Shown here: one piece after another, positions 1 through 64,000 of the stretch
Position numbering within the stretch: the first letter of the stretch is position 1
Layout: every line of letters begins with the position of its first letter
From: Aestuariivirga litoralis
GTDB taxonomy: Bacteria; Pseudomonadota; Alphaproteobacteria; Rhizobiales; Aestuariivirgaceae
NCBI RefSeq assembly: GCF_015714715.1
Contig: NZ_WAHS01000001.1
Coordinates: forward strand, 1,995,001-2,059,000
Reading direction: 5' to 3'
Length of the DNA stretch: 64,000 bases
The notes under the pieces: generated by a model
Seen by the model: the letters and a program-made list of their open reading frames with translations, nothing else
Told to the model about the DNA's origin: nothing
The model's database searches: none
Translations under genes and position numbers: made by a program

Positions 1-65
1 AAAACGCACCTTCCGCCGTGGATGTGGCGGACGCCAGCAAGCAATAAAATCGCCTGTCTTGAAGT

Positions 66-107
66 TTGACATATTTTCGTCTTCGCTATATCCGAAAAGA
101 TACATCG
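66..107 (+). promoter_or_regulatory. modA promoter with ModE-like palindrome
   Basis: A TTGACA hexamer lies at 66-71. An imperfect palindrome, CGCTATAT, eight bases, then ATACATCG, lies at 84-107, with six of eight half-site positions symmetric. CG-TATAT arms are characteristic of the Mo-box recognised by ModE, and the palindrome covers the expected -10 region. A ModE-like gene closes this locus, so repression of modABC from here is a reasonable inference. The ribosome binding site GGAGGAGA (107-114) touches the palindrome. Confidence 0.45.
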
Positions 108-119
108 GAGGAGAACGAG

Positions 120-866
120 ATGAAAAAACTTTTTGCTGCCACTGCTATTTTTGCACTCACTGCCACGTCGGCCTTTGCTGCTGACGTCAATGTTTTTGCT
201 GCCGCCAGCCTGAAAGGCGCGCTGGATGAAATCGGTGCTGCCTACAAAGCCAAATCGGGCAATGGCATTGTGGCCACCTATGCCGCTTCTGGCGCGCTGG
301 CCAAGCAAATCGAAGCTGCCGCACCTGCCGATGTGTTCATTTCCGCTGACAAAAAGTGGATGGATGAGCTGGCTTCAAAGAACCTGATCAAGCCTGATAC
401 GCGCCATGACATTGCCGGTAACACGCTGGTCGTTGTGAAGCAGAAGGATGCCAAGATTGACGTGAAGGCCGACAAGCTGGCCGAAGCCTTGGGTGATGAA
501 AAGCTGGTGATCGGCGATCCGAAATCAGTTCCCGCAGGCAATTATGCGCAAGCCACGTTGACCAAGCTGGGTGAGTGGGATGGCCTGCAGAAGAATATCG
601 TGCTGCAGGACAATGTGCGCTCTGCCCTTGCTTTGGTTTCCAAGGGTGAAGCCAAGCTTGGCATCGTCTATGGCAGCGACGTTCTGTCTGATCCCAAGAC
701 CGAAGTGGCCGCCACTTTCGCTGACGACAGCCATGCGCCGATCGTTTATCCGGCAGCTGTTGTTGCCGCTTCCGCCAATGATGGTGCGGCGGGCTTCGTA
801 GAATTTTTGCAAAGCCCTGAAGCAGAGGCTATCCTGAAAAAAGATGGCTTCACCACGCTGCACTAA
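120..866 (+). CDS. modA: Molybdate ABC transporter, periplasmic binding protein ModA
   Basis: ModA captures molybdate (or tungstate) in the periplasm and delivers it to the ModBC importer. The 248-residue product begins with a Sec signal peptide (MKKLFAATAIFALTATSAFA, mature from about residue 21). The mature part shows the family signatures VFAAASLKGALDEIG and AASGALAKQIE near the N-terminus, and SALALVSKGEAKLGIVYGSD in the second lobe. I chose the ATG at 120 because it follows GGAGGAGA and places the signal peptide at the N-terminus; the in-frame TTG at 66 would add 18 residues before the signal. The stop at 864-866 abuts the modB start, so the genes are co-transcribed. Length is normal for the family. 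Confidence 0.96.
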   Translation: MKKLFAATAIFALTATSAFAADVNVFAAASLKGALDEIGAAYKAKSGNGIVATYAASGALAKQIEAAAPADVFISADKKWMDELASKNLIKPDTRHDIAGNTLVVVKQKDAKIDVKADKLAEALGDEKLVIGDPKSVPAGNYAQATLTKLGEWDGLQKNIVLQDNVRSALALVSKGEAKLGIVYGSDVLSDPKTEVAATFADDSHAPIVYPAAVVAASANDGAAGFVEFLQSPEAEAILKKDGFTTLH

Positions 867-1550
867 ATGAGCACTGAGGAACTCACCTCATTGTATCTCA
901 GCCTCAAGGTGGCGTTCTGCGCCACCTTGTTTTCATTTCCGATTGCGGTGTTGCTGGCGTTTGTGCTGGCCCGCAAGGAATTCTGGGGCAAACCTCTGCT
1001 CCATGCCGCGATCCACCTGCCCTTGCTGATGCCGCCGGTGGCCACCGGCTACATGCTGCTGCTGGCCTTCGGCAAGAAGGGCTTTATCGGCACCTCGTTG
1101 TGGGACTGGTTTGGCTTCACTTTTGCTTTTCGATGGACCGGCGCTGCGCTGGCAGCGGGGCTGATGGCGCTGCCGCTTTTCGTTCAAACCATACGCGTCG
1201 CGATGGAAACGGCAGATCACCGGCTGGAAGGAGCCGCTGCTACGCTAGGTGCTTCGCCGTTGCGGCGGTTTTTCACCATCACCGTGCCGCTTGCGATGCC
1301 GGGCATTCTGGCTGGTGCGCTGATTTGCTTTGTAAAGGCGCTGGGCGAATTCGGTGCGACTATCACTTTTGTTTCCAACATTCCCGGCGAGACGCAAACG
1401 CTGGCGCTGGCGATCTATTCATTCCTGCAAACACCGGCGGGTGATTCCGCGGCCTTCCGGCTGATCGGGCTTTCCATCGTGCTGGCTTTCTCAGCCCTTC
1501 TGTTGGCCGATTATGTGAGCCGTGCCATGCAGAAGCGTTTGAAGGGATAA
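867..1550 (+). CDS. modB: Molybdate ABC transporter permease ModB
   Basis: ModB is the inner-membrane permease of the molybdate importer. Its 227 residues are strongly hydrophobic, with about five or six membrane helices. The cytoplasmic coupling loop EGAAATLGASPLRRF (about residues 118-132) is the EAA motif that docks on the ATPase. The GEFGATITFVSNIPGET segment that follows is typical of ModB. The start codon directly follows the modA stop and the modC start is three bases downstream, so modABC is one tight operon. Confidence 0.95.
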   Translation: MSTEELTSLYLSLKVAFCATLFSFPIAVLLAFVLARKEFWGKPLLHAAIHLPLLMPPVATGYMLLLAFGKKGFIGTSLWDWFGFTFAFRWTGAALAAGLMALPLFVQTIRVAMETADHRLEGAAATLGASPLRRFFTITVPLAMPGILAGALICFVKALGEFGATITFVSNIPGETQTLALAIYSFLQTPAGDSAAFRLIGLSIVLAFSALLLADYVSRAMQKRLKG

Positions 1551-1553
1551 GCC

Positions 1554-2165
1554 ATGCTGCGCTTTGACCTGACCAAGATTCTGGGCGCCAAGCATTTCCA
1601 TTTTGTTGGCGAGGCGGGTGAAGGTGTTACCGCTGTGGTGGGCCCATCTGGTGCCGGCAAGACCACGCTTCTGAACATGATCGCAGGGCTCATCAAACCC
1701 GATAGCGGTCAGCTCTCGTTCAATGGCACCGACATTACCCGCCTACCCCCGCATCTGCGCCGCATCGGATATGTGATGCAGGACCAATTGCTGTTTCCGC
1801 ATATGAGCGTGGAAGGCAATCTGCGATATGGCCTGCGCGAAGGGCAAATCACCTTTGACGCGCTGGTTCATTTCATGGCGCTGGAAGCTTTGCTGGCGCG
1901 GCGGCCCGCCAATCTCTCCGGTGGTGAAAAGCAGCGCGTGGCTTTGGGCCGCACATTGTTGAGCCAGCCGCAATTGCTGCTGCTGGATGAGCCGCTGGCC
2001 AATCTGGACCAGGACCGCAAAAACGAAATCCTGCCCTATCTCGAAAGCCTGCAAAGCCGGTTCAACATTCCAACGTTGTTTGTTTCTCACAATGCGAATG
2101 AAGTGCAGCGGCTGGCAGACCGCTTTCTGCATGTGGCTGAGGGGCAGATTATTTCAGGTTCTTGA
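1554..2165 (+). CDS. modC: Molybdate ABC transporter ATP-binding protein ModC, short form
   Basis: ModC energises molybdate import. The ATPase core is complete: Walker A GPSGAGKT (residues 30-37), Q-loop Gln76, signature LSGGE (121-125), Walker B LLLLDE (141-146) and the switch histidine in FVSHNANE. The protein is only 203 residues, against about 350 for classical ModC, because the C-terminal TOBE/MOP domain that binds oxyanion and tunes transport is absent. The ORF ends cleanly just after the ABC domain with no frameshifted TOBE remnant, since the next gene runs the other way and overlaps the last 17 bases. This is a genuine short ModC, as also occurs in some other alphaproteobacteria. Confidence 0.9.
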   Translation: MLRFDLTKILGAKHFHFVGEAGEGVTAVVGPSGAGKTTLLNMIAGLIKPDSGQLSFNGTDITRLPPHLRRIGYVMQDQLLFPHMSVEGNLRYGLREGQITFDALVHFMALEALLARRPANLSGGEKQRVALGRTLLSQPQLLLLDEPLANLDQDRKNEILPYLESLQSRFNIPTLFVSHNANEVQRLADRFLHVAEGQIISGS

Positions 2166-2469
2166 AGGCAGTTTCGGACTCGGCCGCCACTTTCAGCGCC
2201 AGGTTCTGATAGGTGGCCACAATCTTCTGGCCGAAGGCCGTGACCTTGGCGCCGCCGCCGCCCGCACCACCCGCCGCCGTTTCCACACAGGGCTGCGAGA
2301 ACATCTTGTTCATCTCGTCAATCAACAGCCAGGCACGGCGGTAAGACATATCCATCTTCTTCGCCGCCTGCGAGATCGAGCCCGTCTCCAGCACATGTTC
2401 CAACAGTTCCACCTTGCCGGGTCCAAGGCGGTGGCCGCCGAAATCGAGCTTGAGAAGGGGCGTGGGCAT
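2149..2469 (-). CDS. ModE-type winged-helix regulator, DNA-binding domain only
   Basis: The 106-residue product matches the N-terminal LysR-like winged-helix domain of ModE: GPGKVELLEHVLETGSISQ, then AAKKMDMSYRRAWLLIDEMN (recognition helix region), then a Gly/Ala-rich wing (AAGGAGGGGAKVTAFG). It presumably binds the palindrome upstream of modA. The two C-terminal MOP/TOBE domains that bind molybdate in E. coli ModE are missing, and the protein ends shortly after the dimerisation helix. The gene converges on modC and overlaps its 3-prime end by 17 bases. It may act as an unliganded repressor or sense something else. The fold assignment is secure; the role is inferred from position. Confidence 0.85.
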   Translation of the reverse strand: MPTPLLKLDFGGHRLGPGKVELLEHVLETGSISQAAKKMDMSYRRAWLLIDEMNKMFSQPCVETAAGGAGGGGAKVTAFGQKIVATYQNLALKVAAESETAFKNLK

Positions 2470-2527
2470 GATCTAACTAAGCACAATAAAAATAATAATT
2501 CATCGGGAAATCGGGAACGCCCTTCGC

Positions 2528-3463
2528 TTGAAAACACTGGTCATCATCAACCCCACTGCCGGCGGCGGTCGCGCCGGGCGGCAATGGCTGCAACATGCGC
2601 CTGCGCTACAGAATGCGATCGGGGCGTTTGACACGGCCTTCACTTCGCTGGCCACGGGTGCGATTGCGCTGGCTGGTGATGCGGCGACGCAAGGATATGA
2701 GCGGGTGATCGCCATTGGTGGCGACGGCACGGTGAATGAAGTGGTGAACGGGCTGGCACGGGCTTCTGGTGACAGGCCTGTGGTACCCCTGCTTGGTGTC
2801 ATAGGCATGGGCACCGGCAATGATTTCGCGCGCGCCAATGGCATCAAGGGCGGATGGAAGGCCGGCATTGTAGCCTTGCGCGAGGGTGCGCCGCGTGTGG
2901 TGGATCTGGGCCTCGTGCATTTTACCGGTGCTGATGGCGCCAAGGCCAGCCGCTGGTTTGCCAATTGCGCGGATCTCGGCCTGATCGGCGAAGTGGTGGC
3001 CGATGCGCAGGATTCGAAACTGCGCCGCATGCTGGGCAGCAAGCTGGCCTATCCGCTGCATGCCGTGTTGGTGTTGCGCCGCTATAAGGGCCACCGCATT
3101 AAATATGAGGCGGAGGATGGCACTTCGCATGAGCGCGAGATTCTTGCTGTCGCTGTTGCCAATGGGCGCACATTTGGCGGCGGGATGAAGATCGCGCCCG
3201 CTGCGAAACTCGATGACGGTTTGCTCGATGTGATCGTGATCGCCAAAGAGCCCCGCGTGCGCGCCACAGATTTGCGGCTGCTCTATGCCGGCACGCATTT
3301 GAATCTTCCAGCGATCACCCACTTCCAAACGCGGCGGGTACGCTTTGAAACAGTGGATGGCAGCACCATGCTGTGCGACGCCGATGGCGAGCTGCTGGGG
3401 AAGGCGCCGTGCGAGATTGAAGTGGTGAAGGGGAAGATCAAGGTTGTGGGGGTTAGCGGATGA
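2528..3463 (+). CDS. Diacylglycerol kinase-family lipid kinase (YegS/DagK type)
   Basis: This 311-residue protein belongs to the DAGK catalytic family of lipid kinases, which phosphorylate diacylglycerol or related lipids at the inner membrane. Visible motifs are INPTAGGGRAG near the N-terminus, the nucleotide-binding GGDGTVNEVVNGL (from residue 64), and GMGTGNDFARANG (about residue 96). The C-terminal lobe carries FGGGMKIAPAAKLDDGLLDVI, also typical. The start is a TTG at 2528, chosen because the family begins a few residues before INPTAGG and no ATG or GTG fits. It is divergent from the ModE-like gene across 58 AT-rich bases. The exact lipid substrate cannot be read from sequence. Confidence 0.85.
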   Translation: MKTLVIINPTAGGGRAGRQWLQHAPALQNAIGAFDTAFTSLATGAIALAGDAATQGYERVIAIGGDGTVNEVVNGLARASGDRPVVPLLGVIGMGTGNDFARANGIKGGWKAGIVALREGAPRVVDLGLVHFTGADGAKASRWFANCADLGLIGEVVADAQDSKLRRMLGSKLAYPLHAVLVLRRYKGHRIKYEAEDGTSHEREILAVAVANGRTFGGGMKIAPAAKLDDGLLDVIVIAKEPRVRATDLRLLYAGTHLNLPAITHFQTRRVRFETVDGSTMLCDADGELLGKAPCEIEVVKGKIKVVGVSG

Positions 3464-3517
3464 AGCCCCTTTCGCTGCACGCGGCGATGCGCTAGCGCTG
3501 AATTGTTAGGGGACGTC

Positions 3518-3889
3518 ATGACAACAGCAGCTTTTCTTCTTCTCGCCGGCCGGGTGATCCTTGGCCTGTTTTTTGTGATCGCTGGCATCCGCAACTTCTT
3601 GCGCTTCAGCGACCGCATCAAGATGGACACCAATTACGGGTGGAAAATTCCAACCCCGGTGATGGCGCTGGGCTTTGCCAGCCAGCTGATCGGCGGACTT
3701 TCCGTGGTGTTCGGGCTCTATCCGGCCTGGGGCGCTGCGCTGCTGATCCTGTTTCTGATCAGCGCTACGGCCCTCTATCACAACTTCATGCTGTTTGAGG
3801 GTGAAGCGCGGTTGCCGCATCTTTACTTCACCCTCGTCAACATTGCCTTGTGCGGCTATTGCCTGATGATCATCGGGCTTTCGCTTTAA
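3518..3889 (+). CDS. DoxX family membrane protein
   Basis: A 123-residue protein with four predicted membrane helices and the DoxX/DUF417-like pattern: helix 1 LLLAGRVILGLFFVIAGIRNF, then PTPVMALGFASQLIGGLSVVFGL. DoxX-family proteins are small inner-membrane proteins, some linked to quinone or redox chemistry; the role here is unknown. The ATG at 3518 is preferred over a TTG at 3503 because it has TAGGGGAC just upstream and gives the usual short N-terminus. Its last four bases overlap the 3-prime end of convergent clpB. Confidence 0.75.
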   Translation: MTTAAFLLLAGRVILGLFFVIAGIRNFLRFSDRIKMDTNYGWKIPTPVMALGFASQLIGGLSVVFGLYPAWGAALLILFLISATALYHNFMLFEGEARLPHLYFTLVNIALCGYCLMIIGLSL

Positions 3890-6507
3890 TGCACCGTCTT
3901 CGGCGCTGGCGCCTTGGGGGCCAGTGATGCCGGCGTTTTGCCGTTGAAAGTGAAGGCACCGGATTTCACATCCACCGCCACCTGATCACCATCCTTGATG
4001 TTGCCACCGAGGATCTCTTCGGCCAACGGGTCCTGCACCATTTTCTGGATCACGCGCTTTAGAGGGCGTGCACCGTAAGCGGGATCATAGCCCTTCTCGG
4101 CCAGTTCCTCGCGCGCGGCGTCTGACAGCTCGATATCGATCTTGCGATCGACAAGCAGGTTCTTCAACCGGGCGATCTGGATATCGACGATGGCGCTCAT
4201 ATTGGCACGCTTCAGGCGGTGGAACAGGATGATGTCATCCAGGCGATTCAGGAATTCCGGCCGGAAGGCCGTCTTCACCACGCCCATGACCTGATCGCGC
4301 ACAACGTCCACATCCTGATCCTCACCCAGGGCGACGAGGTATTCGGAGCCCAGATTTGACGTCATGATGATCAGCGTGTTCTTGAAATCCACGGTGCGGC
4401 CCTGACCATCGGTCAGGCGGCCATCATCGAGGACCTGCAGCAACACATTGAACACATCGGGGTGTGCCTTTTCGACTTCATCGAAGAGTACGACCTGATA
4501 GGGCCTGCGGCGCACGGCTTCGGTAAGCGCACCGCCCTCATCGTAACCGACATAGCCGGGAGGCGCGCCGATCAGCCGCGAGACGGAATGCTTCTCCATG
4601 TATTCGCTCATGTCGAGGCGCACCATCGCGTGCTCATCGTCAAACAAATACGACGCGAGCGCCTTGGTGAGTTCGGTTTTGCCGACACCTGTTGGACCGA
4701 GGAACAGGAAGGAGCCGATGGGTCGGTTCGGATCCTGCAAGCCGGCCCGCGCGCGGCGCACGGCGGTGGCGACGGCTTCAACGGCTTCGGCCTGGCCCAC
4801 CACGCGGCGGCCCAGTTCGGTTTCCATCTGCAGCAGACGGTCACGCTCGCCGGCCAGCATCTTGTCCACCGGGATGCCGGTCCAGCGCGAGACGACCTGG
4901 CCGATATGGGCTTCGGTCACTGCCTCTTCCATCACGCGATCAGCGGATTCGGCTTCAGCTTCCTTGAGCTGCTTTTCGAATGCCGGGATGGTGCCATAGG
5001 CGAGTTCACCTGCCTTGGCGAAATCGCCCTTGCGCTGCGCCAGTTCGAGATCACGGCGTGCGGCTTCGAGTTGCTCTTTCAGCTTGGATGCTGAAGCGAG
5101 CTTTTCTTTTTCGGACTGCCAATTGCGCGTCATGAGGGCGGATTTTTCTTCCGCTTCGGCCAGTTCCTTCACCAGCTTTTCCAAACGGTCTTTCGAGGCG
5201 CTATCGCTTTCCTTCTTCAAGGCCTCACGCTCGATCTGCAGCTGCATGATGCGGCGGTCAATTTCGTCGAGCTCCTCAGGCTTGGAATCCACCTGCATGC
5301 GCAGCCGCGCCCCCGCCTCGTCCATCAGGTCGATGGCTTTATCCGGCAGGAAACGGTCAGCGATGTAGCGGTTGGACAGCTGGGCTGCGGCCACGATGGC
5401 GGCATCGGTGATGCGCACGCCGTGATGCAGTTCATATTTTTCCTTGATGCCGCGCAGGATGGAAATGGTGTCTTCCACCGTGGGCTCTTCGACGAAAATG
5501 GGCTGGAAGCGGCGGGCCAGGGCAGCATCCTTTTCCACATGCTTGCGGTATTCATCCAGCGTGGTGGCGCCGACGCAATGCAGCTCACCACGCGCGAGCG
5601 CGGGCTTCAAGAGGTTCGATGCATCCATCGCCCCTTCCGCCTTTCCGGCGCCGACCAGCGTGTGCATTTCATCGATGAACAGAATGATGCCGCCATTGGC
5701 AGCGGTGACTTCCGACAGCACGGCCTTCAACCGCTCTTCGAATTCGCCACGGAATTTGGCACCGGCAATGAGTGCGCCCATGTCCAGCGCCAGCAGCCGC
5801 TTGTCTTTCAGGCTTTCGGGCACGTCGCCCTTGATGATGCGCAAGGCCAGGCCTTCGGCGATGGCAGTTTTACCCACGCCGGGCTCGCCGATCAGCACCG
5901 GATTGTTCTTGGTGCGGCGGGAGAGAACCTGGATGGTGCGGCGGATTTCATCATCGCGGCCAATCACCGGATCAAGCTTGCCTTCGCGCGCCACTTCGGT
6001 GAGGTCACGTGCATATTTCTTCAGCGCGTCATAGCTCTGCTCCGCCGAAGCTGAGTCAGCCGTGCGGCCCTTGCGGATAGCATTGATTGCATTGTTCAGG
6101 CCCTGCGGCGTGACATTGGCGGCCTTCAAAACCTTCTGAGCCTCAGAAGGTTCAATTGCCAATTCCTGCAGCAGGCGCTCGGCAGTGACATAGGAGTCGC
6201 CGGATTTTTCGGCAAGCTTTTCAGCACCGTCAAACACGCGGGCCATTTCGGGCGCGAGATAGACCTGGCCTGCGCCGCCGCCGGAGACTTTCGGCATCTT
6301 GGCGAGCGCGGCTTCGGTTTGTGCCAATGCGGCTCGCGAGTCGCCACCGGCGGCCTTGATCAAGCCGCTGGCGAGGCCTTCCTCGTCATCGAGCAAAACT
6401 TTCAAAAGATGTTCGGGCGTGAAACGCTGATGGCCTTCGCGCAAGGCCAAGCCCTGCGCTGACTGAATGAAGCCCTGGCTTCGTTCGGTGTATTTCTGAA
6501 TATCCAT
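3886..6507 (-). CDS. clpB: ATP-dependent disaggregase ClpB
   Basis: ClpB rescues aggregated proteins with DnaK in the cytoplasm. The 873-residue protein has the full architecture: N-terminal Clp repeat domain (residues 1 to about 145), first AAA+ module with Walker [10 protein letters not shown] (near 205) and Walker [10 protein letters not shown], a long charged coiled-coil middle domain (about 400-530) that separates ClpB from ClpA and ClpC, and second AAA+ module with GPTGVGKTE (near 605) and [11 protein letters not shown]. Length is normal. A heat-shock-type promoter and a leader hairpin lie directly upstream (6526-6597). The ribosome binding site GGAAGGAG precedes the ATG. Confidence 0.98.
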
Positions 6508-6525
6508 AGAAAACTCCTTCCGGCC

Positions 6526-6558
6526 TGAAAGCCAACCCCCAAAGGCTGATGGCTTTCA
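6526..6558 (-). promoter_or_regulatory. Leader hairpin of clpB mRNA
   Basis: A perfect nine-base inverted repeat (TGAAAGCCA and TGGCTTTCA on the plus strand, 6526-6534 and 6550-6558) with a 15-base loop lies between the predicted heat-shock -10 element and the clpB ribosome binding site. It would form in the 5-prime leader about 20 bases before the start codon. It could affect mRNA stability or temperature-dependent translation, but it does not occlude the Shine-Dalgarno sequence by itself, so a thermosensor role is speculative. Confidence 0.4.
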
Positions 6559-6566
6559 TCCTTGCA

Positions 6567-6597
6567 CAAAAGTAGGGAAGAAGTTGCTGGTTTCAAG
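6567..6597 (-). promoter_or_regulatory. RpoH-type heat-shock promoter of clpB
   Basis: Read on the minus strand, CTTGAA (-35, ending at 6597) is followed after 15 bases by CCTACTTTTG (-10, 6567-6576). The alphaproteobacterial sigma-32 consensus is CTTG with a 17-18 base gap to CYTATNTNNG. This site matches at every fixed -10 position except one T, and the gap from CTTG is 17. The element starts just past the stop codon of the DUF4167 gene. The hslV promoter has the same architecture. Confidence 0.65.
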
Positions 6598-6598
6598 C

Positions 6599-7426
6599 CT
6601 ATTCGGCTTGTGGCGTGGGCTCTTCCGCAGCAGGAGCTGCATCTTCGCGCTCACGGCGCGGGGCACGGGCCCGGCGCGGTGGTGGCGGTTCGTCGCTGGC
6701 TTCGGCTTCTACGGCAGGTGCAGGTGCTGGCGTGGGTCGCTGCAGGAAGCTTGGCGCTTCCCACTGGCCATTATCGCTTTCAGCGGCCGCGGGAGCGGCT
6801 TGGGAATCGCTGCCCGATCCATTGCCTTGCGCGGCCTGATCGTCACGGCCTCCATCCTGGCCCTGGCGATCGCGGCGGTTCTGCCATTTCGGGCGGAAGC
6901 GCTCGCGGTTGTTGTTGCGCTGGCCGTTATTATTATTGTTGTTGTTCTGGCGCTGGCCTTCGCCAGCTTCAGCTTGCGGCTGGTTCTGGCCTTCGGCACT
7001 TTCACCGGCTGCGGTTTCGTTGTTTTGGCCTTCGACTGCTTCTTCGCCTTCGGCATCTTCAGCGGTTTGTTCTTCTTCGAATTCTTCTTCGCCCAGCTTG
7101 CGCGTCATCACCAGGGATGCGCCCTGCGGCTGGTTCGACGCCCAGATGCGATAGTAATGTTCGGCGTGCTGGTAATAGCTTTCAGCCGCAACCGTATCGC
7201 CAGAGCTTTGCGCATCACGGCCCAGCTGCATGTATTTTTCGGCGATCGTCTGAGCGGTACCGCGCAGTTTGACATCCGGCCCGTTCGAATCAAAAACCTT
7301 GTTGGAGGAATTGCCACCGCCGCCTCCACCACCGCCTCCACCGCCTGAACGGTGACGGTTGTTGCGGTTGCCACGGCCGCGCTGGCGATTGCCCTGGCCG
7401 CCTTGTCTCATGAAATTATTGTTCAC
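6599..7426 (-). CDS. DUF4167 domain-containing protein
   Basis: The 275-residue protein begins with a Gly/Arg/Asn-rich low-complexity stretch (about residues 6-40), likely nucleic-acid binding. The conserved DUF4167 core follows (about 45-110), with SNGPDVKLRGTAQTIAEKYM and GDTVAAESYYQHAEHYYRI. The C-terminal half is disordered, alternating acidic, Asn-rich and Pro/Ala/Arg-rich runs. DUF4167 proteins are typical of Alphaproteobacteria; function is unknown, though the composition suggests RNA contact. The start is either the GTG at 7426, with AAAGGT about ten bases upstream, or the ATG at 7411, which lacks a clear ribosome binding site. I kept the GTG with some doubt. It lies downstream of prmC on the same strand after 251 bases in which I see no other gene. 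Confidence 0.82.
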   Translation of the reverse strand: MNNNFMRQGGQGNRQRGRGNRNNRHRSGGGGGGGGGGGNSSNKVFDSNGPDVKLRGTAQTIAEKYMQLGRDAQSSGDTVAAESYYQHAEHYYRIWASNQPQGASLVMTRKLGEEEFEEEQTAEDAEGEEAVEGQNNETAAGESAEGQNQPQAEAGEGQRQNNNNNNNGQRNNNRERFRPKWQNRRDRQGQDGGRDDQAAQGNGSGSDSQAAPAAAESDNGQWEAPSFLQRPTPAPAPAVEAEASDEPPPPRRARAPRREREDAAPAAEEPTPQAE

Positions 7427-7677
7427 TCTATGTCATACCTTTGCATGATGCGGCTGGCCCGACACTTTGGTCAGGCGAGGAGCCGGAGATCGAAACCCTG
7501 CTGAATTGATGCAGCAAAAAACACCCAAGTTTGAAACGATCCCGGCCCGAGCACATTCTCTCTGGAAGTGTTCCATCAGCCAAGATGCGCTTTGCAAACG
7601 CGCCTAATCACAGCCATTGGGGATAGGCATTACATAGACCATGTAGCCGGGGATTCCAATGTAAATCTTAGACAGGA

Positions 7678-8514
7678 TTAAGGGCGGCGGAAGGCCAGGC
7701 CACGGTCGCGGCCTCCCAGATCAGCCACCCGGTCGAACAACATCAGGTCGCAGAGTTTAGATATTTCAACCACTTTTGCCGCCTGGTCATGGCCGATTTC
7801 GACGACGATAAGGCCACCTTGCGCGAGGCGTGCGGCAGCGCCGGAAGCGATTGCGCGGTAGGAGTTGAGGCCGTCTTCGCCGCCGAAAAGTGCTAGGTGC
7901 GGATCGAAGTTTTTGACCTCTGGCGGGAGGTTTTCAGCGCGCTTGATATAGGGCGGGTTGGAAATGATGAGATCGAATTGGCCTTCAATCTGCTCGAACC
8001 AATTGGACTGGATGAATTGCAGGCGGTTTGAAACGCCTAATGTGTTGGCGTTTTCCGCAGCAATGGAAAGCGCCTCTGGCGACACATCGGTGGCGATGCC
8101 TTCGAGATGCGGATTTTCTGCACAGAGCGTGATGGCAATTGCACCACTGCCAGTGCCCAGATCGATGAACCGGCCGGCGCGCATATGCTTCAGCGCCAAC
8201 TCGACCACCACCTCAGTATCAGGGCGCGGATCGAGAACAGCGGGCGAGACGGCGAAAGGCCGCCCATAGAATTCGCGCGTGCCCAGAATGCGTGAGACGG
8301 GTTCGTGGTTCAAACGGCGCGCAATGTAAGCCTTGAACAGCACTGCGGCGCGGGGCTCAATCGCCGTGTTGGGCATGACGATCAGGTCTTCATGGGCAAA
8401 GCCGGTGGCGGCCTGCAGGAGAAGGCGCACATCGAGGCTGGCGGTTTCAATCCCAGCTTCAGACAATTGCTTGCGCGCGGCAGCCATCAGGCCCGCCAGC
8501 GTTTCAGTTGTCAT
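7678..8514 (-). CDS. prmC: Release factor glutamine methyltransferase PrmC
   Basis: PrmC (HemK) methylates the glutamine of the GGQ motif in release factors 1 and 2. The 278-residue product has the N-terminal helical domain, SAM-binding motif [15 protein letters not shown], and the signature NPPY in IISNPPYIK, which binds the target glutamine. The ATG at 8514 is chosen over the upstream in-frame codon at 8571 because it lies inside the last codons of prfA, an 11-base overlap that gives translational coupling, and [17 protein letters not shown] matches the family N-terminus. The prfA-prmC pairing puts enzyme and substrate in one operon. Confidence 0.95.
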
Positions 8515-9580
8515 TGTCCATCTCAGCCAACAAGCTGGCCTGATGCTCGGTGACCAAAGCCTGCACCACATCTTCCAGTGCTGGGCCTTCCATGATTTCC
8601 GGCAGTTTGTAGAGCGTCAGATTGATGCGGTGGTCGGTCAGGCGGCCTTGCGGGAAATTGTAAGTGCGGATGCGTTCCGAGCGGTCGCCGGAGCCCACTT
8701 GCCCCTTGCGGGTGGCGGAACGTTCCTGATCGATACGCGAACGTTCCATTTCGTAAAGCCGCGAGCGCAGCAATTTCATCGCGGCATTCTTGTTCTTAAG
8801 CTGCGACTTTTCAGTTTGCTGGGCCACAGCCAGCCCAGTGGGAATATGCGTGATACGCACCGCGGAATCAGTCGTGTTCACTGACTGGCCGCCGGGGCCG
8901 GATGAGCGATAGACATCGATGCGCAGATCCTTGTCTTCGATCTTGATATCCACTTCCTCGGCTTCGGGCAGCACGGCCACGGTGGCGGCGGATGTGTGAA
9001 TGCGGCCCTGGGTTTCGGTGGCCGGCACGCGCTGCACGCGGTGCACGCCGGATTCAAATTTCAAATGGGCGAAGGCGCCCTGGCCGAACACGTTGGCGAC
9101 GACTTCCTTGTAGCCGCCATGCTCGCCATCACTGGTGGAGATGACTTCGACTTTCCAGCCCTTGGAGGCGGCATAGCGCTGATACATGCGGAACAGGTCG
9201 CCGGCGAAAATCGCGGCTTCATCGCCGCCGGTTCCGGCGCGCACTTCGAGAATGACGTTCTTCTCGTCGGCGGCATCCTTGGGGATGAGCAGGATGCGCA
9301 TGTCGTGTTCGAGAGTCTCGATGCGAGCATCCAATTCGGGCTTTTCAGCCTCGGCCATTTGCGCCATCTCGCCGCCGCCTGCCAGCATTTCAGCGAGGCC
9401 ATCGCGCTCGCCATAAGCAGCCTTCAGCGCGGAGGCGCCTTTGGCCATGGGGGCGAGTTCGGCATATTCCTTGGAATTCTTGACGAAGGCTTCGCCGGTG
9501 GCGCCGCTCGATAAAGCGTGTTCCACGCCGGCAAAGCGTTCAATGATACGGTCAAGTTTCTGGGTGTTGATGGCAGACAT
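8504..9580 (-). CDS. prfA: Peptide chain release factor 1
   Basis: RF1 terminates translation at UAA and UAG. The 358-residue protein carries the stop-codon-reading PAT tripeptide in [17 protein letters not shown] and the catalytic GGQ in [17 protein letters not shown] (near residue 230). PAT identifies RF1 rather than RF2, which has SPF. Length is that of the family. The last codons overlap the start of prmC, whose product modifies the GGQ glutamine. The gene starts close to the promoter-facing end of this minus-strand pair. Confidence 0.97.
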
Positions 9581-9628
9581 GCGGAATCTTCAATTCCGCA
9601 TGTGCCTTAGTGTAAAGCAGCCTTGGCC

Positions 9629-10216
9629 TCAATAGGCCTTGGCAACCTTGATAATGGAGCCGCTGCGGGCCGACATCGTAACCTTCACGGCTTTGCCAGC
9701 CTTGGTGGCACGGAAAACAAATGAAGTTCCGACGCAATCGGTGGCGCGCACGTTGCGGTAACCCGCACCGCGCAAGCGGCTGGCCAAGGTGTTGCAGCGA
9801 TTGGCTGACGAGTAACGATAGACCGGCGGGCCATCGTAGTAATCAGGCGCATCGTCGTAATAGCCGGAATAATAGCCATCGTTATATTGCGGGCCGAACT
9901 GGAAGCCGATGAAGGGCTGGCCACCATTGCTCCAACCACCATTGTTCCAGTTGTGGTGGCGGCGGTGAGGCCAGTTGCCATTGTTGGCCTGGTGGTTTGG
10001 CCATTGATGATTGCCCTGCCAATTGCCGTTGGGTACGTTGGGCTGGCCCGGTTGGCCAGCATTGGCACCGCCAGGCTGCTTGTGCGGACGGCTGGGTATG
10101 CCCATACAATCGCCAGCATTTTTCATGCACTGGCCAGGGCCTGCAGCGTTTGAACGATCAATCATGGTAACTGCACCAATGGCAGCCAGCATGCAAACAA
10201 CTATGAGCTTTTTCAT
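9629..10216 (-). CDS. Secreted Asn/Gly/Tyr-rich protein with PepSY-like C-terminus
   Basis: A 195-residue protein of unknown function. A Sec signal peptide (about residues 1-25, MKKLIVVCMLAAIGAVTM) precedes a linker rich in Asn, Gly, Pro, His and Trp (about 35-95), then a Tyr/Asp-rich patch (about 108-135). The C-terminal 60 residues run SRLRGAGYRNVRATDC, then VFRATKAGKAVKVTMSARSG. This looks like a small PepSY-like beta fold found at the end of many secreted rhizobial proteins; that assignment is by eye. Four cysteines in the mature part could form disulfides. It is probably periplasmic or cell-envelope associated. No operon partner is evident. Confidence 0.7.
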   Translation of the reverse strand: MKKLIVVCMLAAIGAVTMIDRSNAAGPGQCMKNAGDCMGIPSRPHKQPGGANAGQPGQPNVPNGNWQGNHQWPNHQANNGNWPHRRHHNWNNGGWSNGGQPFIGFQFGPQYNDGYYSGYYDDAPDYYDGPPVYRYSSANRCNTLASRLRGAGYRNVRATDCVGTSFVFRATKAGKAVKVTMSARSGSIIKVAKAY

Positions 10217-10321
10217 GGTTAAGGCTCCTTCTGGGCATCAAGCCTTAAATGTGGAATTGGTTCCCAAAATGATGGCTTTGTGGAAAGGTTGTGGCGAGAA
10301 CCACACCCTTCCCTCGCAAAA

Positions 10322-10651
10322 TCAATTCATTACGACGTAAGAAATCTTCGCCACGCCGGACACGCCGATGGCGCGGGCGGCACCCATGCTGAGATCCATG
10401 ACACGACCACGCACGAAGGGACCGCGGTCATTGACGCGCACCACAATCGAGCGGCCGTTCTTCAAATTGGTCACTTTGAGCTTCGTTCCGAAGCGCAGCG
10501 AGCGATGCGCGCAGGTGAAGCCCATGGGCTTAAAACGCTCACCGTTAGCGGTGACGCGGCCCATTTTATACCAAGAGGCATAACCCACCGAGGCATGAGC
10601 GGTGGACGCAAACAGCAAAACGGCAAAAGCGGCAGAGGCAATCAGTTTCAT
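10322..10651 (-). CDS. Short RlpA-like double-psi beta-barrel protein
   Basis: A 109-residue exported protein consisting of a signal peptide (MKLIASAAFAVLLFASTAHA, 1-20) and one RlpA double-psi beta-barrel domain: SVGYASWYKMGRVTANGERF, CAHRSLRFGTKLKVTN and VRVNDRGPFVRGRVMDLS. RlpA proteins bind or cleave peptidoglycan lacking stem peptides. This one has neither a SPOR domain nor a lipobox, so it is a free periplasmic short form. The ATG at 10651 follows AGAAGGG and begins the signal peptide; the ORF extension to 10702 has no support. Confidence 0.85.
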   Translation of the reverse strand: MKLIASAAFAVLLFASTAHASVGYASWYKMGRVTANGERFKPMGFTCAHRSLRFGTKLKVTNLKNGRSIVVRVNDRGPFVRGRVMDLSMGAARAIGVSGVAKISYVVMN

Positions 10652-10794
10652 TCGGTAACCCTTCTTTGGACCTTCAACGCGCAACCCAATTCTTGGTTGC
10701 AAAGTGAAAGGCGCTAGATAGGGCCAAATGTGGCTGAAAAAGGGCTGCTCTTCGCAGGTGCAGCATGCGCCAGGCGCATACTAACTCACTGAAG

Positions 10795-11151
10795 TTATTC
10801 GACTGCTGCTTCCACCATGATTTCAACGTCGAGGCCGGCGGCGGCCAGACGGGGCGACTCTACCGTGGCGCGAGCAGGCGTATTGCCCTTGGACACCCAA
10901 GCGTCCCAAGCCTCATTCATCTGGGCAAAGGCGCTCATGTCAGTGAGCCAGATATTGACCTTGAGCAGCCGGGTCTTGTCGGTGCCGCATTCTTTCAGGG
11001 TGGCGTCAATCTGGGCGAGGATGTCGGCGGTCTGTTCCTTGACCGATTTGCCTGCAGCCTTTTCGGCCACGAAACCTGCAAGACGGGCCACGCCGTGATA
11101 AATCACCGCGCTGCTCATGCGCGAACCCATCCCAATACGCTTGATCGACAT
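10795..11151 (-). CDS. RidA family protein (enamine/imine deaminase)
   Basis: RidA proteins hydrolyse reactive enamine and imine intermediates released by PLP enzymes. The 118-residue product shows the pattern SSAVIYHGVARLAGFVA near the N-terminus, the central DILAQIDATLKECG helix, and the conserved C-terminal ARATVESPRLAAAGLDVEI. The arginine in PARATVES is the usual substrate-carboxylate ligand. The ATG at 11151 is preferred over the codon at 11172 because GGGAG sits about eight bases upstream. It is the last gene of a minus-strand run after the aldo-keto reductase, with a 72-base gap. Confidence 0.88.
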   Translation of the reverse strand: MSIKRIGMGSRMSSAVIYHGVARLAGFVAEKAAGKSVKEQTADILAQIDATLKECGTDKTRLLKVNIWLTDMSAFAQMNEAWDAWVSKGNTPARATVESPRLAAAGLDVEIMVEAAVE

Positions 11152-11223
11152 CCCTAAATCTCCCTCATTCAATTTTGCCAGCTTCTAGCCGTGCCGTGCC
11201 GGTTGTACAAGCATCAGCGGGCT

Positions 11224-12297
11224 TTACTTCTTCGCTTCCGCCGCGCGCTTGGCGATATGCGGCGCGTGCAAAGCCAGATCGGGCGGGCTCAACCGGTCAC
11301 TGACCGAATTGAACTGGTGCCAATATGGGTAGGTCAAAGGCAGCAGGCTCACGTCATCGAGCTTGGCGCGCTCGGCGTCGGTCAGCTTCAGATTGACGGA
11401 ACTGAGCGAGTCCTTCAGCTGGGCCTCATTGCGGGCGCCGATCACCAGTGAGGCCACGCCCGGTCTTCCGGCCAGCCAGGCCAGGGCCACCTGCGCGCCG
11501 GAGACGCCTTGCGCATCGCCCACCTCCACCAAGGCATCAATGATGCGCCACAGGCGTTCCTGATCGCGGATGGGCGGCTCAGTCCAGCCGGAAAGATGGC
11601 GGGACGCTTCGGGCGTCTTGTCGCGGCGGAACTTGCCGGAGAGAAGCCCGCCGGCAATCGGACTCCACACCTGGATGCCCACGCCCTGATCGAGTGCCAC
11701 CGGCATCAGCTCATATTCGGCTTCGCGTGCTTCAATCGTGTAGTGGATCTGCTGGACGATGAATTTTTCGAGATTGTGGCGTTCCGCCACCATCATGGAC
11801 TTCATGATGTGCCAGGCCGAGAGATTGGAACAGCCGATATAGCGCACCTTGCCGTGCCGCACGAGGGAGGTGAGCGCTTCCATGGTTTCTTCAATAGGCG
11901 TCAGCCCGTCCCATTCATGGATGAGATAGAGGTCAATCCGGTCACGCTGCAGACGCTTCAGGCTGGCCTCACATTGCTCGATGATGTGGCTGCGCGAAAG
12001 GCCCTGTTGGTTAGGGCCGTCACCCATCGAGAAGCGTACTTTAGTTTCGACCAGAAGATCATTGGACTTGCCCTTGAGCAAGGCGCCGAGCGCGCTTTCA
12101 GACTTGCCACGGGTATAGGCATTGGACGTGTCAAAAATGTTCACGCCATGCTCGATGGCGATATCCACCAGCCGCTGAGACTGCGTGCGGTCGGTGGCGC
12201 CGGGCATGGTAAAAAAGCCTTCGCCATCAAAATTCATCGTGCCGAGCGTGTGCAAGGAAACTTTCAAGCCGGAGCGGCCCAGCATGCGGTATTCCAT
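11224..12297 (-). CDS. Aldo/keto reductase
   Basis: An NADPH-dependent TIM-barrel oxidoreductase of 357 residues. The catalytic tetrad of the family is present: Asp56 (NIFDTSNAY), Tyr61, Lys86 (LLVETKVRF) and His127 (DLYLIHEWD). The C-terminal cofactor region contains GVASLVIGARNEAQLKDSL. It resembles the YajO/YghZ class rather than the short AKR1 class. It starts 20 bases after manC on the same strand and probably belongs to that operon. The substrate cannot be deduced. Confidence 0.9.
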   Translation of the reverse strand: MEYRMLGRSGLKVSLHTLGTMNFDGEGFFTMPGATDRTQSQRLVDIAIEHGVNIFDTSNAYTRGKSESALGALLKGKSNDLLVETKVRFSMGDGPNQQGLSRSHIIEQCEASLKRLQRDRIDLYLIHEWDGLTPIEETMEALTSLVRHGKVRYIGCSNLSAWHIMKSMMVAERHNLEKFIVQQIHYTIEAREAEYELMPVALDQGVGIQVWSPIAGGLLSGKFRRDKTPEASRHLSGWTEPPIRDQERLWRIIDALVEVGDAQGVSGAQVALAWLAGRPGVASLVIGARNEAQLKDSLSSVNLKLTDAERAKLDDVSLLPLTYPYWHQFNSVSDRLSPPDLALHAPHIAKRAAEAKK

Positions 12298-12317
12298 TCA
12301 ATCCTCCAGATTTTTTA

Positions 12318-13421
12318 TCAGGGTTTTGGGCGCTTGAGCAGGTCGGGATAGTTGCGCTTCACTTTTTCGACCAAGGGCTTCATCGCGCTGCTGGCATCGC
12401 GGTGGGCCACCAGAATTGCATCGGACGTGACGGTGACCACGATGTTGTCGAGGCCTTCAACCGCCACCAGCGAGCCATTGCCCAGCACCAGCGAATTGCG
12501 CGCATGGGTGAACTGCGCCTTGCCGATCGAGGCATTGCCGTCTTCGTCCTGCTCCAGATAGGCGTGGATGGATTTCCAGGTGCCCAGATCAGACCAGGCG
12601 AAGTTGGAGGGCAGCACGGCGGCCTTGGAAGTTTTTTCCAGAACCGCGAAGTCAATCGAAAGCGATTTGGCCTCGAGATAGGTTGGCTCATCGAGATAGA
12701 TGAAATCATCCCCCTTGCGCAAAGCCCTGGCGGACCGCGTGGCGGGCGTGGCGATCTCATGGGCCAGCGCCTCGGCCTCGGCCAATAAGAGTTGTGCCGA
12801 GCAGATGAAATTGCCGGAATTCCAGAGGTAGCCTTTGGCGATGTAGATCTCGGCCACTTGCGCGGTGGGCTTTTCGGCGAATTTGTTGACGCGGTGGACG
12901 GGCGGCAGAGTCTTGATCTCGTCGCCGGGAGAAATGTAACCATAGTCGGTGGAGGGTTCTTGCGGCTGGATGCCGAAGAGCACGATGTGATCCTTGGCGG
13001 CCTTCAGCGACAATTCCACATGGTCGTAGAAGGAAGACACATCGGTCATGGCATGATCAGACGCCACCACCATACACAGGCCTTTGCGTTTTTGATCGAC
13101 GCAAAACGCCATGGCGGCCAAAATGGCGGCGGCACTGTCGCGGCGCGCCGGTTCGAGCAGGATATCGGCTTCCACACCGATTTCGCGCAGCTGTTCAGCC
13201 ACCAGGAAACGATGCTCCACAGCGGTTGCAACAACAGGCTTTTCAAACGCGAAACTGCCAGCGCGCTCGCCCTGCATGCGCTTCACTGTGTTTTGGAACA
13301 GCGACGGCGCATCGGCAAATTTGATGAATTGCTTGGGAAGATCCTCACGCGAGAGGGGCCACAATCTTGACCCCGCGCCCCCGCACAGGATAATCGGCGT
13401 GATTTGAACAGTTGCTGGCAT
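12318..13421 (-). CDS. manC: Mannose-1-phosphate guanylyltransferase
   Basis: Makes GDP-mannose from mannose-1-phosphate and GTP, feeding polysaccharide or glycan synthesis. The 367-residue protein starts with the nucleotidyltransferase motif ILCGGAGSRLWPLSR, followed by LPKQF. Also visible are the mid-protein WNSG in AKGYLWNSGNFI and the catalytic-region FAEKPTAQVAEIY. It is the single-domain form: the C-terminal cupin isomerase domain of bifunctional ManC/AlgA (about 470 residues) is absent. It lies 17 bases after the Wza-like gene in the phosphatase-exporter operon. Confidence 0.93.
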   Translation of the reverse strand: MPATVQITPIILCGGAGSRLWPLSREDLPKQFIKFADAPSLFQNTVKRMQGERAGSFAFEKPVVATAVEHRFLVAEQLREIGVEADILLEPARRDSAAAILAAMAFCVDQKRKGLCMVVASDHAMTDVSSFYDHVELSLKAAKDHIVLFGIQPQEPSTDYGYISPGDEIKTLPPVHRVNKFAEKPTAQVAEIYIAKGYLWNSGNFICSAQLLLAEAEALAHEIATPATRSARALRKGDDFIYLDEPTYLEAKSLSIDFAVLEKTSKAAVLPSNFAWSDLGTWKSIHAYLEQDEDGNASIGKAQFTHARNSLVLGNGSLVAVEGLDNIVVTVTSDAILVAHRDASSAMKPLVEKVKRNYPDLLKRPKP

Positions 13422-13438
13422 GACTGCCAGGGTTTCTA

Positions 13439-14227
13439 TCAGAGAAGCGGAACTGCCGCAAACAGGCCGGTCAAGGGCATGGCCATGGTGATATCGCGCA
13501 GCGTGGTCTTGGTGGAGCTTTCATCAACCATGACAATATCACCGGCCAGCAGCATCGGGTCTGGCTGCTTGCCATTGCGCACTTGACGGATGTCAAAACG
13601 CGCTGCCGTGCGTTGATGATTTACGGTCCGGAACACAAGCACGCCAGTCGGATCGGCATAATTGGTGAGGCCTTGCGCCTGGGCCACAGCCTGCAGCAGC
13701 GACACATCACCCTGCTTGGGGAATATGCCAGGCTTCTGCACCGCGCCATCCACGGTGATGCGCTGGCTATTATATTCCTTGATGGCCACGGTAACTTGCG
13801 GGTTCTGCATATAGGTCTTGGCCAGACGGGCGGAAATGTCTTTTTCAAGCTCGCCCGGCGTGCGGCCCAAGGCCGGCACTTCGCGCAGCAATGGCAGGCT
13901 GATGGTGCCGGAGCTGCCCACTTGCACACTTTTGTTCAAATCAGCGGCACCCAGCACGCCAATGTCGAGCACGTCGAGAACCCCAATTCTATAGTCCTGC
14001 CCGGCTTCGGGGCTTGTCCCTGCCTGGGCGAAAATCTTGTCAAGCTTGGAGCCCACTTTGGGAGCCGTAGTGGTGCTGCCGGTGGTGAGGCCCGCTGCGG
14101 TCGGCGTGAATTGGCCTTCGGGGCGTGCCTTGGTGGAAGCATCGCTGAAGGAATTGCTGCTGGTCATGCAGCCTTGCAAGAGGGCGGCGAGTGCCGTGAG
14201 CGTAAAGGCTTGGAGAAACAATTTCAT
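13439..14227 (-). CDS. Polysaccharide export lipoprotein (Wza/outer-membrane auxiliary family)
   Basis: A 262-residue outer-membrane exporter component. A lipoprotein signal ends in the lipobox LLQGC (Cys20). After a Ser/Thr-rich linker comes the polysaccharide-export domain (about residues 76-160; YRIGVLDVLDIGVLGAADLN, LLREVPALGRTPGELEKDI), then an SLBB domain (about 165-245; ITVDGAVQKPGIFPKQGDVS). It would form the periplasmic/outer-membrane channel for a capsule or exopolysaccharide. It overlaps the upstream phosphatase gene by four bases (ATGA). No Wzc-type kinase, polymerase or glycosyltransferase is nearby, so the rest of the pathway must be elsewhere. Confidence 0.9.
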   Translation of the reverse strand: MKLFLQAFTLTALAALLQGCMTSSNSFSDASTKARPEGQFTPTAAGLTTGSTTTAPKVGSKLDKIFAQAGTSPEAGQDYRIGVLDVLDIGVLGAADLNKSVQVGSSGTISLPLLREVPALGRTPGELEKDISARLAKTYMQNPQVTVAIKEYNSQRITVDGAVQKPGIFPKQGDVSLLQAVAQAQGLTNYADPTGVLVFRTVNHQRTAARFDIRQVRNGKQPDPMLLAGDIVMVDESSTKTTLRDITMAMPLTGLFAAVPLL

Positions 14228-15021
14228 GATGCACGGCCCGAGAATAACTGGCGCAGGAAGGATTTGGGCGCAGGTTTCACTGGCGCCAGAATGGGTGGAA
14301 GCTGATCTGCCGCTTCGTTATCAAGCATCATGGCGGGGCGGGTGAAGGCCATGTTGCGGGCTTCTTCGACGCCCACTTCCTGCTCCAGCAGCCGTACCGC
14401 TTCCGCCATCAAGGGCGGGCGCGAGGTGACATTGTGAGCATCAGTGGCAACGATGTGGAACAGGCCTTCCGCCAGCATGCGGTTGGCCCAATATTGCGCG
14501 CGTTTGCCGAAGCGCCCGGTGAGTGAGCCAGCGGTCACCTGCATCAACACACCCTGCTCTACCAACCGGGGCATGATCTCGTAGTGATGCTCGATCCATT
14601 TCAGGCGCTCAGGGTGGGTGAGCACCGGCACGAAGCCCGAGGCCGTGACGTTAAACAGAAGTTCTTCCATGCGCTGCGGCAGCGAAATATGCGGCGGCTC
14701 GAACAGAACATAGCGGCTATCGTGAATGGTGAGGATGCTGCCGCCGCGCAGGCAGGCCGGAAAATCGGGGCGGATATGCGCATCGCAGCCGGTGACCAGA
14801 TGGAGGGCGATTCCGGCATCATTTAGCACTTGCTGCAGGCTATCGACGCGGGCACGGGTGTCGGCGGCGCTGTTGTCATAAACGCCGGGCATGAAATGCG
14901 GTGTTGCGGCCATGACCTGGATGCCATCGGCGGCGGCCATGCGAGCAATGGCGAGCGAAGCATCAAGATCGGCGGCGCCGTCATCAATGCCTGGCAGAAT
15001 ATGGCTGTGAAGATCAATCAC
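14224..15021 (-). CDS. PHP-family tyrosine-protein phosphatase (CpsB/YwqE type)
   Basis: CpsB-type phosphatases dephosphorylate the bacterial tyrosine kinases that control polysaccharide chain length. The 265-residue protein has the metal-binding PHP motifs: DLHSHILPGIDDGA at the N-terminus (HxH and DD), AATPHF, LTHPERLKW, and TDAHNVTSRPP near residue 200. Firmicutes are the classical hosts, but related genes occur beside export genes in Alphaproteobacteria. It opens a minus-strand operon with the Wza-like lipoprotein and manC. The 147 bases upstream hold the presumed promoter; I see no clear operator there. Confidence 0.88.
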   Translation of the reverse strand: MIDLHSHILPGIDDGAADLDASLAIARMAAADGIQVMAATPHFMPGVYDNSAADTRARVDSLQQVLNDAGIALHLVTGCDAHIRPDFPACLRGGSILTIHDSRYVLFEPPHISLPQRMEELLFNVTASGFVPVLTHPERLKWIEHHYEIMPRLVEQGVLMQVTAGSLTGRFGKRAQYWANRMLAEGLFHIVATDAHNVTSRPPLMAEAVRLLEQEVGVEEARNMAFTRPAMMLDNEAADQLPPILAPVKPAPKSFLRQLFSGRAS

Positions 15022-15168
15022 AGCGCTTCAAAATCCCCAACATGCACACACACTCTCGCAACAGAATCGAACAAATTAGTCCGTATCCGGATTAATCGCG
15101 GGGTGGGATGGGAACAACTAATGGGAGGTTAACAGGTCAGGCCGCGACAAGTCGCCTTTAGATTGCAA

Positions 15169-16296
15169 TCAGATGGTGACGCGCGACGCGGCCTGCCTCG
15201 ACGAAGCAAGCGCGGCTTCCACCACCTTCTGGATTTCATAGGCCTCGCGGAAGTCCGGCCCTTCGGCTTTGCCATGAGCGATGCCGCGCAGGAACTCGGC
15301 CATTTCGATGGTCTTCAGATCGTTGAAGCCCAGCTGATGGCCGGCCGCCACAATGAAACCACCGTAAGGAGGATGCTGCGGGCCGGCTTCGATGGTGGTG
15401 AAGCCCGCGGTGCGGCCATCGCCACCCGCCTTGTAGAACTGCAATTCGTTCAGGCGTTCCTGGGTGAAATAGAGCGAGCCCTTGGAGCCGTGCACTTCGA
15501 AAGCCAGCTGCATCTTGCGACCGGTCTTAACCCAGTTGGCTTCCAGCGTACCGCCGAAGCCGCCTTCGAAGCGGACCATGAGGCGGGCAATGTCATCGAC
15601 CAGAACAGGCACGCGCTCTTTCGAACCGACCGCCTTTGGGCGCGACTTCACGATGGTTTCAATATCGGCATTCACATGTGTGATCTTGCCGAGCAAAAAG
15701 CGCGCCATGCAGATGATGTGGGAACCAAGATCGGCCACCACGCCGGGGCCCCCGACGGGATCAAGACGCCAGGTGTAGAGACCCTCCGGATCATGCATGT
15801 AATCTTCAGCGTGAATGCCGCGGAAACCGGTGATCTCGCCCAGCTCGCCAGCGGCGATCATCTCCCGCGCCAGTTTCAGCATCGGGTTCTTGATATAGTT
15901 GAAGCCGACCTGGGTGATGACTTTCTTGGCCTCAGCGGCCTTCACCATTTCTTCGGAGTCAGCCAGCGTGGGCGACAGCGGCTTTTCGCAATGGACATGC
16001 TTGCCCGCGGCGATGGCTGCCAGCGTCATTTCCTTGTGGAAGGTGTTGGGCGTGGTGATCGAGACCACATCAATGTCCGGATTGGCGATGATGTCGCGCC
16101 AATTGCCGGTGGAGGAGGCAAAGCCATATTGCTGGGCGGCCTTCGCGGCGCCCTCGGCATTCACATCGGCGACCATGCGCAGTTCAGGCGTTGGAATATC
16201 GGGGAAGGCCGCCAGTGCGGAACGATAGGCAAAGGCATGCGCCTTGCCCATGAAGCCCGTGCCGATGAGGCCGATGCCGAGCTTCTTCTTAGACAT
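15169..16296 (-). CDS. Gfo/Idh/MocA family oxidoreductase (inositol cluster)
   Basis: A 375-residue NAD(P)-dependent sugar or polyol dehydrogenase. The Rossmann motif GIGLIGTGFMGKAHA is at the N-terminus and the catalytic-lysine motif appears as HVHCEKPLSPTLADSEEMV. The C-terminal sheet domain begins around GFNYIKNPMLKLAREMI. It overlaps the 3-prime end of iolE by eight bases and follows iolD-iolE, so it likely oxidises an inositol, inosose or related sugar acid. It is too divergent by eye to call IolG. A second Gfo/Idh gene lies at 41954-43126 in another operon. Confidence 0.9.
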   Translation of the reverse strand: MSKKKLGIGLIGTGFMGKAHAFAYRSALAAFPDIPTPELRMVADVNAEGAAKAAQQYGFASSTGNWRDIIANPDIDVVSITTPNTFHKEMTLAAIAAGKHVHCEKPLSPTLADSEEMVKAAEAKKVITQVGFNYIKNPMLKLAREMIAAGELGEITGFRGIHAEDYMHDPEGLYTWRLDPVGGPGVVADLGSHIICMARFLLGKITHVNADIETIVKSRPKAVGSKERVPVLVDDIARLMVRFEGGFGGTLEANWVKTGRKMQLAFEVHGSKGSLYFTQERLNELQFYKAGGDGRTAGFTTIEAGPQHPPYGGFIVAAGHQLGFNDLKTIEMAEFLRGIAHGKAEGPDFREAYEIQKVVEAALASSRQAASRVTI

Positions 16297-17209
16297 TCGG
16301 AAAGCCTTGGGTTTCCACCGTGTAACCCGCGGCCGTCATCACGCGCATCAATTCCTTGTGGCCCACTTGCGCCATTTTCAGCGGCGGGTTTTTCTTCGGG
16401 TCTTGTTCCGCCTCAACAACGAACCAGCCTTCATAGCCATGATCGGCGAATTTCTGCACGATGGCGCCGAAATCCAGCGAGCCGTCGCCCGGCACAGTGA
16501 AGGCACCCAGCGCCACCGCATCGAGGAAGCTTTGCTTCGAACGGTCCAGCTTCTTGATCACATCCATACGCACGTCTTTCACATGCACATGGTTGATGCG
16601 CTTGTGGTGCTTGTCGATGGCGCGCAGCGGATCACCACCAGCGAAGGCCAGATGACCCGCATCGAGCAACAGCGGAATGCCCTCACCCGAATGGTTCATG
16701 AACGCATCAAGCTCCGGCTCGGTTTCGACCACGGCAGCCATGTGATGATGATAGGCCAGCGGCATGCCCTGCTCGGCGCACCATTCTCCAAACTCCGTCA
16801 TCTTGCGGGCATAGGATTTCATCTCTGAATCTTCGAGCTTCGGCTTGGTGGCCAGCGGCTTTGAACGGTCGCCCTGGATGGAGCGGCCCACTTCGCCGTA
16901 AACGATGCAAGGCGCGTTGACCGCCTTGAACAGCTCGATCATCGGCCAGATGCGGTCTTTGTTGATGGCCATCTCTTCATTGACTAGCGTGCCGGAATAC
17001 CAGCCGCCGCAGAGCGTCACGTCAGCCTTCTTTAAGATGGGCAGCATCAGCTTCGGATCTTCCGGGAAGCGGCGGCCCTTTTCCATGCCGGTAAAGCCTG
17101 CGCTGCGCGATTGCGCCAGGCATTCTTCCAGCGAGACATCATCGCTCAATTCCGCGAGATCGTCGTTCCACCAGGCGATGGGCGACATGCCCAGTTTGGC
17201 TTTTAGCAT
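16289..17209 (-). CDS. iolE: Myo-inosose-2 dehydratase-like TIM-barrel protein IolE
   Basis: IolE dehydrates 2-keto-myo-inositol in inositol catabolism. The 306-residue AP endonuclease 2-like barrel begins AKLGMSPIAWWNDDLAELSD, a hallmark of IolE, and continues with GFTGMEKGRRFPED, CGGWYSGTLV and LAYHHHMAAVVE. Metal-binding positions appear in LLLDAGHLAFAGGDP and HVHVKDVR. It lies 75 bases after iolD, with a short RIME-like repeat in the gap, and overlaps the next dehydrogenase gene. The neighbour iolD makes the pathway assignment firm. Confidence 0.92.
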   Translation of the reverse strand: MLKAKLGMSPIAWWNDDLAELSDDVSLEECLAQSRSAGFTGMEKGRRFPEDPKLMLPILKKADVTLCGGWYSGTLVNEEMAINKDRIWPMIELFKAVNAPCIVYGEVGRSIQGDRSKPLATKPKLEDSEMKSYARKMTEFGEWCAEQGMPLAYHHHMAAVVETEPELDAFMNHSGEGIPLLLDAGHLAFAGGDPLRAIDKHHKRINHVHVKDVRMDVIKKLDRSKQSFLDAVALGAFTVPGDGSLDFGAIVQKFADHGYEGWFVVEAEQDPKKNPPLKMAQVGHKELMRVMTAAGYTVETQGFPNV

Positions 17210-17228
17210 TTAATACTCCTCAATTCTG

Positions 17229-17284
17229 TCCCCTCATCCGCCCTTCGGGCACCTTCTCCCCAGAGAGGAGAAGGGCAGGATGGG
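17229..17284. repeat. RIME-like palindromic repeat, short copy
   Basis: The gap between iolD and iolE carries CCCTCATCCGCC..CACCTTCTCCCC followed by a hairpin made of CCTTCTCC (17252-17259) and GGAGAAGG (17267-17274). The same core occurs in the long palindrome at 33378-33517 and, more diverged, at 21635-21778. Such elements (Rhizobium-specific intergenic mosaic elements) are common in Rhizobiales. Here it sits inside an operon, where it could act as a processing or stability signal. Confidence 0.7.
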
Positions 17285-19126
17285 TTAAACGCCGACGCGC
17301 TGCTTCTTGCGCAGGTCGGCCTGATATTTGGCGGCCTCGTTCACTTCCTTGCGCTTCGACACTTGCGGCACGCCGACATCCCACATGGCATCGCCCGGCG
17401 TCCAGACGAAGGCATCCATTTCAATTGAAATAACGGTGGTACGGTCAGTGGTCTTGGCCCAATCCAGCGCCAGGCCAAGTTCTGCGATACTTTTCACGCC
17501 GCGCGCCAAAGCGCCCATCGATTCTGCGTGTTTGACGAAATCGACGGCGAAGGCCTGCTTCACATTGCAGTCCTTGATCAGGTTGTTGTAGCTCTCGCCG
17601 CCCTTGAAATTCTGCAGGCGGTTGATGACGGCATAGCCGCCATTGTCACAGATGATGACGATCATCTTGTGGCCGGTGAGCACCGACGAATAGATGTCGG
17701 AATTCATGATGAGGTATGACCCATCACCCACCATGACTATGGTTTCGCGGGTCGGGTCGGCCATCGCAGCACCCCAGCCGCCGGCCACTTCATAGCCCAT
17801 GCAGGAGAAGCCATATTCCACGTCAAAGCTGTTGGCGGATTTGACGCGCCAGACTTTGTTCAGTTCGCCCGGCAGGCCGCCGGCGGCGCCAACCACGTAA
17901 TCGCGTTCGCCCGCCTTGTCATTCACCATGCCGACGATCTGGCCATAAGTGGGCAGCGGGCCGTTGGTGGGTGTTTTGTAGCCATCGACGGCCTTGTTCC
18001 AGATGGCCATTTCATCGCGGCCCTTCTTGGTCCAAGCGGCATCAACCTTGAAGCCTTTCATGCCAGCGGCGAGATCCTGCATCGCCACCAGCGCATCACC
18101 GACAACGGCAACGGAGCGATGCTTCAGCGCATCGTAGCGCGCGGCATTGATCGAGACGAATTGCGCATCGGCGGAGAAGCAGGTCCACGAGCCGGTAGTG
18201 AAATCCTGCAAGCGGGTGCCGATGGCGAGGATCACATCCGCTTCGGCGGCGATGTTATTCGCCGAGGTTGAACCTGTCACACCGATGGGGCCAACATGGT
18301 TGGCGTGGTTGTGCACAAGGCTGCCCTTGCCAGCCATGGTTTCGGCAATCGGGATGCCGTAATCGTTGGAGAATTTGGCGACGATTTCTTCGGCCTGCGA
18401 ATAGCGCACGCCACCGCCGGCGATGATCAGCGGCTTCTTGGCTTTCTTCAGGGCTTCAATGGCGCGTTCAATCTGGCGCGTATCGGGGCGTGGGCGGGGG
18501 ATTTCGTGGGTCTTGGGTTCGAAGAACGCGGCCGGGTAATCGTAAGCGATTTCCTGAATGTCTTGCGGCAGGCCGATGAAGGCCGGGCCGCAATCAGCCG
18601 GGTCCAGCATCGTGGCCACGGCTTGCGGTAGCGAGGAAATGATCTGCTCCGGATGGGTGATCCGGTCCCAGTAACGCGAGACAGGCTTGAAGGCATCGTT
18701 CACACTGATCGAGGGCATGCCGTAATGCTCAACCTGCTGCAGCACGGGATCAGGGCGGCGGTTGACGAAGGTGTCACCGGCGATGATCAGGATGGGCAGG
18801 CGGTTGGAATGAGCCACGCCGGCAGCGGTGATCATGTTGGTGGCGCCTGGGCCGATCGACGAGGTGGCGATCATGATCTGGCGGCGCAGCTTGGCTTTAT
18901 TATAACCGATGGCGGCCAGCGCCATAGACTGCTCGTTCTGGCCGCGCCAGACCGGGAGCCTGTCTTTCACCTCGACCAGTGCTTCCGAAAGGCAGGTGAC
19001 GTTGCCATGGCCAAAAATGCCGAAAGCGCCGGGAAACAGGGGCTCCTTTTTGCCATCGATGATGATGAACTGGTTGACCAGGTAACGCACAAGGGCTTGC
19101 GCCATCGTCAGGCGAATGGTGGACAT
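17285..19126 (-). CDS. iolD: 3D-(3,5/4)-trihydroxycyclohexane-1,2-dione hydrolase IolD
   Basis: IolD is the thiamine-diphosphate enzyme that opens the inositol-derived ring. At 613 residues it has the expected length. The N-terminal Pyr domain includes FPGAFGIFGHGNVTCLSEAL and the glutamate/glutamine region RGQNEQSMALAAIGYNKAK. The central domain carries SAEVD-like nucleotide features, and the C-terminal PP domain has the ThDP motif GDGSYLIMNSDIYSS (GDG-X-N). The ATG at 19126 follows AGGAGAGAAATC. iolE and a Gfo/Idh gene follow on the same strand; an aldehyde dehydrogenase gene diverges upstream. Confidence 0.96.
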   Translation of the reverse strand: MSTIRLTMAQALVRYLVNQFIIIDGKKEPLFPGAFGIFGHGNVTCLSEALVEVKDRLPVWRGQNEQSMALAAIGYNKAKLRRQIMIATSSIGPGATNMITAAGVAHSNRLPILIIAGDTFVNRRPDPVLQQVEHYGMPSISVNDAFKPVSRYWDRITHPEQIISSLPQAVATMLDPADCGPAFIGLPQDIQEIAYDYPAAFFEPKTHEIPRPRPDTRQIERAIEALKKAKKPLIIAGGGVRYSQAEEIVAKFSNDYGIPIAETMAGKGSLVHNHANHVGPIGVTGSTSANNIAAEADVILAIGTRLQDFTTGSWTCFSADAQFVSINAARYDALKHRSVAVVGDALVAMQDLAAGMKGFKVDAAWTKKGRDEMAIWNKAVDGYKTPTNGPLPTYGQIVGMVNDKAGERDYVVGAAGGLPGELNKVWRVKSANSFDVEYGFSCMGYEVAGGWGAAMADPTRETIVMVGDGSYLIMNSDIYSSVLTGHKMIVIICDNGGYAVINRLQNFKGGESYNNLIKDCNVKQAFAVDFVKHAESMGALARGVKSIAELGLALDWAKTTDRTTVISIEMDAFVWTPGDAMWDVGVPQVSKRKEVNEAAKYQADLRKKQRVGV

Positions 19127-19269
19127 GATTTCTCTCCTCCAGAGGTCAGCTGAACGTAAATCAGCCGCTGAATTTTGCCAAGCTAAAAGCAGAAAAATTG
19201 TTTCATTGGAAGCAAAAAAAGAATATCTGTTCCAAATTCTGCAAATTTGGGCAGGCGCGAGGAACAGGC

Positions 19270-20703
19270 ATGTACGAGAAATTCGGACTCTTTATCGATG
19301 GCGCCTGGCGCCGCGATAACAAGGAAATGCTGCCTGTTCTTGATCCTGCCACAGGCGAACAGATCGGGGAAGTGCCATCTGCGAGCCCGGCTGATACCGA
19401 GGCGGCAATTGCTGCGGCTGACAAGGGCTTGAAGCTCTGGCGCGCTCTGCCGGCCTGGACACGGGCCGATGCCCTGCACAAATGCGCTGACGTAATGGCA
19501 GCGCGCACCGAAGAAGCCGCAAGGCGGATCACGCTGGAAGCGGGCAAGCCGCTGGCGCAGTCGCGCCGCGAATGGCAGCTGTCGGTTGATCAGTTCCGCT
19601 GGCATGCCGAAGAGGCGCGGCGGATTTACGGGCGTATCGTGGAAAGCCGCGCGCCCGGCGGGCGGCTTGAGATTTCGCATGAACCCATCGGCATTGCAGC
19701 GGCCTTCACGGCGTGGAATTTCCCCGCGGTGCTGATCGCCCGCAAGGCGGCCCCTGCTTTGGCCGCTGGCTGCTCGATCATCGTGCGGCCTTCGCGGGAG
19801 ACGCCGGGCGTGGCGATGGTGCTGATTGATTGCTTGCGCGAGGCGGGTTTGCCCGCCGGCGTGGTAGGTCTGGTAACGGGGCCGACGGCTTCGACCTATG
19901 GGCCGATCATGGCCTCCAACAAAGTGCGTAAGGTTTCGCTGACGGGATCAACCGCCGTGGGCCAGCAAATGATCCGCGATGCGGCAGCCACGCTGAAGCG
20001 CTGCACGATGGAATTGGGCGGCAATGCGCCGGTCATCGTGTTTGATGATTTCGACATTGATGCAGCGCTTGATATCTGCGTGCCGGTAAAATTCGCCAAT
20101 GCTGGGCAAGTCTGCGTGACGGGCGACCGTTTCTATGTTGCGCAGGACAAGTATCAGAAATTCGTCGATGGCTTTGCGGCGCGCGCCAAGGCGCTGAAGC
20201 TGGGGCACGGCCTGGAAGACGCGACCCAGATGGGGCCGCTGATCAACCAAAAGCGCGTCGACGCGATTGAAACGGTGATTGCCAATGCCAAGGCCAAGGG
20301 CGGCAAGATCAATGCCGGCGGCGGGCGGCCATCGGGGCAGAACAAGGGCTTCTTCTTTGAGCCCACGGTGATCTCGAACATTCCTGATGATGCGATGGCT
20401 CTGGCGGAAGAAAACTTCGGGCCGGTGGCCGCGATCACGCCATTCAAGACGGTAGAGGAAGCTTACGCCCGCGCCAATTCCACCGACATGGGGCTTTCGG
20501 CTTATGTGTTCACCCGTGATGCCAAGCGCATGCGCGAAGCATCGGCTGCGATTGAAGCGGGCATGGTGGGGATCAATTCATTTGCTCTCGCAGCGGCGGA
20601 AGCACCCTTCGGCGGCAGCAAGCATTCCGGCATGGGACGCGAAGGCGGCACCGAAGCCATCCATGATTATCTCAATGTCAAACTCACGCAGGTCACGGTG
20701 TAA
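19270..20703 (+). CDS. NAD(P)-dependent aldehyde dehydrogenase (succinate-semialdehyde dehydrogenase-like)
   Basis: A 477-residue aldehyde dehydrogenase. It shows the catalytic Glu in TMELGGNAPVIVFDD, the catalytic Cys in NAGQVCVTGDRFYV, and the N169-type asparagine in FTAWNFPAVLIARK. The last residues match the GabD/SSADH branch (FGGSKHSGMGREGG). I chose the ATG at 19270, preceded by GAGGAA, rather than the codon at 19198, because the family starts MYEKFGLFIDGAW. It is divergent from iolD and followed after three bases by a 2-hydroxyacid dehydrogenase gene, suggesting a catabolic pair. The substrate is unknown. Confidence 0.9.
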   Translation: MYEKFGLFIDGAWRRDNKEMLPVLDPATGEQIGEVPSASPADTEAAIAAADKGLKLWRALPAWTRADALHKCADVMAARTEEAARRITLEAGKPLAQSRREWQLSVDQFRWHAEEARRIYGRIVESRAPGGRLEISHEPIGIAAAFTAWNFPAVLIARKAAPALAAGCSIIVRPSRETPGVAMVLIDCLREAGLPAGVVGLVTGPTASTYGPIMASNKVRKVSLTGSTAVGQQMIRDAAATLKRCTMELGGNAPVIVFDDFDIDAALDICVPVKFANAGQVCVTGDRFYVAQDKYQKFVDGFAARAKALKLGHGLEDATQMGPLINQKRVDAIETVIANAKAKGGKINAGGGRPSGQNKGFFFEPTVISNIPDDAMALAEENFGPVAAITPFKTVEEAYARANSTDMGLSAYVFTRDAKRMREASAAIEAGMVGINSFALAAAEAPFGGSKHSGMGREGGTEAIHDYLNVKLTQVTV

Positions 20704-20706
20704 ATC

Positions 20707-21633
20707 ATGCCGCATGTTGTCGTTGCCGGAAAAATCCATGAGGCGGGTGTGGCGCTGCTGAAAGCCGCGCCGGGCATTACATTCGATCTTGTGAATGAAG
20801 TGACCAAGGAAGCCTATGCGCCGCTGATGCCGAAGGCTGACGCGCTGCTGCTGCGCACCCAGCCTTTGACGGCTGATGTGATCGCCACTTCCAACCAGCT
20901 CAAAATCGTCTCACGCCATGGCGTGGGTTATGATGCCGTGGATGTGGCAGCCCTTTCGGCGCGAAAAATTCCGCTAGCCATTGTGGGCGATGTGAATTCG
21001 CGCGCGGTGGCCGAGCATACGCTGGCGCTGATGCTGGCGGTGGCGCGCCGTGTGGTGGCGCATGACCAAGCCTCGCGCTCCGGCAACTGGAACGAACGCA
21101 ACAAGTTTGATTCCGTCGAGTTGGACGGAAAAAAGCTGCTGGTGATTGGCTATGGCCGCATCGGACGGCGCGTGGGTGAACTTGCGCGCGCTTTTGGGAT
21201 GGAAGTGATTGCCTATGATCCCTTCATCACCGATGGCAGCACGATGGCTGACCTGAAGGCCGCTTTGGCGCAGGCGGATTATGTGTCACTCCACATGCCT
21301 GCCGCCAAGGGCGCGGTGATCGGCGCAGAAGAGTTGGCGTTGATGAAGCCAACAGCCATCATCATCAATGCGGCTCGCGGCGGGTTGGTGGATGAGGCTT
21401 CGCTGGATCAGGCTCTGCGCGCGCGGAAGATTTATGGCGCCGGGCTTGATGTGCTGGTGGAGGAACCGCCGAAGGCTGATCATCCGCTACTCAGTAATCC
21501 CTATCTCACAATCAGCCCGCATAATGCCGGGCTGACGCAAGAATGTGCGAAACGCATGGCGATTGCGGCAGCGCAGAATATTCTGGATCATTTCGCCGGG
21601 AAACTGGACCCGAAGCTGGTGGTGAATTCCTAA
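20707..21633 (+). CDS. D-2-hydroxyacid dehydrogenase (SerA-like)
   Basis: A 308-residue NAD-dependent dehydrogenase. The cofactor motif is LLVIGYGRIGRRVGELARAFG. Catalytic Arg lies in NAARGGLVDEASL, Glu in VLVEEPPKADHPL, and His in ISPHNAGLTQEC. It lacks the C-terminal ACT domain of full-length phosphoglycerate dehydrogenase, so it more likely reduces a hydroxypyruvate- or glyoxylate-type acid or oxidises a sugar-derived hydroxyacid. It is the second gene of the pair with the aldehyde dehydrogenase upstream. A long composite palindrome follows its stop. Confidence 0.9.
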   Translation: MPHVVVAGKIHEAGVALLKAAPGITFDLVNEVTKEAYAPLMPKADALLLRTQPLTADVIATSNQLKIVSRHGVGYDAVDVAALSARKIPLAIVGDVNSRAVAEHTLALMLAVARRVVAHDQASRSGNWNERNKFDSVELDGKKLLVIGYGRIGRRVGELARAFGMEVIAYDPFITDGSTMADLKAALAQADYVSLHMPAAKGAVIGAEELALMKPTAIIINAARGGLVDEASLDQALRARKIYGAGLDVLVEEPPKADHPLLSNPYLTISPHNAGLTQECAKRMAIAAAQNILDHFAGKLDPKLVVNS

Positions 21634-21634
21634 C

Positions 21635-21778
21635 TCCTTCGCCCGCTGGCGGGAGAAGGAAGGGGCCCGTCCGGCAAAGCCGGATGAGAAGGATGAGGGG
21701 CAGGTGGTGACCGCGGTCCCTCACCCTCCCCATCGCTTTGCGATGGGTCCCCTCCCTCTCCCGCAAGCGGGAGAGGAC
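21635..21778. repeat. Composite RIME-like palindrome between convergent genes
   Basis: The 150 bases separating two convergent genes form a large imperfect inverted repeat. The left half (CTTCGCCCGCTGGCGGGAGAAGG, then CCGTCCGGCAAAGCCGGATG, then GATGAGGGG) mirrors the right half (CCCTCACC, then CCCATCGCTTTGCGATGGG, then CTCTCCCGCAAGCGGGAGAG). Each half also folds into its own hairpins. It belongs to the same family as the repeats at 17229 and 33378. Its position suits a bidirectional transcription stop or an mRNA 3-prime stabiliser. Confidence 0.75.
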
Positions 21779-21785
21779 GATCAAC

Positions 21786-23372
21786 CTATTTCATCGCCAC
21801 CGGCGCTTTGCCTTTTTCGAACGTGTAGAAATTATCGGCAGCCACATCTTGCCACTCACCGGCGGTGCCGTCCGGCCACACGACGCGGGCTTGGGTTTTA
21901 TCCAACGTGCCAAGGCCGAAATGGATGAAGCCGGCTTTGCCCGACACATGCCCACCACCGACGAAATTTTCGTGGCTCATGGTCTTGCCGTTCGGGCCTT
22001 TCACTTCAACCCAGGCGCCGACGGCATCATGGTTGCCATTCTCACCCAGCAGTTTAACTTCGAGGAAGTGGCCGAGATCAGTCGACACATTACGCCAGAT
22101 TTCAGCATTCTCACGGCGCGCGACCACGACGAGGTCGAGCTTGCCATCCATGTTGAGATCAACCAGTTCCGCGCCGCGATGATTGCGGAAGCTCAGGATG
22201 CCGGCCTTGTCTCCGGATTCCATGAACTTGCCATCGGCCTTTTGCAGCAGAAGATTGTTCGGGTCCTTCTGGGCAAAATCCGGCATCTTATCGACATTGC
22301 CCTTGGCGATGAACAGGTCATAGAGGCCATCATTGTTCACGTCTTCAAACTGGGTGTGCCAGCCGGTGGAGGGGCGCGTGTCGCCGCCGGTGTAAGGCAT
22401 GTGCGCGGTGGTGCCCATCGGGAACTGAGCTTCCTTGTACAAAGGCTTGCCCGCGCCATCGGCCAGAAGCTGCATGCGCTGGTCAGCCATCGACGACAGG
22501 AAGTAAGATGGATAGCCGCTGTTGTTGAAGTCTGCGGTGGCGATGCCCATGCCCCACAGGCGCACATAGCGCCAGCCTTCGTCAGCGGTATAAAGCTTCG
22601 GCGCCTCGCCGGGCGGCACTTTCCACATCTGCTCCTGGCCGCCCATATAATATTCGCGGTCATTGGAGACGCGCAAAGACGGCGTGCCCGAACGGTTCCA
22701 ATCGGTGAACAGGATCGAGAGGGCGCAATAGCTGGGCGTCAAAGCGATACGCGGGCCGTAGCCTTTGCCATCAGCGCTGGGGCGCAGCAGCCAATTGTCG
22801 GTGCAATGGCCCCAGGGATCATCTTCAAACTTGCGATCTATATAAGTGCCTAAAGCCAGCGTGGGCATTTTGTTGCCCTTCTCCCAGGTGGCGGAGAAGG
22901 CCGTGCCCCAGGCGTCACCGCCATCAATGTTCCAGGTTTTGTTGGCGTCCTTGAACTTGCACTTGCCAAGGCCCTTCATCACCTTGCTTTCGCCGACGCG
23001 CAGCACGACGAGATCCATCACGCCATCGCCATCCACGTCGAGCGGATAGGCACCGGTGGCTTGGCCAAGTTCAAGGCCAGAACCTTTGGCTTCGGCAAAT
23101 TTCAGCGCGCCGCCTTTGGGTGATTTGTTGAGGAACAGCTTGGCCTTGTTCTCGCCGCCGGCGATGAACAATTCCGGCAAGCCATCGCCTGAGCAATCGA
23201 AGGCAGCGACACCGCCGCCGACCATATATTGCCAGTCACCCTTATAGATGGAATTGAGGCCGGCACTTTTGCTTTCGTCAGCAAATTTCGGGATCACCGG
23301 GCCTGCATCATCAGCGTGAGCCGTGGCCGAAACGGCGAGGAGCGAAGCGGCAATGAGGAGCGCGTGTTTCAT
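21786..23372 (-). CDS. Secreted CRTAC1-family FG-GAP/VCBS repeat protein with ASPIC/UnbV domain
   Basis: A 528-residue exported protein. After a signal peptide ([20 protein letters not shown]) come repeated calcium-binding beta-propeller motifs, for example AFDCSGDGLPELFIAGG, PLDVDGDGVMDLVVLRVG, EDVNNDGLYDLFIAKGN and DLNMDGKLDLVVVARRE. It ends in an ASPIC/UnbV-type domain (about residues 440-520) including GAWVEVKGPNGK and HFGLGTLDKTQARVVWPDG. The ATG at 23372 overlaps the stop of the haloperoxidase gene upstream (ATGA), so translation is coupled. FG-GAP proteins often act as adhesins or scaffolds. A role as partner of the haloperoxidase is inferred from the coupling. Confidence 0.88.
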   Translation of the reverse strand: MKHALLIAASLLAVSATAHADDAGPVIPKFADESKSAGLNSIYKGDWQYMVGGGVAAFDCSGDGLPELFIAGGENKAKLFLNKSPKGGALKFAEAKGSGLELGQATGAYPLDVDGDGVMDLVVLRVGESKVMKGLGKCKFKDANKTWNIDGGDAWGTAFSATWEKGNKMPTLALGTYIDRKFEDDPWGHCTDNWLLRPSADGKGYGPRIALTPSYCALSILFTDWNRSGTPSLRVSNDREYYMGGQEQMWKVPPGEAPKLYTADEGWRYVRLWGMGIATADFNNSGYPSYFLSSMADQRMQLLADGAGKPLYKEAQFPMGTTAHMPYTGGDTRPSTGWHTQFEDVNNDGLYDLFIAKGNVDKMPDFAQKDPNNLLLQKADGKFMESGDKAGILSFRNHRGAELVDLNMDGKLDLVVVARRENAEIWRNVSTDLGHFLEVKLLGENGNHDAVGAWVEVKGPNGKTMSHENFVGGGHVSGKAGFIHFGLGTLDKTQARVVWPDGTAGEWQDVAADNFYTFEKGKAPVAMK

Positions 23373-24667
23373 TGGAATGTCGTCAGCTTTACAACATATT
23401 GACCGACGCACTGGCCCTGCTGCAGGCCATTGTCGATGGCGGCGCGGAAATGGATGCCGCCATAAAGCCGCGAAATGCCGGCTTCCTTGGCTGCATCCCA
23501 GAAGCTTTTGAAATGACGCACACCCAAACCATCGCGTTCATGGGTGTGGTCATCGAAGGCGAAATCGGGGCCGAAGACCGCAGTGAGCGCTTCAGCCACA
23601 GCACCCGATTGCGAGGAATGGCCTGACGGATATTCCGGGAAGGGCGGCGTGATCAGGATCGGTTCAAACTTCGGGTCGATGTTCTTCTTGATGTATGTGA
23701 TTGGGCGGATCGTGTCGTATTTATACTTGTCGGCCCAGCAACCGATGAAACCATCATTGATCGCGATGCCCACGCGGGCGAGAGCATCTGCGGCATGCGC
23801 CACGTCCAGCTTCTTCTGGTCCATGATGTCGAGCACGATGCCGACCCAGTGCCCCGGCGGCGTCCAGGACAGGCCCGGATCATCCGACCAGAAGCGGGCG
23901 ATAGTCTTTTGTTCCGGCGTCAAGGCCTTGGTGACGTCGTAAACTTCTTTGGCCATCTTGTAGAAATCAGAAACCGGCTCAGTGCTGAATTTGGGCTGCG
24001 GTTCCAGCGCGCAGCTGGTGGATTCCGGCATGGCCAGCGGATGGTTCTTGCCCCAGAGTGGCAGCAAAGGATGCTGCTGGATCTGCAGCATGTTGGTGGG
24101 CACCCAGTGGCCCGGTTCCTTGCTTACTTCATAGATCGGCGGGAAGCCGAGATTGACGACGACCGAGCCGCCATCCAGCTTGGACCAGGTGAGGATCGCC
24201 TTTTCCAGATTGCGGCCATAGGTCTCGCTGCGGGTGACCACATCCTTGGGCAGGCCCTTGGCCACTTCCATTTTCAGCTTGGCGGAATGCGCCTTCATGG
24301 CTTGCTGGCCGGATGGGCCGGTATTGGCGAAGAAGTCCTGCATGGCGGCATCAAGTGCGGCATTCAGCACCACGCTCTCATCATATTTTTTGCCGCTCTC
24401 ACGCTGCGGCAGGGATTTGAGATCCTTGAGCTGGCCAGCGAAAGACCGCAACTTCGGATTGCCCGAGGCGGTGGCTTCATAAGAGGTGATGCCGACATAA
24501 GCGAAAGCGCGGGCGGCCACGGGTGGCGAATATGTCGCCGTGTGGCGCACCAGATTGAGCAGCAGATTGTACCAGCCGGTCAGCACGTCTTCGGGTGCAG
24601 CGGCGCGCGCGGGTGTGACTACAAGCAGGCTCATCAGCGCAAGGCTCACGCAAATTTTCTTCAGCAT
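23369..24667 (-). CDS. Exported vanadium-dependent haloperoxidase / PAP2-superfamily phosphatase
   Basis: The 432-residue protein has a signal peptide (residues 1-22) and the three-part PAP2/vanadium haloperoxidase signature: Lys314 and Arg321 in KYKYDTIRP (K-X6-R-P), PSGHS at 347-351, and Ser399-Arg400 with His406 in SRLYGGIHF. These residues bind vanadate in haloperoxidases and phosphate in acid phosphatases. Length and the helical N-terminal half favour the haloperoxidase branch. The enzyme would act in the periplasm or outside the cell. It is coupled by a four-base overlap to a secreted FG-GAP protein. Whether it halogenates or dephosphorylates cannot be decided from sequence. Confidence 0.87.
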
Positions 24668-24712
24668 TTCCCCAAGCCCCTCTTTGTTTTCGCCCCCGCG
24701 AAAATCGCTTGT

Positions 24713-25579
24713 TTATGCAACGTCCTTCATCGCGCCGGGGCCTGGAATGGCACCCTTGGGGCATTTGCCCGCGATGATCATGCCCAGTACTTCGTCATGG
24801 GTGACGTCCTGCACGCGGGCGGAACCGACGACCTTGCCGTTCTTCATCACGGTCAAACGGTCTGCGAGGTCAAATACGTCATGCAGATCATGGCTGATCA
24901 GGAAGATGCCGATGCCATCCGCTTTCAGCTGCTTAATCAGCTCGCCCACTTGTGCCGTTTCCTGCGGGCCCAAGGCGGCCGTGGGTTCATCCATGATCAA
25001 GATGCGGGCATTGAAGTGGATGGCACGCGCGATGGCGACCGATTGGCGCTGGCCGCCGGAGAGTTTCGAAACCGGTTCCTTGAAGCGGCGGAAATTCGGG
25101 TTCAGGCGGTGCATCACCTGGCGGGTTTCGGATTCCATCGCGGCATCATCAAGCGTGCCAATCGCGGTGCGGAGTTCGCGGCCCAGATAGAGATTGGCGG
25201 CGGCATCCACATTGTCGGCCAGAGCCAGCGTCTGGTAGATGGTTTCGATGCCTTGGGCCTTGGCGTCACGCGGATTGTTGATGGTGACTTCCGCGCCATC
25301 GACCATGATCTGGCCCGCATCGCGCTTGTAGGCGCCCGACAGCACCTTGATCAAAGTGGATTTGCCAGCACCATTGTGGCCGAGCAAGCCTACGACTTCG
25401 CCGGGATAAAGATCAATCGAAGCGCGGTCGACGGCCTTGATGCCGCCGAATGCGATGGAAATCTCTTTCATCTCCACCAGCGGATTGCCTTTGGGGGCCG
25501 AGGCCGTCACCGCCACCTTGGCGGGTTTTGCGGCCTTCTTGGGCGACGCTTTGGATTTGGATTTGACTGCCTTTGCCAT
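24713..25579 (-). CDS. Sugar ABC transporter ATP-binding protein with Lys/Ala-rich N-terminal tail
   Basis: The ATPase of the xylose-type importer encoded just upstream. It is a single ABC module (288 residues) rather than the double module of E. coli XylG, resembling FrcA-type ATPases. Motifs are Walker [13 protein letters not shown], signature [15 protein letters not shown] and Walker [13 protein letters not shown]. The first 30 residues are a Lys/Ala-rich, histone-like extension ([17 protein letters not shown]) absent from typical family members. I chose the ATG at 25579 because GAGGAGAA precedes it. Its extreme C-terminus is Gly/Pro-rich. Confidence 0.88.
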
Positions 25580-25590
25580 CACCGTTCTCC

Positions 25591-26991
25591 TCACTTCACC
25601 TTGTTGCGATAGATCTGGTCGAGCCAGACCGCGAGTACGAGCACGCCACCGACCACCATGTTCTGCGATGCGGCCGGCAGATTGAGCAGAGACATGCCGG
25701 ACACGATGGATTGCATCATCAAGGCGCCGATCATCGCGCCATAGATGGTGCCAACACCACCGGCGAGGGATGTGCCGCCGATCACCGTGGCGGCGATCAC
25801 ATAAAGCTCATTGGTCAGGCCGAGCGCATTGGTCGCCGCGTTGAGGCGGGCTGATGAGATGATCGAGGACACGCCGACAAGGAAGCCCATCAGCGCGAAG
25901 GCCTTCACGGTGAGCCATTTGGTGTTGATGCCGGCCAGTTCGGCGGCTTCCGGATTGCCGCCCGTGGCATAGATGTAACGGCCAAAGCGGGTGCGGGTCG
26001 CGATGAAAGTCATCACCAGGCAGACCGCGATGGCGATCAGTGCGGGAAGTGAGAAGCCGGTATAGTGAATGAGGCCCTTCACGCAGTGGACGACTTGGTC
26101 TCCCGCCATGCAGATCGAGCTGCCGTCGCGATCCTCAACGCCGGGCGGAATGACCAGATTATGCGCCTTGGCATAATCTTCCATCACGCCGGGCGGCCAG
26201 GGATAGGAGTTCATCACCAAAGTGGTTCCAAGGATGGCGAGAGAACAGACGCCGACAATGAACAATTCAGCCCAGATGGGGCGCAGCGGGAATTTGAACT
26301 TGATGCGCTGCATGCGGCCGTTCCAAACGGCATAGGCAACAGCGACACAGCCGAGGATGCCGAGCAGCCAGCTCCAGAACGGCCCAAGCCAGCTGGCCTG
26401 GATGCCGCCGCCAAACACTTCGAAACGCTGATCCATCGGGGCCACGGTTTCACCCTTGGCCAGAAGGAAAGCGATGCCGCTATAAGCAATCAGGCCGCCC
26501 AGTGTGACGATGAAGGCCGGGATTTTGGCATAGGAGACGAGGAAGCCGTTGAAGGCACCAATCAAAGTGCCAAGACCCAAACAGGCGATCACGCCCAATG
26601 CCCAGATGATCGGATGATCCACGCCCAGGACGGGTGCGAGTTGGTAAACCTGCAGCACGGCGGTGGCGACCGCGATCAGGCTGAGCATCGAACCTACTGA
26701 CAGATCGATCTGGCGCATGACGATCAAGAGCACCATGCCGGTTGACATGACGGCGATGGAAGAGGTTTGGACGAGCAGCGTCCACAAATTACGCGGGGTG
26801 AGGAAGGCGCCGCCGAGCAGGCCATCGTCAGCTGATTTGAGGCCGCTCCAGACGTCGAAAATGCACCAGACCATGATCAGCGCCGCGATCATGCCCAGCA
26901 TGCGCGTGTCGATCTCGGTGGCCCGGAAAAACCGCGCTATGGTGCCTTCCCGTTCCGTGGCGGGGGATTGTGATGTTGACGTCGTGGACAC
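25591..26991 (-). CDS. xylH: Sugar ABC transporter permease, XylH-like
   Basis: The membrane permease of a xylose-type importer, 466 residues with about ten membrane helices. Family features include [16 protein letters not shown] (the cytoplasmic coupling region) and FVLxN-like glycine-rich helices such as [18 protein letters not shown] near the C-terminus. It is longer than E. coli XylH (about 390). An extra hydrophilic loop around residues 255-310 contains a possible disulfide pair in [10 protein letters not shown]. The gene follows the binding-protein gene, separated by a hairpin, and is followed by the ATPase gene. Confidence 0.87.
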
Positions 26992-27049
26992 GATTTGCCT
27001 CCAAACCCGTTGTCGGCCGTTGCCCGGCTCTATTCTATCATGTGAGAAA

Positions 27050-27079
27050 CTGCGCCATCCGGTTTAACGGATGGCGCAG
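27050..27079 (-). terminator. Intercistronic hairpin between binding-protein and permease genes
   Basis: CTGCGCCATCCG (27050-27061) and CGGATGGCGCAG (27068-27079) form a perfect 12-base-pair stem with a six-base loop, 23 bases after the xylF stop. In the direction of transcription it is followed by a weak T-rich run (TTTCTC). Such hairpins commonly trim or partly terminate transcripts so that the binding protein is made in excess over the permease and ATPase. Confidence 0.7.
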
Positions 27080-27102
27080 CGTGTTTTCAGTTCAGCAAGT
27101 GA

Positions 27103-28152
27103 TTACTTGCAAGCGGCAACGTCGGCCTGGGCGCCAGCGCAAGCGGCGGCCTTGTCGATCCAGCCGGCCTTGATCACGTCATCAAGGTTGGCCTTGGTGA
27201 TTGGATCTGGAGCCAGAAGGATGGAGTTCATTTCAACCTTCTTCTTGCCGTCCTTGAACTTGGCAACGCCTGGCAGCTTGTCGATGGCGGTGCCATCAGC
27301 CATGGCGACGGCAGCTTCAGCAGCAGCCTTGCCGAGAGCGCGCGAGTCCTTCCAAACCGAAACGGTCTGGGTGCCCTGGGCGACGCGGTTCAGAGCGGCC
27401 TTGTCACCGTCCTGGCCCGACACCGGAACCTTGCCAGCAAGGCCTTGGGCCTTGAGAGCAGCCACAACGCCAGAGGCCATGCCGTCATTTTCAGACACAA
27501 CAGCGTCAACCTTGTTCTTGGTCGAGGTCAGGCACTGTTCCATGTTCTTCTGGGCGTTGTCTGGCTTCCAACCATCGGTGAAGGTTTCGCAGACATTCTT
27601 GATCTTGCCAGCGTCCATGGCTGGCTTCAGAACTTCCATCTGGCCCATGAACAAGAAGGTGGCGTTTGGATCGCCCTTGTCGCCCTTGATGAAGGCATAG
27701 TTGCCTTCCGGCTTGGCTTTCAGGATTTCCTTGGCCATCAAACGGCCCACACCGACGTTGTCGAAGGTGATGTAGAGGGCGTTCGGATCTTCGAATTGCA
27801 CGTCATAGGCAATCGACTTGATGCCAGCATCGGTGATCTTCTTGATCGAGGGCAGGATGGCGTCCGAGTCGAAAGCAACGATCATGATCACGTCAGGCTT
27901 CTGGGCGATCAGGGCTTCGATGTCAGCAGCCTGCTTCTGGGCAGAGCCCTGAGCGTCGGCAGTGATGTACTTGTCGCCAGCAGCTTCAACCACGGCCTTG
28001 ATGGCAGCGTCGTCAGTCTTCCAGCGTTCTTCCTGGAAGGTCTTCCACGACACGGCGATGGTCTTACCCTTGGCCATGGCAACGTTTGCCATGCCACCCA
28101 TTGCGGTGGCGAGCAGAGCGCCAGCCACAACGGCTTTCACAATATTCTTCAT
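27103..28152 (-). CDS. xylF: Periplasmic sugar-binding protein, XylF-like
   Basis: The 349-residue periplasmic receptor of the importer. A signal peptide (about residues 1-27) precedes a type 1 periplasmic-binding fold. Its sequence follows E. coli XylF closely in places: LxYDxx-type ISxAYDVQFEDP region, YITFDNVGVGRLMAKEIL, GQMEVLKPAMDAGKIK, ENDGMASGVVAALKAQGLAGK and VSGQDGDKAALNRVAQGTQT. D-xylose is the best guess, although an inositol or related sugar is possible given the iol genes nearby. It heads a minus-strand operon and is divergent from a ROK regulator. Confidence 0.88.
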   Translation of the reverse strand: MKNIVKAVVAGALLATAMGGMANVAMAKGKTIAVSWKTFQEERWKTDDAAIKAVVEAAGDKYITADAQGSAQKQAADIEALIAQKPDVIMIVAFDSDAILPSIKKITDAGIKSIAYDVQFEDPNALYITFDNVGVGRLMAKEILKAKPEGNYAFIKGDKGDPNATFLFMGQMEVLKPAMDAGKIKNVCETFTDGWKPDNAQKNMEQCLTSTKNKVDAVVSENDGMASGVVAALKAQGLAGKVPVSGQDGDKAALNRVAQGTQTVSVWKDSRALGKAAAEAAVAMADGTAIDKLPGVAKFKDGKKKVEMNSILLAPDPITKANLDDVIKAGWIDKAAACAGAQADVAACK

Positions 28153-28373
28153 CTGGATGTTTCCTCCTGTTGGTATCCAAAATCGACTTACACTCCCGCG
28201 AGAGAGCGTAACTCCTTTGCACGGCTTTCACGTTGATGATTGCAGTACAAATTCCTCCACGAAATCTTGTCCTGATATGTATTTGTCGGACAATTTATTT
28301 CGATACTCAAAATAATCTTGCATGGGTCTGGAGATTGAGTCAACGTGATTTTGGGAGTGGCCACATTAACAAG

Positions 28374-29591
28374 ATGACAAAGAAGGCCGACAGCGATCTT
28401 GTGCGCCGCCAAAACCGTCATCTGGTGCTGGAGGCGTTGCGCTTTGCGGGCAAAGCCCCGCGCATCGAGCTGGGCCGGCTGACTGGATTATCGCTGGCCA
28501 CGATTACCTCGATCACCACGCAACTTCTGAATGAAAAACTGTTGGTCGAAGATTCAGACAGCGGGCAAGTGCCGTTCAAACGCGGGCGGCCGAGTGTTGA
28601 CCTGCGGCTTAATCCGGAAGCCGCACTCGTCATGGCGATGAAAATCTCCATCGACAAGTTTGAGCTGGCGCTCACCGGCTATTCCGGAAACCGCGTGGCG
28701 CATGAGATCAGGACTGAACCGACTTATAATCTGCCTGCCGATGAAGCGGCGCGCCGTGCCTCGCGATTCATCCTGGATTTTCTCAAGGCGCAGAATCTGG
28801 AGCCTGCACGCATTCACAAGATCGGCATTGCGGTTCAGGGTGCGGTGGAATCCGGCATCGGCCATTTGATGTGGAGCCCGGCCTTCAAGGCGCAGGACAT
28901 TCCACTGGTCGAGCCGATCAAGCGGCTGACAGGCATTACCTGCGAGCTGGCCAATGACGCCAACATGATTGCCGAAGGGCTGATGGCGCGCGAGCACTAC
29001 CAGTACAAGGGCACGACGGCGGTGATCTTCACTGGTTACGGCGTGGGCATGGGGCTGGTGATTGACGGCAAGACCTATCATGGTGCCACGGGAGCGGCCG
29101 CTGAATTCGGCCATATGAATCACATCCCCCATGGCGCGCTGTGCCGCTGCGGGCGGGCGGGCTGCCTTGAAGCCTATGCATCCGACTATGGCATCTTGCG
29201 CCATGCCGAGGGCTTGCCCGACAGCGTGCCGCCGCCGCTCAACGCTGTTGAGCCCAGCGTGATGGCGGCGCTGGAAACAGCGGCGCGGCGCGGCGACAAG
29301 AATGCGCTGGGGGCCTATCAAAACGCCGGCGAGGCCATTGGCTATGGCCTGGCGCGGATGATCGCCATCCTGAACCCGGACCGGATCATGATCAGCGGCC
29401 CTGGCCTCAAGGCGTTTGACCTGATCGAGCCTTCAATCATGACAGCGATTGCCGAAGGTGTGGTTCCAGCACTGCGCAGCAAGCTGAAGATCGAGACGAT
29501 GCCGATGGATCACGACATGATCATGAGCGGTACGCTGGACAAGCTGCTGCATGAGCTGGACCGGGAGGTTTTCTCGCGGGCGGATCACTAA
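28374..29591 (+). CDS. ROK family transcriptional regulator (XylR-like)
   Basis: A 405-residue repressor with an N-terminal winged helix (about residues 12-70; [19 protein letters not shown], then [17 protein letters not shown]) fused to a ROK sugar-kinase-like domain. The zinc-binding ROK motif is visible as [21 protein letters not shown]. The ATG at 28374 is taken because [16 protein letters not shown] matches the family start; the in-frame extension from 28233 crosses the promoter region of the divergent importer operon. ROK regulators of this type bind the imported sugar, so it probably controls xylFH and the ATPase gene. It overlaps the convergent LysR gene by four bases. Confidence 0.88.
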
Positions 29592-30475
29592 GACCGCAAA
29601 AACTCCGCCTTCGCCCGCCTCGCCTGCTCGGCCACATAATCGTGCACTGCTGCCACGCGGGCGGTGCGGTGGGTATCGGGGTGGCTCATCAGCCAGTAGG
29701 TTCGGGTGAAGCGCGTCTGCGGCAACAGGCGCGTGAGTTCTGGAAATTGCACCGCAGCGTAGTCGTGCAGGATGCCGATGCCGTGGCCGGCGCGCACCGC
29801 TTCCATCTGGGCCACCACACTGCCGCACTCATAATGGCGCTTCATGCGCTGGCCGAGTTCCGCCGCATAATCCAGCGCGCGGCTGTAGACGAAATCTTCG
29901 ACATGGGTGATGAACAGGCGGCCATCGAGGTCGTCAATCGCTTTGATATTTCCGTGGTTTTGCAAATATGATTTCGAGGCATAGATGCTGAGTGAATAAT
30001 CGGTGAGCTTGGTGATGATCAGGCGGCCCTGCTTCGGGCGGTCCAGCGTCACCACGATATCGGCTTCACGGCGCGAGAGGGAGAATGTGCGCGGCAGCGG
30101 CACCAGCTGGATCGTCAGGTCCGGGTGCTGGTTGGCCAAGGCGCCCAGTTTGCGGGCGAGGAAATAATTGCCCAGACCATCGGGTGCGCCGATGCGCACC
30201 ACGCCGGAGATTTCAGCACGGGCACCGGAAATCTCGGAGCCGACCTGCAGCACTTCGGATTCCACACGCTCGGCGGATTTGAACAAGGCTTCTCCAGCGG
30301 GCGTAAGCGTGCAGCCCTGCGTCTGCCGTTCCACCAGCTTGGCGCCTAAATCTTCTTCCAAAGCCGTAAGCTGGCGGCCCACCGTGGCGTGGTTCAGGCC
30401 CAGTTGCTGGGCCGCGCCCAGGATCTGCCCGGCGCGGGCCACAGCGAGGAAAATGCGGATGCGATCCCAGTCCAT
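29588..30475 (-). CDS. LysR family transcriptional regulator
   Basis: A 295-residue LysR regulator: N-terminal helix-turn-helix (residues 1-60, [20 protein letters not shown] and [20 protein letters not shown]) and a periplasmic-binding-like effector domain from about residue 90. It is divergent from mmsA across 96 bases containing several TGCA-flanked palindromes, including TGC-N11-GCA, the usual T-N11-A layout of LysR sites. Control of mmsA is therefore likely. The effector is unknown. Confidence 0.9.
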
Positions 30476-30571
30476 GAGATGACTTTAATTTCTGCACATC
30501 AAAAATGCAAATGTTCATCTTGCTGTGCAAATCACATGCGCGCATAGAGGCGGCATCATCAGGAGGAAAAC

Positions 30572-32071
30572 ATGGCCAAGACCATTCAGCATTATATCGG
30601 CGGCGCGTTTGTGGACGGAAAGTCTGGCCGCAAGAGCCCCGTCTTCAATCCAGCCACCGGCGAACAGTCCGGCGAGCTTATTCTGGCCAACACCGCCCAG
30701 GTGGGCGAGGCCGTGGCCGCTGCCAAGAAGGCCGCACCCGATTGGGCCAATACAACCCCGCTGCGCCGGGCGCGCATCCTCAACAAGTTCCTGCGCATCC
30801 TGGAAGAGCGCACGGTGGAACTGGCCACAGTGATTTCCGAAGAACATGGCAAGGTGGTTTCCGACGCCATCGGCGAAGTGCAGCGTGGCATGGAAGTGGT
30901 GGAATTCGCCACCGGCGCCCCTCAGCTTTTGAAGAGCGAATTCACCGAGAATGTCGGCACGCGCGTTGACTCTTATGCCATGCGCCAGCCGCTCGGCGTT
31001 GTCGCTGGCATTACCCCGTTCAACTTCCCGGCCATGGTGCCGATGTGGATGTTTCCGATCGCACTCGCTGCTGGCAACACTTTCATCCTGAAGCCTTCCG
31101 AGCGTGATCCTTCCGCCTCACTGCTGTTGGCCAAGTGGCTGGAAGAAGCCGGTCTCCCGAAGGGCGTGTTCAACGTCGTTCACGGCGACAAGGAAGCCGT
31201 GGATGCGATCCTCAACCATCCCGATATTTCGGCTGTGTCCTTCGTCGGCTCCACGCCGATTGCCCGCTACATCTATGAAACAGGTACGCGCAACGGCAAG
31301 CGCGTGCAGGCTTTGGGCGGTGCCAAGAACCACATGATCATCATGCCGGATGCCGACATGGACCAGGCCGTCGATGCCCTGATGGGTGCCGCCTATGGTT
31401 CGGCTGGCGAGCGCTGCATGGCAATCTCGGTTGCCGTGCCCGTCGGCAAGAAGACCGCCGACACGCTGATCGCCAAGCTGGAGCCGAAGATCCGCGCGCT
31501 GAAAGTTGGCCCCGGCACCGACAAGGAGGCCGAGATGGGCCCGCTGGTCACCAAGCAGCATTTCGACAAGGTGACGGGCTACATCAATGAGGGCGAAAAA
31601 GAAGGCGCCAAGCTGGTCGTCGACGGCCGCGGCCTCAAGCTGCAGGGTTATGAAGGTGGTTATTTCGTCGGCGGCTCGCTGTTCGACAATGTGACGACCG
31701 ACATGAAAATCTACAAGGAAGAGATTTTCGGCCCCGTGCTCTCGGTGGTGCGCGTCGAGGATTACGGCACCGCCGCCAAGATGATCAACGATCATGAATA
31801 TGGCAATGGCACCGCGATCTTCACCCGTGACGGTGATGCGGCGCGCGAATTCGCGCACCAGATCCAGGTGGGCATGGTGGGCATCAATGTGCCGATCCCG
31901 GTGCCGATGGCGTTCCACTCTTTCGGCGGCTGGAAAGCCTCGCTGTTCGGCGACCATCACATGCACGGCCCGGAAGGCCTGCGGTTCTATACCAAGCTGA
32001 AGACCGTGACCTCACGCTGGCCCACGGGTATCCGTGCGGGTGCGGAGTTTGTGATGCCGGTGATGAAGTAA
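30572..32071 (+). CDS. mmsA: Methylmalonate-semialdehyde dehydrogenase (CoA-acylating)
   Basis: MmsA (IolA) converts malonic or methylmalonic semialdehyde to acetyl- or propionyl-CoA, the last step of inositol and valine catabolism. The 499-residue protein has the MmsA N-terminus ([20 protein letters not shown]), [19 protein letters not shown], the catalytic Cys in [17 protein letters not shown], and the C-terminal [19 protein letters not shown] found in this branch only. The ATG follows CAGGAGGAAAAC. It complements iolD and iolE at 16-19 kb. A strong terminator follows. Confidence 0.96.
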
Positions 32072-32099
32072 GAGTCGAGGTCTTACCCAATATCTCTCC

Positions 32100-32130
32100 A
32101 TGGGCGGGCTTGACCCGCCCATCTCTTTTT
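32100..32130 (+). terminator. Intrinsic terminator of mmsA
   Basis: ATGGGCGGG and CCCGCCCAT form a nine-base-pair GC-rich stem with a CTTGA loop, followed by TCTCTTTTT. It lies 28 bases past the mmsA stop. Confidence 0.9.
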
Positions 32131-32230
32131 CATCTCTCTTCTATTCCTTCGTCACCGCGGCGAAAACCGAGATCCCGCTTCAACCTCCGCCAGAAGATAT
32201 CAGTCGATCATCAAGGTCCTATCGTTCAAG

Positions 32231-32884
32231 TTAACTAGGTTTTCGAACTGCGTGAAATATCAGGGCAACCGCTTCAGGAATGTCGTTCAAATTTCTAACT
32301 TTGAAACGAGTGTTTCCACGATCATTCTTGATCTCTAGTTTTGAAACGTTGGCGAAGTGTCCCACGGTTCCCCTAACCGTTATCGAAAGCTCGTCGATCT
32401 GCGGTTGGACAATGACGTACCAAAAATTATCTGGTGTCTCGCTGAAATTTCTTGATTGCCCCCTCTTAAGGTTTCCTGGAGAGCGAGAACGTACTTCCTT
32501 CAAAAGCGCGAGCGCCGTTTCATGCATTTTCTGAGACATTTCTTTTTTGGTAAGGTCTAGAAACGCCCTGTCTCCTGGGCCGAGTAACGCAGTCTCAGCA
32601 TTGATCTCTCTAGGCTTCGTCACTGGGCGACCGGTCAAACTTTCTGATAAAAACCCGATCGTTCGAGACGATGTACCAACGTTGGTTGGAACTACGTTCT
32701 CAGCTTCAAATTGGAGCTGCCTCGTTTTGGATTCGAAAGAACAAGATTTGAATAGAATAGCGCTGGTTGCGCCAATCGAATTTTGCGCCTTTCCAAAATG
32801 GGCCATTTGATGCGGCGGAAGCTCAAACAACCAAATACCAGCAGAAAGCTCTTCTACGTCGCTTAGTGTCATAAGTAGGCCCAT
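32231..32884 (-). CDS. Hypothetical protein in AT-richer islet
   Basis: A 217-residue protein I do not recognise. The N-terminal 60 residues (ELSAGIWLFELPPHQMAHFG) look globular and the middle is polar with no membrane segment or signal peptide. The C-terminal 70 residues (FWYVIVQPQIDELSITVRG, FKVRNLNDIPEAVALIFHA) vaguely resemble small domains found at the ends of some nuclease-like or DUF5655-like proteins; this is a weak impression. Base composition and codon use (many AAA, TTT, AAT codons) are clearly AT-richer than in flanking genes, suggesting recent acquisition. The start is the ATG at 32884 or 32872. A tandem 12-mer array lies directly upstream and may regulate it. Confidence 0.6.
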   Translation of the reverse strand: MGLLMTLSDVEELSAGIWLFELPPHQMAHFGKAQNSIGATSAILFKSCSFESKTRQLQFEAENVVPTNVGTSSRTIGFLSESLTGRPVTKPREINAETALLGPGDRAFLDLTKKEMSQKMHETALALLKEVRSRSPGNLKRGQSRNFSETPDNFWYVIVQPQIDELSITVRGTVGHFANVSKLEIKNDRGNTRFKVRNLNDIPEAVALIFHAVRKPS

Positions 32885-32896
32885 CTGATACTCCTG

Positions 32897-32944
32897 TGCA
32901 GCTATCTGTAGATGTTTCTGTACAGCTAGCTGAGCAGATAGCTG
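32897..32944. repeat. Four tandem imperfect 12-mers upstream of the islet gene
   Basis: The sequence divides into four 12-base units, each ending in CTG: TGCAGCTATCTG, TAGATGTTTCTG, TACAGCTAGCTG and AGCAGATAGCTG. Units 1 and 4 are inverted copies of each other (CAGCTATCTG and CAGATAGCTG) and unit 3 contains the perfect palindrome CAGCTAGCTG. The array begins 13 bases before the start codon at 32884. This arrangement suggests a cooperative operator for a regulator bound to both gene directions. Confidence 0.6.
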
Positions 32945-32965
32945 AAGTCAAGCGAGGAATTGCTA

Positions 32966-32994
32966 TTGACAATTTCCCAATATAGGACTATATG
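32966..32994 (+). promoter_or_regulatory. Sigma-70-type promoter
   Basis: A perfect TTGACA at 32966-32971 is followed after 17 bases by TATATG (32989-32994), or after 16 by CTATAT. It faces the strong ribosome binding site and ORF at 33014-33302 and lies just beyond the 12-mer array. Near-consensus promoters are rare in this GC-rich window. Confidence 0.6.
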
Positions 32995-33026
32995 CCTCTT
33001 CGCACTGAACCTGAAAGGAGGGAACA

Positions 33027-33302
33027 ATGTGCACCGTGTTCCCATATTGCCGGATCAGTGTGCAGCGCCTGCTGGTGGTGATCCACACACTCATCGCGAC
33101 CGGGAGCTTCGTCGGTAGACCTCGGGCACTAAGACCCAAGCGCCTTCAATGGCTAACCAATATTGCCGCCGAATTTAAAATCGCTGCGTTCCCCACCCGG
33201 GCTTTGGCCCTTGTCTTCTCTTCACAGAATTCTGCATCGGGCCAGAGCCTGGCGGGAGCATTCCCTCCTGCTCACACGACTGGGAAAGCGGGGCTCATTT
33301 GA
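33027..33302 (+). CDS. Possible small protein (or sRNA body) with strong ribosome binding site
   Basis: A 91-codon ORF starting at an ATG five bases after GGAGG (AAAGGAGGG at 33014-33022), the best Shine-Dalgarno in the window, and downstream of a near-consensus promoter. The predicted product starts MCTVFPYCRISVQRLLVVIH, is basic, and has one weakly hydrophobic stretch; I recognise no family. Its TGA falls within the loop of the terminator hairpin (33284-33318). That is unusual and leaves open that the transcript works as an RNA, or that only a shorter leader peptide is translated. Codon use is not convincingly coding. Confidence 0.35.
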   Translation: MCTVFPYCRISVQRLLVVIHTLIATGSFVGRPRALRPKRLQWLTNIAAEFKIAAFPTRALALVFSSQNSASGQSLAGAFPPAHTTGKAGLI

Positions 33303-33318
33303 GATGAGCTCCGCTTTC
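33284..33318 (+). terminator. Strong hairpin closing the small transcription unit
   Basis: GAAAGCGGGGCTCAT (33284-33298) pairs with ATGAGCTCCGCTTTC (33304-33318) over 15 positions with one G-T pair and a five-base loop. It is followed by TTCCC, a poor U-tract, so it may be a terminator or a 3-prime stability element. It can form equally well in antisense transcripts. Confidence 0.6.
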
Positions 33319-33377
33319 TTCCCTTCCGCTCCATGTGATGTGGGGCGAACAAGGGTGGACTCGCGTCTTGTTGCGAA

Positions 33378-33517
33378 GAGCCCTCATCCGCCTTCGGCAC
33401 CTTCTCCCATTTCGCTTCGCTCAACGGGCGAAGGCGATCATCTCAAGCTTTGCAGCGCGCCGCCTTCGCCCGTCGCGTCAGCGATGGGAGAAGGTGCCGA
33501 CAGGCGGATGAGGGCTC
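33378..33517. repeat. RIME-like composite palindrome, long copy
   Basis: Terminal inverted repeats of about 32 bases (33378-33409 and 33485-33517) differ by a single inserted base: GAGCCCTCATCCGCCTTCGG and its continuation CACCTTCTCCCA are mirrored at the right end. Nested inside are inverted arms ACGGGCGAAGGCG and CGCCTTCGCCCGT around a short tip. The whole 140 bases can fold as one branched hairpin. It ends four bases before the dCTP deaminase stop. No coding capacity is evident. It is the most complete copy of the family in this window. Confidence 0.8.
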
Positions 33518-33520
33518 TTT

Positions 33521-34633
33521 CTAATGCGTGCCGACGATATACGGCTTGAAGTGCTTCGACAGCTTCAGGCCCTGCTTCTGGTAGTTCGAACCCAGCCCAC
33601 CGCCATAGACGACTTCTGGGGCTGCGGTCAGCGGTTCGTAGACCAACCTTCCGATGATCTGGGCGTCCTCCAGAATGAACGGCACTTCGTGGCTGCGCAC
33701 TTCCAGCACGGCTCTTGCGCCTTCGCCGTGGCCGCTCGCGTGGCCGAAGCCGGGGTCGAAGAAGCCGGCGTAGTGGACGCGGAATTCGCCGACGAGCGGG
33801 TTGTAGGGAACCATTTCGGCGGCGTGGGTGGGCGGGATTCTGACCGCCTCGCGGCTGGCCAGGATGTAGAACTGGTCGGGGTCTAGGATGAGCGAGGCTT
33901 TTTGCCAGATGGGTTCCCAGTAATCGAGGACCTCCAACGCGGCCTTCTTGTCGACATCCACCAGCGCCGAATGGCGCTTGGCGCGGAAGCCGATGGGTTC
34001 GTTCTGTTTGATGCCGGAGAGATCAACACTCAGCGCCAGGCCGCCATCGATGTTCACTTCGCCTTCGGTGATCAGCGGTTCCTTATTATGCAGTGCACGG
34101 ATCAAATCATCAGTGGCGAGCGAGGCGCCGCTGCGGAAACGGATTTGCGACAGGCGGGAGCCTTGGCGTGCAAGGATTGGGAACGTGCGCGGGCTGATCT
34201 CGGCATAGAGCGGGCCTTCGTAGCCTTCGGCCACTTTGTCGAATTCCTGCGCATAATCGGTGATCACGCGCGTAAAGATGTCGAGGCGGCCGGTGGAGCT
34301 TTTCGGATTGGCGGCGGCGGAAATGCCCTTGGGCAGTTTCAGGCTTTCCAGCAGCGGCACGATATAGACGCAGCCGGTTTCCAGCACCGTGCCGCCCGCC
34401 AAATCCATTTCATGCAGCACAAGACCCTTGAGGCGCTCGGCCACCGTTTGCTTCGGGCCGGGCAAGAATGACGCGCGCACGCGGTAAGCTGTTGGGCCGA
34501 GGCGCAAATCGAGGCTGGCGGGCTGCACCTGATCAGCATCCGCTTTATGCGCCAGTTTGATTATGCCTTGATCACACAATGTGCTGATTGCTGCGGCAGG
34601 CAGGATGCCGGGCTTCAAAAGATTTTCGTTCAT
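33521..34633 (-). CDS. dcd: 2-prime-deoxycytidine 5-prime-triphosphate deaminase, long alphaproteobacterial form
   Basis: Deaminates dCTP to dUTP for thymidylate synthesis. At 370 residues it is about twice E. coli Dcd (193) because it contains two tandem dUTPase-fold segments, the form usual in Alphaproteobacteria. Segment 1 shows QPASLDLRLGPTAYRVRASF and ANPKSSTGRLDIFTRVITD; segment 2 shows GEVNIDGGLALSVDLSG, RAKRHSALVDVDKK and NPLVGEFRVHYAGFFDPGFG. Whether the second segment is catalytic is unclear. The 164 bases upstream, shared with the divergent ABC transporter, contain an inverted repeat CAGAC-N8-GTCTG at 34722-34739. Confidence 0.93.
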   Translation of the reverse strand: MNENLLKPGILPAAAISTLCDQGIIKLAHKADADQVQPASLDLRLGPTAYRVRASFLPGPKQTVAERLKGLVLHEMDLAGGTVLETGCVYIVPLLESLKLPKGISAAANPKSSTGRLDIFTRVITDYAQEFDKVAEGYEGPLYAEISPRTFPILARQGSRLSQIRFRSGASLATDDLIRALHNKEPLITEGEVNIDGGLALSVDLSGIKQNEPIGFRAKRHSALVDVDKKAALEVLDYWEPIWQKASLILDPDQFYILASREAVRIPPTHAAEMVPYNPLVGEFRVHYAGFFDPGFGHASGHGEGARAVLEVRSHEVPFILEDAQIIGRLVYEPLTAAPEVVYGGGLGSNYQKQGLKLSKHFKPYIVGTH

Positions 34634-34797
34634 GTCGCTCTTTTGGCGGAATCAGACCCTGACGTGCAAGACCGCTGCCGCCGGGTGGATAACTTTTTTA
34701 ACCAATGCGAATTTTTTGTGACAGACTAAAAATCGTCTGATAGCGTCAAAACCAATCAGGCTGGGGCTTAACAAGTAACGAGGGGGTGGGCGCAGCG

Positions 34798-35769
34798 ATG
34801 CATCCAGTTTTACGCACCGTATTGCAGAGGCTTGGCCTGGGTTTGATCACCCTGTTTGCCGTCTCTATCATCATCTTCTCGTCCCTGCAGATGCTGCCGG
34901 GCGGTTATGCCCAGAACATTCTAGGCCAGGGTGCCACACCTGAACTGGTTGCGAATTTCAACCATCAGCTTGGCCTCGACCGGCCGGCTTACGTCCGTTA
35001 CTTCGAATGGATCGGCAATGCTGTGCAGGGCGATTTCGGCAACAGCTATTCCGGCACAACGGGCACGATCAAGCGCAGCGTTTCTGCGATTATCGCCCCG
35101 CGTCTCTATAATACATTCTTCCTGGCCAGCATGGCCGCCGTGTTCGCGGTGCCTTTGGCGCTGCTGCTGGGCGTGCTGGCGGCGCTGTACCGCAACACCT
35201 GGTACGACCGCATTGTGAACTCCGTGACGCTGACCACGATTGCCACGCCGGAATTCTTCATCGCCTATCTGCTGATGTTTGCTTTCGCGCTGAAGCTGCG
35301 CTGGTTCCCGACATTGTCGATGATCAATTCATCGACCACGTTCAGCGAGCATCTCTACAAGGCGGCGCTGCCCGCCATCACCATGACACTGGTGATCATC
35401 GCCCACATGATGCGCATGACGCGCGCTTCGATCATCAACCTGCTGTCCAGCCCTTATATTGAAATGGCCCAGCTCAAAGGTGTGTCGAAGATGCAGGTCA
35501 TCCTGCGCCACGCTCTCCCTAACGCTTGGGCGCCGATTGCCACGGTTATCGCCTTCAACCTCGCTTACCTGGTGGTGGGCGTGGTGGTGGTGGAAGTGGT
35601 TTATGTCTATCCCGGCATCGGGCAAATGATGGTGGACGGCGTGTCCAGCCGTGACATGCCCGTCGTGCAGGCCTGCGCTTTGATCTTCGCTGCCACTTAC
35701 ATCACGCTCAACCTTCTGGCTGACGTTGTGGCCATCATCACAAATCCAAGATTGTTGCACCCGAAATGA
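34798..35769 (+). CDS. Peptide/nickel-type ABC transporter permease (DppB family)
   Basis: The first permease of a peptide-type importer, 323 residues with six membrane helices. DppB features are the N-terminal helix LGLGLITLFAVSIIIFSSLQMLPG, NHQLGLDRPAYVRYFEWI, and the coupling loop MAQLKGVSKMQVILRHALPN. The ATG at 34798 is preferred to a GTG at 34786 because GAGGGGGTGG then serves as ribosome binding site. It overlaps the next permease gene by four bases. No substrate-binding protein gene adjoins it on either side. Confidence 0.9.
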   Translation: MHPVLRTVLQRLGLGLITLFAVSIIIFSSLQMLPGGYAQNILGQGATPELVANFNHQLGLDRPAYVRYFEWIGNAVQGDFGNSYSGTTGTIKRSVSAIIAPRLYNTFFLASMAAVFAVPLALLLGVLAALYRNTWYDRIVNSVTLTTIATPEFFIAYLLMFAFALKLRWFPTLSMINSSTTFSEHLYKAALPAITMTLVIIAHMMRMTRASIINLLSSPYIEMAQLKGVSKMQVILRHALPNAWAPIATVIAFNLAYLVVGVVVVEVVYVYPGIGQMMVDGVSSRDMPVVQACALIFAATYITLNLLADVVAIITNPRLLHPK

Positions 35770-36665
35770 CAAGCACCTCAGCACCCGCCCCGTTACGCGA
35801 TATCAAAGCGCGCCGGACTTTTACCCAGAACGTCATTCGCACGCTGAAGACCGCGCCGCTTTCGGCCTGGTTCGGGATGATCGTCATCCTGATCTATGCG
35901 CTGGTTGCGATCTTCGCCCCGCTGCTGGCGCCTTATGGCGAAGCGCAGGTGATCGGCAAAGCCTATCTGCCATCGAGCGAACTCAGCATCCTGGGCACCG
36001 ACCAGATCGGCCGAGATATTTTCTCGCGCCTGATTTACGGTGCGCGCAACACGATCGGCATCGCGCTGATCACCACGCTGTTCTCGTTCTTTGTCGGCGG
36101 CACGCTGGGCATTCTGGCTGCATTGCTGCGCGGCTGGTTCGACCAGGGCGTATCGCGCGTGGTTGATGCCTTCCTGGCCATTCCGGTTTTGATTTTCGCT
36201 TTGATGATGCTGGCTGTTCTGGGCAAGAGCGTTGTCAACCTGGTGATCATCCTGGCGCTGCTCGACTCGACCCGCGTGTTCCGTCTGGCGCGTGCCGTGG
36301 CGTTGAACTCGGCGGTGATGGATTATGTGGAATCGGCCAGGCTGCGTGGTGAACGCACGCCGTGGATCGTGTTCCGCGAAATCCTGCCGAATATCCTGCC
36401 GCCGCTGATCACTGAATTTGGTCTGCGCTTCTGCTTCGTGTTCCTCACCATCGCCGCACTCTCGTTCCTCGGCGTCGGCGTTCAGCCGCCCACGGCGGAT
36501 TGGGGCTCGATGGTGGCCGAGAACAAGACTCTCATCAATTATCCAGCGCAAGCCTTCCCCTACATCCGTGTGCCCTTCTATCCAGCCAGTGCCATTGCCC
36601 TGCTGACTGTTGCGGTGAACTTCGTGGTGGATTGGTTCCTGCACAAAACTTCGGGGCTCAAGTAA
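35766..36665 (+). CDS. Peptide/nickel-type ABC transporter permease (DppC family)
   Basis: The second permease, 299 residues. An N-terminal cytoplasmic segment is followed by helix 1 (AWFGMIVILIYALVAIFAPL), LGTDQIGRDIFSRLIYGAR (a DppC signature), and the coupling loop VESARLRGERTPWIVFREIL. It ends with FLGVGVQPPTADWGSMVAEN, also typical. It starts within the last four bases of the DppB-like gene and its stop shares one base with the ATPase start. Confidence 0.92.
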   Translation: MTSTSAPAPLRDIKARRTFTQNVIRTLKTAPLSAWFGMIVILIYALVAIFAPLLAPYGEAQVIGKAYLPSSELSILGTDQIGRDIFSRLIYGARNTIGIALITTLFSFFVGGTLGILAALLRGWFDQGVSRVVDAFLAIPVLIFALMMLAVLGKSVVNLVIILALLDSTRVFRLARAVALNSAVMDYVESARLRGERTPWIVFREILPNILPPLITEFGLRFCFVFLTIAALSFLGVGVQPPTADWGSMVAENKTLINYPAQAFPYIRVPFYPASAIALLTVAVNFVVDWFLHKTSGLK

Positions 36666-38422
36666 TGGCAACTGATAGCAAGCGCGTAAAAGGTGATGCC
36701 CTTCTGCAAATGACGGGCATCAAGATCGAAGGCAAAAGCGACGACAAGTGGAACCCCATCGTCAAGGGCGTGGACCTCACGCTCAAGCGCGGTGAGGTGC
36801 TGGGCCTGATCGGTGAATCGGGTGCCGGCAAATCCACCCTCGGTCTCGCCGCCATGGGCTTTGCGCGGCCCGGCTGCCGCATCAGCGCGGGCAGCATCAT
36901 GTTTGACGGCATTGACCTCGTAAATGCTCCGGAAGAGCAGAAGCGCGGCCTTTGGGGTTCCCGCATTGCTTATGTTGCGCAGAGCGCTGCGGCCTCGTTC
37001 AACCCGGCTCATCATCTGATCGACCAAACGATTGAAACCGCCTTGGCGCATGACGTCATGTCCAAGGAAAAGGCTGAGAGCGATGCGCGCGACCTTTATG
37101 GACGCTTGCGCCTGCCCAACCCGGACACAATCGGCGAACGTTATCCGCACCAGGTCTCCGGTGGCCAGCTGCAGCGCGCGATGACGGCGATGGCCATGTC
37201 ATGCCGGCCTGATTTGATTATTTTCGACGAACCGACCACGGCGCTTGACGTGACCACGCAGGTGGAAGTGCTGGCGGCGATGCGCGACATCGTTGAACAG
37301 TTCAACACCGCTGCCATCTACATCACCCACGATCTCGCTGTTGTGGCCCAGATGGCGCACCGGATCATGGTGCTGCGCTATGGCAACCTGGTCGAAGAAT
37401 CCGACACGCGCTCCATGCTGAAAAGCCCGAAGGAGGACTATACCAAGTCGCTCTGGGCGGTGCGCAGCCTGGTAAAGAAAGAATCCCCCAGCGAAGACAT
37501 CGTGCTGGAGTTGAAGAATGTTGATGCCTCCTATGGCGGCGGCAACAAGGTTCTCGACAATGTCTCGATCAAGATTCCGCGCGGCCGCACTGTGGCCGTG
37601 GTGGGTGAATCGGGCTCAGGCAAATCGACCACGGCACGCGCCATCACTGGGCTTCTGCCGCCCACCAAGGGCGAAGTGCTGTTCAATGGCAAACCATTGC
37701 CGCCGAACTTGAAAGACCGCGACCGCGACACGCTGCGCCGCATCCAGATGATCTATCAGTCGGCTGATACGGCGCTCAATCCGCGCCAGCGGGTGCGTGA
37801 CATCATTGGCCGCCCGATTGAATTCTATCTGGGCCTGAAGGGTGCTGCTCGCGACCGCAAGGTGGTGGAGCTGCTGGAATCGATCGAACTCAACGAAAGC
37901 TTCATCGACCGCTTCCCGTCTGAAATGTCGGGCGGACAGAAGCAGCGCATTTCCATCGCGCGTGCGCTGGCGGCTGAACCTGAAGTGATCATCTGCGATG
38001 AAGTGACTTCAGCGCTTGACCAGATCGTGCAGGAAGAAATCCTGCAGCTGCTGATGCGGCTGCAGAAGGAAACCAATGTCACCTATATGTTCATCACCCA
38101 TGACATCGCCACCGTGCGTGCCATCTCGGATGAGATCGTGGTGATGAACAAGGGCCAGGTGGTGCAGCAGGGCCTCAAGACCAAGGTTTTGAACCCGCCC
38201 TACCCGGCTTACACCGAGCTTCTGCTCTCATCGGTGCCGCAGATGGACCCGGATTGGCTAACGGGGCTTCTGGCCCGCCGCAGCCAGCCTGCGTCCAAGG
38301 CTGCGCCGTTGCCAGTCGCGGTGGCTGAACCGGTTGCGGCCAAGCCCGCCGCCAAAGCTGTAGTGGCGAAGGCGCCGGTGAAAGCCAAGGCTGCTAACAA
38401 GGCCAAGCCGAAGAAGAAGTAA
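36665..38422 (+). CDS. Fused dual ABC ATPase of peptide-type transporter (DppD-DppF) with Lys/Ala tail
   Basis: A 585-residue protein with two complete ABC modules. Module 1 has GESGAGKST (near residue 46), VSGGQLQRAM and LIIFDEPTTALD. Module 2 has GESGSGKST (near 317), MSGGQKQRISIARAL and VIICDEVTSALD; here the catalytic Glu follows CD, giving CDEVT. Oligopeptide C-terminal regions (for example YTELLLSSVPQMDPDW) follow module 2. The last 60 residues are a disordered Lys/Ala/Pro-rich tail (AKAPVKAKAANKAKPKKK). The ATG at 36665 shares one base with the preceding stop; the longer frame from 36500 lies inside the permease gene. A terminator follows inside the convergent gene. Confidence 0.92.
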   Translation: MATDSKRVKGDALLQMTGIKIEGKSDDKWNPIVKGVDLTLKRGEVLGLIGESGAGKSTLGLAAMGFARPGCRISAGSIMFDGIDLVNAPEEQKRGLWGSRIAYVAQSAAASFNPAHHLIDQTIETALAHDVMSKEKAESDARDLYGRLRLPNPDTIGERYPHQVSGGQLQRAMTAMAMSCRPDLIIFDEPTTALDVTTQVEVLAAMRDIVEQFNTAAIYITHDLAVVAQMAHRIMVLRYGNLVEESDTRSMLKSPKEDYTKSLWAVRSLVKKESPSEDIVLELKNVDASYGGGNKVLDNVSIKIPRGRTVAVVGESGSGKSTTARAITGLLPPTKGEVLFNGKPLPPNLKDRDRDTLRRIQMIYQSADTALNPRQRVRDIIGRPIEFYLGLKGAARDRKVVELLESIELNESFIDRFPSEMSGGQKQRISIARALAAEPEVIICDEVTSALDQIVQEEILQLLMRLQKETNVTYMFITHDIATVRAISDEIVVMNKGQVVQQGLKTKVLNPPYPAYTELLLSSVPQMDPDWLTGLLARRSQPASKAAPLPVAVAEPVAAKPAAKAVVAKAPVKAKAANKAKPKKK

Positions 38423-38438
38423 GCGCTTCGGCGCCGAA

Positions 38439-39524
38439 CTAGACGAGTTTGGAAAGAGCGGCTTCGAGCAGATCGAGCTGCTCTTTTTTTCCGGCAGAAA
38501 TGCGGATGCAGCGGTTGAGCGGGGCCACGCCGGGCATCCGCACGAAGACGCCGTGTTGAAGCAGGCTATCAACAAGTGACTTGGCGTAAGCGCCATCCTT
38601 GCCGCAATCTACGGCGACGAAATTGGTGGCGGAGCGAATGGGCGCAAAATTATGCGCGCGGGCGATGCTGTAAATGCGTTCGCGCGCGGCGCTCACTTCG
38701 GTGACGACATGCTGCAGCCAGGCCTGATCCTTCAACGCGACAAGGCCTGCCACCTGAGACAGGCGCGTCATGCCGAAATGATTGCGGATTTTGTCGAAGG
38801 CCTTGATGGTTTCGGCTTCGCCGATGACATAGCCGACGCGCATTCCGGCGAGGCCGTAGGCTTTCGAAAATGTACGGAAGCGCAGGACGTTTTTGCGCGT
38901 AACATCCAGCGGCGGCTGCGTGCCGGGCGGTGCGAATTCGGTATAGGCTTCGTCCAGCATCAGCATGGTGGTTTCGGGCAGCGCGTCGATGAAGCGCTGC
39001 ACATTGGCTGCTGGCCACACCGTGCCCATCGGGTTGTCAGGATTGGCGAGGTAGACGACACGCGCGTTTTCGCGCTTCACGAGATCAAGCAGTGAAGCTG
39101 GATCTTCGCGATCCTCCACATAAGGCGTGGTGACCAGCCGCCCGCCAAAACCCGCAGCGTGAAAATTGAAGGTTGGATAAGCGCCCAGCGAGGTGGCCAC
39201 CGTCACACCCGGTTCCACGAACAGGCGCAGTGCATAGCCGAACAGGCCATCGATGCCCTCGCCCACGCAGATGTTTTCCGGTGCCACGCCCAGATGCGCG
39301 GCCAGTGCCTGCTTCAGGTCATGGTTTTCCGGGTCGCCATATTTCCACACATCGGCCACATGATCCTGCATCGCCTGGATCACAGAAGGTGCGGGGCCAA
39401 ACACATTCTCATTGGCGCCGATGCGGGCCTGGATGGCAGCGCCACTGCGCCGCTCCAGCGTTTCGGGACCGACAAAAGGCACGGACGAAGGCAGCGATGC
39501 GATGAGCGGGGTGAATTCAGACAT
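38439..39524 (-). CDS. PLP-dependent aminotransferase, histidinol-phosphate aminotransferase family
   Basis: A 361-residue class I/II aminotransferase of the HisC type. The PLP lysine is in FSKAYGLAGMRVGYVIG. Other marks are ANENVFGPAPSVIQAM near the N-terminus, YLANPDNPMGTVW, MLMLDEAYTEFAPP, and the C-terminal CIRISAGKKEQLDLL. It lies outside the his operon at 57-61 kb. It could be HisC or an aromatic or unrelated aminotransferase, and the sequence alone does not settle this. The dpp-like operon terminator is embedded in its 3-prime end. Confidence 0.85.
   Translation of the reverse strand: MSEFTPLIASLPSSVPFVGPETLERRSGAAIQARIGANENVFGPAPSVIQAMQDHVADVWKYGDPENHDLKQALAAHLGVAPENICVGEGIDGLFGYALRLFVEPGVTVATSLGAYPTFNFHAAGFGGRLVTTPYVEDREDPASLLDLVKRENARVVYLANPDNPMGTVWPAANVQRFIDALPETTMLMLDEAYTEFAPPGTQPPLDVTRKNVLRFRTFSKAYGLAGMRVGYVIGEAETIKAFDKIRNHFGMTRLSQVAGLVALKDQAWLQHVVTEVSAARERIYSIARAHNFAPIRSATNFVAVDCGKDGAYAKSLVDSLLQHGVFVRMPGVAPLNRCIRISAGKKEQLDLLEAALSKLV
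38466..38490 (+). terminator. Intrinsic terminator of the peptide-type ABC operon inside the convergent gene
   Basis: GAGCAG and CTGCTC form a six-base-pair stem with a six-base loop, followed by seven T residues (38484-38490). It lies 44 bases after the plus-strand operon and wholly within the last codons of the minus-strand aminotransferase gene. Confidence 0.75.
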
Positions 39525-39654
39525 GGGCCTTCTGTTAGCATTTTTGCAGCCTGCCTCCAGCCCCCGTCACATTTTGATGTACGCCCCTCATTTTGCTTGT
39601 CTGGCCGCCTGAACTCCTTTAAGGCACGCCCGAAAAGCCCATCAGGAGGAATAC

Positions 39655-40722
39655 ATGGCCCGCATTACCCTTCGCCAATTGCTCGATCACGCCGCTGAGC
39701 ACAGCTATGGCGTTCCGGCATTCAACATCAACAACATGGAACAGGCTTTGGCCATCATGACCGCCGCCAGCGCCACCGACTCGCCGGTGATCCTGCAGGC
39801 CTCGCGCGGTGCGCGCTCTTACGCCAATGACATCATGCTGCGCCACATGATGGACGCCGTGACCGAAATCTATCCGAACATTCCGGTCTGCGTGCATCTC
39901 GATCACGGCAATGAAGCCGGCACCTGCGTGACCGCCATGCAATCGGGCTTCACCTCGGTAATGATGGACGGCTCGCTCAAGGCCGACGGCAAGACGCCGG
40001 GCGATTGGGATTACAATGTGGGCGTGACCCGCGATGTGGTTCACATGGCGCATGCCGGTGGCGTTTCGGTTGAAGGCGAACTCGGCGTGCTGGGTTCGCT
40101 CGAAACCGGCATGGGCGACAAGGAAGACGGCCATGGCGCCGAAGGCAAGCTCAGCCACGACCAGTTGCTGACCAACCCAGATGAAGCGGTGAAATTCGTC
40201 AAGGAAACCGATGTGGACGCTCTGGCGATTGCCATGGGCACCTCTCATGGCGCCTACAAGTTCACCCGCAAGCCGGACGGCGAAGTGCTGGCGATGAATG
40301 TGATTGAAGAAATCCACAAGAAGCTGCCAAACACCCATCTGGTGATGCATGGTTCGTCCTCGGTGCCAGAAGACCTGCAGGAAATCATCAACAAGTTTGG
40401 CGGCAAGATGAAGCCGACCTGGGGTGTGCCGGTTTCGGAAATCCAGCGCGGCATCAAGCATGGCGTGCGCAAGATCAATATCGACACCGACAACCGCATG
40501 GCGATGACCGGTGCCATCCGCAAGATTCTGTTTGAAGACACCAGCGAATTCGACCCGCGCAAATATCTGAAGCCAGCGATGGAAGCGATGACCAAGCTGT
40601 GCACGGCGCGCTTCAATGAATTCGGCACCGCCGGCAATGCCAGCAAGATCAAAAAAGTGATCCCGCTGGCCGAAATGGCCAAGATGTACAAGGACGGCAA
40701 GCTCAAGCAGAAGTTTGCCTGA
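39655..40722 (+). CDS. fba: Class II fructose-bisphosphate aldolase
   Basis: Cleaves fructose-1,6-bisphosphate in glycolysis and acts in reverse in gluconeogenesis and the Calvin cycle. The 355-residue zinc-dependent TIM barrel has [13 protein letters not shown], the metal-binding histidines in [47 protein letters not shown], and the phosphate-binding [20 protein letters not shown]. This CbbA/long class II form is common in Alphaproteobacteria. AGGAGGAATAC precedes the ATG. No cbb genes adjoin it. Confidence 0.96.
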
Positions 40723-40748
40723 AGCCACTCTGGCGAAGAGGTGATTGC

Positions 40749-41396
40749 ATGAGCAAAATTCTCTACTTCTCCAGAAATCCAAATCCACGGCTGGCCGTGG
40801 CGGTTGCAAGATATTTGCAAGCGCCGGTCAGCCTGGAATTTGCTTCAACCTTTGCGCCTGCGCATGAAGCCAAATTCAAGGCGCTAAACCCGACGCAGCT
40901 GTTGCCCATTCTCGTTGAGGATGGGCATTCTTTATGGGAGGCGGATGCGATTGCGTGCCGGCTTTCCATGATGGTGGGTTCCAATTTCTGGCGCATGGAT
41001 GCAGAGACGCCAGAGATGATCCGCTGGATCAGCTGGGCCAAGGCCAATTTTGTCTGGGCCTGCGACATCGTGCATTTCGAGTTCGGTACAAAGCAGCGCT
41101 ACGGCTTCGGCCCCGTCGAGCATGACAAAGTGAAGGAAGGCGAAGCGCTTTTCCACAAGGCGGCCCGCATCCTTGATGATCACCTGAAGAACCGTGAATG
41201 GCTGATGGACAGCGGCATCAGTTATGCCGATTTCCGCATGGCCACGTTCCTGCCCTTCAATGATGTGGCCGGGTTGCCACTCGCCGACTATCCCAATCTG
41301 TCGCGGTGGAATGATGGCTTGATGCGGCTGCCAGGTTGGGCCGATCCGTTTGAGGGCTTGCAGGCACCAGAATTGCACCCGGTGCCCAAGCGCTGA
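40749..41396 (+). CDS. Glutathione S-transferase family protein
   Basis: A 215-residue GST fold: an N-terminal thioredoxin-like half (SKILYFSRNPNPRLAVAVAR, LNPTQLLPILVEDG, LWEADAIACRL) and an all-helical C-terminal half with the N-capping-box Asp in GISYADFRMATFLPF. The usual active-site Ser/Tyr position reads YFSRNPN, so Ser7 or nearby is the likely glutathione contact. It lies 26 bases after the aldolase gene on the same strand. Substrate is unknown. Confidence 0.88.
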   Translation: MSKILYFSRNPNPRLAVAVARYLQAPVSLEFASTFAPAHEAKFKALNPTQLLPILVEDGHSLWEADAIACRLSMMVGSNFWRMDAETPEMIRWISWAKANFVWACDIVHFEFGTKQRYGFGPVEHDKVKEGEALFHKAARILDDHLKNREWLMDSGISYADFRMATFLPFNDVAGLPLADYPNLSRWNDGLMRLPGWADPFEGLQAPELHPVPKR

Positions 41397-41403
41397 GGCG
41401 CGA

Positions 41404-41625
41404 TTATTCCGAGCGCGCCAGTTCCTTGATATTGCCGCGCGGCTTGCCGGACATTTCGGCGATCTTGCGGTCCTGGTTCATGATCTCGGTGCGGGCGTGG
41501 TCTTCGATTTCATCTTTCGACAGGCCAACCGCATTGATCTTGCGGCGTGAGCTTTTGGTGCCGTCTTCATAGACAACATCGAACATCACGAAGACATCTT
41601 CCTGCTTTTTTTCTTTCTTAGCCAT
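41404..41625 (-). CDS. Small conserved alphaproteobacterial protein
   Basis: A 73-residue acidic/basic protein (MFDVVYEDGTKSSRRK, IEDHARTEIMNQDRKIAEM, SGKPRGNIKELARSE). I recall similar short proteins in other Rhizobiales with the same YEDGT..R and DRKI-E-SG-PRG-IK pattern, but no function. There is no signal or membrane segment. It overlaps the upstream 59-residue gene by eight bases, so the two are translationally coupled. Confidence 0.7.
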   Translation of the reverse strand: MAKKEKKQEDVFVMFDVVYEDGTKSSRRKINAVGLSKDEIEDHARTEIMNQDRKIAEMSGKPRGNIKELARSE

Positions 41626-41797
41626 TCTGAATATCCTTTTCGGTATCGGCCGCTTGCGGCACTGTTTCGGCCTCGTCCGGCTCGTGTTTGCGCTGCGTCG
41701 ATTTCTCGTCGCGCTTCATCTGCTTTTCACGCGCCTTGCGCTGCTTGGCCACTTCGCGGCTGCGCCGCTCCTGGCCGTAATTCGGCGGAAATGCCAT
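41618..41797 (-). CDS. Very small conserved protein, 59 residues
   Basis: A short gene (59 codons plus stop) reading MAFPPNYGQERRSREVAKQR and continuing as a highly charged Lys/Arg/Glu helix to QAADTEKDIQNG. The start MAFPPNY-QERxxR and the K-rich helix recur in Rhizobiales hypothetical proteins. AAGGG lies ten bases before the ATG. It overlaps the start of the 73-residue gene by eight bases, supporting a two-gene operon. It is probably an unstructured or coiled-coil basic protein; function is unknown. Confidence 0.65.
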   Translation of the reverse strand: MAFPPNYGQERRSREVAKQRKAREKQMKRDEKSTQRKHEPDEAETVPQAADTEKDIQNG

Positions 41798-41848
41798 GGC
41801 TTGATCCCTTCTGTTTCCGGTTCACAAGGCGACATGCCCCTGCCTTGA

Positions 41849-41944
41849 CTGCGGAACGCAGCCTCTCAACCCTTAAGTGAAAGTGGATCGAATGAGCGGG
41901 GGTCTAGACCTGAGCCAGAGGTAAGTCCAGCCCCCGTGCTTTTC
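41849..41944 (+). ncRNA. Candidate small RNA with intrinsic terminator
   Basis: In the 156-base gap between two minus-strand operons, the plus strand reads as CTGCG-GAA-CGCAG (41849-41861), a 35-base linker, then a long stem (GCGGGGGTCTAGACCT and AGGTAAGTCCAGCCCCCG, 41896-41936) followed by GTGCTTTT. No plus-strand gene precedes this terminator-like hairpin, so a short transcript of about 95 bases is the simplest explanation. I found no clear promoter. It may instead only insulate the flanking minus-strand genes. Confidence 0.3.
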
Positions 41945-41953
41945 AAGTGAAGC

Positions 41954-43126
41954 TCAGACCTTCACCCATTTGGCATTGGCCTTGGATGATTTCACGCAAG
42001 CCTCGATGAAGGCCATGCCCGCCACGCCATCGGCGATGCCGGGGAACATGACCTCCTTTGGCGCCTTGCCGCCGGAGCGCGCGGCCTTGATGGCGAGTGC
42101 GGCTTCCGAATAGATGTTGGCGAAGCCTTCGAGATAGCCTTCCGGATGGCCCGATGGCACGCGCGTCATGCGTGCGGCTTCCGGCCCGGCACCGGCACCG
42201 GCGCGGGTGATCAAGCGTTTTTCACCGCCATAGGGGGTGAACCACAGATAGTTCGGATCAGCCTGCGTCCATTCCAGGCCACCCTTGGTGCCATAGACGC
42301 GCAGCTTCAAACCATTTTCATTGCCCACCGCCACCTGGCTGGCCCAGATGGCACCCTTGGCGCCGCCCTTGAAGCGCAGCATGGCTTGCACATTGTCATC
42401 CAGCGCGCGGCCCTTGACGAAACTGGTGAGCTCGCAGGCGAGCGAATCCAGTGTGAGGCCTGAAACGAAAGTGGCGAGCTGATATGTATGCGTGCCGATG
42501 TCGCCCACACTGCCGCCTGCACCGGAGCGCTTGGGATCAGTGCGCCAGACGGATTGCTTCTGACCGGTTTTTTCGATGGCCTCGGTCAGCCAATCCTGCG
42601 GATATTCGCCCTGCACCAAACGGATTTCGCCGAGGTCACCGCGCCCCACCATGGCGCGGGCATGGCGGATCATCGGATAGCCGGAATAATTGTGGGTGAG
42701 CGCGAAGATCACCTTCGGATTTTTCTTCAGTAAGGTCTCAAGCTGCTTCGCCTCTTTCAGATTTAGCGACAGCGGCTTGTCGCAGATCACATGGATGCCG
42801 GCTTCGATGAAGGCCTTGGCAGCGGGGTAATGCATGTGGTTCGGCGTGACGATGGAGACGGCTTCGATGCCATCGGGGCGCTTGGCTTCCATTTTGGCCA
42901 TCTGAGCGAAATCGCCATAGATGCGATCGCCGGAGAGGCCCAGTTCCTTGCCGGAGGCCACAGATTTTTCCGGGCTGGAGGAAAGTGCACCGGCGACAAA
43001 TTCATAATGGTCATCCATGCGTGCCGCCAACCGATGCACCGCGCCGATAAACGCGCCCTGCCCGCCGCCGACCATGCCCAGACGAATGCGGCCGGTTGAT
43101 TTTTCTGATGTGCCCGAGATTGCCAT
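41954..43126 (-). CDS. Gfo/Idh/MocA family oxidoreductase (polyol operon)
   Basis: A 390-residue NAD(P)-dependent dehydrogenase. The Rossmann motif is IRLGMVGGGQGAFIGAVHR, the catalytic-lysine motif is GIHVICDKPLSLNLKEAK (here DKP rather than EKP), and GAGGSVGDIGTHTYQLA matches the substrate-site His region. I chose the ATG at 43126, preceded by GAGGGAA; the frame open to 43465 lies inside the kinase gene. It is the last gene of an operon with an FGGY kinase and two FAD oxidoreductases. It differs clearly from the Gfo/Idh protein at 15169. Confidence 0.9.
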   Translation of the reverse strand: MAISGTSEKSTGRIRLGMVGGGQGAFIGAVHRLAARMDDHYEFVAGALSSSPEKSVASGKELGLSGDRIYGDFAQMAKMEAKRPDGIEAVSIVTPNHMHYPAAKAFIEAGIHVICDKPLSLNLKEAKQLETLLKKNPKVIFALTHNYSGYPMIRHARAMVGRGDLGEIRLVQGEYPQDWLTEAIEKTGQKQSVWRTDPKRSGAGGSVGDIGTHTYQLATFVSGLTLDSLACELTSFVKGRALDDNVQAMLRFKGGAKGAIWASQVAVGNENGLKLRVYGTKGGLEWTQADPNYLWFTPYGGEKRLITRAGAGAGPEAARMTRVPSGHPEGYLEGFANIYSEAALAIKAARSGGKAPKEVMFPGIADGVAGMAFIEACVKSSKANAKWVKV

Positions 43127-43151
43127 TTCCAAATTCCCTCTTTTTATTGAA

Positions 43152-44561
43152 TCAAAAAGCTTTCCAGCCCTTGGCGCGCAGCACAGCAATTCCGAAGCGT
43201 GAATGCAAGGCGGCGGGCAAAGGATCGCTGGGTGAATAAAGCTGCGAAGGCGCAGGCAGTGGCGGCAGATGCGCGGCACCAGCGCCCACCATCGCCATGC
43301 GCGCGACGCCCAATCCAGTGAGATCGGCGGTGGACGCGACCGTGACCATGCGGCCCAAAGCATTGCTGAGGAACTGGCCAAAATAAGGATTCTTCGAAAG
43401 GCCGCCATCAATGGAGATCGCCGCACCGCTTCTGCCGTGACGCGACATGGCTTCGACCACTTCACAGGCGCGCAGGGCCACGCCTTCGAGAACGGCCTGC
43501 ATCATATCGCGCGCTGTCGTATCAAGGCCGAGGCCGATCCACAGGCCGGTGGCGTTGCGGTCCCAATGCGGGCAGGCGAGACCAGAGAGTGCTGGCACAA
43601 ACGCCAGCTTGCGGGCAATGGCGGGGGCGGCTTCGAAAGTGTTGATCTCCGCGTAGTCGGCAAAGAGCTTGAGGCTCTTGGCCCAGTTCACGGCGGAGGC
43701 GGCGTTGTACACTCCGCCATCGAGGGCATAGACGGCAGGCTCCTGGCCGATCTTCCACGCGACGGTGGGCAGCAGACCGGATTGATCCTGCTGCGGGCGG
43801 TTGGGGCCTGCCAGGGCCAAAGCAAAAGCGCCGGTGCCGAAGGTGATCTTGCCATCACCCGGCTTCATGCAGCCATGGCCGAAGAGTGCCGCTTGCTGAT
43901 CCACCATCGATGCCGTGATGCCTTTGCCGAACGGGCCGGTGGTGGCACGGATTTCAGGCAGGCATTGCATCGGCACGCCGAACAGATCGCACAGCTCCGC
44001 ATCCCATTGCAGCGTGTCGAGCGACATAAGAGAAGTGCGCGAGGCGGTGGTGACATCGGTGACGAATTCACCGGTGAGGCGTTCCAAAAAGAACGCATCG
44101 CTGGTGCCCATGTGCAGGCGGCCCTGTTTCAGAAGCGGGCGCGCTTCCGGCACATGGTCCAGCAGCCAGCGGAATTTCGAGGCGGAGAAATAGGGATCGA
44201 GCGGCAGGCCCGCTTTCGATTTGGTGAGGGCTTCGGCGCCCTGGCCTTTCAGCGCCTCGCAGAAATCCTTGCTGCGGTCATCCTGCCAGACGATGGCGCG
44301 GTAGATGGGGATGCCGGTGGTTGCGTCCCAGGCCAAAAGTGTCTCGCCCTGATTGGCAATGCCGATGGCATCTACTTGGCCTGCTTTTTCCAACGCCATG
44401 CCGATATGGGCGAGGAGTTCTTCGGCATCATGTTCCACCCAGCCTTGCTCGGGGAAATATTGAGTCACCTCGGCGCTGAACACCTGGTTGAAATTCCCGT
44501 CACTGTCATAGGTGAAGGCCTTGGTGCCGGTGGTGCCTTGATCGATGGCGAGAACTTTCAT
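43152..44561 (-). CDS. FGGY-family carbohydrate kinase, glycerol kinase-like
   Basis: A 469-residue kinase with the FGGY fold. The N-terminus has the phosphate-binding AIDQGTTGTKAFTYD, then GIANQGETLLAWDATTG, IVWQDDR, and the second-domain GLACPHWDRNATGLWIGL and ISIDGGLSKNPYFGQF. The pattern is nearest to glycerol kinase (about 500 residues) but shorter and divergent, so other polyols are possible. It overlaps the upstream oxidoreductase gene by four bases. Its context with GlpA- and GlpB-like proteins supports glycerol or a related polyol as substrate. Confidence 0.87.
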   Translation of the reverse strand: MKVLAIDQGTTGTKAFTYDSDGNFNQVFSAEVTQYFPEQGWVEHDAEELLAHIGMALEKAGQVDAIGIANQGETLLAWDATTGIPIYRAIVWQDDRSKDFCEALKGQGAEALTKSKAGLPLDPYFSASKFRWLLDHVPEARPLLKQGRLHMGTSDAFFLERLTGEFVTDVTTASRTSLMSLDTLQWDAELCDLFGVPMQCLPEIRATTGPFGKGITASMVDQQAALFGHGCMKPGDGKITFGTGAFALALAGPNRPQQDQSGLLPTVAWKIGQEPAVYALDGGVYNAASAVNWAKSLKLFADYAEINTFEAAPAIARKLAFVPALSGLACPHWDRNATGLWIGLGLDTTARDMMQAVLEGVALRACEVVEAMSRHGRSGAAISIDGGLSKNPYFGQFLSNALGRMVTVASTADLTGLGVARMAMVGAGAAHLPPLPAPSQLYSPSDPLPAALHSRFGIAVLRAKGWKAF

Positions 44562-45478
44562 GCCGTCATTACCTTTGCCAGTTCGCGGGCTTGCAGCATG
44601 CAGGTGCCGGCGCGCTCCAGATGGCCGAGCACATTGCCGACAGCCAAAACGTTGGGGCGTGATGTCTTGAATTGTTCCGTCACTTTCGGGGCCCAGCCTT
44701 CGCGCTCAATAAAGCCATCAGCATAGAGCGCCGATTCACTGCGGAACTTGCCGGAGATGATTACGCCGTCACACGCGATCTGCTTGGTTGTTCCGCCCTG
44801 CTCCACTTCCACCGCCTCCACCTTTTTGTGGCCGAGGATGGCGCGGAGTTTCGCCTTGCGCAACACCGGCGCACCGAAAACCAGTCTTGCGCCCAGTCCG
44901 AAAATGCCGGGCGCATCGAGGCTGGCTTCTTCGGTGATCATCGCTTGCACGCGCATGCCGGCATGGCGGCAAGTGAGCAGACTCGAGAATGACACCCATT
45001 CCGACCCGATGATGACGGGGCGCGAGAACGGCTTTTCGTGATTGAGATAGACGCGCTGCTGCAACTCACCCGTATTCATTACGCCGGGCAATTTGTTGCC
45101 GCCGATGAGGCGCGCGGCGCGTGAGGCTTCGCGCGTGCCGGTGGCCAGCACCAATGTGCCCGCACTCATTTCCTGAATGCCCTTGGCGGAATGCAGGCGC
45201 AGATTTCCAGACATGGTGAAATTCAAAACCGTGGTGGCGGTGCGCAGATCAATTTCGCGCGCAGGTTCACGCAGCAGTTTGGCGAAGGTGGGGCCTTTGT
45301 GGGTGCGCCATGAATTATAAAGCCCGAAGCCGCCATGGCCGCAATGCCGGGGAATGCCACCGGCTTGCGCTTCGCGCTCCAGCACCACCACATCCTTGCG
45401 GCCGCGTTCACGCAGCTCGCAGGCCAGCGTCAAACCCGCCGGGCCACCACCGATGATGACCACATCATGATGCTCCAT
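44558..45478 (-). CDS. FAD-dependent oxidoreductase, GlpB-like partner
   Basis: A 306-residue flavoprotein with an N-terminal FAD motif (DVVIIGGGPAGLTLACELRERG), a second motif LVLATGTREASRAARLIGG, and a C-terminal VLAVGNVLGHLERAGTC. It corresponds to the short FAD/NAD-linked oxidoreductases adjacent to glycerol-3-phosphate dehydrogenases in several bacteria. The ATG at 45478 lies 14 bases inside the end of the GlpA-like gene. The longer frame to 45574 is not supported. With its neighbours it likely passes electrons from a polyol phosphate. Confidence 0.83.
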   Translation of the reverse strand: MEHHDVVIIGGGPAGLTLACELRERGRKDVVVLEREAQAGGIPRHCGHGGFGLYNSWRTHKGPTFAKLLREPAREIDLRTATTVLNFTMSGNLRLHSAKGIQEMSAGTLVLATGTREASRAARLIGGNKLPGVMNTGELQQRVYLNHEKPFSRPVIIGSEWVSFSSLLTCRHAGMRVQAMITEEASLDAPGIFGLGARLVFGAPVLRKAKLRAILGHKKVEAVEVEQGGTTKQIACDGVIISGKFRSESALYADGFIEREGWAPKVTEQFKTSRPNVLAVGNVLGHLERAGTCMLQARELAKVMTA

Positions 45479-46823
45479 GCTTGGCCTTTTCGAATGCAGC
45501 TGAGACATGCTGAGCGCAATAGAAGCCCTGGCAGCGGCCCATCGTGGCGCGGGTGCGGCGCTTGAGGCCGGCAAGATCGCCCGCAGGCAGGGGGCCTTTG
45601 GTGGCGGCTTCGATTTCGCCGCGCGTGACCCATTCGCAATGGCAGATGATCTCGCCGCCTTTCATGTAGGGGCGGATGGCGTGTTCGGCGAGATTGGGAA
45701 CCGGCGTCCATTTCGGTGGCGGCAGCTTCTTCGGCAGCTTGCCGAAATGCTTGGCGTAAAGCGCACTCACATGCTGGGCGATGCCGAGCGACCCTGTGAG
45801 GCCGGTGGAACGGATGCCTGCTGCGGTGATCCAGTTCTGCTTTTCATCGGCCTCGATAATGTATTCGCTTTGCTGCGTGGCGGGGCGCAGGCCGGCATAG
45901 AGTGCGGTTACGTCCACATCCTTCAGCGCAGGAAGCATTTCGATGGCGCGGGCTTTGAGCTTTTCCAGCGTGGCTGTGTCAGTCGTGGCGTTTTCGCGTT
46001 CATCGGTTTCTTCGGCAGTTGGGCCTATGGCGAGATTGCCGAAGATGGTGCGGAACAGAACCACACCCTTGGTGCGGGCGGTAGGCACCGGCAGCAGGAT
46101 GGCGCGCAGCAGTTTTGCGGCAGGCTTGTCGAAGACGACGAACTGGCCTTTGCGCGGCTTTACCTCAAAAGAAGGCGTACGCGCCAAGGCTTCCACCTTG
46201 TCGCCATAAAGACCTGCCGCATTGATCACGATGCGCGCGGTGACCTCGCCTTGCGCCGTGGTGAGATGCCAGGCGTCTTTCTCAAAGCGGGCGGCGGTGA
46301 CTTCGGCTTTGCGGATGATTTTTGCACCATGGGCGATGGCCTGATGAGCATAGGCCAGCGGAGCCGACCATGGATCGATCACATGTTCACCCGGCACCAG
46401 CAGGCCACCCAACGCGTTGCGCGAGAGCTGCGGTTCGCGGATGCGCAGCTCGGTGGGCGAGAGCTGCTTCACATCATTCACGCCATTGGCGCGGGCCTTT
46501 TTCTCTATGCCCTCCAGCTTGGCTTTTTCTTCCTCATTCCAGGCGGCGATAATGGCCGAGGTTTCGAGCAAAGGCAGATTGAGGTTCTGCCGGATGTCCA
46601 GATATTCGGCATATCCGGCCTGCATGCATTTGAGTTCGAGGCTTTTGGGCGGTGCGTCGAAGCCGGTATGCAACAGCGCGCTGTTGCCCTTGGATGCACC
46701 GGAGAGAATATCGGCACCCTTTTCGAGCGCCACCGCCTTGAGGCCAGACATGGCCAGCCTGCGCAGGATAGCGAGGCCCACCACGCCACAACCGATCACC
46801 GCAATGTCGAATCTCTCGGACAT
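45465..46823 (-). CDS. FAD-dependent oxidoreductase with BFD-like [2Fe-2S] domain, GlpA-like
   Basis: A 452-residue protein combining a DAO-type FAD fold (FDIAVIGCGVVGLAILRRLA at the N-terminus, INAAGLYGDKVEALA centrally) with a C-terminal BFD-like iron-sulfur domain (about residues 390-445). Four cysteines (in EIICHCEW and MGRCQGFYC) match the [2Fe-2S] pattern CXC-X-CX4C. GlpA of the anaerobic glycerol-3-phosphate dehydrogenase has the same architecture. It is the first gene of the oxidoreductase-kinase run, 40 bases after the Nudix gene. Confidence 0.86.
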   Translation of the reverse strand: MSERFDIAVIGCGVVGLAILRRLAMSGLKAVALEKGADILSGASKGNSALLHTGFDAPPKSLELKCMQAGYAEYLDIRQNLNLPLLETSAIIAAWNEEEKAKLEGIEKKARANGVNDVKQLSPTELRIREPQLSRNALGGLLVPGEHVIDPWSAPLAYAHQAIAHGAKIIRKAEVTAARFEKDAWHLTTAQGEVTARIVINAAGLYGDKVEALARTPSFEVKPRKGQFVVFDKPAAKLLRAILLPVPTARTKGVVLFRTIFGNLAIGPTAEETDERENATTDTATLEKLKARAIEMLPALKDVDVTALYAGLRPATQQSEYIIEADEKQNWITAAGIRSTGLTGSLGIAQHVSALYAKHFGKLPKKLPPPKWTPVPNLAEHAIRPYMKGGEIICHCEWVTRGEIEAATKGPLPAGDLAGLKRRTRATMGRCQGFYCAQHVSAAFEKAKHGAS

Positions 46824-46863
46824 GGTTCAGGTTTTAGGGGGATTTCGATGCGAAACCAATTCG

Positions 46864-47433
46864 TCATTCCAACATCAGATGTTGGAGCAGCACGATGGTT
46901 TTGCTATCGGTGATGCCGCCTTTTTTCATTAGTGCGATGGCCTCATTGATCGGCATTTCGATCACTTCGATATCTTCATGTTCAGAATCAAGTCCGCCGC
47001 CAGCATTCACTTTGTCTGCTGTAGTGTAATCCGCAATGAAAAGGCTGATGCGCTCTGACAGGGCGCCGGGGCTGGAGAAGCAATCCACCACGTGGCGGAT
47101 GTTGTGGATGGCAACGCCCAGTTCTTCCATAGCCTCGCGGCGCACGCATTCTGCCGGAGCGTCACCGTCAAGAAGACCGGCGCAAGCCTCGATGATCCAC
47201 GGGTCATGCCCGCCAAAGGCCGCACCAGCGCGCCACTGGCGCACCAGCAAGACCATGCCGCGCGCTTTATCAACGGGCAGGACCGAGGCACCATCTCCAT
47301 GATCCGAGACTTCGCGCGGCAGCAGGCGGATGTTTCCATCCCCGTCCCTTGCCTCCACCATCAGCCGGGTGAGGGTGGACCAGCCCTTGGCCATGAGTTC
47401 GCGCTTCAGGATTCGGTAGGTGAATTTTGCCAT
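46864..47433 (-). CDS. nudK: Nudix hydrolase, NudK-like (GDP-mannose or ADP-ribose pyrophosphatase family)
   Basis: A 189-residue Nudix enzyme. The box reads AGLLDGDAPAECVRREAMEE followed by LG, in which the usual first Gly and first Glu are replaced by Ala and Asp; E. coli NudK has the same substitutions (AGLLDNDEPEVCIRKEAIEE). REAMEEL supplies the metal-binding Glu residues. HDPWIIEACAG and FSSPGALSERISLFIADY are also family marks. The ATG at 47433 is preferred to the codon at 47469 because the family starts near MAKFTYRIL. It may be co-transcribed with the polyol genes, or may link to GDP-mannose from manC. The exact substrate is uncertain. Confidence 0.8.
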   Translation of the reverse strand: MAKFTYRILKRELMAKGWSTLTRLMVEARDGDGNIRLLPREVSDHGDGASVLPVDKARGMVLLVRQWRAGAAFGGHDPWIIEACAGLLDGDAPAECVRREAMEELGVAIHNIRHVVDCFSSPGALSERISLFIADYTTADKVNAGGGLDSEHEDIEVIEMPINEAIALMKKGGITDSKTIVLLQHLMLE

Positions 47434-47507
47434 GGACTGCTTTCTAGATAGACGAAGGTATTTACACAATCTTAACTAAATTTGCCCAAGTCTGGCTTTC
47501 ATCCGAA

Positions 47508-48125
47508 ATGCCAAAAGCCGCTGCCATCAATCGCTTTTCCTATATGTCTGCCATGACTGCGGTGGGCTTGATGATGGCTGCCGCCATTGGCTTTGCTGCG
47601 GTCCTCAAGCACCAGCACAGCCACAAGATCCCGTTTGTTGCGCAGGCCGAGGCCGGAGCACTTACCGGCTCCGTCGCACCCGCACAGCAATTGGGGCCTT
47701 CGGGCCTGCCCATTCCGCGTTTTGTTTCGCTTAAGGCCGAGAAGGTCAATGTGCGCAAAGGCCCATCGAGCGACCATGCCGTGGCCTGGGTTTACCAGCA
47801 GAAGGGCCTGCCGGTTGAAATCACCGCCGAGTTTGAAACCTGGCGGCGCATCCGCGATGCCGAAGGTTCGGAAGGCTGGATCCTGCAGAACATGCTGGCC
47901 GGCAAGCGCACCGCTTTGGTTGCACCATCGCGCAAGGACAGTTTCATCAATCTGATGTCTGAGCCTTCGATTGAATCGCGCGCCGTGGCCAAGCTAGCGT
48001 CCGGTGTGCTGGGCGAGATCAAATCCTGTGACGGCACTTGGTGCCGCATCGTGTCCGGCGGTTATGATGGCTATGTGGACCAGAACATGGTCTGGGGTGC
48101 CTATCCCGGCGAGGCCGTGAACTAA
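47508..48125 (+). CDS. Exported or anchored protein with two bacterial SH3 domains
   Basis: A 205-residue protein with an N-terminal membrane segment (about residues 11-30, SAMTAVGLMMAAAIGFAAV), then two SH3-type modules. Module 1 (about 77-145) contains KAEKVNVRKGPSSDHAVAW and EGWILQNMLAG; module 2 (about 150-200) contains INLMSEPSIESRAVAKL and YDGYVDQNMVWG. Such domains bind peptidoglycan or peptides in the periplasm. It is divergent from the Nudix gene. No close functional partner is evident. Confidence 0.85.
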   Translation: MPKAAAINRFSYMSAMTAVGLMMAAAIGFAAVLKHQHSHKIPFVAQAEAGALTGSVAPAQQLGPSGLPIPRFVSLKAEKVNVRKGPSSDHAVAWVYQQKGLPVEITAEFETWRRIRDAEGSEGWILQNMLAGKRTALVAPSRKDSFINLMSEPSIESRAVAKLASGVLGEIKSCDGTWCRIVSGGYDGYVDQNMVWGAYPGEAVN

Positions 48126-48188
48126 ATTTCCATTTGGACGGAACTTGTTCTGAACTTCCGCGTTGGCTCAAAACGGTTGGCGGGGAAA

Positions 48189-49322
48189 ATGCCAGAAGCG
48201 AAGCTATATTCCATGTTTCTTTTGCTTGCGCTGGTTTCAGTGCCCGTTGCTTCCGGTGCTGAGGAATTCCCGTCCGGCATCACCCACCCCACCATATTCC
48301 CTGACTTTGATCCCAATGCGCCTGCCTGCACCGCGCCTCCGGGACTGACCAAGACGCTGGCTTATGTTCAAGAGAATGAGCGCGAGTTCCTGGGCGGCGT
48401 GGATCATGGCTTGAGCATGGCCGCGAAGGATCGTGGTTTGGACTATCGCCGGGCAGTGGTCGAAAATGATGTTGGCAGAGCGGTGCAGCAGATCGAGGCT
48501 TACCGCAAGGACAAGGTGGGCGCGCTGATTGCAACCTCATCCAATCCGAGTGCCGTTAGCCCGGGATTGCAGCAGGTACTCTGGTCAGGCGCCTATGTCG
48601 GCACCATAGTGCCGCCGCCGGCCACCCTGCTGCTCAACGCGCCGCAATATGCGACAGGCAAGGCGCTGGCCGATGCAGCTATTGCGCATATCAAGTCAAA
48701 GCTTGGCGGAAAAGCCAATGTGGTTTTGCTCACACAGGATTCGATGCAGTTTCTGACGCCGCGCTTCAAGGCGATGCGTGACGCACTTGATGCGCTGCCA
48801 GACGTGACCATTGTCGCCGATATCGCGCCCAACACTGTGAGCAAGGAAGGTGGGGCGACCACCATGAAGACGATCCTGCTGGTCAATCCCGATATTGATG
48901 TGGTGCTCGGCAGCGATGCCGTGGTGCTGGGCGCGCTGCAGGCGTTGCGTGACGCCGGCAAGGCGCGGCCCGACCAGTTTCTGGGCGGCATTGATGGTGA
49001 ACCTGAGGCCGTGGCCGAGATCAAGAAGGGCGACAGCCCCTACAAGGCCAGCATTGCGCTATCATCGCCGGTCTTCGGATATGCGATGGGAGAGTATGGT
49101 GCTGATTGGCTGGAAGGCAAAAGCGTGCCGCAAGCCATGGATATTCTGCCCACGGCATTGACCAAGGATAATATCCATCAATACGAAGCTGACTTGGAAA
49201 ACCCTGCGGCAGTTTTTGCCGATCCAGCGCGGCGCGCGGCCTATCTCAAGATGTATGGCAATATCTGTTATGACACGCGGGATCGTTATGTGAATTTCCC
49301 GTGGTCGTCGGAGATGAAATAG
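48189..49322 (+). CDS. Orphan periplasmic sugar-binding-type protein (PBP1 fold)
   Basis: A 377-residue exported protein with a signal peptide (about residues 1-23) and a type 1 periplasmic-binding fold of the RbsB/TorT sort: TLAYVQENEREFLGGVDHGL, IEAYRKDKVGALIATSSNP, VDVVLGSDAVVLGALQALRDAG and FLGGIDGEPEAVAEIKKGD. No permease or ATPase gene adjoins it, so it may feed a transporter elsewhere or serve as a sensor partner. The ATG at 48189, after GCGGGG, is preferred to a TTG at 48177. The N-terminal extension (PSGITHPTIFPDFDPNAPAC) is longer than usual. Confidence 0.82.
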   Translation: MPEAKLYSMFLLLALVSVPVASGAEEFPSGITHPTIFPDFDPNAPACTAPPGLTKTLAYVQENEREFLGGVDHGLSMAAKDRGLDYRRAVVENDVGRAVQQIEAYRKDKVGALIATSSNPSAVSPGLQQVLWSGAYVGTIVPPPATLLLNAPQYATGKALADAAIAHIKSKLGGKANVVLLTQDSMQFLTPRFKAMRDALDALPDVTIVADIAPNTVSKEGGATTMKTILLVNPDIDVVLGSDAVVLGALQALRDAGKARPDQFLGGIDGEPEAVAEIKKGDSPYKASIALSSPVFGYAMGEYGADWLEGKSVPQAMDILPTALTKDNIHQYEADLENPAAVFADPARRAAYLKMYGNICYDTRDRYVNFPWSSEMK

Positions 49323-49326
49323 GTTC

Positions 49327-49734
49327 TTAGACCTTCTTGACCCGCACGATCACGTCGATGCGGTCGATCACTTTGCCCTTGGGCAGAGACGGAAGCCCGG
49401 TGATCTTCAGCGAGGCCGGATCAATGTCGGTCAGCGCGCCATCTTCCTCATTGAAGAGGTGGAAGTGGTTTAAGGTGTTGGTGTCGTAATAGGTGCGGTC
49501 ACCCTCAAGCGCCAGCTCGCGCAGCAGGCCTGCCGTCTTGAACTGGTGCAAGGTGTTATAGACGGTGGCCAGCGAAACCTTGAGGCCGGCCTTTTGCACT
49601 TCGGCAAACAGGCTTTCAGCCGAGACATGCTTGTCATGGCCGTCAAACAGAACGCGCGCCAGAGCCAGCCGCTGCGCCGTGGGGCGCAAGCCTGCCGCTT
49701 TCAAGCGCCTTTCTGCTTCTTGAATATGGTTCAT
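49327..49734 (-). CDS. irr: Fur-family iron response regulator Irr
   Basis: Irr represses haem synthesis and activates or represses iron genes in response to haem in Alphaproteobacteria. The 135-residue protein has the Fur winged helix (LKAAGLRPTAQRLALARVLF, VSLATVYNTLHQFKTAGLLRE) and the Irr-type histidine motif NTLNHFHLFNEEDG. The C-terminus is PKGKVIDRIDVIVRVKK. There is no N-terminal Cys-Pro haem regulatory motif, unlike the Bradyrhizobium protein. The ATG at 49734 gives the usual N-terminus MNHIQEAERRLK; the longer frame to 49770 is not supported. It is divergent from fabA, the common rhizobial linkage. I saw no ICE-box palindrome in the 120-base promoter region. Confidence 0.92.
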   Translation of the reverse strand: MNHIQEAERRLKAAGLRPTAQRLALARVLFDGHDKHVSAESLFAEVQKAGLKVSLATVYNTLHQFKTAGLLRELALEGDRTYYDTNTLNHFHLFNEEDGALTDIDPASLKITGLPSLPKGKVIDRIDVIVRVKKV

Positions 49735-49854
49735 GCGCGCCCTATAGCAGGGAACAGGCCCCGGCAGCAATCATCCACACGCCACTTTCTCGGCATTTGG
49801 CTTTGCCTCTGCCGGGTGGTAAACTTGCCCAGTAATTTGAAGTGAACGGGAAAA

Positions 49855-50370
49855 ATGGCTGAACGCAAATCGAGCTTCCTTTTTGATGACCTGATCGCCT
49901 GCGGGCGCGGCGAGCTGTTTGGGCCCGGCAATGCGCAGCTGCCGCTGCCGCCCATGCTGATGTTCGACCGCATCACCCATATTGAAGAAAAAGGCGGTGC
50001 CCATCAGCTCGGCAAGGTTGTTGCCGAATTCGATATCAAGCCAGACCTCTGGTTCTTTCCCTGCCATTTCCAGGGTGATCCCGTCATGCCCGGTTGCCTT
50101 GGCCTTGATGCGCTGTGGCAGCTGACTGGCTTCTTCCTCGGCTGGCTGGGTGAGCCGGGCCGTGGCCGAGCACTCGGTGTGGGCGAAGTGAAATTTTCCG
50201 GCATGGTGACGCCAGAGGTCAAAAAGGTCACCTATGAGGTCGATGTGAAACGCCTCATCCTGCGCAGGCTGAAGCTTGCCGTGGCCGACGGCGTGATGAA
50301 GGCCGATGGCCAGACCATTTATGAAGTCACTGACATGAAGGTTGGCCTGTTCCAGCCAGAGGCCGCTTGA
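49855..50370 (+). CDS. fabA: 3-hydroxydecanoyl-ACP dehydratase/isomerase
   Basis: FabA dehydrates 3-hydroxydecanoyl-ACP and isomerises the product to the cis-3 form, the branch point to unsaturated fatty acids. At 171 residues it has standard length. Catalytic His71 lies in [14 protein letters not shown] and Asp85 in [13 protein letters not shown]. It is followed by fabB after 24 bases and then fabI, a fatty-acid operon conserved in Rhizobiales beside irr. Confidence 0.97.
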
Positions 50371-50394
50371 GGCTTAAACCCGAGGAGAATTAAG

Positions 50395-51609
50395 ATGCGT
50401 CGCGTTGTCGTTACCGGCATGGGCATTGTATCGAGCATTGGCAACAATGTTCAGGAAGTCACGTCATCGCTGCATGATGCCAAGAGCGGCATTGTGAAGG
50501 CTGACAAATATGCCGAGCTGGGTTTCCGCTGCCAGGTGCATGGCCAGCCGCATTATGACCTCGACACGATTGACCGGCGTGTGCGCCGCTTCATGGGTGA
50601 TGGCGCAGCGTGGAACTATGTGGCCATGCAGCAGGCCATCGCCGATTCCGGCCTCGAAGAAAAAGACCAGAAGAATGAGCGCACCGGGCTGATCATGGGC
50701 TCTGGCGGGCCGTCCACCAAGTCGATCGTGTGGGCCGCTGATACGACGCGTGAAAAGGGCCCGAAGCGCGTGGGGCCGTTCGTGGTTCCCGCCGCGATGT
50801 CTTCTACCAATTCTGCCACGCTGGCCACGCCGTTCGGCATTCGTGGTGTGAATTATTCGATTTCGTCTGCTTGCGCCACCTCAGCCCATTGCATCGGCAA
50901 TGCGGCGGAACTCATTCAATGGGGCAAGCAGGATGTTATGTTTGCCGGTGGCGGTGAAGAGCTGGACTGGACTTTGTCCGTGTTGTTCGACGCAATGGGT
51001 GCGATGTCTTCCAAATTCAATGACAGGCCCGCCACGGCCTCGCGCGCCTATGACAAGAACCGCGATGGTTTCGTGATCGCCGGCGGTGCGGGCACTGTGG
51101 TGCTGGAAGAGCTTGAACACGCCAAGGCGCGCGGTGCGAAAATCTATGGCGAGATCGTCGGCTATGGCGCCACGTCTGACGGCTATGACATGGTGGCTCC
51201 TTCGGGCGAAGGTGCGGTGCGCTGCATGAAGCAGGCGCTGGCCACTGTCAAAGGCAAGGTCGATTACATCAACCCGCATGGCACTTCGACGCCGGTGGGT
51301 GACTCAAAGGAAATCGGCGCGATCAAGGAAGTGTTCGGTGCGGATATTCCGGCGATCTCTTCCACCAAATCGCTGACTGGCCATTCGCTGGGTGCGACCG
51401 GCGTGCAGGAAGCGATCTATTGCCTGTTAATGATGAAGAACGGTTTCCTGGCCGAAAGTGCAAATATCGAAGAGCTTGATCCTGAATTCGAGGGCGTGCC
51501 GATCCTGCGCAAGCGGGTGGACAATGCCAAGGTGGACACAGTGATGTCGAACTCGTTCGGCTTCGGCGGTACCAATGCCACGCTCGTCATGCAACGCTAT
51601 AACGGATAA
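50395..51609 (+). CDS. fabB: 3-oxoacyl-ACP synthase I
   Basis: FabB elongates the cis-unsaturated acyl-ACP made by FabA. The 404-residue thiolase-fold enzyme has the nucleophile Cys160 in [17 protein letters not shown], and the catalytic histidines in [15 protein letters not shown] and [31 protein letters not shown] closes the protein. AGGAGAATTAAG precedes the ATG. It sits between fabA and fabI. Confidence 0.97.
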
Positions 51610-51633
51610 GAAAACTGCTGGGGACGGAAAAGC

Positions 51634-52431
51634 ATGTCTGATTTGATGAAGGGTAAACGCGGCCTGGTCATGGGCGTGGCCAACGATCATTCCATCGCCT
51701 GGGGCATTGCCCAGCAACTGGCCGCGCAAGGTGCTGAATTGGCCTTCACCTATCAGGACGAGTCGCTGCTACGGCGCGTCGAGCCCTTGGCCAAATCAGT
51801 GGGCAGTGATTTCCTGCTGCCTTGCCAAGTGGAAGAAATTGCGTCGGTGGACGCAGTGTTTGACGCCATCAAGCAGAAGTGGGGCACGTTTGATTTCCTC
51901 GTTCACGCCATTGCCTTTTCCGACCGCAAAGAGTTGACGGGCAAATTCGCTGATACCAGCCGCGAGAATTTCACCAAGACGATGATCATCTCGGCCTTCT
52001 CGTTTGTGGAGATCACCAAGCGCGCTGCGGCCTTGATGCCGAATGGCGGCTCGATCATCACGCTCACTTATGGTGGCTCGGTGCGTGTCATGCCGAATTA
52101 CAATGTGATGGGTGTCGCCAAGGCGGCTCTTGAAGCTTCGATGCGCTATCTTGCGGCCGATTTCGGTCCGCAAGGTGTGCGCGTGAATGCGATTTCGGCT
52201 GGCCCGATGCGCACGCTTTCGGGCGCAGGCATCGGCGATGCACGCGCCATGTTCAACTATCAGCAGAACCACGCGCCGCTGCGCCGGACTATTACGCTGG
52301 AAGAAGTGGGCGGGGCCGGGCTCTATCTGCTCTCATCGCTGTCCGGCGGTGTGACCGGCGAAGTGCATTATGTGGATAGCGGCTACAACATCATCTCGAT
52401 GCCGCGGCCGGAAGATTTGGCAAAGTCGTAA
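51634..52431 (+). CDS. fabI: Enoyl-ACP reductase
   Basis: FabI reduces enoyl-ACP with NADH in the last step of each elongation cycle. The 265-residue short-chain-dehydrogenase fold has the FabI cofactor region GLVMGVANDHSIAWGIA and the active site Tyr156-X6-Lys163 in PNYNVMGVAKAALEASM, with Tyr146 nearby in LTYGGSV. This is the classical triclosan-sensitive enzyme family. It is the third gene of the fabA-fabB-fabI operon. Confidence 0.96.
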   Translation: MSDLMKGKRGLVMGVANDHSIAWGIAQQLAAQGAELAFTYQDESLLRRVEPLAKSVGSDFLLPCQVEEIASVDAVFDAIKQKWGTFDFLVHAIAFSDRKELTGKFADTSRENFTKTMIISAFSFVEITKRAAALMPNGGSIITLTYGGSVRVMPNYNVMGVAKAALEASMRYLAADFGPQGVRVNAISAGPMRTLSGAGIGDARAMFNYQQNHAPLRRTITLEEVGGAGLYLLSSLSGGVTGEVHYVDSGYNIISMPRPEDLAKS

Positions 52432-52473
52432 TTCACTCCACTTCGCCGCGAAGACGTTTGAAGAAGGTATCAC

Positions 52474-53709
52474 ATGACCACGCACGCCCAACTGCTCGAT
52501 AAATATGCTGAACTCACGGTGAAATCCGGCCTTAATTTGCGCAAGGGCCAGCAGGTGCTGATGACAGCGCCGCTGGAAGCCGTGGACCTGGTGCGTGCCA
52601 TTACGCATCACGCTTACAAGGTCGGGGCCTCGCTGGTGACCTGCTTGTACAATGACGAGCAGACGGCGCTCATGCGCTACACCGACGGGCACACGGAAGC
52701 GTTTGACGCAGCGCCCGGCTGGCTGTTCACGGGGATGGCGGAAGCCTTCCGTGATGGCAATTGCGCAAGGCTGGCGATCATCGGGGAAAACCCGGCTTTG
52801 CTTTCCGGCCAGGATATCGACAAGGTGTCACGCGCCAACCGCGCACGTTCCACCGCTTACAAGCCGGTCGTTGAACTCATCACCACCTTCGCCACCAATT
52901 GGTGCATCATTTCTGCGGCCACGCCATCGCATGCCAAAAGCGTGTTCCCTGATCTGCCGCCAGACAAAGCGATGGAAGCGTTGTGGGCCGCGATCTTCAA
53001 ATGCACGCGGGCTGATTTGCCCGATCCTGTTGCTGCATGGGCCGCCCATAACAAGGCGCTGCACCACCGGGTGAAGCTGCTCAATGACAAGCGCTATGCG
53101 GCATTGGCCTATAAAGGCCCGGGCACTGATTTTACGCTGGGCTTGGTCGATGACCATGTCTGGGCTGGCGGCGCGTCGATGGCCAAGAATGGCATCATGT
53201 GCAATCCGAACATCCCATCTGAGGAAGTGTTCTCCATGCCGCACCGCGAGCGGGTGGACGGCGTGGTGCGCTCGACGAAGCCGCTTTCTTACCAAGGCAC
53301 GTTCATTGAAGGTATCGAAGTGACGTTTGAGAAGGGCCGCATCATCAAGGGCACGGCATCCAAGGGTGCAGAAGTGTTCAAGAAGATGATCGAGACCGAT
53401 GACGGCGCAGCGCGGCTGGGTGAAGTGGCCCTCGTGCCGCATTCCTCGCCGATTTCGGCTTCCGGCATCGTGTTCAATGAAACGCTGTTCGACGAAAACG
53501 CCGCTTCGCATATCGCTGTGGGCCAGGCCTATTCGCAGAACATGGCGAACACGGCTAACATGAGTGCTGAAGAAAAGCTGGCGAAGGGCATGAACACCTC
53601 GCTGGTGCATGTCGACTGGATGATCGGCTCTGGCGAGCTCAATGTGGACGGCGTGTTCAAGGATGGCAAACGTGAACCACTGATGCGCAGCGGTGAATGG
53701 GTGGACTGA
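52474..53709 (+). CDS. M29-family aminopeptidase
   Basis: A 411-residue metallo-aminopeptidase of the AmpS/thermophilic aminopeptidase family. The metal-binding and active-site region is visible: NPNIPSEEVFSMPHRERVDG, EVALVPHSSPISASGIVFNE, LFDENAASHIAVGQAY and HVDWMIGSGELNVDG. It releases N-terminal residues in the cytoplasm. It lies 42 bases after fabI and its stop shares one base with the GNAT gene start. Confidence 0.93.
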   Translation: MTTHAQLLDKYAELTVKSGLNLRKGQQVLMTAPLEAVDLVRAITHHAYKVGASLVTCLYNDEQTALMRYTDGHTEAFDAAPGWLFTGMAEAFRDGNCARLAIIGENPALLSGQDIDKVSRANRARSTAYKPVVELITTFATNWCIISAATPSHAKSVFPDLPPDKAMEALWAAIFKCTRADLPDPVAAWAAHNKALHHRVKLLNDKRYAALAYKGPGTDFTLGLVDDHVWAGGASMAKNGIMCNPNIPSEEVFSMPHRERVDGVVRSTKPLSYQGTFIEGIEVTFEKGRIIKGTASKGAEVFKKMIETDDGAARLGEVALVPHSSPISASGIVFNETLFDENAASHIAVGQAYSQNMANTANMSAEEKLAKGMNTSLVHVDWMIGSGELNVDGVFKDGKREPLMRSGEWVD

Positions 53710-54197
53710 TGACCGGCATCATCCTGCGCGAAGACCGGCCGGATGATTTCGATTTTATCGCGGCGAGGCAAGCCATGCTTTATGCCTGCGACTATGATTG
53801 GGATGGCACCTATGAGGCGCTGGCCGCGAAAATCCTGAAGGCCTATGCGGCGAAGCGCGACCCATCACGGGAGCGCGGATGGGTTGCTGAGATCGATGGC
53901 GAGATGGTGGGCAGTGTCTTCGTGATGCGCGAAGATGAAACGACGGCACGCCTGCGCCTGCTCCATGTCGAAAAAGCGGCGCAAGGCCAGGGACTGGGAC
54001 GCAAGCTGGTTCGTCAGTGTACGGAATTTGCCAAGGCTGCCGGCTATCAGCGCATGGTGCTGTGGACGCAGAGCACCCTGCTTCCGGCGCGGAAACTTTA
54101 TGCCGATGAGGGATACCGGCTGATCAAGAGCGAGCCGCATCACAGTTTCGGCCATGACCTCGTGGGAGAGACGTGGGAGCTTTCGCTCCGGTCATAG
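53709..54197 (+). CDS. GNAT family N-acetyltransferase
   Basis: A 162-residue acetyltransferase with the acetyl-CoA-binding pattern [20 protein letters not shown] (Q/R-X-X-G-X-G/A) and a typical C-terminal [16 protein letters not shown]. The ATG at 53709 overlaps the M29 stop (TGATG), giving translational coupling. Its 3-prime end overlaps convergent hslU by six bases. In several rhizobia a GNAT gene lies inside the hslVU operon; here it lies on the opposite side of hslU. Confidence 0.88.
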
Positions 54198-55493
54198 AAT
54201 GAACTTGCTCAGATCCACATTCTTGGCCAGGGCGCCTATGTGCTGGGTGACATAGGCTTCGTTGATCAGCACGCTTTCGCCGCCGCGGTCGGTGGCGGTG
54301 AAGCTGACTTCGTCCAACACACGTTCCATGATGGTTTGCAGGCGGCGCGCGCCGATGTTTTCGATGCTGGCATTGATTTCGGCGGCGAGTTTGGCGATGG
54401 CTTCCACGCCGTCATCGGTGAATTCCAGTGCCACGCCTTCGGTTTCCATCAGCGCTTTATATTGCTTGATCAGGCTTGTCTCCGGCTCGGTGAGGATGCG
54501 GCGGAACTCTTCCTGGCCGAGAGCTTTCAGCTCAACACGAATAGGCAAGCGGCCCTGCAATTCGGGCAGCAGGTCTGACGGCTTGGCCACGTGGAAAGCG
54601 CCTGAGGCGATGAACAGGATGTGATCGGTTTTCACCGGGCCGTGTTTGGTGGAAACAGTGGTGCCTTCGATCAGCGGCAGAAGATCGCGCTGCACGCCTT
54701 CGCGGCTGACATCCGCACCGCCACGGCCTTCGCGCGAGGCGATCTTGTCCACCTCGTCGAGGAACACGATGCCGTTATTTTCCACCGCGTCGATGGCTTC
54801 GGCGATGATCTTTTCCTGATCCAGCAGTTTCTCGCTCTCTTCATTGAGGAAGATTTTCTGCGCCTGTTCCACGCTCACCTTGCGCGGCTTGGTGCGGCCG
54901 CCGAAGGCCTTGCCCATCATTTCGGACAGATTGATCATGGAGCCAGAGCCACCCGGCATGCCGGGAATGTCGAAATTTGCCACGCCTGAATCCTGCACTT
55001 GGATTTCGATTTCCTTGGTGGCGAGTTCGCCAGCGCGCAGTTTCTTGCGGAAGGCGTCTTGGGTGCTTTCAGACGCGTTGGCGCCCACCAAAGCTTCCAG
55101 CACGCGGCTTTCGGCGTTCACTTCGGCCTGCGCTTCGACTTCTTTGCGGCGGCTGGCCTTGATGAGGCCGATGCCGGCTTCCAGAAGATCACGCACGATC
55201 TGATCGACATCGCGGCCGACATAGCCCACCTCGGTGAACTTGGTGGCTTCCACCTTGATAAAGGGCGCATTGGCCAGCTTGGCGAGGCGGCGGGCGATTT
55301 CGGTTTTGCCGACGCCGGTGGGCCCGATCATCAGGATGTTTTTCGGCACCACGTCTTCACGCAACTGACCTTTGAGCTGTTGCCTGCGCCAGCGGTTGCG
55401 CAGGGCAATGGCCACGGCGCGTTTGGCGTCGTGCTGGCCGATGATGAAGCGATCAAGCTCGGATACGATTTCGCGGGGGGAGAAATTGGTCAT
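54192..55493 (-). CDS. hslU: ATP-dependent protease ATPase subunit HslU
   Basis: HslU (ClpY) unfolds substrates for the HslV protease. The 433-residue AAA+ protein has the N-terminal [21 protein letters not shown], Walker [16 protein letters not shown] (near residue 60), Walker [14 protein letters not shown], sensor 2 region, and the C-terminal tail DLSKFIL that docks into HslV. It lies after hslV with a membrane protein gene between them. Confidence 0.97.
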
Positions 55494-55501
55494 GGATCAA
55501 A

Positions 55502-56539
55502 TCACGCAGGCAAGGGCACAAGTTTGGTGATGGAGGATGGCAATACACCAACCAGCGTGCGGCGCAGCGGCTTCCAGGCGACGGAGAGCAAGAGGACCAC
55601 CGCACCGACAGTGAGAACCGTGATGCTGGCGCCTTCTGCGCCGAACAGATTACCCCCGATGATCTTGGACAGCGCATAGCCGAGATAAAGCAGTGACGAG
55701 ACGAGGAGCGCACGGCGATCCACCACTAGCGCCACAAGGCCGAGAATGACAAAGAGACCAATGATCATCCCTGCCCCCGAAGATGAAAGCTCTTCCACCT
55801 TGGTCATGCTCCACACCAGCGGGTGCACGATCATCGGGGCGGCCAGCAAATGCAGCCAGAAGGCGCGGTCTGATAATTGGGTGCGGCGCGCGCGGTCACG
55901 GCTGTCAAAGACCATGGCAATGATGAAAGTTATAAGTCCCAGTGGCAAGAAGATGAGCCCGCTGGATTTTTCCAAGACACCAGGGAAAATCGATTCCAAG
56001 CCGAAGACCAGAATGCCTACCAATGCAGCCGCACCGGCCGCAAAAGTGATCGGCACGTGGAAGCGCCACCAATGCAGGCCCGCCGCAAGCGCCGCGACGG
56101 CAGCGCCGACCACATAGCTGGAATTGGGCAGGCCGCCGCTTTGATCTGTGGTGAAGATGGGCGCGTTCAACAAAGCCGCGACCAGCCAGAAGACCGAACC
56201 GACAAAAACCAGCAGCAGCACAATCGAGGGCAGCGCCATGCGCATGCGTCTTGTGAAGACTTCGGCCAGACCCCACGCCACGAAGGGAATGGCATAGACG
56301 GCAAAGCCTTTGCCCACACCAATCATCGCGCCGAGGAAAAGGGCAAGACCAATCACCACGAAAATATCATTGAAGCCGGTAATGAGGCGGAGATTCTCAT
56401 TGTCCGAGTCCAGCGCCACATGGCCCTGCGCCACAAAATCCACCAGCTTGGTGGCGGCGGCCTCATCCAGCACGCCGGCTTTTATCGCTGCGTCGAGGTC
56501 AGTGTTGCGGATGAGGAGGGATGGATCGTTGCGGTTCAT
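55502..56539 (-). CDS. Polytopic membrane protein between hslV and hslU
   Basis: A 345-residue protein of unknown function. The first 50 residues are soluble and acidic ([20 protein letters not shown]), resembling the cytoplasmic start of DUF2157-like proteins. Eight to ten membrane helices follow, for example [54 protein letters not shown] and [16 protein letters not shown]. It overlaps the end of hslV by four bases and ends eight bases before hslU, so it is translated from the hslVU transcript. Its presence there suggests a heat-stress or membrane quality-control role, which is inference. Confidence 0.75.
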
Positions 56540-57081
56540 GCGTCGAGGCTTTCCAGCGTCAGGCTGTTATTGGTGTAAACACAAATCTCTGCGGCAATCG
56601 CCATGGCCTTGCGGGCGATGGCTTCGGCATTCATGTCGGTATCGGCCAAAGCGCGGGCCGCTGCGAGGGCATAGTTGCCGCCGGAGCCAATCGCAGTGAC
56701 ACCGTGTTCCGGCTCCAGCACATCGCCTGTGCCGGTGAGCACCAGAGTGACATTCTTGTCGGCCACGATCATCATGGCTTCGAGGCGGCGCAGATAGCGA
56801 TCAGTGCGCCAGTCCTTGGCCATGTCCACCGCGGCGCGCAGCAACTGGCCGGGGAATTTTTCCAGCTTGCCTTCCAGCCGCTCAAACAAAGTCATGGCAT
56901 CGGCCGTTGCGCCGGCGAAGCCTGCGATCACCGTGCCATCACCCAAAGGCCGCACTTTACGGGCATTGCCCTTGATCACTGTTTGGCCAAGGCTGACTTG
57001 GCCATCGCCCACCACCACCACCTTGCCGCCCTTGCGGACGCTGAGGATTGTGGTGCCGTGCCAGGTTGGAATATCGCTCAT
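56536..57081 (-). CDS. hslV: ATP-dependent protease proteolytic subunit HslV
   Basis: HslV (ClpQ) is the proteasome-like peptidase of the HslUV complex. The 181-residue precursor begins [20 protein letters not shown]; cleavage after Gly9 exposes the catalytic N-terminal Thr. [23 protein letters not shown] and [18 protein letters not shown] are family signatures. The ATG at 57081 follows GGAGATTGAT. The longer frame to 57153 crosses the heat-shock promoter. A membrane protein gene and then hslU follow on the same transcript. Confidence 0.96.
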
Positions 57082-57096
57082 ATCAATCTCCGTACT

Positions 57097-57128
57097 CCCA
57101 TGTAGGACAGCGTTAGCCAAAGTCAAAG
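57097..57128 (-). promoter_or_regulatory. RpoH-type heat-shock promoter of hslV
   Basis: On the minus strand, CTTTGAC (-35, 57122-57128) is followed after 15 bases by CCTACATGGG (-10, 57097-57106). Match and spacing equal those at clpB (CTTGAA, 15 bases, CCTACTTTTG), including the same T-to-C change in CYTATNTNNG. The shared form supports both as genuine sigma-32-type promoters. The start codon of hslV is 16 bases beyond the -10 element, so the leader would be very short. Confidence 0.6.
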
Positions 57129-57186
57129 GCTTGCTGGCATTCAATTGCTGCATCTGCTAAGAGGCCCGGCCTTAAGGGACCCCGCC

Positions 57187-57777
57187 ATGCGCAAAGCTGA
57201 GATCACCCGCAAAACCACTGAAACCGCCGTTTCGGTTGCTGTTAACCTTGATGGCACCGGCACATACAATGTGAAAACCGGAGTGGGTTTCTTTGACCAT
57301 ATGATGGAACAGCTGGCGAGGCATTCGCTGATCGACATCACGCTCGAAACCAAGGGCGACCTGCATATTGATGACCATCACGCAGTGGAAGATTCCGGCA
57401 TTGCCCTGGGCCAGGCCGTGGCCAAGGCTTTGGGTGACCGCAAAGGCATCCGCCGTTATGGCTCCTGCAACCTGCCGATGGACGAGACGCTGAGCCGCTG
57501 CGCGCTGGATGTTTCAGGCCGGCCTTTCCTGGTGTTCAAAGTGAATTTCACTGCGCCGAAGATCGGCAACTTCGACACCGAGTTGGTGCGTGAATGGTTC
57601 CAGGCCTTCGCGATGAATGCCGGCATCACGCTGCATATCGAGAATGCCTATGGCCTGAACTCGCACCACATCGCGGAAAGCTGCTTCAAGGCTCTCGCAC
57701 GCGCGCTGCGTGATGCGATCGAAATCGATGCGCGGCAGGCCGACCGCATTCCTTCGACCAAGGGCACGCTGACCTAA
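57187..57777 (+). CDS. hisB: Imidazoleglycerol-phosphate dehydratase
   Basis: HisB dehydrates imidazoleglycerol phosphate in histidine synthesis. The 196-residue monofunctional form lacks the N-terminal phosphatase of E. coli HisB. Manganese-binding histidine clusters are visible: [29 protein letters not shown] and [19 protein letters not shown]. The ATG at 57187 gives the family start [13 protein letters not shown]. It heads the his operon and is divergent from hslV. Confidence 0.96.
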
Positions 57778-57778
57778 A

Positions 57779-58432
57779 GTGGGCAAGACTGTTATCATTG
57801 ACTATGGCTCGGGCAATCTGCACTCGGCCCACAAGGCGTTTGAGCGCGCGGCTGCCGATGCCAAGCTGAAAGAGCAGATCATCCTGACGAGCAAGCCAGA
57901 TGATGTGGCCAGTGCTGACCGCATCGTGCTGCCCGGTGTTGGCGCGTTCAAGGATTGCCGCGCGGGCCTGAAGGCTGTGGACGGCATGGAAGACGCGCTG
58001 CGCCAACAAGTGATTTCCAAGGGCCGGCCTTTCCTCGGCATCTGCGTGGGCATGCAATTGATGGCCACACGCGGGTTGGAACACGACACAACGATGGGTT
58101 TGGGTTGGATTGCGGGCGATGTGAAGGCGATCACGCCATCTGATCCTGCGCTGAAAATCCCGCATATGGGCTGGAACACGATCAGCCCGAGTATTCAGCA
58201 CGCTTTGCTCGATGGCATTCGCACCGGTGAAGATGGGCTCAATGCCTATTTCGTACATTCCTATCATTTCGAAACCATGCTGCCTGAAGACGTGGTAGCG
58301 ACGGCCGACTATGGCGGGCCGGTGACCGCGATGGTGGGCTATGAAAACATGGTGGGCACGCAGTTCCACCCGGAAAAGAGCCAGGCGCTGGGCCTTGCAC
58401 TCATCACCAATTTCCTGCGGTGGAAGCCGTGA
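57779..58432 (+). CDS. hisH: Imidazole glycerol phosphate synthase subunit HisH
   Basis: HisH is the glutaminase that supplies ammonia to HisF. The 217-residue class I amidotransferase has nucleophile Cys89 in [15 protein letters not shown] and the His-Glu pair in [13 protein letters not shown]. It begins with GTG one base after the hisB stop. Its TGA overlaps the GTG start of hisA (GTGA). Confidence 0.96.
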
Positions 58433-59157
58433 TCCTGTTCCCCGCTATCGACCTGAAGGACGGCACCTGTGTGCGCCTCAAGCTGGGCGATATGGCGCAG
58501 GCTACTGTTTACAATGAAGACCCGGCGGCACAGGCGCGGGACTTTGAGCGCCAAGGCTTTGAGTGGTTGCATGTTGTGGACCTGAACGGAGCGTTTGAAG
58601 GCCAGTCGGTAAATGGCGCTGCGGTGGAAGCGATTTTGCGCGCTACCAAAAATCCGGTGCAACTGGGTGGCGGCATTCGCACGCTGGCGCATATTGAAAG
58701 CTGGCTGAGCAAAGGCTTGGCGCGGGTGATCCTTGGGACGATTGCGGTGCGCGATCCCGATTTGGTGAAAGCGGCGTGCAAGGCATTTCCCGGCAAGATC
58801 GCTGTGGGTATTGATGCCAAGGGCGGCAAGGTGGCGGTGGAAGGCTGGGCGGAAGCGTCGAGCTTGGGCGTGATTGAACTCGCGCAGAAATTCGAAGGCG
58901 CAGGCGTGGCTGCCATCATTTATACTGACATTGACCGCGATGGCATTCTGGCCGGGATCAATTGGGAGTCCACTTTGGCATTGGCCGAAGCGGTTTCCAT
59001 TCCTGTGATCGCATCGGGCGGCTTGGCTTCGCTAGATGACATTCGCCGCATGACGCGACCTGATGCCCAGAAATTGGCGGGCGCTATTACGGGCCGCGCA
59101 CTCTATGATGGGCGCATCGATGCATCCGAGGCACTTTCGATTTTGAGGGCGGCATGA
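58429..59157 (+). CDS. hisA: Phosphoribosylformimino-AICAR phosphate isomerase HisA
   Basis: HisA isomerises ProFAR in histidine synthesis. The 242-residue barrel starts [20 protein letters not shown], which fixes the GTG at 58429 rather than the codon at 58420. Asp8 and the second catalytic Asp in [14 protein letters not shown] are present. The gene overlaps hisH by four bases and is followed, with another four-base overlap, by an SDR gene instead of hisF directly. Confidence 0.95.
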
Positions 59158-59891
59158 GCAAGGTTCTTCTGGTCACCGGCGGTTCACGCGGCATCGGCGC
59201 TGCCACCGCCAAGATGGCCAATGCTGCGGGCTATGCCGTGGCGATCAATTACCAATCCGACAAGGCGGCGGCGGAAGCCGCGGCGCAGGGTTTGAAAAAC
59301 GCGATCATCGTGCAAGGCGATGTGTCCAAGCCCGAAGACGTGGCGCGGATGTTTGACGAGACCGAAGCAGCGCTTGGCAAAGTCACGCATGTGTTCAATA
59401 GCGCGGGCGTCACCGGTAAGTCCTCGCGGCTGGTGGATGCGCCGCTCGAGGTGATCCGCCAGACCATCGACATCAATCTGATGGGGGCGATTTATGTATC
59501 GCGCGAAGCGGTGAAGCGCATGTCCACGCGGCTGGGCGGCAAGGGCGGCGTGATCGTGCATGTGTCATCCGCCGCTGTAGTGATCGGCAGCCCGGGCGAA
59601 TATGTCTGGTATGCGGCGTCCAAGGGAGGCGTTGAAAGCCTGACCTTCGGTCTGTCGAAAGAAGTGGTGGATGAGGGCATCCGCGTCAATGCCGTGGTGC
59701 CGGGCATGGTGGAAACCGAAATTCATGCGCGCTCTTCGGGCGATGCGGCGCGGGTGGAACGCATCCGCCCCAGCATTCCGATGAAGCGCATCGGCAAGCC
59801 GGAAGAAATTGCATCAGTGGCGATGTTCCTGCTGGGCGATGAATCCTCTTACATGACGGGCGCCACGGTGCGCGTGTCGGGCGGGCGCTGA
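59154..59891 (+). CDS. Short-chain dehydrogenase/reductase inserted in the his operon
   Basis: A 245-residue SDR: cofactor motif [28 protein letters not shown] (NAG-type), active-site Ser in VSSAAVVIG, and Tyr-X3-Lys in [15 protein letters not shown]. It ends with [14 protein letters not shown]. It overlaps hisA by four bases and hisF by one, so it is translated as part of the histidine operon, although no SDR step belongs to that pathway. Substrate is unknown; it could be a passenger gene of general metabolism. Confidence 0.9.
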
Positions 59892-60655
59892 TGCTGAAAA
59901 TGCGCGTCATCCCCTGCCTCGACGTGAAAGACGGGCGCGTTGTGAAGGGTGTGAATTTCGTCAATCTGCGCGATGCCGGTGACCCGGTGGAGGCGGCACT
60001 TGCCTATGATAAGGCAGGGGCTGATGAGCTGTGCTTCCTCGACATTACCGCAACCCATGAAAACCGCGGCACGATGTTTGATGTGGTGCGGCGCACGGCG
60101 GAAGCCTGCTTCATGCCGCTCACCGTGGGCGGTGGCGTGCGCAAGCTGGATGACATTCGCAATCTGCTTTTGTCGGGTGCTGACAAAGTGTCGATCAATT
60201 CGGCTGCCGTTTCCAACAGGCAGTTTGTGAAGGAAGCTGCGGAGAAATTCGGCAGCCAATGTGTGGTCGTGGCGATTGACGCCAAAGAGACTACGCCCGG
60301 CAAGTTTGAGATCTTCACCCATGGCGGGCGGCAGGAAACCGGCATTGATGCCGTGGCCTTTGCGCGGGAAGTGACCGAGCTCGGTGCTGGCGAAATCCTG
60401 CTCACTTCGATGGACCGCGACGGCACCGGCAAGGGTTTCAACCTGGCGCTCACCCGCGCTGTGGCGGATGCGGTTTCCATTCCCGTCATCGCATCAGGTG
60501 GCGTGGGCACGCTCGATCATCTGGTGGAAGGCATCCGTAATGGCCACGCCACCGCTGTGCTTGCGGCTTCGATCTTTCATTTCGGCACTTTCACCATCGG
60601 CCAGGCCAAGGCACATATGCAGGCCGCCGGCATTCCCATGCGGAGCGTGACATGA
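59891..60655 (+). CDS. hisF: Imidazole glycerol phosphate synthase subunit HisF
   Basis: HisF is the cyclase that joins ammonia from HisH with PRFAR. The 254-residue barrel starts [20 protein letters not shown], includes the first catalytic Asp in CLDVKDG, the second in [16 protein letters not shown], and [23 protein letters not shown]. It is followed by hisE with a four-base overlap. Confidence 0.97.
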
Positions 60656-60966
60656 GCGGAATCAATAAGCTTGCTGCAACGATTGCCGCCCGTGCGGCGG
60701 CTTCTCCGGATTCATCCTACACCGCCAAGCTGCTCGCTGGCGGCATCGAGAAATGCGCCAAGAAATTCGGCGAGGAAGCCTTTGAGCTGGCGATGGCCGC
60801 CGTGCAGAAGGACAAAGCTCATACCGTCAATGAGGCGGCTGACGTGATCTATCATCTGCTGGTGCTGCTGCAGGCTTCAGGCGTTTCGCTCGCCGAAGTC
60901 GAACAGGTTCTGGCCTCACGCGAAGCGATGAGCGGGCTGGAAGAGAAGGCCAAGCGCGATGGTTGA
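60652..60966 (+). CDS. hisE: Phosphoribosyl-ATP diphosphatase HisE
   Basis: HisE removes pyrophosphate from phosphoribosyl-ATP. The 104-residue all-helical MazG-like enzyme has [17 protein letters not shown] and [19 protein letters not shown], which hold the metal-binding acidic residues. It overlaps hisF by four bases and coaA by eight. It is the free-standing HisE form, not fused to HisI. Confidence 0.95.
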
Positions 60967-61921
60967 GCCGGAAGAGGATTTCTCCCGCGAGGTTTCCCCC
61001 TTCCGCCGCTTTGCGCGCGATGAATGGGCCGCTTTGCGCGCCGACACGCCGATGACCTTGACGTTGGCAGACCTAGATGAGCTGCGCAGCCTTAATGACC
61101 GCATCGATCTCCACGAGGTGGAGATGATCTATCTGCCGCTGTCGCGCCTGCTCAATCTTTATGTGCAGGCCAGCCAGCGGCTGTTCAACGCGTCCAATGT
61201 GTTTCTGCATCGTGCCGACCGCAAGGTGCCTTACGTGATCGGCGTGGCAGGCAGCGTAGCCTCGGGCAAAAGCACCACGGCGCGTATCCTGCGCCGTTTG
61301 CTGTCGCGCGCGCCTTCGCATCCGAAGGTCGATCTGGTCACCACCGATGGTTTCCTGATGCCCAATGCGCGGCTGGAGCGCGAGGGGCTGATGTCGCGCA
61401 AGGGGTTTCCGGAATCCTATGACCTGCAAAACATCCTGCGCTTCATGTCTGCCATCAAGGCGGGCGAGCGCGATGTGGAAGTGCCGGTCTATTCGCATCT
61501 CACTTACGATGTGCTGTCCGAAAAGGTGCAGTTGATCGACCGGCCCGATGTGCTGATCGTGGAAGGCATCAATGTGCTGCAGACCGGCCGCCCTCCGCGT
61601 GACGGACGCGGCATTCCCAATGTGTCGGACTTTTTTGATTTTTCGATTTTCATCGATGCCGAAGAGCCGGATTTGCGGCAATGGTATATCGAGCGATTTT
61701 TCAGCCTGCGCGACGGGGCCTTTGCTGATCCGAAGAGTTTCTTCCATCGTTATGCGGCTCTCGATGACGCCACCGCGCGCGCCACCGCCACGCGCATCTG
61801 GGAGACGATCAATCTGGTGAATTTGCGTGAGAACATATTGCCCACGCGGCCACGCGCCGATCTGGTGCTGCGCAAGGGCACCGACCACAAGGTGCGCTCG
61901 GTTTTCCTCCGGAGGATCTGA
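60959..61921 (+). CDS. coaA: Pantothenate kinase CoaA
   Basis: CoaA starts coenzyme A synthesis by phosphorylating pantothenate. The 320-residue type I enzyme has the P-loop [17 protein letters not shown] (near residue 96), [32 protein letters not shown] and EGINVLQTG. It overlaps hisE by eight bases and its stop shares one base with the cupin start. Linkage of hisE to coaA is common in Rhizobiales. Confidence 0.96.
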
Positions 61922-62274
61922 TGAAAAAGCCCGTCAATCTAGGCCAGAAGCTTTCGCTGTTTTCCGAACAGTGGAAGCCCAAGATCATCGCCAGCTACAA
62001 TGGCAATGACGTGATGGTGGTGAAGATCAAGGGTGAATTCACCTGGCACAGCCATGCTGATACCGATGATTTTTTCCATGTGCTGAAGGGCAAGCTGAAG
62101 ATCAAGCTGCGCGACGGCGATGTGGAACTGGGGCCGGGCGAAATCTACATTGTGCCTAAGGGTGTGGAGCATTGCCCGGTGGCGGAGGAAGAAGTGCACT
62201 TGCTGCTGGTGGAGCCCGCCGGCACGCCCAATACGGGCGATATGGCGACGGCGGCGAAGAAAGAATATCTCTAG
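61921..62274 (+). CDS. Cupin domain protein
   Basis: A 117-residue single-domain cupin. Motif 1 reads FTWHSHADTDDFFHVLKGKL, with two histidines and Asp in place of the usual Glu; motif 2 is PGEIYIVPKGVEHCPVAEE, with a further histidine. A metal site is likely, but the substrate or role is unknown. It begins in the last base of the coaA stop and ends with a four-base overlap of the convergent LMW phosphatase. Confidence 0.88.
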   Translation: MKKPVNLGQKLSLFSEQWKPKIIASYNGNDVMVVKIKGEFTWHSHADTDDFFHVLKGKLKIKLRDGDVELGPGEIYIVPKGVEHCPVAEEEVHLLLVEPAGTPNTGDMATAAKKEYL

Positions 62275-62693
62275 GCGGTAAACCGCGCCTTTACGCGTTT
62301 CACCAGATCATCGCGCACCGCGCGATAGGAATCCAAAATTTGTTCGCGGCTGCCTGATGCCGTGGATGGATCGGCGATCGGCCAATTTTCCACATGGATG
62401 GCATTGGTACGCGCCATGTCGTGGGCCTTGGCATCGGCTTCTGGCGACAGCGTGATCAGTAAGTCGAATGCCGAGTCCTCTAGATCTTCAAACGAATGAG
62501 GGCGGTGGGTTTTGAGATCGAGGCCGATTTCATCCATGACCAAAGCAACGAAGGGATCGGGATCACCCGCTGCAATGCCGCAGGAGGCAACATAGATTTT
62601 CGAACCCATATAATGATGCAGGATCGCTGCGGCCATGGGTGAGCGGATGGCATTCATGGTGCAGGCGAAAAGCACGGCGCGGGGATGGGTCAT
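62271..62693 (-). CDS. Low-molecular-weight phosphatase family protein
   Basis: A 140-residue protein of the LMW tyrosine phosphatase/arsenate reductase fold. The phosphate-binding loop Cys11-X5-Arg17 is in VLFACTMNAIRSPMAAAIL, and the general-acid region near the C-terminus reads NWPIADPSTASGSRE. It overlaps the UPF0262 gene by four bases. Arsenate reductase and protein phosphatase are both possible; the N-terminal NxIRS loop favours the phosphatase class. Confidence 0.85.
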   Translation of the reverse strand: MTHPRAVLFACTMNAIRSPMAAAILHHYMGSKIYVASCGIAAGDPDPFVALVMDEIGLDLKTHRPHSFEDLEDSAFDLLITLSPEADAKAHDMARTNAIHVENWPIADPSTASGSREQILDSYRAVRDDLVKRVKARFTA

Positions 62694-63172
62694 CTCACGC
62701 CTCCTGCCGTCAAGGCGCAGACCAGCGTGAACAGGCGGCGCGCCGTGTCGAAATCCATGGTGGCCTTGTCTTTCAAACGCTCCTGCAGAATCTCGCTGCC
62801 TTCATTATGGATGGCGCGCCTCGCCATATCCACCGCTTCGATGGATTGCGGGTTGGAGGCCTTCACCGCCAGCACATAGGAATCGCAGATCTGCACATAA
62901 TCCTTCACCACGCGCCTGAACGGCGAGAGCGACAGACCAAATGTGTGCAGGCTCTGCCCAGAATCCGATGAGAAGGCGAGCACCAGCCTCTGGTCCTGTG
63001 CGGTGACATGTAGACGGTAAGGGCCGGGCTTGCCATTGCTCAGGGCAAAGTCATTGCCTTCCAGCAGATCGTGAATAGCTTGGGCGCGGTCCTGCGCAGC
63101 CTCGGGCGTGGCATGAAGCCCTAAACTTTCATCGATGGAAACGCCAATCAGGCGGCTGGGACTGGGGGCCAA
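62690..63172 (-). CDS. UPF0262 family protein
   Basis: A 160-residue alphaproteobacterial protein of unknown function, recognised by IGVSIDESLGLHATPEAAQD near the N-terminus, SLSPFRRVVKDYVQICDSY in the middle, and EAVDMARRAIHNEGSEIL near the end. It is cytoplasmic by composition. It lies three bases after DUF2948 and overlaps the phosphatase gene. In other rhizobia, as I recall, hisD lies between it and DUF2948. Confidence 0.9.
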   Translation of the reverse strand: MAPSPSRLIGVSIDESLGLHATPEAAQDRAQAIHDLLEGNDFALSNGKPGPYRLHVTAQDQRLVLAFSSDSGQSLHTFGLSLSPFRRVVKDYVQICDSYVLAVKASNPQSIEAVDMARRAIHNEGSEILQERLKDKATMDFDTARRLFTLVCALTAGGVR

Positions 63173-63175
63173 GAT

Positions 63176-63595
63176 TCACTCCCCGTGGGCGGGAATGTGT
63201 TGGGTGGCCCAGGCGCCGCCCAAATCTGTCAGCGTGGCATTGATGCAGGCCACTTTCAGCTTGATCGCCATACCGCCGGAAAACATCAGCGTGATGATAC
63301 CCGCCGGATCCTTTTTCGCCACAGGCGCAAAGGTCACGGCGAGCAGTGATAACACAGCGTCACGGCCAGAGGCAGGCAGGCCCGCTGACTGAACGGATTC
63401 CACATCGTCAAAATGCAGGCCAGCGCGGCGACGCTCGGATTTCGGAAGCGCGTCCCAGGCAAAGCGGTTGGTGACTAGTGCAAAGCGGCGGCGCTTCTGG
63501 TCAAAATTCAGGTCTTCGCGCTTCAACAGCGCATCCTGAATCTGGGCCGAGATCACTGCCAGATCCGCCTCGTCCGCCGCCGTCAATCGCAGCAT
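63176..63595 (-). CDS. DUF2948 family protein
   Basis: A 139-residue alphaproteobacterial protein of unknown function, with LRLTAADEADLAVISAQIQD at the N-terminus, RRRFALVTNRFAWDA, and a C-terminal GGMAIKLKVACINATLTDLG. It starts one base after the murA stop, so it is co-transcribed with murA. The pairing is conserved in Rhizobiales. Confidence 0.9.
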   Translation of the reverse strand: MLRLTAADEADLAVISAQIQDALLKREDLNFDQKRRRFALVTNRFAWDALPKSERRRAGLHFDDVESVQSAGLPASGRDAVLSLLAVTFAPVAKKDPAGIITLMFSGGMAIKLKVACINATLTDLGGAWATQHIPAHGE

Positions 63596-63596
63596 A

Positions 63597-64000
<404 letters not shown>

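Follow-up and report, generated by a model that had tools for sequence, protein, structure and literature searches.

Defence hotspots have reportedly been described in a study of P. aeruginosa. In E. coli, 18 defence hotspots lie in tRNA loci and the small RNA rybB is also a site, as far as the excerpts at hand of the corresponding study go (PMC10121019). The locus described here resembles these hotspots in its core position and its variable defence systems, and RNA genes can be the site in E. coli as well. It differs from the hotspots of these excerpts in that the site is a multicopy structured element with AT-rich DNA on its promoter side, that the modules looked at are small, and that no phage-type integrase was noticed by eye among the genes nearest the element. 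A second point of comparison is offered by the multicopy sRNAs and REP elements of Bradyrhizobium, where BjsR is present in 2-4 copies and Br-REP elements are short palindromes (PMC5082802). Like the element reported here, they are intergenic, occur in several imperfect copies per genome and include structured RNA; the available parts of that paper describe no translated frame, anti-Shine-Dalgarno (anti-SD) or defence-gene polarity, a comparison made by description and not by sequence.

The window, a stretch of 64,000 nucleotides from Aestuariivirga litoralis, contains a small islet between mmsA, which ends at 32071, and dcd, which ends at 33521 and lies on the reverse strand. The initial annotation had called the whole islet AT-richer. 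This holds for one half: GC content was 0.471 at 32080-32960, 0.549 at 32961-33330 and 0.621 at 33331-33520, compared to 0.588 for the window, so that the AT-richness lies mainly with a 217-aa gene and the right half is merely intermediate. In two relatives of the same genus (G020 and G013), the mmsA-dcd junction is only about 0.5 kb long and neither half is found there, while a different small ORF, presumably TerB-like, occupies the junction. The islet is two independent things, namely the 217-aa orphan gene (32231..32884, minus strand), delineated by its ORF, its homologues with their alignment and an AlphaFold2 (AF2) model, and one copy of an RNA element (32966-33318, within a repeat spanning 32950-33335). 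We consider it likely that the islet is a landing site beside this multicopy element and that the 217-aa gene is a defence-type module that landed there with its own operator, which would explain why the halves adjoin.

Every component that had been annotated for the right half, that is a promoter, a Shine-Dalgarno (SD), an ORF and a hairpin, was found in the sequence, all on the plus strand. The promoter (32966..32994) consists of TTGACA (32966-32971), a spacing of 17 nt and TATATG (32989-32994); most copies of the element carry TTGAC and some TTTAC. An automatic sigma-70 scan omitted this promoter (0 sites found, 1.0 expected), because position 6 of the -10 hexamer is not T. The promoter is followed by a strong SD, AAAGGAGGG (33014..33022), of which AGGAGGGAA from 33016 is complementary to 33261-33269, and by a 91-codon open frame with its ATG at 33027 (33027..33302), which spans the entire structured core and runs beyond the anti-SD. 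The core (33060..33189; covariance model R1) comprises a closing helix GCAGCG/CGCTGC, a variable hairpin, a CCTCGGGcactaagaCCCAAG hairpin and a GCCuucaauGGC hairpin. The anti-SD, TTCCCTCCT (33261..33269), is a 9-bp complement of the element's own SD and is paired in the MFE fold. A terminator-like hairpin, GAAAGCGGGGCTC...GAGCTCCGCTTTC (33284..33318), ends the element, and a similar hairpin is present in L058, L059 and L061.

That this unit exceeds a chance assembly is borne out by nine further copies in the same genome (ten in total), by covarying helices and by a conserved open frame. The nine other copies adjoin other genes than the 217-aa gene. Using RNAalifold and pair counts, we found that 13 of the 26 model pairs change on both sides with pairing kept, as in CTTGGG/CCCAAG of one copy, which reads CGCAGG/CTTGCG in another. 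Pairing cells made up 96.7% of the R1 alignment; shuffles reached 86.8%, and sliding the alignment gave no more than 49.2%. R1 was built from 29 copies; the window copy, itself among them, matched with 123.8 bits. L067 (not a true copy) and L062 had been left out before the first profile, and alignment A2 drops 15 of 44 copies, which were divergent or partial (L013, L014, L016, L033, L085, L087), identical to another (L089), near-duplicates (L006, L012, L078, L080) or enlarged by inserts (L007, L008, L088, L090). By DNA search, the element was detected in 12 of 36 other genomes of the genus and in 0 of 24 genomes of other families. At E 0.001, R1 matched 28 of the 37 genomes of the genus and, in another genus of the same family, one genome. 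Across the order, it matched 19 of 397 genomes from 9 genera including the own genus; the E-values of R1 are rough, and the order-wide matches outside the genus are weak to moderate (best 4.8e-10), a few of them partial. The 33.0-33.3 kb stretch, for which the initial annotation had considered degeneration in relatives, is instead a conserved repeated element. In G020, about 12 dispersed and mutually similar copies of a repeat of about 450 nt (L147-L157) have only the core middle in common with the element and are not an open frame.

Identity with a known RNA family was rejected, as the element copies searched gave no Rfam match at the gathering score; one serC match falls outside the element. 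A REP or MITE identity, for which a short non-coding palindrome or terminal inverted repeats would be expected, was likewise dismissed, because the element has a promoter, an SD and a core of several helices, and because 40 of 42 copies keep the frame and 34 of 42 have a length from start to core end that is divisible by 3. A search of open-access papers with a few terms found no literature on this element or on defence hotspots that occupy one side of a multicopy RNA. The element is thus apparently a structured and translated RNA family without an Rfam entry.

Homologues of the 217-aa protein were found by a scan of genome contigs at 11 loci scattered over the Alphaproteobacteria, 10 of them full-length and with 45-55% identity; at L055, the frame is apparently disrupted near its end. 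Among 60 relatives, 36 of them from the same genus, no homologue was detected at E 0.001, and among 397 genomes of the order the family is present in two, the window's own and G364, which harbors a distant member. At L070:1360-2276, this relative of 234 aa is inserted where a mutase gene that we take to be ecm-like has its 3' end, and about 53 bp of that end are duplicated on the far side of the inserted gene with 87% identity. In agreement with the initial annotation, which had listed the 217-residue ORF as unrecognised, the protein has no Pfam family, and nothing of note was obtained from Pfam, PHROG (one chance-level row, E 0.31), NCBIfam or PADLOC. Against 11 members of the family including the 217-aa protein, PADLOC gave 0 families at E up to 1, and a single member of the 11 hit an unrelated Pfam model at E 0.15. 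A phage or plasmid origin was rejected, as phage and plasmid collections gave no match, and none of 126 pattern matches in viral contigs is a relative of the protein.

These distributions bear on the earlier proposal that the halves form a functional divergent pair sharing an operator. In such a pair, the 217-aa protein could act as an effector or a toxin, and its RNA or peptide antitoxin would come from the 33.0-33.3 kb unit. The start codons are indeed divergent and 143 bp apart, the promoter is strong-looking, the RNA is structured, and toxin-antitoxin-like genes occur at the site in other element copies. However, R1 has no match at E up to 0.1 at 12 loci with homologues of the protein, different genes adjoin the nine other element copies of the genome, and none of the 12 other genus genomes with the element by DNA search has the protein. 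Homologues therefore occur without the divergent unit, and the two halves have separate distributions instead of the joint conservation that had been anticipated. As the halves are not co-conserved, the proposed pair fails, and we regard it as highly improbable.

Considering the element as a unit of its own, the frame from the SD-linked start (ATG, GTG or TTG) stays open across the core in 40 of the 42 copies counted, two partial ones (L016 and L085) of the 44 aligned having been left out. Each other frame carries stops in 38 of the 42 copies. The length from start to core end is a multiple of 3 in 34 of 42 copies, and in those 34 it spans 162 to 264 nt. Where the stop was located (38 copies), it never fell within 30 codons past the core, compared to 31 of 84 cases in the other frames. 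No open frame is present in L033 and L087 or in the repeat type of G020. No codon-level selection on the peptide was seen over 52 within-group pairs, as pN/pS was 0.94 in this frame and 0.92 and 0.95 in the others, a test that is weakened by the RNA structure constraining all frames.

The SD may be controlled by the 3' tail of the same RNA. Among the 34 in-frame copies, Watson-Crick pairing of the SD region with the 3' tail extended, in the longest duplex, over 7.0 bp on average, compared to 5.1 with shuffled tails. The copies' own SD/tail pairs outscored permuted ones, as 115 of 5000 permutations were as high for these 34 copies, and 29 of 5000 when only the 26 motif-bearing copies were taken. 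Two-sided changes were observed in the window copy and L082, where a shorter G run meets a shorter C run, and in L083, where GGAGGAG meets CTCCTCC. Eight copies without the motif count against the pairing; in L061, L062, L064 and L007 the motif is present yet the pairing extends over only 5 or 6 bp. Judged from pairing and frame conservation, a translation switch is possible, in which the element, as a separate unit, would pair its SD with the 3' anti-SD and ribosomes crossing the open frame would disrupt this pairing. In self-sequestering toxin mRNAs such as hok, a remote part of the transcript covers the site where ribosomes bind, as would be the case in the element. The element differs from them in that no peptide constraint was seen at a pN/pS of about 0.94.

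In the window's genome, the promoter-side neighbours of the element copies looked accessory. We scored the GC content of 800 bp on each side of the copies and called a flank AT-rich at GC below 0.52, a limit that was chosen with the first set in view and then kept. In the first set of 35 copies, mean GC was 0.536 on the promoter side and 0.618 on the opposite side (Wilcoxon 3.9e-6), and 14 of 35 promoter-side but 0 of 35 opposite flanks were AT-rich. A held-out set, for which shorter flanks down to 500 bp were allowed, gave 8 of 33 compared to 1 of 33 (Wilcoxon 4.6e-5); both Wilcoxon values are too optimistic because the element copies are non-independent, with loci recurring across genomes, among them those whose 3' genes we take to be ndk and lepA. 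In a set from other families, AT-rich flanks numbered 5 of 19 on the promoter side and 0 of 19 opposite, although the median shift was not significant (Wilcoxon p 0.26). Copies with short flanks were dropped (12 of 47 in the first set, 7 of 40 in the held-out set and 1 of 20 in the other families), and because the contigs of draft genomes frequently end at the element, not every copy can be scored. Taken together, 27 of 87 promoter-side flanks and 1 of 87 opposite flanks were AT-rich, while 60 of the 87 copies had no AT-rich promoter flank.

The genes within these flanks were then compared with PADLOC, taking one or two genes from each of 26 of the 27 AT-rich promoter flanks (L125 had no suitable ORF). 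Clear matches were obtained at 15 of the 26. They comprised a Pycsar cyclase plus effector, PycC and PycTM (L093), HEC-06 (L095), PDC-M30A (L096), a Type II methyltransferase with an HNH enzyme (L098), Shedu (L107), PDC-S35 (L109), a dCTP deaminase (L131), PDC-M34A (L133), PDC-M41A (L172), an REase with a methyltransferase (L173), PD-Lambda-5 (L183), PDC-S31 (L200), DarTG (L218), NsnA (L219) and a type VI retron (L220). Two flanks gave weak matches (L094 and L119) and nine, the window among them, gave none (also L115, L118, L179, L182, L195, L198, L221 and L223). In four less AT-rich promoter flanks, the result was none for L097, L126 and L128 and marginal for L091 (E 8e-4). On the opposite side, 1 of 20 genes from 19 copies had a match (2OG model, E 2e-8), in a comparison that is unmatched, as the promoter-side genes came from AT-rich flanks and the opposite-side genes are core-looking. 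Defence genes are thus enriched on the element's promoter side, although not universal. Since AT-rich DNA and defence genes recur on this side, the 217-aa gene appears to occupy a recurrent landing zone for defence genes, and the islet's halves look like neighbours by location rather than partners. We propose that the multicopy, apparently translated element would mark a genomic position for accessory modules on its promoter-side flank, which would be small and often phage-defence or toxin-antitoxin-like, and here would be the 217-aa gene with its own operator. Downstream of the element, similar sequence is found at L098, L101, L113, L124, L125, L133, L135 and L170 in many genus genomes, and several of these stretches hold a gene for a small Cys-rich protein.

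The same one-sidedness could arise by no special mechanism if intergenic regions tolerate insertions and selection removes 3' cargo on account of its transcription from the promoter of the element. The polarity does agree with the direction of that promoter, and several cargo genes do belong to toxic classes; several element copies, however, have a terminator-like hairpin, and 42 ORFs of the window, as a small control from one window, showed no upstream excess of AT-rich flanks (0 upstream, 1 downstream). We view this explanation as possible but somewhat doubtful.

How cargo might enter was addressed by comparing recurrent loci. At the ndk locus (5 genomes) and the lepA locus (4 genomes), the element and the 3' gene are retained and the 5' side varies in most cases, although L179 and L200 have part of it in common. 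At the lepA locus, in L117, L182 and L192, the conserved left part stops at one point, which is the end of the same upstream gene. In L117 (G029), the last 194 bp of the upstream gene of the lepA element were found a second time inside the variable stretch. Among the loci compared, such duplicated, att-like gene 3' ends occurred in L070 and L117 only. These two cases suggest that entry might proceed by recombination with homologous flanks, while the window has no such duplication and no direct repeat flanking its 217-aa gene. Reading the cargo as integron cassettes with attC sites was rejected, as no integron integrase exceeded the TIGR02249 cut-off in the 37 genus genomes; sub-threshold tyrosine-recombinase matches were present in all 37 and likewise in all 14 controls.

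Alternatively, the RNA element might be the mobile end of a cassette that moves together with one promoter-side cargo gene. The absence of both halves from the mmsA-dcd junction of G020 and G013 would fit, as would the dozen or so dispersed copies of a related element in G020, transposase-like genes (presumably IS1595-like) on the promoter side at L106, L165, L170 and L229, and one cargo class, which we take to be TcmP-like plus DUF5131-like, whose members in G000 and G010 adjoin element copies at separate loci. However, in the ndk and lepA regions it is the element that stays and the 5' side that changes. The missing integron integrase and the lack of direct repeats at the 217-aa gene also argue against movement as a cassette, and element-like sequence at the far end of the cargo, for which copies were compared with their own promoter-side flank, was limited to 12-24 bp in 3 of 26 copies (24 bp in L125, 16 bp in L133 and 12 bp in L183; 23 had none). 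We therefore consider a mobile cassette unlikely, and return to the landing-site reading.

The putative landed module carries its own regulatory region. Operator-like inverted-repeat half-sites, CAGCTATCTG, TGTACAGCTAGCTG and CAGATAGCTG, lie at 32899..32944 over the -10 region and the 5' leader of the 217-aa gene, next to a -35-like TTGACT on the minus strand (32946..32951). The tandem 12-mer array annotated earlier at this place amounts to only 1.9 copies in TRF (32923-32945) and is better described as part of this inverted-repeat operator array. Among 10 homologue promoters, 8 have a TTGAC hexamer before the operator, followed by TCTG/CAGA inverted repeats across the -10 region, and the TCTG-NN-CAGA inverted repeat is kept in distant homologues as the operator of the family. 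Exact TCTGNNCAGA was found in 8 of 12 homologue promoters, whereas shuffles gave a mean of 0.05 and a maximum of 2, and with one mismatch allowed it was found in 11 of 12. The window promoter has no exact TCTGNNCAGA but two one-mismatch sites, while the L070 promoter has neither exact nor one-mismatch sites and instead contains TCTGCAGA repeats. In a control stretch from -300 to -200, TCTGNNCAGA was absent from the 10 loci compared, and genome-wide the two-site operator pattern matches this place alone. The predicted operator at the gene's own promoter is thus conserved, as would be expected of a self-regulated DNA-binding protein. The 217-aa protein is probably kept low by autorepression, binding TCTG-NN-CAGA over its own -10 region.

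AlphaFold2 with an 11-row alignment returned a model of the 217-aa protein with pLDDT 84 and pTM 0.54, in which a beta-rich N-terminal domain (residues 1-80) is followed by a C-terminal domain (about 102-217) with a YdhG-like and, less clearly, MotA-C-like predicted fold. The C-terminal half is also the most conserved part of the family alignment. In VIA-align, residues 102-217 matched YdhG with Z 9.9 and 9.5 over about 100 residues, and MotA-C with Z 7.1, a middling level by the scale of the tool, which cautions that values below 8 may reflect a widespread arrangement. Foldseek ranked MotA-C first (E 2.6e-3), with nothing under 0.001. MotA-C is DNA-binding according to PDB entry titles, and from the predicted YdhG/MotA-like fold, DNA binding by the 217-aa protein is plausible. 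The likeness to the double-wing domain at the C-terminus of T4 MotA and to YdhG (DUF1801) is limited to this predicted fold, as no YdhG/DUF1801 or MotA-C sequence-profile match was seen for the family. In comparison to both, the 217-aa protein is encoded by a solitary gene with its own operator and has an additional N-terminal domain. When residues 1-80 were predicted alone (pLDDT 89), none of the 995 PDB chains aligned with them reached Z 2 and Foldseek gave nothing below 0.001, from which a new fold does not follow. In the proposed mechanism, the C-terminal domain would bind the operator and the N-terminal domain would carry the activity.

At E 1e-8, no neighbouring ORFs were common to the homologue loci besides one pair each of what we take to be a recombinase and a resolvase, for which reason the 217-aa gene looks solitary. 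Of ten neighbour proteins picked by eye at five homologue loci, seven had PADLOC matches, at three of the loci. These were a methyl-directed restriction enzyme and a UvrD-type helicase at L055, PDC-M33A at L056 and L057, and, also at L057, a methyltransferase and a reverse transcriptase VI that is split over two ORFs; the picked neighbours at L050 and L054 gave no match. A retron type VI-like RT is found at L220:308-1511, beside an element copy, as well as at L057:3342-4633, beside a 217-aa homologue and split in two ORFs; its HTH partner was checked at L220 only.

The 217-aa gene could instead encode a plain DNA-binding regulator or another accessory protein with no defence role. The conserved operator and a predicted fold similarity that includes a transcription factor domain would suit a regulator; less in keeping with one are a solitary gene with a very sporadic occurrence (2 of 397 order genomes), its position in a defence-rich site, and defence-type genes near 3 of 5 homologue loci, which were chosen by eye. 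We regard a plain regulator as conceivable but not probable. The 217-aa gene is probably an uncharacterised defence-type gene under its own control. This is how its protein is best read, with the chances for a defence function itself evenly balanced, as the assignment is one of guilt by association for a protein without a PADLOC match.

A bolder version, which we hold to be quite improbable, would make the element a new class of RNA gene with its translation state as the signal, where ribosome transit over a frame without a conserved peptide would hold the SD free of the 3' anti-SD. The upstream flank would then be an active acquisition site for defence modules that works without an integrase, providing at least 10 addressable defence slots, and the 217-aa protein, in one of these slots, would be an autoregulated defence protein of a new kind. 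Should the polarity hold among strains, the RNA model could serve as a search handle for defence candidates, and genes of unknown function directly upstream of element copies, including the 217-aa family, would be enriched for them. The element also poses a question of its own, as a structured, multicopy and apparently translated RNA of which the frame, not the peptide, appears conserved.

A repeat of another type lies outside the RNA element. At 33381-33514 of the window, there is an imperfect palindrome of 134 bp, MITE/REP-like and of the form AGAGCCCTCATCCGCC...GGCGGATGAGGGCTCT. The genome contains more copies of it, some complete and some partial (26 matches, both strands counted).
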